From a virus: a stretch of DNA of 32,719 nucleotides. The notes beneath the pieces are model-generated. The model was not told the origin of the DNA. It saw nothing but the letters and a program-made list of their open reading frames with translations, and did no database searches. Of the stretch, positions 1 through 32,719 are shown one piece after another (the first letter of the stretch is position 1; each line of letters starts with the position of its first letter). The position numbers were made by a program, and so were the translations under genes. Location of the stretch: the IMG/VR virus record IMGVR_UViG_3300006315_000018, positions 1 to 32,719 of that record. One strand, written 5' to 3'.

Positions 1-101
1 TGCGGTAGGGTAGGCGTACCTTTTATCTCAAAGTAAATCCACGATATATCCAGATACTACAACAAGTAAACCTACATTTAATCCAAGTAAACCCCAGTAA
101 T

Positions 102-203
102 AAAGGTATACAGATACCAGTCATTTCAGGGTTAAACTAGGGTTAATATCAAGGTTAAATTGAGGGTTAAATTAAAGTAAAAACATAGTAAAGGTTTACA
201 GAT
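102..203. repeat. Cluster of short direct repeats at the left edge (iteron-like)
   Basis: Non-coding. AGGGTTAA-type octamers begin at 128, 139, 151 (one base different) and 163, spaced 11-12 bp, about one helical turn. They are flanked by two copies of AAAGGTNTACAGAT at 102-115 and 190-203 (13 of 14 identical). AAGTAAACC also occurs twice just upstream. Helically phased repeats are typical of protein-binding arrays such as origins or operators; which of these it is cannot be told from sequence. No gene is seen in 1-266. Confidence 0.5.
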
Positions 204-209
204 CACACC

Positions 210-244
210 AAAAAAAACCCTTACTAAATTAATAGCAAGGGTTT
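210..244 (-). terminator. Rho-independent terminator, leftward
   Basis: On the minus strand a 12-bp stem (one G-U pair; arms 233-244 and 215-226) with a 6-nt loop is followed directly by a U tract. It lies 22 bp past the stop of the 46-aa gene and ends the leftward left-arm transcript. The stem begins AAACCCTT, almost the same as the next terminator upstream. Confidence 0.85.
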
Positions 245-266
245 AAAAAGTAGAAGTTATTTATTT

Positions 267-407
267 TTAGGATTTGGAAACAAAAACTGCTTTAATTTCA
301 GATATTGCTGGTTTAAATTCTTTAGTGAATTTTTTACAACAAGCTGTAAAATTATCTGCAGTTATGATTTTTTGTCTACCATTTAATAAAAAAGTAGCGG
401 TAATCAT
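267..407 (-). CDS. Small hypothetical protein, 46 aa
   Basis: Last gene of the leftward arm, lying between two similar terminators. The ATG at 407 is chosen because AGAGG precedes it at usable spacing; a longer version would start in sequence with no ribosome site. The protein has a hydrophobic start, two adjacent Cys (ACCKKF) and a Lys-rich middle. No family is recognised. Its position between two terminators suggests separate expression or read-through from the DUF932 gene. Confidence 0.55.
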   Translation of the reverse strand: MITATFLLNGRQKIITADNFTACCKKFTKEFKPAISEIKAVFVSKS

Positions 408-536
408 AAATATATACCTCTTAAAAAAAAAGTTATTAAAATTTTCATTATGAGAGAATCTCACAAAGTAAATAAAAATACAAGGGTTTTATTAATATAA
501 ATAAAAATAATTAATATTGTTGTAATAATATCACAT

Positions 537-574
537 AAAAAAAACCCTACTAAAGCTAATTAATAGGGTTTTTT
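537..574 (-). terminator. Rho-independent terminator, probably bidirectional
   Basis: An 11-bp stem (561-571 with 542-552, one G-U) starts AAACCCTA and is followed by U runs on both strands. It sits just after the DUF932 gene stop in the leftward direction. Its stem resembles that of the terminator at 210-244, so the two may be copies. Confidence 0.75.
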
Positions 575-590
575 GTAGTTAAAAGTTAAA

Positions 591-1700
591 TTATAAGGTT
601 CTAATTACAGATTTAACTTTATTTGTTTCATTTTGTAGATTGTCAATATTCCTTGTAGTAGCAAAGAATATATATTGACCTATTCTAGAATTATACGCAT
701 TACTAATTGTATTATGTTTACGCCTTGCAGTTAACAGATTATTGTCATCACTACGACCAGTATTCCTTAAAACGCCATTATGCGTATAAGTATCATTGGT
801 ATGCGTTGCGTAATGCGTTAACACTTGCGTAAGTGTATAACCGGTATTACTAGGCGTAGAATTTGCAAGATTGCCTAGTTCAAAGGCGTATTTATCATAT
901 AAATGCGTTAAATATTCATACAAACGCTTATTTATATTTATGTAGTTGCCTTTTTTGTCTTTAGCATCTATTGGTTTATTTTTTTTACTACAAAGAGAAA
1001 CCAATAAAAAAGCCAATGCATTATCTCTTGAAATATTAAAATCAAATAATTCATTATATTTTTTTATTTGATTATTAATAGTTTCAAACGATACTTTAAA
1101 TCCTGATGAAATTGAATCTACATCAAAATTTGTAGTATGCTTTGAATATTGGTTAAACCACTTATCAAAGCCCATCATTCCATTTTTACAGATTAACCTA
1201 TACAAGCCAACCTTGTATTGAAACGCAACGCTTGAATCAATAGAATTATACATAACTATTGATTTATACGCTTTATCTTGTGGTAATTTGTCAATCAGTG
1301 GTATATCGTTTTTCAAACGAATTTCACGCCTTGCAACATCACCATTATTATCATCAATAACCTGCATATCATCAGTATTATTTAATTTACTGATTTCAGG
1401 AATTGCCAACAAAGGTTCAACAAAAGAACCAAACGCTTTTTTATGTGTAACTAGTCTATAGCGTTTACTACTTAAATTAAAAACCTTTTTGTCATCAATA
1501 ACAGCATTATGAAATTTTGAGTTTAAATCATAATACTTAAATACTGGCTCTTTACCAGTTTCTTCAGTTTTTACGCATAATTTAAAAGTATGTTTTTTTT
1601 CAACTTTGTTAAAAAGTGGCTTTGTTTCATTGTGTTTAACTACTGAAACATCCATATCAAACATATTTAAATTGCGTAAATCGTTATGCTTTTTATTCAT
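591..1700 (-). CDS. DUF932 / phage-plasmid-like protein (TIGR03299-like)
   Basis: A 369-aa protein with the central signature of the DUF932 family: an SSVAFQYKVGLYRLICKNGMMG stretch is replaced here by key points only, namely a Ser-Ser-x-Ala-Phe run, then RLICKNGMMGF near residues 168-178. The region before it (YRLVTHKKAFGSFVEPLL, about 81-98) matches the family's N-terminal part. DUF932 proteins are common in phages and plasmids, often near replication or accessory genes, and their biochemical role is unknown. It is the last large gene of the leftward arm, preceded by a 100-bp gap with two tandem 20-bp repeats that could be promoter or operator, and followed by a terminator, so it may be its own transcription unit. 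The final third is rich in Asn, Thr and His, which is unusual. Confidence 0.7.
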   Translation of the reverse strand: MNKKHNDLRNLNMFDMDVSVVKHNETKPLFNKVEKKHTFKLCVKTEETGKEPVFKYYDLNSKFHNAVIDDKKVFNLSSKRYRLVTHKKAFGSFVEPLLAIPEISKLNNTDDMQVIDDNNGDVARREIRLKNDIPLIDKLPQDKAYKSIVMYNSIDSSVAFQYKVGLYRLICKNGMMGFDKWFNQYSKHTTNFDVDSISSGFKVSFETINNQIKKYNELFDFNISRDNALAFLLVSLCSKKNKPIDAKDKKGNYININKRLYEYLTHLYDKYAFELGNLANSTPSNTGYTLTQVLTHYATHTNDTYTHNGVLRNTGRSDDNNLLTARRKHNTISNAYNSRIGQYIFFATTRNIDNLQNETNKVKSVIRTL

Positions 1701-1751
1701 TTTTTAAATAACCTTAAAATATGAAATTAGTAAAATGTGCATAAATAAAAT

Positions 1752-1797
1752 AATTTTATTCATATAAACAATATACGAATTTTATTCAAATAAACAA
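1752..1797 (-). promoter_or_regulatory. Tandem 20-bp direct repeat / putative promoter-operator for the DUF932 gene
   Basis: Two 20-bp copies (1752-1771 and 1778-1797) differ at one base and are 26 bp apart start to start. Read leftward each begins TTGTTTAT; the upstream copy gives TTGTTT, 16 bp, TATATT, a plausible sigma-70 promoter about 75 bp before the start codon at 1700. A repressor or activator site is an equal possibility. Confidence 0.5.
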
Positions 1798-1806
1798 GTA
1801 TTTTTT

Positions 1807-1929
1807 TTAATGGTGGGTTTTATTAGTGTAAATATCAAAAAAGAAATATAGCAAGAACCCTATAAAACATATGAATAATGCTGTGTTTATAGTTCCTAAT
1901 GTATCAATTAATAAATATAATATATCCAT
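1807..1929 (-). CDS. Single-helix membrane peptide, 40 aa
   Basis: Starts 7 bp after the stop of the Gp88-like gene, in an A-rich stretch without a clear Shine-Dalgarno site, so translation is probably coupled. Residues about 14-33 form one strongly hydrophobic helix (FICFIGFLLYFFF), followed by a short polar, His-ending tail. No family is recognised. It is one of several tiny membrane proteins in this arm, which are candidates for host-envelope modulators. Confidence 0.5.
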   Translation of the reverse strand: MDILYLLIDTLGTINTALFICFIGFLLYFFFDIYTNKTHH

Positions 1930-1935
1930 TTTTTT

Positions 1936-2568
1936 TTATTTAATATATTCAATTATATGTCTTGTTGTATCAGTTATTGTGTAGCATTTTAAACAATCTT
2001 TACATTTACCTGAACAATTTACTTCATTTTTATTTGTGTAATCTTTTGAAACATTATTAAAAGTTTTATTTACATATAAAGGTAAATTTTTTATTGGTTT
2101 ATTTAAAATACTATTACTAAAAACGAGAATTAAATTTTTTGGTTTTTTATGTTTACTAAAATATTGTTTAATTAAATCATATCTTTTAAACCATAATGCA
2201 AATGTGCAATGTGGGTTTTTTGTAGTAATTAACATTAAATTTTTTAAATGTGTTAAATTAATTAATTCTGAATGACTATTAAACCTAAATTTACTTTGTA
2301 AAATTGTTGGTATTTCATTATTATTTAATATTCGTTTACTTAATAAATTGCTGTTATGCTGAAAAGGTTTTATACAATTAGTTCTTATTGTTTTTAATTG
2401 TCTTATTGAATAACATTTATTACAAATACTATTTTTGTTTTTACTTGCCTTTTTACAAAAGGGATTAGTTAAAGTATTTGTATTTATTGATTGTATACCT
2501 TCCATTTTACCAGTAGGGCTTTTTGTAATATGCACATAGTCAGGTATTTTTATTTTTAAATTATTCAT
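1936..2568 (-). CDS. Gp88-like cysteine-cluster phage protein
   Basis: A 210-aa protein with two Cys clusters: C38, C49, C52 (CNKCYS) near the N-terminus and C185, C189, C192, C195 (CKDCLKCY) near the C-terminus. Between them lies RFNSHSEL (95-102), in the place where the mycobacteriophage L5 Gp88 family has a conserved Arg-rich H/S-containing strand. The opening region with SPTGKM is also family-like. The Cys sets could bind metal or an Fe-S cluster; the role of the family is not established. A 165-bp gap upstream contains a 27-aa gene and a CTTGCAATTTTT element about 30 bp before the start. Confidence 0.6.
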   Translation of the reverse strand: MNNLKIKIPDYVHITKSPTGKMEGIQSINTNTLTNPFCKKASKNKNSICNKCYSIRQLKTIRTNCIKPFQHNSNLLSKRILNNNEIPTILQSKFRFNSHSELINLTHLKNLMLITTKNPHCTFALWFKRYDLIKQYFSKHKKPKNLILVFSNSILNKPIKNLPLYVNKTFNNVSKDYTNKNEVNCSGKCKDCLKCYTITDTTRHIIEYIK

Positions 2569-2590
2569 TTGTATAAATACTTGTATATTT

Positions 2591-2613
2591 TTTTAAAAAT
2601 TGCAAGTAAAAAA
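2591..2613 (-). promoter_or_regulatory. CTTGCAATTTTT element, possible promoter
   Basis: Read leftward, a T run, then CTTGCAATTTTT and an A run, ending about 23 bp before the Gp88-like gene. Nearly the same block is found at 4482-4505, also upstream of a gene. TTGCAA could be a -35 box; no convincing -10 box is at the expected spacing. Confidence 0.3.
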
Positions 2614-2653
2614 CGAATTGTTTAAATAAACTACTGATTTTATTGAAATATAT

Positions 2654-2737
2654 TTATAGTAAAGTAATACCTATATAACCAACTAAAGTAAGAAAAAATA
2701 AAAGACTTATAAAAATAATTAAATCGTTTGGTTTCAT
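2654..2737 (-). CDS. Single-helix membrane peptide, 27 aa
   Basis: Too short for usual gene callers. The ATG overlaps the TGA of the preceding gene as ATGA, the coupling used all along this arm. After MKPND the rest is one hydrophobic helix (LIIFISLLFFLTLVGYIGI). No homologue is recognised. The ATGA coupling supports real translation. Confidence 0.5.
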   Translation of the reverse strand: MKPNDLIIFISLLFFLTLVGYIGITLL

Positions 2738-3000
2738 TTTAAATATTCTTTCATTATATAGGTTTTTCTTTTTGGTTTATTCTGTAATTTTTTTAGGTTA
2801 TAAAGTTTTATTAGTCTATTGATTTCTTTAGGGATCGGCTTATTCATTTTTAAAAACAATGCACCTTTAACCAATAAAATTATAAGAAACATTTCTTTTA
2901 AATTTTTATCGGTATGTAATTTTTTAGATATTAAAGAAGTTTCTTTTTTTGGCAATTCTTTATTTAAAAATTGGGTTAATTCTGAATAATTTATTTTCAT
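2734..3000 (-). CDS. Hypothetical protein, 88 aa
   Basis: Basic protein with a hydrophobic centre (MFLIILLVKGALFL, about 37-50) and a Lys-rich C-terminus. Linked by ATGA overlaps on both sides, to the 54-aa membrane protein upstream and the 27-aa one downstream. The central segment could be buried helix or a weak membrane anchor. No family is recognised. Confidence 0.6.
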   Translation of the reverse strand: MKINYSELTQFLNKELPKKETSLISKKLHTDKNLKEMFLIILLVKGALFLKMNKPIPKEINRLIKLYNLKKLQNKPKRKTYIMKEYLK

Positions 3001-3161
3001 TTGAATAAAACATAAAATACGATTAATAAAATAATAAAACTTTGCATAATATCAATAACGATTGCTTTTGTTTTTTGTTGCAATTTAAAATATTTTTTTT
3101 CGTTTTTATATTCGTTTCTTAAATAGTCATTAACCCATTTATTTGTTTCTGATTTGTTCAT
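2997..3161 (-). CDS. Small C-terminally anchored membrane protein, 54 aa
   Basis: A charged N-terminal half (about residues 1-32, rich in Asn, Lys and Glu) leads into a single hydrophobic segment at about 33-53 (FIILLIVFYVLF), giving a tail-anchored arrangement. ATGA overlaps join it to the SH3-like gene before it and the 88-aa gene after it. No family is recognised. Confidence 0.55.
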   Translation of the reverse strand: MNKSETNKWVNDYLRNEYKNEKKYFKLQQKTKAIVIDIMQSFIILLIVFYVLFK

Positions 3162-3460
3162 TTTAATAAATCTTTTCTGTAATAGTCTTTTTTATTTACT
3201 TTTAGCCTATAAATTGTTTCAAGGTTTATATTTCTAAATTCAGGTCTAGTTCTATCAGTTCTATATGTTTGCTTTGTAATTTTAAAATCAATTACGATTA
3301 AAAATTTATCAGGGTTTGTAGTTCTATTTTCTAAATCTTTAAAATGTAATTTGCCAGTAAGTTTTCTGATCTGCCCATTTTTTTTTGTAAAATAAATGGT
3401 AAATATTTTTTGTTTACATATTCGTAGTATGTTTGTTTTTATTTTATTTGTTTCATTCAT
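3158..3460 (-). CDS. WYL_2 / Sm-like SH3 beta-barrel fold phage protein
   Basis: A 100-aa basic protein. Residues about 10-40 (ILRICKQKIFTIYFTKKNGQ and then RKLTGKL) match the pattern of phage SH3 beta-barrel proteins annotated WYL_2 (older DUF2693), where a short strand pair with TFTKxDG is followed by a basic strand. The later strand LIVIDFKI and the RNINLETIYRL segment fit the barrel closing. Function is unknown; a nucleic-acid or small-ligand role is only inference. First gene of a four-gene ATGA-coupled chain running to 2654, with a TTGACA-containing gap just upstream. Confidence 0.6.
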   Translation of the reverse strand: MNETNKIKTNILRICKQKIFTIYFTKKNGQIRKLTGKLHFKDLENRTTNPDKFLIVIDFKITKQTYRTDRTRPEFRNINLETIYRLKVNKKDYYRKDLLK

Positions 3461-3469
3461 TTTTTTATT

Positions 3470-3498
3470 AACTTAATATCTATTAATAAATTTGTCAA
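3470..3498 (-). promoter_or_regulatory. Weak promoter candidate upstream of the SH3-like gene
   Basis: Leftward TTGACA at 3498-3493, 17-bp spacer, TAAGTT at 3475-3470 (3 of 6 matches to the -10 consensus). The predicted start is only a few bases before the ATG at 3460, so the message would be nearly leaderless, which lowers confidence. Confidence 0.3.
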
Positions 3499-3502
3499 GT
3501 AT

Positions 3503-3562
3503 TTATTGTAGCATAAGAAACATACAAGTAAATGCAAGGTTTATGGCTATTATTGTAATCAT
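3503..3562 (-). CDS. Possible 19-aa hydrophobic peptide
   Basis: ATG preceded by AAGGA at about 11 bp. The encoded peptide (MITIIAINLAFTCMFLMLQ) is almost wholly hydrophobic. It could be a membrane peptide like its neighbours or a chance reading frame; there is no independent support beyond the ribosome-site match. Confidence 0.2.
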   Translation of the reverse strand: MITIIAINLAFTCMFLMLQ

Positions 3563-3565
3563 TGT

Positions 3566-3769
3566 TTATTTAATCCTTAATTGTTTCATATCGCACATTC
3601 TACAAATGACATTAAATTCTTTTACAAGAAACATTCTATCTGTTTGTTCCCAATAAGAATCCCCCCATTCCTTTGTGTTTTTTGATTGTGGTTTTTCGCC
3701 TAAATATTTTTTAATTTCTTTAGGTTTTATTTCAAAATCAGTTATTCCACATTTATTGCATTCACTCAT
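3566..3769 (-). CDS. Small zinc-ribbon-like protein, 67 aa
   Basis: Two CxxC pairs, CNKC near residue 4 and CRMC near residue 56, frame the protein, a treble-clef or zinc-ribbon arrangement. The middle is polar with WGDSYW. Preceded by the recurring GAAAGGATAAT ribosome-site block. No named family is recognised; binding to nucleic acid or a protein partner is inference. Confidence 0.55.
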   Translation of the reverse strand: MSECNKCGITDFEIKPKEIKKYLGEKPQSKNTKEWGDSYWEQTDRMFLVKEFNVICRMCDMKQLRIK

Positions 3770-3787
3770 AATTCTTTTCTTTTTTCA

Positions 3788-4060
3788 TTATCCTTTCTTA
3801 CAAAATTCAACATTATCTATTTGGTATTTAATTTCTTGCATTGTATCTGAACAAGTATAAAAACCCTCATAAATACCCCTAGACCTAAAGTTTTTACTAT
3901 TTTTTTGCTTTGCCTTAATAAAATCTACCCAATTGGGGTATTTTGTAAAAGGAAATAAACCCTCACTAGTCCCCATTATGTAGATTGTTTGTTTTAATTC
4001 ACTTAAACCATAAATTTTAATATATTTACTTATTATGTTTATTGCTTGTTCTCTAGTCAT
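3788..4060 (-). CDS. Hypothetical protein, 90 aa
   Basis: Soluble, mixed-charge protein starting MTREQAINIISKYIK, with an amphipathic helical start. It contains two Cys (YTCSD, EFCKKG) and Tyr/Phe-rich strands. Its start overlaps the previous gene's stop (ATGA) and a GAAAGGATAAT block provides a ribosome site. No family is recognised. Confidence 0.55.
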   Translation of the reverse strand: MTREQAINIISKYIKIYGLSELKQTIYIMGTSEGLFPFTKYPNWVDFIKAKQKNSKNFRSRGIYEGFYTCSDTMQEIKYQIDNVEFCKKG

Positions 4061-4281
4061 TTTTTATTATCCTTTCTTTCTTTAATTGTATCTGTTAGAT
4101 GTTCTTGTAATTTACATAATTGTTCAATAGTCCAAACATCTCTAATTAAATACATTGTTCTCATTGTATTTTTTTCGTGGGGCTTTGTTTCCTCTAAAGA
4201 ATTATATTCAAATTCTTTATGTTCTTTTTCTGTGTGTTGAAAACCCTCGCCCATTTCCTCTTCTGTTTTCCAATGTTTCAT
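4057..4281 (-). CDS. Hypothetical protein, 74 aa
   Basis: Highly charged protein with an acidic Glu/His-rich N-terminal half and a helical C-terminal half (TIEQLCKLQEHLTDTIKER). A good ribosome site, GAAAGGATAATGAA, precedes the ATG, and the stop overlaps the next start as ATGA. Family not recognised. Confidence 0.55.
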   Translation of the reverse strand: MKHWKTEEEMGEGFQHTEKEHKEFEYNSLEETKPHEKNTMRTMYLIRDVWTIEQLCKLQEHLTDTIKERKDNKK

Positions 4282-4287
4282 TTTTCA

Positions 4288-4446
4288 TTATCCTTTCTTT
4301 AATGTATCTATAAAATTTGCTACATCATTTCTTGTTTTACAAATTTCATTCCATTTTTTATGTTCGCAGTTGATTTTGTCCCTAGAATATTTTTCTAGTA
4401 AATTATAAAAATCATCTTGAAACATAATAAATTTGCCATCATTCAT
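4288..4446 (-). CDS. Hypothetical protein, 52 aa
   Basis: The ATG at 4446 is preferred over an upstream one at 4497 because AAAGGATAATAAA lies directly before it. The protein is helical and charged (NLLEKYSRDKINCEHKKW) with two Cys. No family is recognised. The upstream CTTGCAATTTTT element may drive it. Confidence 0.5.
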   Translation of the reverse strand: MNDGKFIMFQDDFYNLLEKYSRDKINCEHKKWNEICKTRNDVANFIDTLKKG

Positions 4447-4481
4447 TTTATTATCCTTTCCTTTTAAAAACCTAATCTCAC

Positions 4482-4505
4482 TTTTAAAAAATTGCAAGGA
4501 AAAAA
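4482..4505 (-). promoter_or_regulatory. CTTGCAATTTTT element, second copy
   Basis: Leftward reading gives a T run, CTTGCAATTTTT and an A run, as at 2591-2613. It lies about 36 bp before the start at 4446, in a 51-bp gap between genes. Promoter function is inference. Confidence 0.3.
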
Positions 4506-4548
4506 TGTAAGTAAACTGAAAATGTCGGTAAATTCAACGAATTAAAAT

Positions 4549-4845
4549 TTATTTTTTTTTGGCTTGTTTTTTAATTAAACTATTAATTTCATTTATAACT
4601 TGTGTAAAATCTTTTTGTTTATCATCTGTTTCTGTTAATACTAATGTTCTCATATCAAAATCATCAAAAGATTTAATTATTTTATCTTCTTGCAAATGAA
4701 TGACAAAATTTGTAATTGTTTTTTTTATAAAGCTATCTACTTCTCGTTCTGCTAATTCAGGTTTTTTACCTTTTACAATAAATGAAATATTTACTGCAAC
4801 TCTTTTCTTTAAAAGATATTTAAATACTTGTTCCTTTTTTTTCAT
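4549..4845 (-). CDS. Hypothetical protein, 98 aa
   Basis: Lysine-rich alpha/beta protein with alternating strands (VAVNISFIVKG, TNFVIHLQ) and a helical C-terminus ending in a Lys run. It overlaps the preceding gene by 26 bp in another frame, and the two may be translationally coupled. Family not recognised. Confidence 0.55.
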   Translation of the reverse strand: MKKKEQVFKYLLKKRVAVNISFIVKGKKPELAEREVDSFIKKTITNFVIHLQEDKIIKSFDDFDMRTLVLTETDDKQKDFTQVINEINSLIKKQAKKK

Positions 4846-5116
4846 TTTGTTTTCTATCTATTTCTTGTTGCATAGTTTCAGAAAATTTATATGTCATTTC
4901 CATTGTATCGTAATCTATACATAATGCAACTTTCCAATCATTAGATTTTCCAGTTTTTTCTGATTCCTCTTTAATAATATTAACAACAACTCTTGATAAA
5001 TCTTGCCAACATTCTTTATGACTTCTATATGTTTGATTAATGTGTGCAATAAAGGTATTGTGTTGTATTGCTGGGTTTGAGCCAAGTAATGCAAAAAGAA
5101 TTGACATTTTTATCAT
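4820..5116 (-). CDS. Hypothetical protein, 98 aa
   Basis: Starts MIKMSILFALLGSNPA; AGGA precedes the first ATG, though the ATG at 5107 is possible. The N-terminus is mildly hydrophobic. The middle contains HINQTYRSHKECW and a strand pair (WKVALCIDYD, MEMTYKF) that looks globular. Partner in an overlap with the following gene. No family is recognised. Confidence 0.55.
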   Translation of the reverse strand: MIKMSILFALLGSNPAIQHNTFIAHINQTYRSHKECWQDLSRVVVNIIKEESEKTGKSNDWKVALCIDYDTMEMTYKFSETMQQEIDRKQNEKKGTSI

Positions 5117-5128
5117 CTTTTAATATTC

Positions 5129-5434
5129 CTATTCTGTATCACTCGGTTTATCATTTGTTTTACTTTTTAAACTTATCACTTGTTCTTTTCCAATAACTTC
5201 TTGATGAGCATTATTATAAATAACTTTATGTATTTCATTCTCATTAAGACATTTTATTTTATTCTTTTTTAGTATGTAATCAGTTATAAATTTTACATAC
5301 TTATCTTCAGTTAGTATTTCATACCAATAATCTGTTTCTTCAAGTAAAATATTAAAATGCTCTTGTAAATCATCTAGGGCATTATGTATTTCTTCTTCAA
5401 TTAGTTCTAGTTTTTTCTTTTGATAACCTAACAT
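5129..5434 (-). CDS. Hypothetical coiled-coil-like protein, 101 aa
   Basis: Starts 9 bp after the 27-aa membrane peptide, with AGAGG as ribosome site. The first half (LELIEEEIHNALDDLQEHFNIL) is a strongly amphipathic acidic helix. The remainder is mixed-charge, with a helix-turn pattern around ITDYILKKNKIK. No family is recognised. Confidence 0.55.
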   Translation of the reverse strand: MLGYQKKKLELIEEEIHNALDDLQEHFNILLEETDYWYEILTEDKYVKFITDYILKKNKIKCLNENEIHKVIYNNAHQEVIGKEQVISLKSKTNDKPSDTE

Positions 5435-5443
5435 TTTTACCTC

Positions 5444-5527
5444 TTATAAAGCCAAAAAAATTACAACTACTGCTAATACTAGCAATACTTTTACAATTAA
5501 TTGATAAATATCTAAAAATTCTTCCAC
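5444..5527 (-). CDS. Single-helix membrane peptide, 27 aa (GTG start)
   Basis: GTG start with GAGAGG just upstream. After an acidic EEF the sequence is a single hydrophobic helix (LIVKVLLVLAVVVIFLAL) with one Lys. Lies between the acidic-protein gene and the coiled-coil gene. It resembles tiny holin-like or inner-membrane modulator peptides, but no homologue is recognised. Confidence 0.4.
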   Translation of the reverse strand: MEEFLDIYQLIVKVLLVLAVVVIFLAL

Positions 5528-5592
5528 AGCACAACCTCTCAAATAAAAAATGTGAATGGGAAAAATGCCCCCACTTCACTAATACTCCTTCA

Positions 5593-5772
5593 TTAATCAG
5601 AATCTTCTGCATCACCTTCATCGGAATCTCCATTTTCCTCATCGGCATCTGCATCGTCATCTGCGTCTCCATTTTCTGCATCGTCATCAGCACCATTATC
5701 GGCATCTGAATCTTCTGCATCATCGTCTGCATATAATGTGTATGCAAATTCGTCATCGGTGTTTACATTCAT
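5593..5772 (-). CDS. Extremely acidic 59-aa protein, possible DNA or RNA mimic
   Basis: Missed by size-limited gene calling. A strong AAGGAGG ribosome site lies 9 bp before the ATG. Of 59 residues, 22 are Asp and 7 are Glu, and there is no Lys or Arg; the body is a loose repeat of Asp-Ala and Asn-Gly units after a short aromatic N-terminus (FAYTLY). The composition is like phage DNA mimics such as Ocr, or like disordered acidic tails; length and lack of hydrophobic core favour a disordered polyanion. A 119-codon Met-rich frame over the same bases is its shadow. Function is inference. Confidence 0.65.
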   Translation of the reverse strand: MNVNTDDEFAYTLYADDDAEDSDADNGADDDAENGDADDDADADEENGDSDEGDAEDSD

Positions 5773-5829
5773 ATAAATATCCTCCTTATATAAAATGGTT
5801 ATTAATAATCAAGTAAACCTCTTAAACAT

Positions 5830-6267
5830 TTAACCACTCTTTTGTTCATTGTCAACTACTTTTATTTTTGCACCAAATTTTGTGTGTGCATCATTTAATT
5901 CGTTGATCAAATCTCGTAATTTTTTTATAGGTGTAATGTATTTCGAATGTTTTTCCTTATCCATTTTTATATTATCGCTAACTCTAACCAACAATGCTCG
6001 TATAGGTTTGTTTAATTTTGTTAATACTACACTCACATCGTGGTTAAATTCTGCATAAGGTTTTAATCGTTTGTATGCCCTATACTTTTCTGATTCAACC
6101 ATTTTTACATTCGATTGTAAAGTTGATACTTTTTGTCGTTCTTCCATTAGCATCTCATTTGCTTTTCTGTGGCTTTCAGCGTGGTGTTCAACATCACTTT
6201 CCAATCGTCTTACTTTTTCTTGTAAGTAAAACCCATCACTCATATCTACTCGGTTGTCTAGTGTCAT
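5830..6267 (-). CDS. Coiled-coil protein, 145 aa
   Basis: Residues about 12-70 form a continuous charged helix with heptad-like Leu/Val spacing (EKVRRLESDVEHHAESHRK onward). A second helical part at about 80-130 contains LNKPIRALLVRV and LRDLINEL. The start overlaps the 38-aa gene's stop as ATGA; an ATG nine codons in is an alternative. A structural or scaffold role is inference only. Confidence 0.55.
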   Translation of the reverse strand: MTLDNRVDMSDGFYLQEKVRRLESDVEHHAESHRKANEMLMEERQKVSTLQSNVKMVESEKYRAYKRLKPYAEFNHDVSVVLTKLNKPIRALLVRVSDNIKMDKEKHSKYITPIKKLRDLINELNDAHTKFGAKIKVVDNEQKSG

Positions 6268-6380
6268 ATTGTTGGGTCATTTAATATTTGATTAATAAAT
6301 TTTAATACTTTTTCTAATTCCTTTTTATCTAGGATTTTTATTTGTCCTCTAATCTCTTTTTCTAATTCTTTAACTTTCAT
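6264..6380 (-). CDS. Small helical protein, 38 aa
   Basis: Too short for usual calling but joined by ATGA overlaps at both ends. The sequence is one amphipathic helical hairpin (VKELEKEIRG, then KELEKVLKFINQIL). No family is recognised. Confidence 0.5.
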   Translation of the reverse strand: MKVKELEKEIRGQIKILDKKELEKVLKFINQILNDPTI

Positions 6381-6586
6381 TTTTCCCCCACCTTATCTTT
6401 CATATATTTCAAGGCACTTATCCAACCACACTCAAAACATTTACCATATTCATCTGACATATCCATATTACTGCACATATCATCATATTCTTTTGTTGGT
6501 AAGTTAGTCTCGTGTGCCTCTTTTATTTCGTTGTCTAGCATTTTTAATATTGTTGCTTTTGATTTGATCGCAATAAAATCACTCAT
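6377..6586 (-). CDS. Hypothetical protein, 69 aa, paralogue of its upstream neighbour
   Basis: Its C-terminal third (MSDEYGKCFECGW then ISALKYM) aligns with that of the next gene upstream: MSDE, a short gap, GW, two residues, AL, one residue, Y. The pair therefore looks like a tandem duplication. Contains a CxxC within that block. ATGA overlaps on both sides. No named family. Confidence 0.55.
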   Translation of the reverse strand: MSDFIAIKSKATILKMLDNEIKEAHETNLPTKEYDDMCSNMDMSDEYGKCFECGWISALKYMKDKVGEK

Positions 6587-6774
6587 TTATCTAATCCTTT
6601 CTCTTTTGCTAGTTTAAGCACATATTCAAGTGCCTCAACCCAACCCTCTACTCTATAAAAATCCTCATCACTCATTTCGTAATTACCTTTCTCTACCATA
6701 GACTTATTTTCTTTCATATAGGTTTTGTTCTCTTGTCTATAAGTATCTTTTATTTCTTTAATAAAATTATTCAT
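6583..6774 (-). CDS. Hypothetical protein, 63 aa, paralogue of its downstream neighbour
   Basis: The ATG at 6774 is chosen because GGTGGAGAAGAAG directly precedes it. C-terminal MSDEDFYRVEGWVEALEY matches the following gene's MSDE...GW..AL.Y block. The N-terminal part is Lys/Glu-rich helix. Overlaps the preceding gene by 8 bp. No named family. Confidence 0.5.
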   Translation of the reverse strand: MNNFIKEIKDTYRQENKTYMKENKSMVEKGNYEMSDEDFYRVEGWVEALEYVLKLAKEKGLDK

Positions 6775-6949
6775 CTTCTTCTCCACCCCCATTTATTTCT
6801 CTTGTTGCTTTCACTCGTCTTTGCAAACTATAGCTTTCAATAGTTTTCTTTTTATATTCTTCAAACGAAATGTCCCAGTTCTCTCTGTTTCGTATGTCCT
6901 CAACATAGTCCTCTAACATCTCATCTAAATCAAAATCATTTTCATTCAT
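6767..6949 (-). CDS. Acidic protein, 60 aa, paralogue of the 47-aa gene upstream
   Basis: The segment MLEDYVEDIRNRENWDIS then FEEYKKK (about 10-35) closely matches LLKDYIDSLREESNWNVS then FVEYKDR of the gene ending at 7253; W, SF and EYK are conserved in register. ATGA overlap with the gene before it. No named family. Confidence 0.55.
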   Translation of the reverse strand: MNENDFDLDEMLEDYVEDIRNRENWDISFEEYKKKTIESYSLQRRVKATREINGGGEEDE

Positions 6950-7263
6950 TCCTCTATTTGTCCACCCTCTCTATAATTCTTATCTATAATTTCTCTATCC
7001 CAACCACTAACATTATCAAAATCAACTTTCCTACCTTTGCTGTCCCAAATTTCAGAACCCTCGTAATCTAGTGGGTATATAAATCCAAATCTTTCTATGC
7101 TGTATAATTCATAATCATCATCATCATAATTTTGTTGCATATCATTATAATCCCAATCTATTTCTAAAGATTGTATTTGTTTTTGTAGTCTTTCTACTTG
7201 GACATCTGTCAATTTGGCATAGTCCTTTGTAATTTTTTCTTTTAATTGTTTTTTATTTTTCAT
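6946..7263 (-). CDS. Acidic hypothetical protein, 105 aa
   Basis: Lys-rich helical N-terminus, then a Tyr/Asp-rich centre (DYNDMQQNYDDDDYEL, about 38-53) and a globular-looking C-terminus with FGFIYPLDYEGSEIWD. Lies between the two paralogous short genes and overlaps both. No family is recognised. Confidence 0.55.
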   Translation of the reverse strand: MKNKKQLKEKITKDYAKLTDVQVERLQKQIQSLEIDWDYNDMQQNYDDDDYELYSIERFGFIYPLDYEGSEIWDSKGRKVDFDNVSGWDREIIDKNYREGGQIEE

Positions 7264-7396
7264 CTGTATGTTTAAAATTCTTTATCCTTTTTATTTCTCG
7301 GTCTTTATATTCTACAAAAGACACATTCCAATTTGATTCCTCTCTCAAGGAATCAATGTAGTCCTTTAGTAATTCGTCCTCTTGTTCTCTATTCAT
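7253..7396 (-). CDS. Acidic protein, 47 aa, paralogue of the 60-aa gene downstream
   Basis: Shares the DY-x5-R-x3-NW-x2-SF-x-EYK core with the 60-aa gene two places downstream. Starts at ATG 7396 preceded by GAGGTATAAAAA, and overlaps the next gene by 11 bp. The two copies bracket a different gene, so the duplication was not simple tandem. No named family. Confidence 0.5.
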   Translation of the reverse strand: MNREQEDELLKDYIDSLREESNWNVSFVEYKDREIKRIKNFKHTDEK

Positions 7397-7399
7397 TTT

Positions 7400-7576
7400 T
7401 TATACCTCAAATACTTTTTCATTTAATCCTTTTCCTTTTGGTTGTCTTTTATTATATTTAATAACTAATTTTTTTCTTACAAGTTTTAAAAGGTTTATGG
7501 TATCAGTTGATTGATTTATTTTACCTAACAACTGCACATCTTCTAAAATTTTTTTATTTTCTGATACTTTTTTCAT
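7400..7576 (-). CDS. Small basic protein, 58 aa
   Basis: Helical, Lys-rich protein (VSENKKILEDVQLLGKINQS, then LLKLVRKKLVIKYNKRQPK), of a size and charge suiting a nucleic-acid-binding protein. GAAAGGAAAT lies before the ATG. The pattern of a short helix, QSTDTINLL and a basic helix is weakly reminiscent of a helix-turn-helix, but I cannot establish one. Confidence 0.5.
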   Translation of the reverse strand: MKKVSENKKILEDVQLLGKINQSTDTINLLKLVRKKLVIKYNKRQPKGKGLNEKVFEV

Positions 7577-7578
7577 AG

Positions 7579-7746
7579 TTATTTCCTTTCTTTAAAATCA
7601 TGAGTTTCCCAACCATCACAAAATTGTGAATGATCTACATTATCTTGGGTAGTCCATAATTTTTCTTTACCTTTTTTATCAGTTGTATAAAAAGTTATGT
7701 CCCATAACCCTAGACTTTCTAATTCTGTCTTTGTCATTTTTTTCAT
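7579..7746 (-). CDS. Hypothetical protein, 55 aa, overlapping the zinc-ribbon gene
   Basis: Begins MKKMTKTELESLGLWDI; AGAAAGGAAAA precedes the ATG. The rest is polar with aromatic positions (LWTTQDNVDHSQFCDGWETHDF). It overlaps the upstream zinc-ribbon gene by 68 bp in a different frame, unusually long here, so the upstream gene's C-terminus or this gene's start may be misplaced, or one frameshift separates them. Confidence 0.45.
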   Translation of the reverse strand: MKKMTKTELESLGLWDITFYTTDKKGKEKLWTTQDNVDHSQFCDGWETHDFKERK

Positions 7747-7879
7747 TTATGTTTTCCTTTCTACATTTATTACATATTGTTCCTTCACTATAGTCTGCTA
7801 CTTGTTTACCTGTAGTATCTTTTAGATATTCTTTTCCACAAGCAATACAAGTCCAACCATCAGGTAAATCATATTTCAT
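7679..7879 (-). CDS. Zinc-ribbon protein, 66 aa
   Basis: First gene of the leftward arm. CIAC at about 11-14 and CNKC at about 36-39 form a four-Cys ribbon, with DLPDGWTCIACGKEY typical of phage short zinc ribbons. GAAAGGATAAT is the ribosome site. The last 25 residues (KNDKDRIRKSRV...) lie inside the overlap with the next gene and may not be conserved. Possibly a transcription or recruitment factor; that is inference. Confidence 0.55.
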   Translation of the reverse strand: MKYDLPDGWTCIACGKEYLKDTTGKQVADYSEGTICNKCRKENINEKNDKDRIRKSRVMGHNFLYN

Positions 7880-7949
7880 TTTTATTATCCTTTCTATTTC
7901 CTAAAATTTGTGGCAACTTTTATAGCCATTGAGTTAAACGCCAAATACA

Positions 7950-7979
7950 ATTATCGGTTATGCACTATTTTGCTGTCAA
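7950..7979 (-). promoter_or_regulatory. Leftward promoter 1
   Basis: TTGACA at 7979-7974, 18-bp spacer, GATAAT at 7955-7950 (5 of 6 to consensus). Predicted start near 7943, giving a leader of about 65 nt before the zinc-ribbon gene. Confidence 0.65.
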
Positions 7980-8145
7980 CTACCTATCCTTGTATAAAGC
8001 TCCAATCCCAGTTAGGCTTGGTATAATTTAAGAGACACCAATTCAGCCTCACCACAAATCGTGCAGATTTTTTCTTAAGGAACTCTTGATTACTTTCGGT
8101 AATTTCAAACCGAATCCTGTGGAAAACCTACAAACCTTGATTTTA

Positions 8146-8174
8146 AAAATAATACAACTTTTCAAAAATGTCAA
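8146..8174 (-). promoter_or_regulatory. Leftward promoter 2
   Basis: TTGACA at 8174-8169, 17-bp spacer, TATTTT at 8151-8146 (4 of 6). Its transcript would pass through the hairpin at 8088-8116. Confidence 0.55.
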
Positions 8175-8292
8175 CTACTAAAATTATGTATTCAGTAAAA
8201 TCAATAACTTAAATTTTATTTTTGCCTATCCCTAATATATCACTATATTAATCTAAAGTGCATATTTATGTTCCCTTTGGGGTAGTGCTACC

Positions 8293-8321
8293 CTTTTACC
8301 ATAGATTATAAAAGTTGTCAA
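8293..8321 (-). promoter_or_regulatory. Leftward promoter 3
   Basis: TTGACA at 8321-8316, 17-bp spacer, TAAAAG at 8298-8293 (4 of 6). Its -35 box lies back to back with the rightward -35 box, 6 bp apart. Confidence 0.5.
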
Positions 8322-8327
8322 TAGTGT

Positions 8328-8356
8328 TTGACAAAAAAATAAAAAGAGTGTAAATT
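8328..8356 (+). promoter_or_regulatory. Rightward early promoter
   Basis: TTGACA at 8328-8333, 17-bp A-rich spacer, TAAATT at 8351-8356 (4 of 6). Predicted start near 8363, exactly at the first hairpin of the structured RNA. With leftward promoter 3 it forms an inverted pair TGTCAA-6-TTGACA. Confidence 0.6.
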
Positions 8357-8362
8357 GTAATA

Positions 8363-8458
8363 GTCAGGAAATTATGCCTGACAACAGATGTTAACTTATG
8401 TACATCTGACCTCCTTCGGGTGGGTAGGTTTGTTCATTTTCTCCTACCCACTTTTTTT
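8363..8458 (+). ncRNA. Structured leader RNA or small RNA with attenuator-like layout
   Basis: Begins at the predicted start of the rightward promoter. Helix 1: 8363-8368 with 8377-8382 (GTCAGG/CCTGAC). Helix 2: 8385-8391 with 8402-8408 (CAGATGT/ACATCTG). Helix 3: around a C(UUCG)G tetraloop at 8414-8419, with 8409-8413 facing 8420-8425. The 3' side of helix 3 shares bases with the 5' arm of the terminator (8420-8428), so the two are mutually exclusive. It could be an attenuator or a discrete sRNA of about 95 nt; no known riboswitch class is recognised. Confidence 0.5.
8420..8458 (+). terminator. Rho-independent terminator in the rightward leader
   Basis: Perfect 9-bp GC-rich stem, GTGGGTAGG (8420-8428) with CCTACCCAC (8443-8451), 14-nt loop, followed by seven T. 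It lies between the rightward promoter and the first rightward gene, so some mechanism must let polymerase pass. Confidence 0.85.
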
Positions 8459-8469
8459 ATAAGGATAAT

Positions 8470-8814
8470 ATGAGGTTGTTTTTAATAATAATTGTAGTAT
8501 CTACTACATCTTGTGCATTAATACCTTCTGCACCAACGACATTAAAAGTAGTTGGTGATATAAAAACAGGAGCTGATATTGTGGGTTTAATTACAAATGA
8601 AAAAACAACAGGTGATATGGTTGCATCAGAAGTATTAGATATGGATTGTTCAACTATACATTTTTTTATTAGACCTTATAAATTTTGTAAAGTAAATGAG
8701 TATATAAAGGTTGAAGAAATTAAAGAAGAAAAACCAGTTAAGGTATATAAATTTAAAAGTGCAAAGGAAGTTCAGAAGTATCAGTTATCTAAACATAAAT
8801 GGGAGTATAAATGA
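8470..8814 (+). CDS. Putative small lipoprotein, 114 aa
   Basis: First gene of the rightward arm, with AAGGAT 6 bp before the ATG. The N-terminus is a short signal peptide (LFLIIIVV) ending in TTSC with Cys15 as possible lipidated residue, although the -3 position is not the usual Leu. The mature part is polar, with two further Cys (DMDCS, KFCKV) and a Lys/Glu-rich C-terminus. An envelope lipoprotein made early could act in superinfection exclusion; that is inference. Its stop overlaps the next start (ATGA). Confidence 0.6.
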   Translation: MRLFLIIIVVSTTSCALIPSAPTTLKVVGDIKTGADIVGLITNEKTTGDMVASEVLDMDCSTIHFFIRPYKFCKVNEYIKVEEIKEEKPVKVYKFKSAKEVQKYQLSKHKWEYK

Positions 8815-8903
8815 GTGAAATAAGAAAATATATTAGACAAAGGTTTCCTAATTTAATAGCATTAGAGAAATACTTAAAAAAAGTTTTAAAAAAGAAAAAC
8901 TAA
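8811..8903 (+). CDS. Small basic peptide, 30 aa
   Basis: Joined upstream by ATGA and downstream by TAATG. Amphipathic basic helix (IRKYIRQRFPNLIALEKYLKK) ending in a Lys run. No family is recognised; coupling on both sides supports translation. Confidence 0.45.
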   Translation: MSEIRKYIRQRFPNLIALEKYLKKVLKKKN

Positions 8904-9127
8904 TGGAGTTTGTGCTGTTGACTTGGTTGAAAATGAATTTTTATTATGTAGATACTTACAAAGATGTTAATGAATGTATCAGTAAGGCAGAAATATTATT
9001 TAAAGACAGATCGGAATATATGTGTTTGCCTAAAGATTATATAAATCAACAAAGAATTGTAAAAGGAATATTTAGTGAGGATATGTTAAAAAGTAAAAGA
9101 GATGACAATAAGATTAAAAAAAATTAG
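8903..9127 (+). CDS. Hypothetical protein, 74 aa
   Basis: Starts with a hydrophobic, aromatic stretch (EFVLLTWLKMNFYYV), then a charged region with two Cys (NECISK, YMCLPKD). The spacing resembles small phage secreted or membrane-peripheral proteins. The ATG overlaps the previous stop; GAAAAACTAATGG gives no strong ribosome site, so coupling is likely. Family not recognised. Confidence 0.5.
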   Translation: MEFVLLTWLKMNFYYVDTYKDVNECISKAEILFKDRSEYMCLPKDYINQQRIVKGIFSEDMLKSKRDDNKIKKN

Positions 9128-9260
9128 TGATACTATTGCTAGAGCATATGATGTTAATCCTAAATTTGCAGAGGATATGAATGCTTATCTTGAACAATAT
9201 GCAGAATACTATTATAAGATTTTTATAAAAGAGTGGACTGATAAAAAGGATGCCCCATAG
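9102..9260 (+). CDS. Hypothetical protein, 52 aa
   Basis: Begins inside the end of the preceding gene (26-bp overlap) and runs 11 bp into the next. Helical, Tyr-rich (LEQYAEYYYKIFIKEW) with a basic N-terminus. No family is recognised. Confidence 0.45.
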   Translation: MTIRLKKISDTIARAYDVNPKFAEDMNAYLEQYAEYYYKIFIKEWTDKKDAP

Positions 9261-9477
9261 AAAACATTTTTTTGAAACATTTGTAGATATAGGTAGTGGT
9301 TATATAATTGCAGTAGTTATGCAAATTTTAGTTTTTCCATTGTTTAATATTCATACAAGTTATTTTAATATGCTTGTTATTGGTGGGATATTTATGAGTG
9401 TATCAATGTTAAGAAGTTGGTTATGGAGAAAATATTTTCATTTAAAGTTTTATAAAGATGAAAAGATTGATTTATGA
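9250..9477 (+). CDS. DUF7220-like small two-helix membrane protein
   Basis: The 75-aa sequence matches a widespread small phage or prophage membrane protein: an N-terminal FVDIGSGYIIAVVMQILVFP helix, a short loop, and a second helix (LVIGGIFMSVSMLRSWLWR) ending in basic residues. The Gly-x-x-x-Ala/Val-Val-x-Gln-Ile-Leu-Val-Phe-Pro pattern is the clue. Role unknown. The ATG has poor spacing to AAAAAGG, so coupling to the preceding gene is likely. The family name is from memory and less certain than the match. Confidence 0.6.
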   Translation: MPHRKHFFETFVDIGSGYIIAVVMQILVFPLFNIHTSYFNMLVIGGIFMSVSMLRSWLWRKYFHLKFYKDEKIDL

Positions 9478-9563
9478 AGTGGCAAAAAAAACATAAAGGA
9501 AGGAGAAAAAAAGGTAGTAAATGGAGGAAAGCACAAAGGAGAATGAGAAGGAGAAAAAGATAA
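9474..9563 (+). CDS. Very basic 29-aa peptide
   Basis: ATGA-coupled to the membrane protein and ending TAA immediately before the primase ATG. Nine Lys and nine Arg in 29 residues, two Trp, no acidic residue. The composition suits binding to DNA or RNA. The same bases contain several AAGGAG-like sites, so part of the sequence may also serve as ribosome site for the primase. It may therefore be a coincidental frame, but the double coupling argues for translation. Confidence 0.45.
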   Translation: MKWQKKHKGRRKKGSKWRKAQRRMRRRKR

Positions 9564-10370
9564 ATGAACATAAAACAATTTGTTAAAACTTTAGATTTGC
9601 AACCACAAGACATCTATAGAGATGATTGTCCTATATGTGGTAATACTAATACTTTATCTGTGAGAAACACAGGAACAGCAATTTTATATAATTGTTTTCA
9701 TGCAGATTGTAATGTAAAAGGAAGTTTAACAACAGAACCAACTAAACAAGCATTTACAATTAGAAAAGTATTTAACACAAATTCAAAGTTTTCAATTCCT
9801 AATTATTTTGTAAGCCCACTTCGTAACGAAAATGCAGTTAAGTATTTAAAACAACACAATTCGTGGGAGGCATATATGACAAAAAAAATATCAGTTATGT
9901 ATGATGTAAAACAAGATAGGGTTGTTTTTTTAGTAAAAGATATTGGTAATAATGTCATAGATGCTATTGGTAGAGCATTGAATAAAAATTCAAAATTAAA
10001 ATGGTTTAGATATGGTAAATCTAAAAGCCCATTTATAGTTGAAGGAGATATAGATAAAAATACATTAGTAGTGGTGGAAGATTGCCCAAGTGCTTGTGCA
10101 GTATCTTCTTTATACACAGGTTTAGCATTGTTAGGAACAAGTTTACCAAATAGTGTTTTATCTACAATTAAAAACAGATGGTCTCGTGTTATTATTTGTC
10201 TTGATAAAGATGCTACTGACAAGTCTTTAAAATTAGTTGATAAATTAAGTTTTTATGTTAATACTGATATGAAAATGTTAGAAAGAGATTTGAAATATGA
10301 AAATAAAGACAATATAATAAAGCTATTTAAATCTTATTCTTCTTCATATGAACAAGCAGGAGATTTATAG
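9564..10370 (+). CDS. DNA primase (zinc-binding plus Toprim)
   Basis: A 268-aa T7 gp4-like primase half without helicase. The zinc domain has C22-P-I-C25 and C44-F-H-A-D-C49 followed by NVKG. The Toprim domain has the acidic motif VVVEDCPSA (E172, D173) and ICLDKDAT (D214, D216), the metal-binding sites for primer synthesis. In T7 the primase and helicase are one protein; here the helicase is encoded two genes on. A GTG-started zinc protein follows with a TAGTG overlap. Acts in the cytoplasm, making RNA primers for the lagging strand. Confidence 0.85.
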   Translation: MNIKQFVKTLDLQPQDIYRDDCPICGNTNTLSVRNTGTAILYNCFHADCNVKGSLTTEPTKQAFTIRKVFNTNSKFSIPNYFVSPLRNENAVKYLKQHNSWEAYMTKKISVMYDVKQDRVVFLVKDIGNNVIDAIGRALNKNSKLKWFRYGKSKSPFIVEGDIDKNTLVVVEDCPSACAVSSLYTGLALLGTSLPNSVLSTIKNRWSRVIICLDKDATDKSLKLVDKLSFYVNTDMKMLERDLKYENKDNIIKLFKSYSSSYEQAGDL

Positions 10371-10645
10371 TGCCATTTTATAGTTATGTATGTAAAAAAT
10401 GTAAAAAAGAATTGGAATTTCAACATCCCTATGGTAAGTGGAAAAAGAAATGTGAATGTGGGGGCGAGTTGGTAAAACAATTATCAGCACCTAGAGTTGC
10501 TAGAATGACAAATCCTGCTATGGGTAGATTTTGTCCAGAAACACAATTTAGAGATTGGTGTAAAGAGCCACTTACTCCTGAAAAGGAGATGCGAGGTAAA
10601 GGTAAATTTAAATTGAAACCAAAGAAAAGGAAGGAATTGATATGA
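10370..10645 (+). CDS. FmdB-type zinc ribbon protein
   Basis: A 91-aa protein that starts with GTG overlapping the primase stop. The N-terminal PFYSYVCKKCKKELEF and CECGGELVKQLSAP match the FmdB regulatory/CxxC-CxxC zinc-ribbon family, with C8-x2-C11 and C28-x-C30. The C-terminal half is basic (KGKFKLKPKKRKE) and includes FCPETQFRDWC. Its place between primase and helicase suggests a replication accessory or transcription role, which is inference. Confidence 0.65.
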   Translation: MPFYSYVCKKCKKELEFQHPYGKWKKKCECGGELVKQLSAPRVARMTNPAMGRFCPETQFRDWCKEPLTPEKEMRGKGKFKLKPKKRKELI

Positions 10646-11865
10646 TACAAAAACAAGTATTAGCACTATGCCTAAAAAATGATTTTTGGAAAGAGGCAAG
10701 ATATGTTCTTAATGAACAGATGTTTCCAAAAGAATTGTCAACTATATATTTAACTATGACATCTGCCCACGAAAAATATGAATCAAATTTATCAGTTAAA
10801 GAGTTGCTTGAAATACATAGAGATAAATATCCAGCACTACCAACATTAACAAGAAATACAATAGAAGAAGTTATATTAAGTCTTAACGATATTGATATAC
10901 CTAAAGACGAAATAGCAAAAGATTTATTGTTAAATTTATGGCGAAGAAACAAGGCAAGAGAAATTGGTGAAAAATCCATTGAAATATTTACAGGAAAAAA
11001 AGATGCTAATTTTCAAGAATTACAAAAAATAGTTGTGGATGCTTTAGAGATAGATAAATTAGACAATAGTCAAACCTATACTAATATGACACAAGATTTA
11101 GATGAAATGCTTAATGGCAAGGAAGAAGAGTTTGAATTTAAATTCGGTTTACCTTCTTTAGAACAGCGAGTTGAAGGATTATCTCGTGGTAATTTTGGCA
11201 TACTATTAGCAAGACCTGAAGTTGGTAAAACTACCTTTGCTTGTTTTCTTGCCAGTCAATATTTAAAACAAGGAAAAAAGGTTGTTTATTGGGCAAACGA
11301 AGAACCTGCTGTTCGTATTAAATTGAGAATAGTACAATCATTATTAGGTAAAACAAAAGATGAAATTAAAAAGACTTTACCAAAGTGCAAAGAAGAATAT
11401 GAAAAAATAAAGGATTTACTTGTTGTTCACGATTGTGTCGGAACATATGTTTCTGAAATACAAGATTATGCGACAACATTCAAACCTGATGTGATGTTTT
11501 TAGATCAATTAGATAAGGTAAAGATAACAGGAGATTATAATAGAACAGATGAAAAATTAAAGGAAGTGTATGTGCAAACACGAGAAATTTGTAAACGAGC
11601 AAGTTGTTTAATTTGGGCAGTATCACAGGCAAGTTATGAGGCGGAAGGCAGAGAAAAAGTTGATTACTCTATGTTAGATAATTCACGCACAGGAAAAGCC
11701 GGTGAGGCAGATATCATCATCGGTATCGGTATGGATAATTCTGATGATTGTGCGAGGGGGAGAAGAAAATTTTGTATTAGTAAAAATAAAATTAATGGAG
11801 ACCATAGTTCTTTTAATTGTTTTATGAATCACCACAGAGGAGTGTTTTATGATGATAGTTCTTGA
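10642..11865 (+). CDS. Replicative DNA helicase, DnaB/RecA-fold
   Basis: A 407-aa protein. The N-terminal 150 residues are helical and resemble the DnaB N-terminal/linker region. The RecA-like core has Walker A ARPEVGKTT (190-198, the usual DnaB form), WANEEP (218-223) with the catalytic Glu, Walker B VMFLDQLD with D288, and a later motif SQASYEAEG preceding DNSRTGKAGEADIIIGIG. It unwinds DNA as a hexamer ahead of the polymerase. Overlaps the zinc protein by 4 bp and the exonuclease by 17 bp. Confidence 0.88.
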   Translation: MIQKQVLALCLKNDFWKEARYVLNEQMFPKELSTIYLTMTSAHEKYESNLSVKELLEIHRDKYPALPTLTRNTIEEVILSLNDIDIPKDEIAKDLLLNLWRRNKAREIGEKSIEIFTGKKDANFQELQKIVVDALEIDKLDNSQTYTNMTQDLDEMLNGKEEEFEFKFGLPSLEQRVEGLSRGNFGILLARPEVGKTTFACFLASQYLKQGKKVVYWANEEPAVRIKLRIVQSLLGKTKDEIKKTLPKCKEEYEKIKDLLVVHDCVGTYVSEIQDYATTFKPDVMFLDQLDKVKITGDYNRTDEKLKEVYVQTREICKRASCLIWAVSQASYEAEGREKVDYSMLDNSRTGKAGEADIIIGIGMDNSDDCARGRRKFCISKNKINGDHSSFNCFMNHHRGVFYDDSS

Positions 11866-12397
11866 TATTGAAACAACATATAAAGAAATAAATGGTAAAA
11901 CTGATCCAAGCCCTTTTATTACAGGTAATAAGCTAGTGTCAGTAGGAACTATAAGTTTTAATGATAAAGGAGAAAAAATTGATTACTTTAAGTTTTCTCA
12001 TAGCAGTGGTGATGAAAGTCAAGAAAATTTTAAAAAGTTAAATGCTTATCTACAGAATACACAACTTTTAATTGGGCATAATATAAAATTTGATTTGCAA
12101 TGGTTATTAGAATGTGGATTTAAATACAATGGAAATTTATATGATACTATGGTAATTGATTATCTATTATCAGGTGGAATTAAATGTGATTTGACATTAG
12201 AAGGGTGCTGTAGAAGAAGAAATGTTGAATTACCAAAAAAAGATTTAGTTAGTGAATATATCGATAAAGGTATAGGTTTTGATAAAATATCTTGGGATAT
12301 TCTTAAAGAATATGGAATAGCCGATATAAAAGCAACTAAATGTCTTGCTGATTATCAGTTAGATATATTAAAAACTACATATAAGGAGTTTATATGA
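11849..12397 (+). CDS. 3'-5' exonuclease, DEDDy type (proofreading domain as separate gene)
   Basis: A 182-aa stand-alone exonuclease. Exo I: VLDIETT with D6 and E8. Exo II: IGHNIKFD with N78 and D82. Exo III: YGIAD with Y155 and D159, the DEDDy form found in family A polymerases. YDTMVIDYLL between motifs is also family-typical. It corresponds to the N-terminal exonuclease of T7 gp5 and probably proofreads for the polymerase encoded one gene further on. GGAG precedes the ATG; the second ATG is an equally possible start. Confidence 0.85.
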   Translation: MMIVLDIETTYKEINGKTDPSPFITGNKLVSVGTISFNDKGEKIDYFKFSHSSGDESQENFKKLNAYLQNTQLLIGHNIKFDLQWLLECGFKYNGNLYDTMVIDYLLSGGIKCDLTLEGCCRRRNVELPKKDLVSEYIDKGIGFDKISWDILKEYGIADIKATKCLADYQLDILKTTYKEFI

Positions 12398-12840
12398 TAC
12401 GAAAAATGTATGAAACAGAAGATGATAGAAAAGTAGAACAAGCGATTGTTAATGAATTATCAGATGCTTGGAAAGTTTTTTATCAAAAACTACCCATTAA
12501 ATACAAAGTTGATTTTGCTATACTTAATGATAGACGACAAGTTATAAGTTGGGTTGAGATTAAAAGACGAGACCACAAAATGGGCACTTATCCAACATAT
12601 ATGTTAAGTCTTGATAAATATTTATCAGGTATGCAACTATACAAACTTACAGGACTTCCATTTAATTTAGTGGTAAAATTTACAGATAATTTATACCATT
12701 GTGAAGTTCATTTATTAAGTAATGCACAGATTACAATATCTATGGGGGGCAGAACCGATAGAGGCGACAACCAAGATATTGAACCCTGTGTTTTTTTTGA
12801 TAGTAAGCTATTTAAAAAAGTGGTAAAAAAAGAAGAATAA
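12394..12840 (+). CDS. PD-(D/E)XK nuclease-like protein, 148 aa
   Basis: Core pattern: KVDFAILNDRRQVISWVEIKRRD, of which the key residues are D48 in VDFAIL and E62-I-K64 (ExK), about 14 apart, as in restriction-type and VRR-like nucleases. Before it a helix (EQAIVNELSDAW) provides the usual preceding Glu. After it strands and a Gly-rich loop (SMGGRTDRGD) follow. It lies between exonuclease and polymerase genes with 4-bp and 1-bp overlaps. Nuclease function is inferred from the motif; a structural PD-(D/E)XK relic is possible. Confidence 0.55.
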   Translation: MIRKMYETEDDRKVEQAIVNELSDAWKVFYQKLPIKYKVDFAILNDRRQVISWVEIKRRDHKMGTYPTYMLSLDKYLSGMQLYKLTGLPFNLVVKFTDNLYHCEVHLLSNAQITISMGGRTDRGDNQDIEPCVFFDSKLFKKVVKKEE

Positions 12841-14372
12841 TGAATCTTATACCTACTTGTAAATTATCTTTAGAATTAACTAAAGTTCTTACAGATATTG
12901 AAATTGCAGGTTTAAAAGTCAATAAAGAAACTTTGCAAAGAATAAAAAAGGACTTTACTAAAGAGTATAACGATCTTGAATTATCTTTAAATGAACTTGG
13001 TAGAAAAGTTATGGGTGATACAACTTTTAACTTGAATAGTTCAGAAGATAGGTCTGTTATTATTTATTCTCGTAAGGTAAAGGATAAAAAGTTTTGGAAA
13101 CAATTTTTTAATCTTGGTTTTGAGCTACGAGGAAACACACGAAAAGCAAAACGAAGAATACAAATGAAACAAGAAGACTTTGAAAAAGCAGTTCGTAGTA
13201 TGACTCAAGTTCAAGCAAGAACAATAGCCCATAAGTGCACAAAGTGTAATGGTTTGGGTAAAGTTGCTAAATTAAGAAAAGACAATACTTTTGGAAAACC
13301 TAGATACAGATGTCACGAGTGTGATGCTGTAGGTATAGTGTATGAACCAACTAAAGAAGTAGCAGGTTTAAAATTAGCCCCAAGAGGAATATTTGATATT
13401 TCAGTTAATGGCTTTAAAACAGATAGCACTACTTTGCACGAATTACTTACATCAGCAACAGGGATATCACGAATGTTTATTGAGAAATACATCAGATATT
13501 CTGCTATACGAACTTATCTTACAACTTTTGTTGAAGGAATTGAAAAAGCAGTTAATGAACGAGATTTTATTCACCCACAATTTATGCAGTGTGTGACATC
13601 AACAGGTCGCCTGTCATCTCGTAGTCCAAATTTTCAAAATATGCCTCGAGGCGGAACATTTCCAGTTCGTAAAGCAATAGTCAGTAGGTTTGAAAATGGG
13701 TTAATACTAGAGGGTGATTATTCACAATTGGAATTTAGAGTAGCAGGATTTTTAAGTAAAGATAAACAAGTTTATACTGATGTAAAAAATAATTTTGATG
13801 TTCATAACTACACTGCAAAAGTTATGAATGTCACAAGACAGCAAGCAAAGGCACATACATTTAAACCTTTGTATGGTGGTGTGTTAGGGACACCAAAACA
13901 AAAAGAATATTATTTAAAATTTAGAACAAAGTATGATGGGATTGCGAATTGGCATAAAGATTTGCAAGAAGAAGCAATTGTATATAAAAGACTACAACTA
14001 CCTTCAGGTAGAATTTATAAATTTCCATATGTAGAAAGAACAAGGTATGGGACTGCGACTCATTCTACATCTATAAAAAATTATCCAGTGCAAGGATTTG
14101 CAACTGCTGATTTATTACCTATAGCACTTGTTAGAACACATAGGGCTATGAAAACTCTAGGTTTAAAATCAATGATTGTAAATACTGTCCACGATAGTAT
14201 AATTATTGATGTTCACCCTAACGAAAAAAATGCTTGTATAATTGCATTACAGCAAGGTATGTATTCTTTGGCATTAGAGTGTGAAAGAAGATATAATATT
14301 AAATATGATATGCCAGTAGGTGTAGAATTAAAGATTGGTAAGGACTGGTTAAATTTAAAAGAAATAAGTTGA
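12840..14372 (+). CDS. DNA polymerase, family A (polymerase domain only)
   Basis: A 510-aa polymerase without an exonuclease domain, which is encoded separately upstream. TGRLSSRSPNFQNMPRG (255-271) is the family A region before motif A. Motif A: GDYSQLEFR with D293. Motif B: R333, K337, F341, Y345 and G346 in the RxxxKxxxFxxxYG pattern; F341 corresponds to E. coli Pol I Phe762. Motif C: VHDS with H451 and D452, where Ser replaces the usual Glu. A DnaJ-like zinc insert (CTKCNGLG at 133-140, CHECDAVG at 158-165) lies between thumb and palm regions. It replicates phage DNA. Confidence 0.9.
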   Translation: MNLIPTCKLSLELTKVLTDIEIAGLKVNKETLQRIKKDFTKEYNDLELSLNELGRKVMGDTTFNLNSSEDRSVIIYSRKVKDKKFWKQFFNLGFELRGNTRKAKRRIQMKQEDFEKAVRSMTQVQARTIAHKCTKCNGLGKVAKLRKDNTFGKPRYRCHECDAVGIVYEPTKEVAGLKLAPRGIFDISVNGFKTDSTTLHELLTSATGISRMFIEKYIRYSAIRTYLTTFVEGIEKAVNERDFIHPQFMQCVTSTGRLSSRSPNFQNMPRGGTFPVRKAIVSRFENGLILEGDYSQLEFRVAGFLSKDKQVYTDVKNNFDVHNYTAKVMNVTRQQAKAHTFKPLYGGVLGTPKQKEYYLKFRTKYDGIANWHKDLQEEAIVYKRLQLPSGRIYKFPYVERTRYGTATHSTSIKNYPVQGFATADLLPIALVRTHRAMKTLGLKSMIVNTVHDSIIIDVHPNEKNACIIALQQGMYSLALECERRYNIKYDMPVGVELKIGKDWLNLKEIS

Positions 14373-14397
14373 CAAATGTCTGTGGATAACCTATATT
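14369..14397 (+). promoter_or_regulatory. Rightward promoter with an embedded DnaA-box-like site
   Basis: TTGACA at 14369-14374, exactly 17 bp, TATATT at 14392-14397 (5 of 6). Overlaps the polymerase stop codon. The spacer contains TGTGGATAA, the complement of the consensus DnaA box TTATCCACA. The 90-bp leader downstream is very AT-rich with an ATACATA/TATGTAT hairpin, then AAAAGG before the ATG at 14488. Confidence 0.7.
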
Positions 14398-14487
14398 TAA
14401 GTTATCATAAGCCAAGATATGGTATACATATGTTTTTATGTATGCTATATATTGTATATGTGCATATATTTTAAAAGGTAATTACAT

Positions 14488-15336
14488 ATGAATAAAACAA
14501 ATGGCTCTATTCTGCCTACAGATCTAAGTAAAGCTTCATTAAAAGACATGATGAAATTTACAGGTCAAGCAGACGAAGGGCAAGAGGAAGTTGGTTTACC
14601 TAGATTATCTATAAACCACTCCGCAGAAGACGATGAAGGTAATACTCTACCAAGAGGTTATCTAGCAGTTAGAAATCCAAAAACAAGTGAAGTTGTATTT
14701 GGTGAAACTGCGATAATACGACCTTTTATAAGGTTGTTTATGTATAGTTCTTGGGATAACGAAGCTGAAACTTTTGCATCACAAACTGTTCAATTAAATA
14801 CATTAAATGGTATATTCTACGATTCAACAGGTGGCGAAAGATGTGGTCGTTTAGCCAAGAAGGAAGCTGAAAAACTAGACCCTAACTCAAGTGAGTATGC
14901 TTTACAAAAAAATGTGAAGTGTAATCAAGTAGTGTATGGTCGAGTAACCATTGATGGTATCAATGCGAGAGGTGAAAAATCAATAGTTGAAAATTTACCT
15001 GTTGTTTGGTATGTCAAGGGTGTATCTTTTATCCCAATCGCTGACTTTATTAAAGGTCTAAATAAGCAAAAGAAACCTATGTGGGAAACTCTTGCTGAAG
15101 TTGGAGCTTTGAAAAAGAAAAAAGGTGCTAATACCTTTTATGGGGCTACTATTAAACACAAAAGCAATGCTGAATTTTCTCCTGATGATAAGGAGTTAAT
15201 GCAACATTTTTTTGATGGTGTTAAGGCTTTTAATGATTCTATTTTGAGAAAGCACAGAGAAGCCATGAAATCGACTCCAAAAGAGTCTGATGTAAGTTTA
15301 GGAGATAGTCTCGAGGATGAATTGGGCACTAACTAA
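14488..15336 (+). CDS. Putative single-stranded DNA-binding protein
   Basis: A 282-aa protein with its own promoter, at the position where T7-like phages carry the ssDNA-binding protein and next to recombination nucleases. It is soluble and beta-rich in the middle (YGRVTIDGINARGEK, VVWYVKGVSFIPIADFI), and ends in an acidic tail (SLGDSLEDELGTN), a feature of ssDNA-binding proteins that contact partners. The first 60 residues are polar. I recognise the pattern only in a general way, so the role is inferred from the tail, size and context. Confidence 0.4.
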   Translation: MNKTNGSILPTDLSKASLKDMMKFTGQADEGQEEVGLPRLSINHSAEDDEGNTLPRGYLAVRNPKTSEVVFGETAIIRPFIRLFMYSSWDNEAETFASQTVQLNTLNGIFYDSTGGERCGRLAKKEAEKLDPNSSEYALQKNVKCNQVVYGRVTIDGINARGEKSIVENLPVVWYVKGVSFIPIADFIKGLNKQKKPMWETLAEVGALKKKKGANTFYGATIKHKSNAEFSPDDKELMQHFFDGVKAFNDSILRKHREAMKSTPKESDVSLGDSLEDELGTN

Positions 15337-16207
15337 AATACAATCGTTCCTTTCAGAAGCAAGTAAGGGGGAAGGCAAACTTTCCCCTGAACTTGTAGAA
15401 GAATTTAAGGAATTATGTGGCAAGGCAATAGATAGGCAATTTAATCAAAAACGAAATAAATGGCGACTTCGTATGTCAGAAGTTGGAAGACCTATTTGTC
15501 AACAACAACTCAATAAAAAAGGTATAAAACAAGAATACGAATATAATTCAATAATGAGATTTTTAATTGGCGACTTAATAGAGGCATCTGCTGTTGTTAT
15601 TATGAAAGGTGCTGGTGTTAATGTTCAAGAACTACAAAAAGAAGTAAAAACAAAAGTAGCAAATGTAGAATTAAAAGGAACATATGACATCAAAATAGAT
15701 GATAAAATTTGGGACATAAAAAGTGCTAGTCCTTTTATGTTTGATAATAAATTTGGTGAGTGGGGTGGCTATATGAAAATAAAAGATGATGATACTTTTG
15801 GGTATGTTGCTCAAGGATTTTCGTATGCTCATGCAGATAATTCTGATTTTGGGGGGTGGATTGCAATAAATAAATCAACAGGGGAATGGGCTATATGTGA
15901 AGTTCCTGACCAGCAAGAAAACGAAAAATTAAATGCATTACGAAAAGTAAAAAGTAATATTGAAAATGTAGACAAAGAATTTAAAAGAGGTTTTGAAGAT
16001 ACCCCTGAAAGTTATAAAACTTATTCAGGTAAAGACAAAGGAAAAGTGACATACACAGGCAATAGGTTAATGAATTACCCTTGCACATTCTGTGGGTATA
16101 AAAAGCATTGTTGGAAAGATGCTGAATTGTCACCAAAGATTTCTAGTAGAGCAAAGCATCCACCATATGTGTGGTATACTAAATTAGAAAAAAGAGAACT
16201 AAAGTAA
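15317..16207 (+). CDS. Cas4/RecB-like PD-(D/E)XK exonuclease with Fe-S-type cysteines
   Basis: A 296-aa protein. Nuclease motifs: GTYD with D124, then WDIKSASP with D133 and K135, then VAQGFSYAHA with Q166 and Y170, the RecB-type QxxxY motif. Four Cys are placed as in Fe-S cluster nucleases of the Cas4/AddB type: C61 near the N-terminus and C256, C259 and C265 near the C-terminus (PCTFCGYKKHCW). It is likely a 5'-3' or end-processing exonuclease supplying recombination ends or nucleotides, in the place of T7 gp6. Overlaps the preceding gene by 20 bp. Confidence 0.75.
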   Translation: MNWALTKIQSFLSEASKGEGKLSPELVEEFKELCGKAIDRQFNQKRNKWRLRMSEVGRPICQQQLNKKGIKQEYEYNSIMRFLIGDLIEASAVVIMKGAGVNVQELQKEVKTKVANVELKGTYDIKIDDKIWDIKSASPFMFDNKFGEWGGYMKIKDDDTFGYVAQGFSYAHADNSDFGGWIAINKSTGEWAICEVPDQQENEKLNALRKVKSNIENVDKEFKRGFEDTPESYKTYSGKDKGKVTYTGNRLMNYPCTFCGYKKHCWKDAELSPKISSRAKHPPYVWYTKLEKRELK

Positions 16208-16605
16208 TGCCGATTTTGTTACAGAGTAGTATTAATCAACACGACTTAACCGTAAATCAAGATGCGATTTATGTATACCTTGATAACGAACAAAAAAAGG
16301 GGGGTAGTGATTATGCTATACTAATGAGAAATTATTCTAATGCTGTAGGTTTAGTTGTAAAAGAAAAACCATCAGATACAGAGAAGAGCTATTGGTCGGA
16401 TAGAATATTTCCTAGTAAACGAGAATTATTAGAAGAAGGTCTACAAAAAATACATACACATTTAAGAAAAGGTGGGATTGTTGTGCTTACTTGCAATTGG
16501 TCTGATGACGAAAACTTAGAAAAGTATTCATATAAAACTTACGATTATTTATTAGAATCCATAGGGACACTTAGAACGAGGTATAGTAAATCCATTGATT
16601 CGTAG
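16207..16605 (+). CDS. Conserved phage protein with an IYVYLDN...GG core, 132 aa
   Basis: The region IYVYLDNEQKKGGSDYAI, then NAVGLVVKEKPS and YWSD, follows a pattern I know from small phage proteins: IYVFGDN, GxGG, NAxG, KxxPS, aromatic-S/N-D, then a helix and a strand. Here helix EEGLQKIHTHLRKGG and strand IVVLTCNW follow. Function is unknown; a nucleotide-binding role has been guessed for the family and is not shown here. Overlaps the endonuclease by 11 bp. Confidence 0.45.
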   Translation: MPILLQSSINQHDLTVNQDAIYVYLDNEQKKGGSDYAILMRNYSNAVGLVVKEKPSDTEKSYWSDRIFPSKRELLEEGLQKIHTHLRKGGIVVLTCNWSDDENLEKYSYKTYDYLLESIGTLRTRYSKSIDS

Positions 16606-16972
16606 TCATAAATTTAGATCTAACTTTGAGTTAGGTGTTGTCGCTGCTGTCTCTAAACATAATGTAAAAGTAGAGTATGAGACAAAAAGAATACAATATG
16701 TTACGCCCCCTAAAACATATACTCCAGATTTTTATTTTCCAGATTATGATTTATATGTAGAGTGCAAAGGGTTTTTACGAATGGCAGATAGAAAAAAGCA
16801 TTTGCTAATAAAAGAACAGCATCCGCAATTAGACATTAGGTTTGTATTTGTAAGGGCAGATAATAAATTATCCCCTAAAAGTAAAACTACTTATGGCGGA
16901 TGGTGTGAAAAAAATGGATTTATTTATTCGGAAAAGTTTATTCCAAAGGAATGGTTTAATGAAAAGAACTAA
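16595..16972 (+). CDS. Endonuclease I, Holliday-junction resolvase (T7 gp3-like)
   Basis: A 125-aa protein with clear likeness to T7 endonuclease I through nearly its full length. Catalytic residues: E12 in SNFELG, D45 in YTPDF and E56/K58 in VECKG, matching T7 E20, D55, E65 and K67 in spacing. DRKKHLLIKEQHPQLDIRFVF and the C-terminal YGGWCEKNG and FIPKEW segments are also typical. It resolves branched DNA and helps debranch replicating DNA before packaging. TTG is the likely start since no ATG or GTG is in frame upstream; AGG lies about 12 bp before it. Confidence 0.92.
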   Translation: MIRSHKFRSNFELGVVAAVSKHNVKVEYETKRIQYVTPPKTYTPDFYFPDYDLYVECKGFLRMADRKKHLLIKEQHPQLDIRFVFVRADNKLSPKSKTTYGGWCEKNGFIYSEKFIPKEWFNEKN

Positions 16973-17375
16973 AAAAGATATAAAAGTAGTGCCTAGTGTA
17001 TCTAAATTATTAGGTCTTAGGTCTGGGTCGTGTGGAATTATATTGGAACCTATGGGTGAAAAGGGGTTCGCAATAAAGTCATTCGAGGGTTTACTTGAAT
17101 CTGAACCTAAACCTAATAAAAAAGGTAAACCTAAAAGATTACCAAAAAAAGAAGTAGATAAAATAATGAAAAAAGTAAGACCTAGTTTGCAGTTGTTGCA
17201 CATACAAAGAGGACTTGTTTATTTACTTGAGAATCATATGGATATTATTTATGAGGCGGGAGATAAATCAATTGATGATGGTTTAAGAGAAATATTAGAT
17301 GAATTAGAAACTAAAAAAGATCCAAAAAAGAATATTATTAACGTAGATTTTACTAAGAAAGGAACATTACATTGA
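16959..17375 (+). CDS. Hypothetical basic protein, 138 aa
   Basis: Start taken at ATG 16959, with AAAGGA 8 bp upstream; a longer frame to 16893 would lie inside the endonuclease gene. The protein is basic, with PKPNKKGKPKRLPKKE in the middle (about 58-73) and an amphipathic helical C-terminal part (LQLLHIQRGLVYLLENHMDIIYEAG). No family is recognised. It ends in a TTGA overlap with the phosphoesterase. Confidence 0.55.
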   Translation: MKRTKKDIKVVPSVSKLLGLRSGSCGIILEPMGEKGFAIKSFEGLLESEPKPNKKGKPKRLPKKEVDKIMKKVRPSLQLLHIQRGLVYLLENHMDIIYEAGDKSIDDGLREILDELETKKDPKKNIINVDFTKKGTLH

Positions 17376-18118
17376 CAACACATTTAATAATACCGGATGC
17401 CCATGCTATGCCTAATGTGTCAAATGAACGGTTTACTTGGTTGGGCAAACTTGTTGCTGAAATCCAACCTGACGTTATCGTTGATATTGGGGATTGGTGT
17501 GATATGGAAAGTTTATGTATATATGATAAAGGAAAATTGCAGTTTGAAGGTAGGCGATACAAAAAGGATGTCCAATGTGCACTTGATGCAAAGGAAAGAT
17601 TTGAAAATGAAATCGCAAAGGTAAATAAATACAACCCTACAAAGGTTGCATTAATGGGTAATCACGAACAAAGAATTGAAAGAGTTTCTGAAGATATTCC
17701 AGAATTAGCCGATATACTTAATGTAGAAGATTTAGGTTATTTAAAATATAATTGGAAATTAATACCCTACTTGACACCCTATAACCTAGATGGTATTCTA
17801 TATTCACACTATTTTTCTACAGGTGTTATGGGTAAAGCTATGTCAGGTGAAAATGTAGGTTCCCGTCTAATAAAAAATACATTTCAAAGTTGTACTATGG
17901 GGCATAGCCACCGGTTAGATATTGCTACACGAACCAGAAGAGATGGTACAAGATTATGGGGGTTAGTATGTGGATGTTTTTTTGATCATTATCTCGATTA
18001 CGCAAGAACAGATAACAATGCTTGGTGGCGAGGGGTTGTTTTTAAAAGAGATGTCAAAAAGGGTAATTATAATCCAACATTTATAAGTTTAGATATTATT
18101 AAAAAGAGGTATAAATGA
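17372..18118 (+). CDS. Calcineurin-like metallophosphoesterase
   Basis: A 248-aa protein with the full set of metallophosphoesterase motifs: D9-x-H11 (PDAHA), GDWCD with D41, GNHEQR with N97 and H98, SHY with H146, and GHSHR with H178 and H180. These coordinate two metal ions. Substrate is unknown; phage relatives include nucleases, nucleotide phosphatases and RNA-end phosphatases. TTG start, coupled to the previous stop and preceded by AAAGGA. It may contribute to nucleotide recycling alongside the nucleases. Confidence 0.8.
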   Translation: MTTHLIIPDAHAMPNVSNERFTWLGKLVAEIQPDVIVDIGDWCDMESLCIYDKGKLQFEGRRYKKDVQCALDAKERFENEIAKVNKYNPTKVALMGNHEQRIERVSEDIPELADILNVEDLGYLKYNWKLIPYLTPYNLDGILYSHYFSTGVMGKAMSGENVGSRLIKNTFQSCTMGHSHRLDIATRTRRDGTRLWGLVCGCFFDHYLDYARTDNNAWWRGVVFKRDVKKGNYNPTFISLDIIKKRYK

Positions 18119-18396
18119 CAGAAAAGAAAAAAGAAGAAAAGTACGACCCTATTAATAAACCAAGACACTATAACCAAGGAGGTATAGAGGTGTTTGACTT
18201 TATTAAAAGCAATAATTTTAATTATGCACAGGGTAATGTTGTTAAGTATGTAAGTCGCTACAGGCATAAAGGAACACCTGTTCAAGATTTATTAAAAGCA
18301 AGATGGTATCTTAATAAATTAATTGAAGAAACTGCATCAATTATACAGCAACAGCAAACAACTGAAAAAGATAAAAAGAAAAAAGATAAGAAATAA
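18115..18396 (+). CDS. DUF3310 protein (putative nucleotide kinase family)
   Basis: Residues about 10-70 match DUF3310: DPINKPRHYNQGGIEVFDFI, then GNVVKYVSRYRHKGTPVQDLLKARWYLNKLI. The family is widespread in phages and often labelled nucleotide kinase, although the reaction is not well established. The C-terminus has a QQQQ run and a Lys/Asp tail. Joined by ATGA to the phosphoesterase and TAATG to the next gene. Confidence 0.85.
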   Translation: MTEKKKEEKYDPINKPRHYNQGGIEVFDFIKSNNFNYAQGNVVKYVSRYRHKGTPVQDLLKARWYLNKLIEETASIIQQQQTTEKDKKKKDKK

Positions 18397-18836
18397 TGAC
18401 TGACATATGTTATAGAAAACTATCCGTAATACAGACTATTCGGATAGATGAGAGAAGTGTTCGTGTTCATGTCTGTTTTGATTTACATCCTAAAAGATGG
18501 ATAAAAAGAGAACCGAACTGCATATTAAGAGTAAAAATTCATTCAGGGGGCAAAGCAACACATTCTGATCATCATTTTGAAGATGAGTCTAATTTATTGA
18601 CTTCGACTTTGAAATCTTCAGAAGACCACATAAAGACCTTAAAGGACTTATACAAGGAAGTTCCTAGAAATAGGAGGAATGGCAAACCAGTAACTGTACT
18701 GGGTGCTATTTGTAAACTTTTAATAAATGATTATTTTTTAGAGAAATCTTATGAACAAAAAACCAGCCCCCGAAGCAACGATAGCTTCGATTCACTTCAA
18801 GCTCAACAATTATGGGCAGATTATCACAGAGATTAA
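18396..18836 (+). CDS. Hypothetical protein, 146 aa
   Basis: Beta-rich N-terminal part (TIRIDERSVRVHVCFDLH, CILRVKIHSGG) followed by helices (NLLTSTLKSSEDHIKTLKDLY, VTVLGAICKLLIND). The order of a strand pair, a His-containing loop (HSDHHF) and a helix faintly recalls TSCPD-type domains, but key residues do not match well. The last 28 residues overlap the next gene in another frame. Confidence 0.5.
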   Translation: MTDICYRKLSVIQTIRIDERSVRVHVCFDLHPKRWIKREPNCILRVKIHSGGKATHSDHHFEDESNLLTSTLKSSEDHIKTLKDLYKEVPRNRRNGKPVTVLGAICKLLINDYFLEKSYEQKTSPRSNDSFDSLQAQQLWADYHRD

Positions 18837-18981
18837 TTCAGTCAGGGAAGATGATTTAAAGGAAGTATTAGATGGATGGAATGCATCCTATGAGAACACT
18901 CATAAACTTTGCACATTTACAAAATGGGCTAAAAGTTATATGGATATGTTCTCAAAAGACGCTAAAAATATGTTAGACTAA
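18751..18981 (+). CDS. Hypothetical protein, 76 aa, last gene of the rightward arm
   Basis: AGAGAAA precedes the ATG. Soluble, mixed-charge protein with a helical end (CTFTKWAKSYMDMFSKDAKNM). Its first 86 bp lie inside the preceding gene in another frame, a long overlap for this genome. An open frame of 33 codons follows directly in the +1 frame, see findings. No family is recognised. Confidence 0.5.
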   Translation: MNKKPAPEATIASIHFKLNNYGQIITEINSVREDDLKEVLDGWNASYENTHKLCTFTKWAKSYMDMFSKDAKNMLD

Positions 18982-19078
18982 AGCACAAGCATATGAATTA
19001 ATTTCTAATCCAACGCTTACTTCTTTAACCTTAGGTGTATACCAAGTCATATATAACTCCATTAATAAAAATTATTAA
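18977..19078 (+). other. Open +1 frame after the 76-aa gene (possible frameshift extension or start-less gene)
   Basis: Begins as ACT AAA GCA CAA GCA just at the TAA of the 76-aa gene and reads 33 codons with ordinary composition (TKAQAYELISNP, LTLGVYQVIYN) to a TAA. No ATG, GTG or TTG start is in frame, because a TAG precedes it. Removing one base within TTAGAC would join it to ATG TTA. It could be a +1 frameshift product, a decayed gene, or chance. Confidence 0.25.
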
Positions 19079-19098
19079 TAATAGTTCTATTATAATAA
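19066..19098 (-). terminator. AT-rich leftward terminator at the convergence point
   Basis: On the minus strand a hairpin of about 11-12 bp with one bulge (19098-19087 with 19084-19072) is followed by UUUUU (19071-19067). It has almost no GC. It lies past the o-spanin gene, where the structural operon should end. No matching rightward U tract is seen. Confidence 0.5.
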
Positions 19099-19153
19099 CA
19101 GAATGTTAATCTGTAAACTCAATTATTTCGTTTACTGTGATAGAGTATATCGA

Positions 19154-19375
19154 TTATTGGCAGAGTTCTAATTTCTCTGATAATTTGAGTTGTTCGATCA
19201 TCCAAGTATCTACAAGTGGGTCTTGTAAATTTTCTATCTTGTTAATGACCTCCTCAGGTGGGTAGGGATAATTAGGGCAGTAGTTAGTCGCCTGCTTTCT
19301 CACGCAATTTGTGGTAAGCAGCACGAGCAGAAACAATCCTAGCACTAATTTTATCGGCTTCTTGATGTTTTTCAT
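19154..19375 (-). CDS. o-spanin (Rz1-like outer-membrane lipoprotein), 73 aa
   Basis: N-terminal signal (IKLVLGLFLLVLL) ends in LTTNC with Cys24 as lipidation site. A short proline-containing stretch (CPNYPYPPEEV) and a polar tail follow, as in Rz1-type spanins. It starts inside the i-spanin gene in another frame with a 92-bp overlap, the arrangement characteristic of spanin pairs. In the last step of lysis o-spanin joins i-spanin across the periplasm and fuses the membranes. It implies a Gram-negative host. Confidence 0.75.
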   Translation of the reverse strand: MKNIKKPIKLVLGLFLLVLLTTNCVRKQATNYCPNYPYPPEEVINKIENLQDPLVDTWMIEQLKLSEKLELCQ

Positions 19376-19493
19376 TGTCTAATTCCGCTTGTTTTAATAG
19401 TTGGTCCTTCTTGCCTTCGTTTTTAGCAATATACCACATCATTAGTGGTTGAACTATTTTAAGTATAAAACTAAATATAAATTTACTTATCAT
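19284..19493 (-). CDS. i-spanin (Rz-like), 69 aa
   Basis: ATG at 19493 chosen; a TTG further upstream would add a run inside the preceding gene. One N-terminal membrane helix (residues about 4-22, FIFSFILKIVQPLMMWYIA), then a charged periplasmic coiled coil (KKDQLLKQAELDNEKHQEADK). Together with the overlapping lipoprotein it forms the spanin pair. Shorter than lambda Rz but with the same layout. Confidence 0.7.
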   Translation of the reverse strand: MISKFIFSFILKIVQPLMMWYIAKNEGKKDQLLKQAELDNEKHQEADKISARIVSARAAYHKLREKAGD

Positions 19494-19620
19494 TGTTTTT
19501 GTCAAAATGGTTAGAAATACGGATATAAATTTCAAAAAATAACCATGCAAATATGAGAAACCATATATGATGGTTTTTTATGCAAAAAATTACATTTTCG
19601 GTGTTCAAACAATCATCCAT
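19483..19620 (-). CDS. Small membrane protein in the lysis cassette, 45 aa
   Basis: Not covered by size-limited calling. One hydrophobic aromatic helix (IWFLIFAWLFFEIYI, about 19-33) between an acidic N-terminus with two Cys and a polar Asp/Lys C-terminus. It overlaps the i-spanin start by 11 bp and so could couple its translation. It could be a holin-like or antiholin-like part; the ribosome site is weak. Confidence 0.45.
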   Translation of the reverse strand: MDDCLNTENVIFCIKNHHIWFLIFAWLFFEIYIRISNHFDKNNDK

Positions 19621-19639
19621 TTTAAAATTTCTTGTTTTA

Positions 19640-19712
19640 AGCCCTATAGAAAGCAAATTTGACCTTTAAGCATATAAATGCCTATAAAAGATAATTTTGC
19701 TCTCTACGGGCT
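19640..19712 (-). other. Extended 73-nt hairpin element
   Basis: Read on the minus strand: 5-bp AGCCC/GGGCT, small internal loop, 11-bp helix (19706-19696 with 19657-19647, one G-U), then about 6 bp AUCUUU/AAAGGU and an apical GCAU-UUAU-AUGC. The single non-Watson-Crick pair in the 11-bp helix is G-U on the minus strand but A-C on the plus strand, which favours a leftward transcript. No U tract follows, so it is not an ordinary terminator. It sits between holin-like and membrane-peptide genes. Confidence 0.5.
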
Positions 19713-19754
19713 AAAAATCCTTCGTAATGGCGATTCCGGTGTTCTTGAGCTATA

Positions 19755-19946
19755 TTAGTCGTTATTTTTAGCTTTACCGAAATTCGCACCTGCAAAGTTC
19801 ACAATTTTCCATAGCCAGTCGATGATTTTGTCATCAGATTTGTTAGGTGTAATTGTAGCAATAATTGCTGCACCACCTACAATCTTAAAAAGTGCATCGA
19901 GTAGTTGTGGAAGCTGTGGTAACTGTGCTAATACCCATTCTACCAT
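19755..19946 (-). CDS. Holin-like small protein, 63 aa
   Basis: Strong AAAGGAG ribosome site. The N-terminal half is a hydrophobic helix (LPQLLDALFKIVGGAAIIATI), then TPNKSDDKIIDWLWKIV and a polar GKAKNND end. The TPxxxDDxII...GKAK pattern is common in short phage proteins placed next to lysis genes and often annotated as holins. Holin action is inferred from this and from the neighbouring spanins. Confidence 0.5.
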   Translation of the reverse strand: MVEWVLAQLPQLPQLLDALFKIVGGAAIIATITPNKSDDKIIDWLWKIVNFAGANFGKAKNND

Positions 19947-19947
19947 A

Positions 19948-20166
19948 TTAAGCTCCTTTTATGTATTTAAGAATAATAGTACCTATCCAACCTAATAAGG
20001 CACCAAAGATTAGTATTACTCCAAATGCACCCTTCCATCGGTTGGCGGTGGCATTTAAATTATTTACATCTTTATTAAGATGTGAAACGTTTCGTTTTAT
20101 GTCGTTCAACTTTGTTTGTATAGTTGCGATTTGTGATATCATATGTCTGAGGTCTTTTTCGTTCAT
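19948..20166 (-). CDS. Coiled-coil membrane protein, holin-like, 72 aa
   Basis: Residues 1-44 form a coiled coil (ISQIATIQTKLNDIKRNVSHL), followed by one membrane helix (about 46-66, GAFGVILIFGALLGWIGTIIL) and a short basic tail. This form (tail-anchored haemolysin XhlA-like) is typical of phage lysis accessory proteins. Its start overlaps the stop of the 1461-aa gene (TAATG). Confidence 0.55.
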   Translation of the reverse strand: MNEKDLRHMISQIATIQTKLNDIKRNVSHLNKDVNNLNATANRWKGAFGVILIFGALLGWIGTIILKYIKGA

Positions 20167-23100
20167 TATTCGATACCAAGTCTTTCTAATTCATTAGATA
20201 TTTCAGCCCCATCTGCATCACCAAATTCTTTTAAATTACGTTCTTGTATTTCTTCTTTAGACATAATTCTAAGATGTTGATCTGTGTTTATATCTTTCAT
20301 AGCATCTTCGTATTCTTGAGTACCTTCAAAATGTGCAGCAAGACGTGCAAATAATCTTTTTATTCCAGATAATTTATCAGGGGACAATTTTTCTCCACGT
20401 AAAACTAAATCAACAAATGCTTGAGCTGATCTTTTGTCTCTTACTGCTTCCTTCATTAGTCCATAATTTCTAAGTTTTACTATTCTAAGAAGTGCTTCAC
20501 TTAAAATAAATCTTACAGATACAACCCCTCTAACTACAGCATACATTCTTGATAGTATGCCTTCTAATGTTAATCCTTTAGGCATACCTAATATTCCTCT
20601 AATTGTTTGGGCATCTTTAGAAAACATAATAGCAAATTCTGCTATATCGTCTAATGCTTGCATGTGTTCTTTATCAAATCCTAATGCTTTTGTTACATTT
20701 CTATTTTTTTTTACTATAAATTCTAGTGCTTCGGCATCCGGTGCACCTACACCCTTTTTGACTGTTGCTGTCTTTTGTAGTACCCCATCCATATAAACAA
20801 CTCTTATGTCTTCTAATATTTTTGCTTTATTAGGAAGTTTGGAATTTTTAACTGCGTTTACTAATTGTTCTGCGTTGTAAACACTTCCTCCTCTACCTTC
20901 TGTACCTGTTAAAATTTCTACAAATCTTGCTGAGTCAGCACCTTTAGTCAATTCTCCTAAAACTGTGTTTGCATATTTCGGATTTTTTTTAATAAGTTCG
21001 TTTATAGCTACATTAACATTTTTTCCTACTGTTTGCATTTCTTTTATGTGCCCTAATTTTATGTTTCTTGCTTGTGCAATTATATCTTTTCGTTTTGTTG
21101 CATAATTTATAGGGGCATCTATAAACATATTACCGCCATCATCTAATATGGTGTAACCCAATCCGCCTCCTTTTGTAGTCCACAAATCAGTATTTTTATA
21201 TTTAGTTAAACTTTCTGCTGTAAAAAAACTTTCGTCTTTTCCAGCCATATTTCTTAACCAACCTTCTCTTAGGTCATTTATAGCGTGTATGCGAAAATCA
21301 TTTTTTACTAAATCAGGCATGTTATTTTTCATTACAGGTCCATTTTTAGTTATTACAGATACTTTTTCAGGGAACATAAGATTAAAGTCTCTAGTGGCAT
21401 TTTCAAATTTTCCTTTGCCCGGTTCAATGTATTTATTAATTATTTGATCTCCGGATAATGCTTTTATTCCTCCGTTTTCTGTTTTTATAGCATGTTGACC
21501 CGTACCACGATACCACCCCGCTACTTTTTCTGTTTTGTATAAATCATTAACTAATTTAACAGATCCTCCTATTTCCTCGTTATCTAAAAAGTGCTTACCG
21601 TAAAGGTCAATTAAGGGCTTGTAAACTCTTGTAGCTTCTTCAGTAGTACCTTTTCGTGTTGCTGCTAGTAGGGCACTTAAACTTGAATGTAAATCTTGTA
21701 CTGATGTTTTTATAGGAATATTAAATCGCCCCTCATCATATCCTTTATTAACTGCAATATTTATATCTTGTTTGTATGTCTTTTTAAGTACTTCAATAGG
21801 TTCCTTACTTTTTAAGAAGCTATCAAAACCTTCTAATTTGTAATCTTTTATTATTTGTTTTAAATCATCAATAAACTTTCCAGCATTTTCCCCTTTTAAC
21901 CTGTTTTCAATAAATTCATTTATGCTAGCATTTTTTTCACCATTTAAATATACTGAAATTTTGTTTCTTATAACTTTTTTTCCACCTTTGAACCACTCTA
22001 CTCGTGGGTCCAATGCTTTTAATTCAGGAAGTATTGCGTCATATAATTCAGAAATATCTATTTTTTGTTTTTGGTTATTATAAAATACTGAAAATTTATC
22101 TGAAATTGCTTTATATGTATCATCTATAGTTTTGTGAACTTTATTTGTAAATTCAGTAGATGGTCTTGCTAAATATGTATCGGGATCAAAAAAACGTTGT
22201 TTTATATAAGCCCCATCAATTAGACTTTCTATTGCCTCTATTTTTTTAGCTCTTTCAGCAGATGTCTTAGCTATTTTTTCTAATGGGTCAAGGTCGGCTA
22301 TATCTTTTTCCATTTTTAATTTTTTAAGTCCTAATTTTACATCATCTACGCTATCTACTAATGACTTAAAATCGTCTGCTGTAGCTCCCTTTGTACCTAT
22401 TTTATTAATAGCCATGTCCATATCATCATATTTTTGATGAACTTTATGTCTTTTTATGTTTAATTTTCCTTTTATATCGTGTAGTTTATCTAAAAGATCA
22501 TTCGCAAGGTCAGGGTTATCCGACTTACTTATTTTTTGTCTTAATTTCCAAAGAGCCTTATTTATTTCTTGGTTTTTAAGTCTAAAATCGTGAAGTATCA
22601 ATTCCCCTTCTCCAGCTAGTTCTTTTTGTGATTGACCCATTAAACTTACTTCACCTTTTAAATTGGAAGCTTCAAGTGCTTTTACTCCATCAATTTGAGT
22701 TACTTGCCCTATAGTAGGTCTTATTTCTTTCCATTTAGGAAATACTTTTTGTAATCTTTCAAGTCTATCTTCTACCATTTTTGTAGCTAATGCGTATTCT
22801 TCTTGTGCTCTAACTGTTAATCGTTCATATTTTGCTGCTGATTTGTCGGCTTCTTTTACAATTGCTTTTGATAATCTTTCGTCTCTTTTCAATTGTCTTA
22901 ATTCGGCAGGGTCGACTTTTTCTTTTGTAAATAATTTTCCTTTACCCGCTTTATCAGCATGTTTTTTGAGTAGTTCAGTTGCCCTAGGTCCCCATCTTTT
23001 TGGATCAGCAACTAATATACCAGAAGCTAATTGGAAAGCAAAATCTCCCAATCCACCAGCCTCAAGCCCCACTACATCAGTCCCTATTCCATGAGCCGTA

Positions 23101-24551
23101 GCCATAGTACCTGAAATATAAGCATCTAATTTGTATGCTTTCTTAGGGTCTTTTGCAGAAGCTATAGCCATCTCTTCTATATTTTTTATTCTTCTACCCT
23201 TCCACGTTAGTTTTGGTTTTAATTCAGGTTTTATTAATCTTGTTCCAAAATAATCTACTTCACCTTTTTTATGTCTTTTAATATCTTCTTTTATTTCTTT
23301 TTTTATTTGTTTTCTTACCAATTTATCTTGTTTTATAAGTTTTTTTCCCCCCTCAACAAAAGTTTTTGTTATTGTTTTACCTATTGCGAAATATTCAGGA
23401 ATAGTTGCTCCGATTGTGCCTGCAAAGTTTACTGGTTCTGCACCTATTCTAAAATTACGTGTAAATTTTTTTACTTTTTTAGGGTCGACAGGTATTACAC
23501 CCACAAGACCATCACTCGATATATCTTCTAAGTAGTCTAGTGCACGTATTCCTACAGTACCTAGTATTAATGAAGTTTCACCTACTGATGGAAAAAGTTG
23601 CTCTGATAAATCTACGCCTTTTCCACGAAATTTATCTTTTGCTTGTTGAATTGCTTTTAAATTTCTTTCTTTTCTTACAGCATATTCCTCTTCAGTTTCT
23701 CCTTTTAATTTAGAAATACCTTTTTGTGATAAAAGAAATGCTTCATCAGCCACCCTTCCACCAGCTACCTCTGTCCAATACTTAAATCCACGAACAAGAT
23801 CAATAGCTTGAGGCACAAGTTTTTGAGTGTTGTATATTCCTTGTGTAAATGCATCACCTAACCAAGTGCTTCTAAAACTTCCCGGCTGGTATAAATAACC
23901 CCCCTTATCGTCAGGACTAAATCCTTCTTGGCTTAGTGCATAAGCTCTGTAGTTATTTGCCTGCCCACTATAAAAATTAAATGCTTCAACTTTTTCGTCA
24001 ACAGTTTTAAAATGTTCAAATTTATTACGGCTATTTTCAAAATACAATTTCTTAGCCTGTTCAAACCCCAAGTCATTTTCTTGGGCAATTTGGTTTATTT
24101 CTTGTTCCATACCATATATATTTGCTAGTTGATTACCGTCAAATTTCATTATGTCTAAACCCGTTATATCTACATCGGGTGTATATAAACCTAAGTTTAG
24201 TGTTTCACCCCCCCTTCTAGTTTTTGCATGTATTTCTCCACTATTTGTTACATACAAATCTTTTAAGTCAGGGTAGACATTTAAAGTTTTAGATACGTTT
24301 GGTGAGGTAATAACGTTAAGAGTAGTATCAGGATTGATTCCTGATTGGTAGGGGTTTGATGGATTGGAAGTAAATATGTTATTAAGAATTGTCTCTTTAA
24401 CATTTTTTCCAGTAATTATATCTTCTTGTTCTTGTTTCTGTTTTTTTTCTTCATACATTTCCCTTTGCTTTTTTTGCCAATCGAACTTCTCAGGAACATT
24501 TTGTCCTAGGATGTTTGTTTTTTGTGTATCTTGTTCTAACTCTGCTACCAT
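20166..24551 (-). CDS. Large internal virion protein, 1461 aa
   Basis: Longest gene here, last of the structural run. Polar N-terminus; amphipathic and long helical tracts follow (for example a dense helix-rich part around residues 560-760). Some mildly hydrophobic stretches occur near the C-terminus (VRGVVSVRFILSEALLRIV). The size and place after other virion proteins and before lysis genes fit the DNA-ejection protein class such as T7 gp16. I see no convincing lytic transglycosylase motif, so a peptidoglycan-cleaving role cannot be claimed. Confidence 0.6.
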   Translation of the reverse strand: MVAELEQDTQKTNILGQNVPEKFDWQKKQREMYEEKKQKQEQEDIITGKNVKETILNNIFTSNPSNPYQSGINPDTTLNVITSPNVSKTLNVYPDLKDLYVTNSGEIHAKTRRGGETLNLGLYTPDVDITGLDIMKFDGNQLANIYGMEQEINQIAQENDLGFEQAKKLYFENSRNKFEHFKTVDEKVEAFNFYSGQANNYRAYALSQEGFSPDDKGGYLYQPGSFRSTWLGDAFTQGIYNTQKLVPQAIDLVRGFKYWTEVAGGRVADEAFLLSQKGISKLKGETEEEYAVRKERNLKAIQQAKDKFRGKGVDLSEQLFPSVGETSLILGTVGIRALDYLEDISSDGLVGVIPVDPKKVKKFTRNFRIGAEPVNFAGTIGATIPEYFAIGKTITKTFVEGGKKLIKQDKLVRKQIKKEIKEDIKRHKKGEVDYFGTRLIKPELKPKLTWKGRRIKNIEEMAIASAKDPKKAYKLDAYISGTMATAHGIGTDVVGLEAGGLGDFAFQLASGILVADPKRWGPRATELLKKHADKAGKGKLFTKEKVDPAELRQLKRDERLSKAIVKEADKSAAKYERLTVRAQEEYALATKMVEDRLERLQKVFPKWKEIRPTIGQVTQIDGVKALEASNLKGEVSLMGQSQKELAGEGELILHDFRLKNQEINKALWKLRQKISKSDNPDLANDLLDKLHDIKGKLNIKRHKVHQKYDDMDMAINKIGTKGATADDFKSLVDSVDDVKLGLKKLKMEKDIADLDPLEKIAKTSAERAKKIEAIESLIDGAYIKQRFFDPDTYLARPSTEFTNKVHKTIDDTYKAISDKFSVFYNNQKQKIDISELYDAILPELKALDPRVEWFKGGKKVIRNKISVYLNGEKNASINEFIENRLKGENAGKFIDDLKQIIKDYKLEGFDSFLKSKEPIEVLKKTYKQDINIAVNKGYDEGRFNIPIKTSVQDLHSSLSALLAATRKGTTEEATRVYKPLIDLYGKHFLDNEEIGGSVKLVNDLYKTEKVAGWYRGTGQHAIKTENGGIKALSGDQIINKYIEPGKGKFENATRDFNLMFPEKVSVITKNGPVMKNNMPDLVKNDFRIHAINDLREGWLRNMAGKDESFFTAESLTKYKNTDLWTTKGGGLGYTILDDGGNMFIDAPINYATKRKDIIAQARNIKLGHIKEMQTVGKNVNVAINELIKKNPKYANTVLGELTKGADSARFVEILTGTEGRGGSVYNAEQLVNAVKNSKLPNKAKILEDIRVVYMDGVLQKTATVKKGVGAPDAEALEFIVKKNRNVTKALGFDKEHMQALDDIAEFAIMFSKDAQTIRGILGMPKGLTLEGILSRMYAVVRGVVSVRFILSEALLRIVKLRNYGLMKEAVRDKRSAQAFVDLVLRGEKLSPDKLSGIKRLFARLAAHFEGTQEYEDAMKDINTDQHLRIMSKEEIQERNLKEFGDADGAEISNELERLGIE

Positions 24552-24553
24552 TA

Positions 24554-26287
24554 TTATAAATCTCTTTGTTGGTTGAATAAAATTGAATTTGTGCTAGGCA
24601 TATCTCTTCTAGGGTCATACTTTTCTACTTGGTCTATAGTGTATGTGTTTGGTTTTAGTACTCCCTCGTGACCTGTAGCGTAGTAGTGTGCACGAAGAAG
24701 ATTACCTCTCTCTCGCCCAACTTTATTAGCAAAACCTGCATATAAACTGTGTGTTCCTTTGCCTCCAAAATTTTCGCTTGCTTTCATATAATACATATAT
24801 TTTCGTTCTTCTTCTTTTACGGCTAGTCTTACTAGTTTTTCATTTATTTCAGATTTTGTAGCTAAAGGAGCATTAAAATCTCCTACTTGTTTTAATGCAT
24901 AAGCAAAATCTTTATCAGATAAACTTTTAGCATCACCTCCATTATTTGCAAGAGCAATAGTATATGCTAAATCAATACGTATGGCATCCATAGTTGCTCT
25001 TTTTGATAGAACACCCTTAGATGCTCCTTCTTGCACATTTTTAATTAATCTTTGTGCTTCTCTATGCCATTTATAATCTTGGTCAGTTTCAGTAATTTCT
25101 CTTTGTAAACCTGCATATTTGGTTAATACTGTACCAACATTAGGTACTATACCCCCTCTACCAATAAGTGAAGTAACAAATCCTTCAGCGAATCCTACAG
25201 CACCCGGAATAACACTAGGGTCTTTTAAAACATTTAAGTAAGCATCCGTTTTTTTTATTATCTCATCACTTGCTTCGTGAGCAGCTGTAAATTCTGCACG
25301 TTTATTTTCATCACCACTCAATGATCGTTCTTTAAATATTTTTCTACCTCCTATAACTTCTGTATATTCAGAAGGTGCAGGTGGATGATCTACGAGTATG
25401 TTATCAATTATTTGATAATCCGAGAAGTCAGGGTGCACATGTTTTGCTCTAAATCCTACTTTATTGTAACCTTCTTTTTCATCTTCTAATACATAATTTG
25501 CGTATGTCATTTGATTGTCGTGACTTGCAAGTATTTGTTTTCCCCTACCCGTTTTCCAAAGAGGGTACTTGTCATAAAAATCTTGGTCTTTTTTATCAGG
25601 TTTTCCGCTGTCGTGAGTAGTAGTTTTAGTAATTTCAATATTTTTTCCATCAGAACTTGTGTTAATTTGTAAAGATGGTTTTACCTCACTTTTTAAACTA
25701 TCTACATAGTCTGCGTATTCGGTTGGGGTAGTTATACTTGATATAATTGCTTTACCTACCCATGGTAATGACAAAAAGTCTTTATTTGCAAATAGTGGTG
25801 GGAGTTTATCTAAAGGTAAACTTATGATACCATCCTTACCCGTTTTATCTTTTGCAAATCTATGTAAATTTGTTGTAAAATAACTGGCTGTTGTTTGTGC
25901 AATTTCACCTTTTGGGTTACCATAACTATCTGTTAACATAATGGCTTGCTTATAATTATCATCAGCGTTTATTAAATTATTTATGTTTTGAAAAGCGTAT
26001 GGCGAAGTGTCCATTGTACCACTAAAATCTTTTGGAACTCTTGAGGTGTAGTTACCGCCTAATGGGAATACATCAAAGTTTTTATCGCCTGCACCTTCAA
26101 CTTCTCTTCTTAATTTTTTTATATCCCAGCCAGTTTTCTCTAAATTTTCTTTTGCTTGTTTAATTTGTAATCCTGCTAATTCAAACTCAGGACTTTCTTC
26201 ATAGGCTTCTTTTTCCCATTTACGTTCTTGTTTTTGTCGTAAAGCTGTTACTGCACCTTTTCCAAAGGCTAATCCAAATGATACCAT
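24554..26287 (-). CDS. Internal virion / structural protein, 577 aa
   Basis: Starts MVSFGLAFGKGAVTALRQKQERKW, a small hydrophobic then basic N-terminus. Mostly soluble, with helical segments (LQIKQAKENLEKTGWDIKKL) and a C-terminal region containing KYMYYMKASENFGGKG. Lies between the 1461-aa and 190-aa genes, as the middle core protein (T7 gp15-like position). No named domain is recognised; the role is inferred from order and size. Confidence 0.5.
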   Translation of the reverse strand: MVSFGLAFGKGAVTALRQKQERKWEKEAYEESPEFELAGLQIKQAKENLEKTGWDIKKLRREVEGAGDKNFDVFPLGGNYTSRVPKDFSGTMDTSPYAFQNINNLINADDNYKQAIMLTDSYGNPKGEIAQTTASYFTTNLHRFAKDKTGKDGIISLPLDKLPPLFANKDFLSLPWVGKAIISSITTPTEYADYVDSLKSEVKPSLQINTSSDGKNIEITKTTTHDSGKPDKKDQDFYDKYPLWKTGRGKQILASHDNQMTYANYVLEDEKEGYNKVGFRAKHVHPDFSDYQIIDNILVDHPPAPSEYTEVIGGRKIFKERSLSGDENKRAEFTAAHEASDEIIKKTDAYLNVLKDPSVIPGAVGFAEGFVTSLIGRGGIVPNVGTVLTKYAGLQREITETDQDYKWHREAQRLIKNVQEGASKGVLSKRATMDAIRIDLAYTIALANNGGDAKSLSDKDFAYALKQVGDFNAPLATKSEINEKLVRLAVKEEERKYMYYMKASENFGGKGTHSLYAGFANKVGRERGNLLRAHYYATGHEGVLKPNTYTIDQVEKYDPRRDMPSTNSILFNQQRDL

Positions 26288-26288
26288 T

Positions 26289-26861
26289 TTATTCTACTCC
26301 CCTTTCATTTTTTAAATCCATAAATGCTTGAACTTTTTCAGGCATTTTTTCTGGTTCTACTTCACCTTCTAATTCCCTTGATTGTTTTTGCAATTTTTCA
26401 GGTTCAGTAGGTGATACTTCGTTCATCATATTAAATACTGGTTTCTTCATTGGTTGTGGACCACTAAATAACAGTGGTGCAATACCTTGATCCCTTGCCA
26501 TACCCATTAAAAAGAAAAATATGTATGGTTGTATAATTTCTGCAAGATCAGCTGTAATCATACCTTCCATAAACATAGTAAATACCAATGTTTTTGTCAT
26601 CGCTTCAACTGCTACTCCACTTGCAAGTAGTTCAATTGTACGTTTATATGTGTCTTCATCGTTTGTTAATCTGTTTATCGCAAAATCAATTGCTTCTTGG
26701 GGTGCTTCTATTGTTGCCGGCTTTTCCCAATTCCATTTGCCCGGCTCATCTGTTAGTGATTGCCCCGGTATTGCTCTATCTACAGGATCTACACCAGCTG
26801 TTGGGTCAGTTGATGCCACGTTTCCTGCTTCTAGTGTTGGGTCATTTTGTTTTATTGCCAT
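26289..26861 (-). CDS. Virion-associated protein with hydrophobic centre, 190 aa
   Basis: Polar Pro/Asp-rich N-terminus with PGQSLTDEPGKWNWEKP, then a helical domain with a long hydrophobic, Met-rich tract (MTKTLVFTMFMEGMITADLAE, then IIQPYIFFFLMGMA, about 88-125), and a polar Glu/Pro-rich tail. It could insert in the membrane during DNA entry. I recall similar proteins in marine phage structural operons but cannot assign a family. Confidence 0.5.
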   Translation of the reverse strand: MAIKQNDPTLEAGNVASTDPTAGVDPVDRAIPGQSLTDEPGKWNWEKPATIEAPQEAIDFAINRLTNDEDTYKRTIELLASGVAVEAMTKTLVFTMFMEGMITADLAEIIQPYIFFFLMGMARDQGIAPLLFSGPQPMKKPVFNMMNEVSPTEPEKLQKQSRELEGEVEPEKMPEKVQAFMDLKNERGVE

Positions 26862-26875
26862 TGGTTTTTCCTTTT

Positions 26876-27814
26876 CTATGCGTATTGTCTAATATATGAT
26901 GTATTAATTGCATCGTTTAATATGTTTGTTGCTGCTCCAAAATTGCTTGTACCTGCAGCATATTGAAAATATGGTTTAAAGTTTGGTGGTACATAAGATG
27001 GATTACCTTGATTAGCTCTAATTGCATACATAGGTGTTGATGACGCAGAAAATTGTGTCTGTCCTCCACCAAATCTTTCAAACATTTGTTGACTCATTGC
27101 CATATAATTGTCGTAGTAATTTTGTTGTTGTTCTAATGCTGCTTCTCGTTGGCTGTATGCCATTGCAGTTTGTCCTTGAGCCATTTTCTTAGCTGTCTTA
27201 ACTCCAGATGTTGCTAAACCTTTAGGGTCAAAGAAACTTTTAAAGCCCCCTTTTTGCGTTGCAGTTTCTGCAAAACGTGTAGGTACACTTCTCAATGCCC
27301 CTCCCGGTGTAGTTTTCATAACTGCCAGTTGGTTTGACATTAATGAGGGTGCTTGGGTAAAAACATTTGAAGGCATTAAACCAGATCCTTGGGTTGCTAC
27401 TCTTCCCGCTTCCCAAAATGATGTAGTTCCTGCTGCTGCCCCAGTTCCTGCGGCTCCAGCTACTGCCCCAAGTCCACCTTGTAAAGCAGAACCTGATACA
27501 TTAGCTGCTGCTGTCATTATAGGAGATGCTGCAGTTGACGTTCCTAATGCTAAACTTTGTGCAGTTGAACCAGCAAAACTTTGAGCTGCTCCACTTCCTG
27601 CCGCTGCAGTTGCTTTTGTTATTCCTAATGCTGCCTTGTTAAATAAAAATTGACCTGCTTGATAACCACCATAAACCATCATCGCTAATGATGCCATTGC
27701 TAGTGGGTCACCCTTTAGGGCACCTTTAACTGTTCCAATTGCACCTTTTACAACTTTTTTTGCAACTCGAACTATCTTTTTAAATATTTTTCCTATTCCA
27801 CTAAAAAATCCCAT
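26876..27814 (-). CDS. Ala/Gly-rich internal virion protein, 312 aa (T7 gp14-like position)
   Basis: Start at ATG 27814 with GGGGAAA upstream; a longer frame would run into the preceding gene. The N-terminus is a basic amphipathic helix (GKIFKKIVRVAKKVVKGAIG), then a possible membrane segment (LAMASLAMMVYGGYQAGQFLF, in parts), then a long Ala/Gly/Ser-rich region and a Gln-rich end. The layout suits a small ejection protein that inserts in the host envelope. Role inferred. Confidence 0.55.
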   Translation of the reverse strand: MGFFSGIGKIFKKIVRVAKKVVKGAIGTVKGALKGDPLAMASLAMMVYGGYQAGQFLFNKAALGITKATAAAGSGAAQSFAGSTAQSLALGTSTAASPIMTAAANVSGSALQGGLGAVAGAAGTGAAAGTTSFWEAGRVATQGSGLMPSNVFTQAPSLMSNQLAVMKTTPGGALRSVPTRFAETATQKGGFKSFFDPKGLATSGVKTAKKMAQGQTAMAYSQREAALEQQQNYYDNYMAMSQQMFERFGGGQTQFSASSTPMYAIRANQGNPSYVPPNFKPYFQYAAGTSNFGAATNILNDAINTSYIRQYA

Positions 27815-27825
27815 AATTGTTTCCC

Positions 27826-29757
27826 CTATTTTGTTAATACTGCTTCTAATCTGTCTGAAATTGTTCCCATTGCCCATTGACCTAATGATGCAACAACAGA
27901 GTCTTTATATTGCTCTTCATACATTTCTTTTTGAAAATCTTTATTCATTGCAGCAACTGCAGCAGAATGTGCTCTTTGATATGAGTTTTCTGCACTTGTC
28001 ATTGACCATTGTGCTTCATCACGATAACGTTGCCATAAATTTGCCATTTGTGTTTGTGATACGTTTAATAAATTAGCTGCATTAAATTGGCTTGTACTAT
28101 TAATACCAACATTATTTGCTGTGTTAATTGACCTTCTCCATTGGGCATTACTTTGATCAATTATCATTGACATATTGGCATTAAATTTTTCTCGACTGTC
28201 TTCTTGTGTTCTGTTAAATTTATCTATTGCAGATGTTTGTTCAACATTAAAATTTGACATTGCATCTGCTCGTCTTGCATTATATTCTGATACATCAGAA
28301 CCTAACTCTGCAAAAAATTGGTCTTGTTGTTGTTGTGATTTTGCATTAAATTGTTGTCTTGCATTTTCTGCAGCTTCGTAATTAAAAAGTCGTTGCATTT
28401 TTGCTTGTTGGTTTACAGTCTGTGCTTGTTGTAAATTACTTAAATTTGCCATATCCATCTGTAAAAAGGACTGTGCATTTTGTTTTGCAGATTGTACTCT
28501 TGTGTCTAAGTTTCTTACATCCATTGATGCGAATGTTGCTGCATTTGCCATTGCTGTTTGTTGAGCATTGTTTAAATTTGATAAGTTCATATTTTGAGTT
28601 AACTTTGCATTTTCTAATACAACTTGTTGTTGATTATTTAAATCCATATTGTTAACTTCTGTAATTCGTGCTGCATTTAATACACGAGATTGTTGTTCAT
28701 TTGTTAATTCTTGTCCTTGTATTCTGGCACGTATTTCTGCATTTAATACTGCTGCTTGTTGTTTGTTTGAAAGATTTTGTCCTGCAAATTTTTCGTATAC
28801 TTTTGCATCTTGTACTGCAATTGCTACAGAAGATTCCAGTGCTGCTTGGTATATTGCTTGTGCTGCATAACTGCTTCTGCCAAGTCCACGAGCATTAACT
28901 GCAGCATTTGCTGCCCTTACTGCTCCTGCCATAAATGATGGAATGTTTTCGTCTTCAAATTGTGTCGATAGTTTTTGTAGCTGACCCTGAACGGTTGCTA
29001 GCGAATCCACATCTGATGTTTCTGCAGTTACCTGCTCGGCTGATACACCTAAATCAGATAATTTTGTAGCAGTTAACAACTCACCTGTAGCTTTCATATC
29101 GGCAAGTTTAGTGCTATCTAATGCTCTAGTTGCAGCGATTGCTTGTGCTGCTGATCCTGTTGCAGCTGTTGCTTGTGCATCTGTTGATACTGTTCCCTGC
29201 GGTTCAGTCATTTGTGCTGCTGTTGATACTGTCCCAGCCTGTCCTGTCATTTCTGCCAGTGTTTTTGCACTAGCACCTTCAATTGGAATTTCCGCAGCTA
29301 CTCCTGCTGCAGTTTTTGTTGGGTCAGCAACTGTTTGAGCTACTCCTGTTTGTGCCGCTGCTTGTGTTGGAACTGTCCCTAATGTTGGGGTTGCAAGTAA
29401 TTCAGGAGTTGCTTCTTGTATAGGTGTATAAGATAAATCAGTTCCTGTAGGTAATTCTGGAGCTTGAGTTAGACCTGCTTGTTTTTCAACTTGAGCTAAA
29501 GTGTCTTCTGCTCGTCCTTCTACAGAACCACCTGTTTGTTTTTTTTGTATTTTTCCGCCCTCTTTGGCTTTTTCAACGTCTACATATTCTTCGTATTTTT
29601 TGATTAACCCACCTATTTCAGGATGTCGTTCTAAGTAAGGTCCATCAGTTAATAGTGTTTGTAATTTTTTAACGTCACCCTTAACGAATAGACGTTCTAA
29701 CATAGGGTCTATCATTTTTAGGTCTTTTTGTAATTGTCTTGCGTCTCTATCGTCCAT
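27826..29757 (-). CDS. Virion protein with six 22-residue repeats, 643 aa
   Basis: The ATG at 29757 follows GGAGGAAAA at ideal spacing, preferable to the ATG 18 bp upstream. N-terminal globular or helical part (1-65), low-complexity Ala/Thr/Gln/Gly region (about 95-215) with a GTVSTxAQ unit seen twice, then from residue 329 six tandem units of exactly 22 residues, consensus L-[STN]-N-x-Q-Q-x4-N-A. A C-terminal Asn/Gln/Ala-rich helical part follows. Probably a fibrous core or tail component. No named domain is recognised. Confidence 0.6.
   Translation of the reverse strand: MDDRDARQLQKDLKMIDPMLERLFVKGDVKKLQTLLTDGPYLERHPEIGGLIKKYEEYVDVEKAKEGGKIQKKQTGGSVEGRAEDTLAQVEKQAGLTQAPELPTGTDLSYTPIQEATPELLATPTLGTVPTQAAAQTGVAQTVADPTKTAAGVAAEIPIEGASAKTLAEMTGQAGTVSTAAQMTEPQGTVSTDAQATAATGSAAQAIAATRALDSTKLADMKATGELLTATKLSDLGVSAEQVTAETSDVDSLATVQGQLQKLSTQFEDENIPSFMAGAVRAANAAVNARGLGRSSYAAQAIYQAALESSVAIAVQDAKVYEKFAGQNLSNKQQAAVLNAEIRARIQGQELTNEQQSRVLNAARITEVNNMDLNNQQQVVLENAKLTQNMNLSNLNNAQQTAMANAATFASMDVRNLDTRVQSAKQNAQSFLQMDMANLSNLQQAQTVNQQAKMQRLFNYEAAENARQQFNAKSQQQQDQFFAELGSDVSEYNARRADAMSNFNVEQTSAIDKFNRTQEDSREKFNANMSMIIDQSNAQWRRSINTANNVGINSTSQFNAANLLNVSQTQMANLWQRYRDEAQWSMTSAENSYQRAHSAAVAAMNKDFQKEMYEEQYKDSVVASLGQWAMGTISDRLEAVLTK
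28378..28773 (-). repeat. Six tandem 66-bp coding repeats (22 residues each)
   Basis: Leu at residues 329, 351, 373, 395, 417 and 439 starts each unit. Asn at unit position 11 is kept in all six and Ala at position 12 in five. The DNA has diverged, so the repeats are seen at protein level. A 22-residue period equals two 11-residue helical units, as in right-handed coiled coils or amphipathic lipid-binding helices. Confidence 0.8.
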
Positions 29758-30335
29758 TAAATTTTCCTCCAACATAAGTTAAATGATATTGAGATTCTGT
29801 CCTCTTTGGACATATTTGTATCTACGGAATGTTGCAACCATCCCGGAAATACAAGCAAATCTCCTGCTTTTGCATTAATTTCAAATCTATCTTTTCGCAT
29901 TTCGTTTTTTGGTGTCCTAACTGGATATATTTGTACTCTAGGGTCGTATAATACGATTCCCCCTGAATTTTCTGGTTTCTTTACGTAGTAAACTCCGGAT
30001 AAATCAGCTCCCGGATGTATATGCACTTTATTTTCTGCATGTTGTGGATTAAGATTTAGCCACGCAGTATCTAAATCTAGACAATAACCCTCTTCGGGTT
30101 TAAGTTCACTAACTATAGATATAAACAATTGTTCTGTAGCTTTTAGCCATGGTTTTGCTTCTTCTAGTTCGTGAAAGTTTTGTCTACTTTGCCATCCTCT
30201 AACTACAGACCTTAACTCTGTATCGGGATCTTTTTTCTGTAGTTCGTATGTAAATTTTTCTAGGTCTTTATTTAGCTGAGTATTATCTTTAATACGTGCA
30301 TTCCATAGCCAAGTAGAAAATATATCTGTATGCAT
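29757..30335 (-). CDS. 2OG-Fe(II) oxygenase, TIGR02466-like
   Basis: A 192-aa protein with the marks of the TIGR02466 / 2OG-FeII_Oxy_5 family: RGWQS (46-50), VHIHPGADLSGVYYV (104-118), LVFPGWLQHSV (161-171) and DRISISFN (179-186). Candidate iron ligands are H105 or H107, D111 and H169, with R180 binding 2-oxoglutarate. The enzymes use oxygen and 2-oxoglutarate, usually to hydroxylate; the substrate is unknown. Joined by TAATG to the virion protein gene and by overlap to a second oxygenase. Confidence 0.85.
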   Translation of the reverse strand: MHTDIFSTWLWNARIKDNTQLNKDLEKFTYELQKKDPDTELRSVVRGWQSRQNFHELEEAKPWLKATEQLFISIVSELKPEEGYCLDLDTAWLNLNPQHAENKVHIHPGADLSGVYYVKKPENSGGIVLYDPRVQIYPVRTPKNEMRKDRFEINAKAGDLLVFPGWLQHSVDTNMSKEDRISISFNLCWRKI

Positions 30336-30961
30336 TATTTTTCCTGTGCAAAATATTTATGTTCTTTTTTATCATTCTTCCATTCTGCATGTGGTCCATT
30401 TGCGTCTACATAATGAAGAAATACTTGTGCTAACTTTGTTCCTTCGTTGTAAGGTTCTCTCCAATGCTCTACTTCACATCCTTTGTATACCATTGCGTCT
30501 CCTTCATCTAACATTACACGAGCTGTATGACCTTCTCCTAAGTTATGTGTTTTTTTGTAGTCTGTGTTATCGGCATATATTGCCCAAATCTTTTCGTTTC
30601 TTTTTTTTCTAAGACATACTGTCATTGATATTTCACAACTATGTCTATCTTTATGCTTTTCTAAAATATCACCAGCTTTGTAAACTCTAAAAAATGTATA
30701 TGTAGGTAATAATTTCATACCTGTTGCTGATTCTATTTTTGGTAACAGAAAATCTTGTAGGTTTTCCATTACAAAGTCGCCATAAAAGCTAGGTGTGTTT
30801 GGAACTTGTGTGTCTTTGATAGTTCCATCAGGATTTTTTTCAACTCCTTCTATCCTTGCTCTATTGTAGGCATGTATTCCTATGAAATCTAATAGTTCTC
30901 CTGATAATATTTTTGGAACTACTAAATAACCATTATCTTTAAAAAATTTTGCATTAAACAT
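30335..30961 (-). CDS. 2OG-Fe(II) oxygenase, prolyl-hydroxylase-like
   Basis: Start at ATG 30961 (MFNAKFF), just before the previous gene's stop; this gives 208 aa. The double-stranded beta-helix is marked by YTFFRVYKAGDILEKHKD with H103-x-D105, then VEHWREP with H166, and KLAQVFLHYV as the last strand. These fit the HxD...H iron triad. It differs from the neighbouring TIGR02466-type enzyme in motif and strand order, so they are not simple duplicates. Substrate unknown. Confidence 0.8.
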   Translation of the reverse strand: MFNAKFFKDNGYLVVPKILSGELLDFIGIHAYNRARIEGVEKNPDGTIKDTQVPNTPSFYGDFVMENLQDFLLPKIESATGMKLLPTYTFFRVYKAGDILEKHKDRHSCEISMTVCLRKKRNEKIWAIYADNTDYKKTHNLGEGHTARVMLDEGDAMVYKGCEVEHWREPYNEGTKLAQVFLHYVDANGPHAEWKNDKKEHKYFAQEK

Positions 30962-31301
30962 TATTAGTCCACCAATCATCTGACATCTGACGGACCTCCT
31001 CTTCAGTTAATTCAATTCTATCGTGATATGGTTGATCACTAGTTTCATCTAATTTAGTAAGAGCTAATGAGTTACCATTTTCATCTTCTGAATCATGAAT
31101 AGCTAATAATCTATTTCGGAAAGTTGTTTTTGTAAAACGAATAACTGTTTCTGGTATTTTAACTTCAGGATCACCAACGATACCTATATAAGTGTAATTA
31201 TTAGGGTTATACCAATAACCCCCATCGTCTATCCAATAAGGTCTAACTTTTGCACCCTCTTGATTTTTATCCATTTTATATTCTACAATGATGTTTGCCA
31301 T
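30954..31301 (-). CDS. Hypothetical protein, 115 aa, next to the tail gene
   Basis: Acidic soluble protein with a Tyr/Gly/Asp-rich N-terminal part (YWIDDGGYWYNPNNYTYIG) and an acidic helical end (ELTEEEVRQMSDDWW). GGAG precedes its ATG. Lying directly after the Kelch-like tail gene, it could be a tail chaperone or small tail part; no family is recognised. Confidence 0.5.
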   Translation of the reverse strand: MANIIVEYKMDKNQEGAKVRPYWIDDGGYWYNPNNYTYIGIVGDPEVKIPETVIRFTKTTFRNRLLAIHDSEDENGNSLALTKLDETSDQPYHDRIELTEEEVRQMSDDWWTNNV

Positions 31302-31312
31302 ATTTTCTCCTT

Positions 31313-32506
31313 TTATCCTTGTGTATAAGCGTAATATCCTCTGCTTGCTGATATTTCTCCAAAGTCAGCACCATCTCCCGAAGATACTAATGAAAATCTA
31401 TCTATTTGGTCATGATAACCAGATGGGGGCGTTGCTCCACCTGTAGCAAATCCATAATCTGTACTAGAATGTCCAGCATGTCCACCAAAGGTAGTAGACA
31501 TTTCTCCTACATCAGTAGCGTTTCCGGGACTTGAAAATGAAAATGTTTCTATTTGAGTATTTACTGGTCCTCCACCATGCCCTGAAGCCCAAACTCCTGT
31601 AGTGTTTGCATGACAAGCATGATGTCCTTGTCTTGCTGTAACTAAATTACCCCAATCAGCAGCATCTGCAGTTGAAGTAAAAGCAGAATATTCAATAACA
31701 TCACTAGATGTTTGTGGATATGGTGGGGATGCTCCAAAATGATTTCCACCTGTTCTATATCCTCTACCATTTACAGTATCACTAGCACCTGAAGCATAAC
31801 CAACTAAAGCAGATAATTCTGCACCAGAATCTGCTGACGTACTTTCTCCAGATGTACTTAATGTTACCATTTCAATAGTATCAAGTGCTTGTGTTCCATC
31901 ACTTACTGATAAACCACCCATTAACATGGATTTAGTTCCATCAGTAGATGTTGCCATTGATTCTCTATTAGAAGTTAATTCGCCAGTATTTGTTCCACTT
32001 GTAGGAGCAGAAAAACCATGTCTTTCTATATCAGCAGTATTTGTTGGCCATGGGTCTCTTAATCCCCCAAAAGTAAACCCATAAGATTTAGATGAATCAC
32101 ATTGAACTCCAAATCCTTGATTTCTAACTGTTCTACCTGCTTCGCCAAAATCTGTTGCATTAGCAGGACTTGTAAAAGAAACTTTTTCTTGTGTATCAAC
32201 AAGACCGGTGTTTCCATAACCACCTATAATATATCCATTAGAACCAGCAATAGTAAATGGTTCATTAATAATATCTCCCTCTTGTCCATACCAAACTGAA
32301 TCTTCAGCAGAATTATCTGAACAAATAAACACTTGTCCACTTGATGTATTTACCCAAGTAGTACCTGCAGCGTAACCTTCTCCTGTATCATTTGTTTTTA
32401 CGGGATCAGATGAGCTTGTTACAAATAATTTCTTTGATACTTTTCCCTGAGTTACTGAGCCCGGTAAAAAATTTTGTGAATTAAATCTTCTTGGTATATA
32501 TTTCAT
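31313..32506 (-). CDS. Kelch-like beta-propeller tail protein
   Basis: A 397-aa Ser/Thr/Gly-rich protein with very few Lys after the first 40 residues. N-terminal GTTWVNTSSGQVFICSD (about 48-64) is like phage tail-fibre head-binding segments. From about residue 90 come six units ending or beginning with a strand plus Gly-Gly (YIIGG, FTFGG, LMGG, YRTGG, GHGG, FATGG), each with an I/V-E-x-F/S strand and N/G-A-T-D-x-G-E turn, as in Kelch propellers. Probably a receptor-binding or decorating tail protein. No strong ribosome site is seen. Confidence 0.7.
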   Translation of the reverse strand: MKYIPRRFNSQNFLPGSVTQGKVSKKLFVTSSSDPVKTNDTGEGYAAGTTWVNTSSGQVFICSDNSAEDSVWYGQEGDIINEPFTIAGSNGYIIGGYGNTGLVDTQEKVSFTSPANATDFGEAGRTVRNQGFGVQCDSSKSYGFTFGGLRDPWPTNTADIERHGFSAPTSGTNTGELTSNRESMATSTDGTKSMLMGGLSVSDGTQALDTIEMVTLSTSGESTSADSGAELSALVGYASGASDTVNGRGYRTGGNHFGASPPYPQTSSDVIEYSAFTSTADAADWGNLVTARQGHHACHANTTGVWASGHGGGPVNTQIETFSFSSPGNATDVGEMSTTFGGHAGHSSTDYGFATGGATPPSGYHDQIDRFSLVSSGDGADFGEISASRGYYAYTQG

Positions 32507-32512
32507 AATCTG

Positions 32513-32719
32513 TTATTTAAAATGAGGTCCGTGGACCCATCCGACTATACAATATCTAGTACCTCGTGTTACAGGAGTTACTCGATGACGTACATAGGAT
32601 GGAAATAAAATTATTGTTCCTTTTTTTCGTGTTTCTTCATTTGGTGGCATATTTGCTATCTCTAACATTCCACCTTCATATTCTGATGGATCAGATAATT
32701 GTATAGAAAAACTAATTTT
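32513..32719 (-). CDS. PKHD-type 2OG-Fe(II) oxygenase, C-terminal part, cut by the window edge
   Basis: Only the last 68 residues lie in the window. They match the PKHD-hydroxylase (PiuC-like) end: ISFSIQLSDPSEYEGGML, then GTIILFPSYVRHRVTPV and TRGTRYCIVGWVHGPHF. The second iron His is in VRHRV and the 2-oxoglutarate-binding Arg is in GTRY. The HxD motif is beyond the edge. It ends 6 bp before the Kelch-like gene's start, so the two are co-transcribed. Confidence 0.85.
   Translation of the reverse strand, partial: KISFSIQLSDPSEYEGGMLEIANMPPNEETRKKGTIILFPSYVRHRVTPVTRGTRYCIVGWVHGPHFK

Follow-up and report, generated by a model that had tools for sequence, protein, structure and literature searches.

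Paired 2OG-Fe(II) oxygenases associated with Kelch-like adhesin arrays in marine phages, one from a family misnamed ferrochelatase

In marine phages, two families of 2OG-Fe(II) oxygenases form a recurrent pair that is associated with arrays of Kelch-like adhesins and with a conserved coiled protein of about 300 amino acids, here called c300. One member of the pair belongs to PF13640. For the family of the other we use the name P2fam and, judged from its sequence motifs and predicted fold, it is a 2OG oxygenase family misnamed ferrochelatase. Clusters of several 2OG genes in marine phages have already been published (PMC9599517, PMC9602691, PMC9964418); the misnaming, the pairing of P2fam with PF13640 and the linkage to Kelch arrays and c300 go beyond what we found in the open-access papers searched, in which these enzymes, very common in the ocean, have no assigned substrate. 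Our observations suggest that marine phages chemically modify their host-recognition parts, and a defined enzyme pair tied to a defined adhesin module provides a concrete and testable target.

The window analysed here is the whole of a 32,719-nucleotide stretch from a single linear IMG/VR virus record, and its helicase has its closest relatives in Pelagibacter phage HTVC033P and Roseobacter phages of like kind. In a preliminary description of this DNA, three divergent 2OG-Fe(II) oxygenases were placed at 29757-32719, around a tail-fibre-like gene and near the structural operon. Four complete open reading frames and a cut fifth were confirmed there on the minus strand (Table 1); the closeness to structural genes also holds, but the genes lie within the late, structural strand rather than adjoining it. 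The probable start of the P2fam frame is 30961, giving 208 amino acids. Contig L066 is identical to the window end over 2222 bases of overlap and extends upstream from there. It carries the complete 204-aa PF13640 oxygenase gene (L066:7380-7994) and c300 (298 aa in L066, just past the window end), as well as two further Kelch-like proteins, one protein of 120 aa and a fibre-like one of 690 aa. The gene order is the same in contig L002 of a sister phage, where the counterpart of the 115-aa protein has 110 aa and 56% identity.

Table 1. Genes at the end of the window (positions of the window)
Feature	Position	Strand	Remarks
TIGR02466 / PF13759 2OG-Fe(II) oxygenase, 192 aa	29757..30335	-	invariant H105xH107...H169
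P2fam 2OG-Fe(II) oxygenase (phrog_2954), 214 aa as listed	30335..30979	-	invariant H103xD105...H166
115-aa protein, no function assigned	30954..31301	-	confined to the window's phage type
Kelch-like adhesin with six repeats, third of three paralogue slots	31313..32506	-	N-terminal anchor of ~80 aa plus propeller
PF13640 (PKHD-like) 2OG-Fe(II) oxygenase, C-terminal 68 aa of 204	32513..32719	-	truncated by the window end

The middle enzyme had been described as prolyl-hydroxylase-like, and the structural prediction agrees with this. A Pfam profile search of the window protein gave no match, and its AF2 model (pLDDT 84) has a double-stranded beta-helix fold. At E<=1e-3 the model has 579 matches in the PDB, and every one of the 50 listed is an Fe(II)/2OG-type enzyme, prolyl hydroxylases and PHD2 included. 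Although the fold is like that of prolyl 4-hydroxylases and PHD2, the identity of P2fam to them is 10-16%. The window protein belongs to phrog_2954 (5e-47), which, like phrog_3531, is labelled ''ferrochelatase'' in PHROGs; the name also stands in RefSeq and in two papers, which take the gene as a real, co-occurring ferrochelatase (PMC9599517, PMC11561400). Among eight annotated phage records with a P2fam gene, seven call it ferrochelatase (S-PM2, S-SM2, HTVC008M, Mosig, HTVC023P, HTVC033P, and ACG-2014f), and S-CREM1 has ''2OG-Fe(II) oxygenase family protein''; a so-named ferrochelatase of S-SM1 is also among the BFVD matches of the model. A true ferrochelatase is rejected on the following observations: (i) the PF00762 (HemH) profile matched none of the 39 viral P2fam members and none of nine phage records (the eight annotated ones plus the window), with 8 of 14 control genomes positive; (ii) the predicted fold is that of the 2OG enzymes; and (iii) the HxD...H residues H103, D105, and H166 are invariant in the 39 sequences, as well as in a set of nine that includes phage genes annotated as ferrochelatase. 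A conserved Arg/Lys about 10 residues past the distal His was not found in the 39 sequences, in which R92, R106, and R168 are invariant instead. Renaming P2fam undercuts the heme- and iron-metabolism readings in published marine-virus ecology (PMC9599517, PMC11561400).

The enzyme next to it was correctly assigned to the TIGR02466 type (117.3 bits against a curated cut-off of 62.5). Most 2OG enzymes have HxD/E, whereas HxH is invariant in the TIGR02466 proteins and is also present in the solved structure 2rg4. A second gene name is touched by this family: phrog_274, called ''DNA endonuclease V'', matches the window enzyme (2e-9), and proteins of Mosig and S-PM2 with that name have HxD...H...R patterns (L146:8672-9184; L143:1-304), so that this name looks wrong too; a Pfam search of the Mosig protein gave no match. 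The third enzyme clearly falls into PF13640 (2OG-FeII_Oxy_3), with 43.1 bits for the fragment and 62.3 for the full protein against a cut-off of 27, and H126, D128, H181, and R191 are invariant in 22 PF13640-enzyme sequences. Its family profile matches the PKHD hydroxylases PiuC and Sbal_3634, but its score of 73.6 bits stays below the cut-off of 143 for the NCBIfam PKHD equivalogs (PRK05467), and the original label ''PKHD-type'' is therefore valid only loosely.

The presence of three distinct 2OG enzymes was at first regarded as unusual, but clusters of three to nine are common in marine phages (PMC9599517, PMC9964418). Several divergent 2OG genes are carried by HTVC023P, HTVC033P, Mosig, HTVC008M, S-SM2, and S-CREM1 (PMC9599517, PMC9602691, PMC9964418). 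In the clusters inspected the genes adjoin one another; one of them usually bears the name ferrochelatase, and fibre or neck genes are often next to them. A similar cluster in S-SCSM1 is described in the paper on that phage. The clusters of S-SM2 and Mosig adjoin tail fibre genes, and that of S-PM2 is away from them. Kelch arrays and c300 were not seen beside the inspected pelagiphage and cyanophage clusters; the fibres of HTVC033P, HTVC023P, and Mosig are glycine-rich, and HTVC033P keeps all three enzymes with such fibres in place of Kelch proteins.

The clustering exceeds chance, since P2fam has 40 neighbouring 2OG genes at distances of up to 3 kb, where 18.4 would be expected and none of 2000 draws gave more than 31. 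A PF13640 enzyme lies within 3 kb of P2fam at 27 of the 31 non-redundant viral loci, and in five of these 27 the two are fused in one open reading frame, which suggests a common or coupled function. A TIGR02466 enzyme is near P2fam in 14 of the 31 loci, and both partners are present in 13. The most recurrent non-2OG neighbours are fibre and neck proteins. Glycine-rich fibres were considered as a constant partner and rejected, because their frequency in P2fam loci (9/31) is not enriched over that in neck controls (7/22).

When a Kelch-like protein encoded by L014, a T4-like contig, served as bait, 28 contigs were retrieved, most of which have two to eight six-repeat genes in tandem together with c300 and both enzymes of the pair. 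After near-copies were removed, the pair was found in 16 of 21 loci and c300 in 14, whereas a neck gene from the same phage region gave linkage of the pair in only one of 22 loci (Fisher p about 1e-6 on first-pass counts), it being understood that all linkage counts come from pattern-based retrieval, partly of fragments, in small sets (21, 22, and 37 loci) with one gene as the neck control. Before deduplication, P2fam occurred in five of 67 neck contigs, and all five also have c300. The TIGR02466 enzyme is present in only 5 of the 21 Kelch-bait loci; the expected co-occurrence of the enzymes with the Kelch-like gene in other phages is thus borne out for P2fam and PF13640 and fails for TIGR02466. 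Five Kelch-bait loci lack the pair. In L148, L149, and L169 the arrays reach or come near the contig end, and in L160 and L163 they do not run to it; no P2fam was found in the whole records of L149, L160, and L163. When c300 was the bait, P2fam was seen in 29 of 37 loci within the fetched flank and in 32 by whole-record search (it lies outside the flank in L261, L269, and L314), and the remaining five are contigs of <=13.2 kb with c300 mostly near one end.

A linkage to Kelch proteins only was rejected, since HTVC033P has the enzymes without Kelch and a Kelch protein is found in just 2 of the 31 P2fam-bait loci; c300 is found in eight. In the P2fam tree, the window sequence groups with bacterial sequences at 97/83 support, outside the principal clade linked to Kelch proteins. 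Monophyly of the Kelch-linked sequences was rejected (p-AU 0.005, for a group chosen after the tree was seen), and the linkage thus probably arose more than once.

Kelch propellers consist of four to seven repeats, each about 44-56 aa long and marked by a GG doublet. The gene among the oxygenases had been called Kelch-like, and this was upheld: its propeller part has exactly six repeats of about 50 aa, and the family profile matches solved Kelch domains, including KLHL12 (1.4e-5), although the Pfam Kelch models gave no match to these proteins. In total, 107 Kelch-like proteins (near-copies included) have exactly six repeats with a median spacing of 48 and a GG doublet whose second G is invariant. 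An AF2 model built on an alignment of only six sequences reached a pLDDT of 35. Three phage contigs (L158, L159, and L162) each carry eight tandem six-repeat genes of this kind. Two Kelch proteins of L172 start with Mtd_N, which serves as the anchor in Mtd, a known receptor-binding tropism protein of phages; the head of Mtd has a C-type lectin fold, unlike the Kelch-like propeller that probably forms the head of the L172 proteins. When the window type is compared with its sister, the anchors of each slot have 78-89% identity and the propellers of the same slot only 27-48%. The sister slot-3 propeller, on the other hand, is 80% identical to that of L066 slot 1 (86% at the DNA level across 940 bases), and the junction lies at about residue 80 (window 31313-32506; L066:4098-5273; L002:6075-7241). 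Propellers therefore move between paralogue slots, each of which retains its own anchor. The enzymes are under purifying selection, with dN/dS of 0.17 for P2fam, 0.13 for TIGR02466 and 0.20 for the PF13640 enzyme; the value is 0.09 for c300 and 0.43-0.84 for the Kelch proteins.

We are highly confident that the tail-adhesin module itself is real. It would be a late-expressed set of variable Kelch-like six-bladed propellers, c300 and 2OG-Fe(II) hydroxylases, the last being the near-constant pair of P2fam and PF13640, often with a TIGR02466 enzyme. In the reading that we favour, the hydroxylases would act while virions are assembled, either on the adhesins or on a protein associated with them, hydroxylating a side chain with host iron, oxygen and 2-oxoglutarate, and this may alter the folding, stability or receptor binding of the adhesin. 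Modification of a virion protein by these enzymes is plausible, and the chance that the substrate is an adhesin or adhesin-associated protein of the virion appears to us about even. In this scheme we infer the late expression, the enzyme activity, the virion-protein substrate, its residue, the effect and the order of action; the sequential hydroxylation suggested in the preliminary description is speculative, and catalysis is assumed, given the HxH of TIGR02466 and the lack of an obvious 2OG-binding basic residue in P2fam. More specifically, the pair or its fusion might hydroxylate the repeats of interchangeable six-bladed propellers, by analogy with FIH on ankyrin repeats. This is a tentative idea, weakened as far as the propeller would be the only substrate by HTVC033P, which shows that Kelch is not a required partner. 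Swappable propeller arrays beside modifying enzymes would, if true, be a new way in which phages vary host recognition. Since conservation of the enzymes contrasts with divergence of the Kelch proteins, any common target would have to be a feature preserved in the repeats, c300 or a different conserved partner. That c300 or a small fibre-associated protein (the 115-aa protein; PYPSW-type, phrog_7759) is modified instead of the propeller is a sub-case of the adhesin-associated reading, whose share is not to be added to it, and we regard it as very unlikely. With 88% identity, c300 ranks among the best-conserved genes of the module and often adjoins P2fam with gaps from 5 bases; in L014, c300 and a P2fam-PF13640 fusion are separated by a 135-aa protein rich in proline. 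Against this, c300 was not seen in the HTVC033P 2OG cluster and is confined to the minority of P2fam loci given above, and few small proteins of the PYPSW type, a candidate common substrate, turned up in a motif scan.

One objection to a virion substrate is that the linkage could reflect a fibre region that merely collects genes. The enzymes would then be auxiliary metabolic genes in an insertion-tolerant place, acting on small host molecules or lowering 2-oxoglutarate and thereby affecting nitrogen signalling. A metabolic role has been put forward for the cyanophage enzymes (PMC9602691), 2OG genes also occur outside fibre regions (beside head genes in P-SSM2 and beside nucleotide-metabolism genes in ACG-2014f), and the neighbourhood of a Brasilonema P2fam, described below, hints at small-molecule tailoring. 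We consider this explanation unlikely, as free cargo would not be expected to show fusion, near-constant pairing with one partner, several origins of the linkage, or a linkage that includes Kelch arrays and c300 and leaves out the neighbouring neck gene. It is likewise rather improbable that the target belongs to the host, with a surface structure or a protein (e.g., EF-Tu or one of the ribosomal proteins) being hydroxylated as an aid to takeover or a block to superinfection. The P2fam model does match 4iw3, the structure of a Pseudomonas prolyl hydroxylase bound to EF-Tu, and several divergent enzyme copies would fit several host targets; however, the tracking of Kelch arrays and c300 by the pair and its placement among virion genes would be left unexplained.

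P2fam also occurs in cellular genomes (L087:7971-8624; L097:7974-9397), where the neighbouring genes have no consistent function. The Brasilonema copy lies between large genes, one of them encoding a PKS/AMP-ligase protein, and in a Legionella MAG P2fam is followed directly by a PF13640 enzyme. The ''ferrochelatase'' of ACG-2014f (L071:8483-9571) is a P2fam-PF13640 fusion that is not near fibre genes. In S-CREM1 (L067:1302-10781), a collagen-like protein and a tryptophan halogenase accompany nine consecutive 2OG/JmjC genes, and a family matching tryptophan halogenase recurs close to P2fam in six loci.
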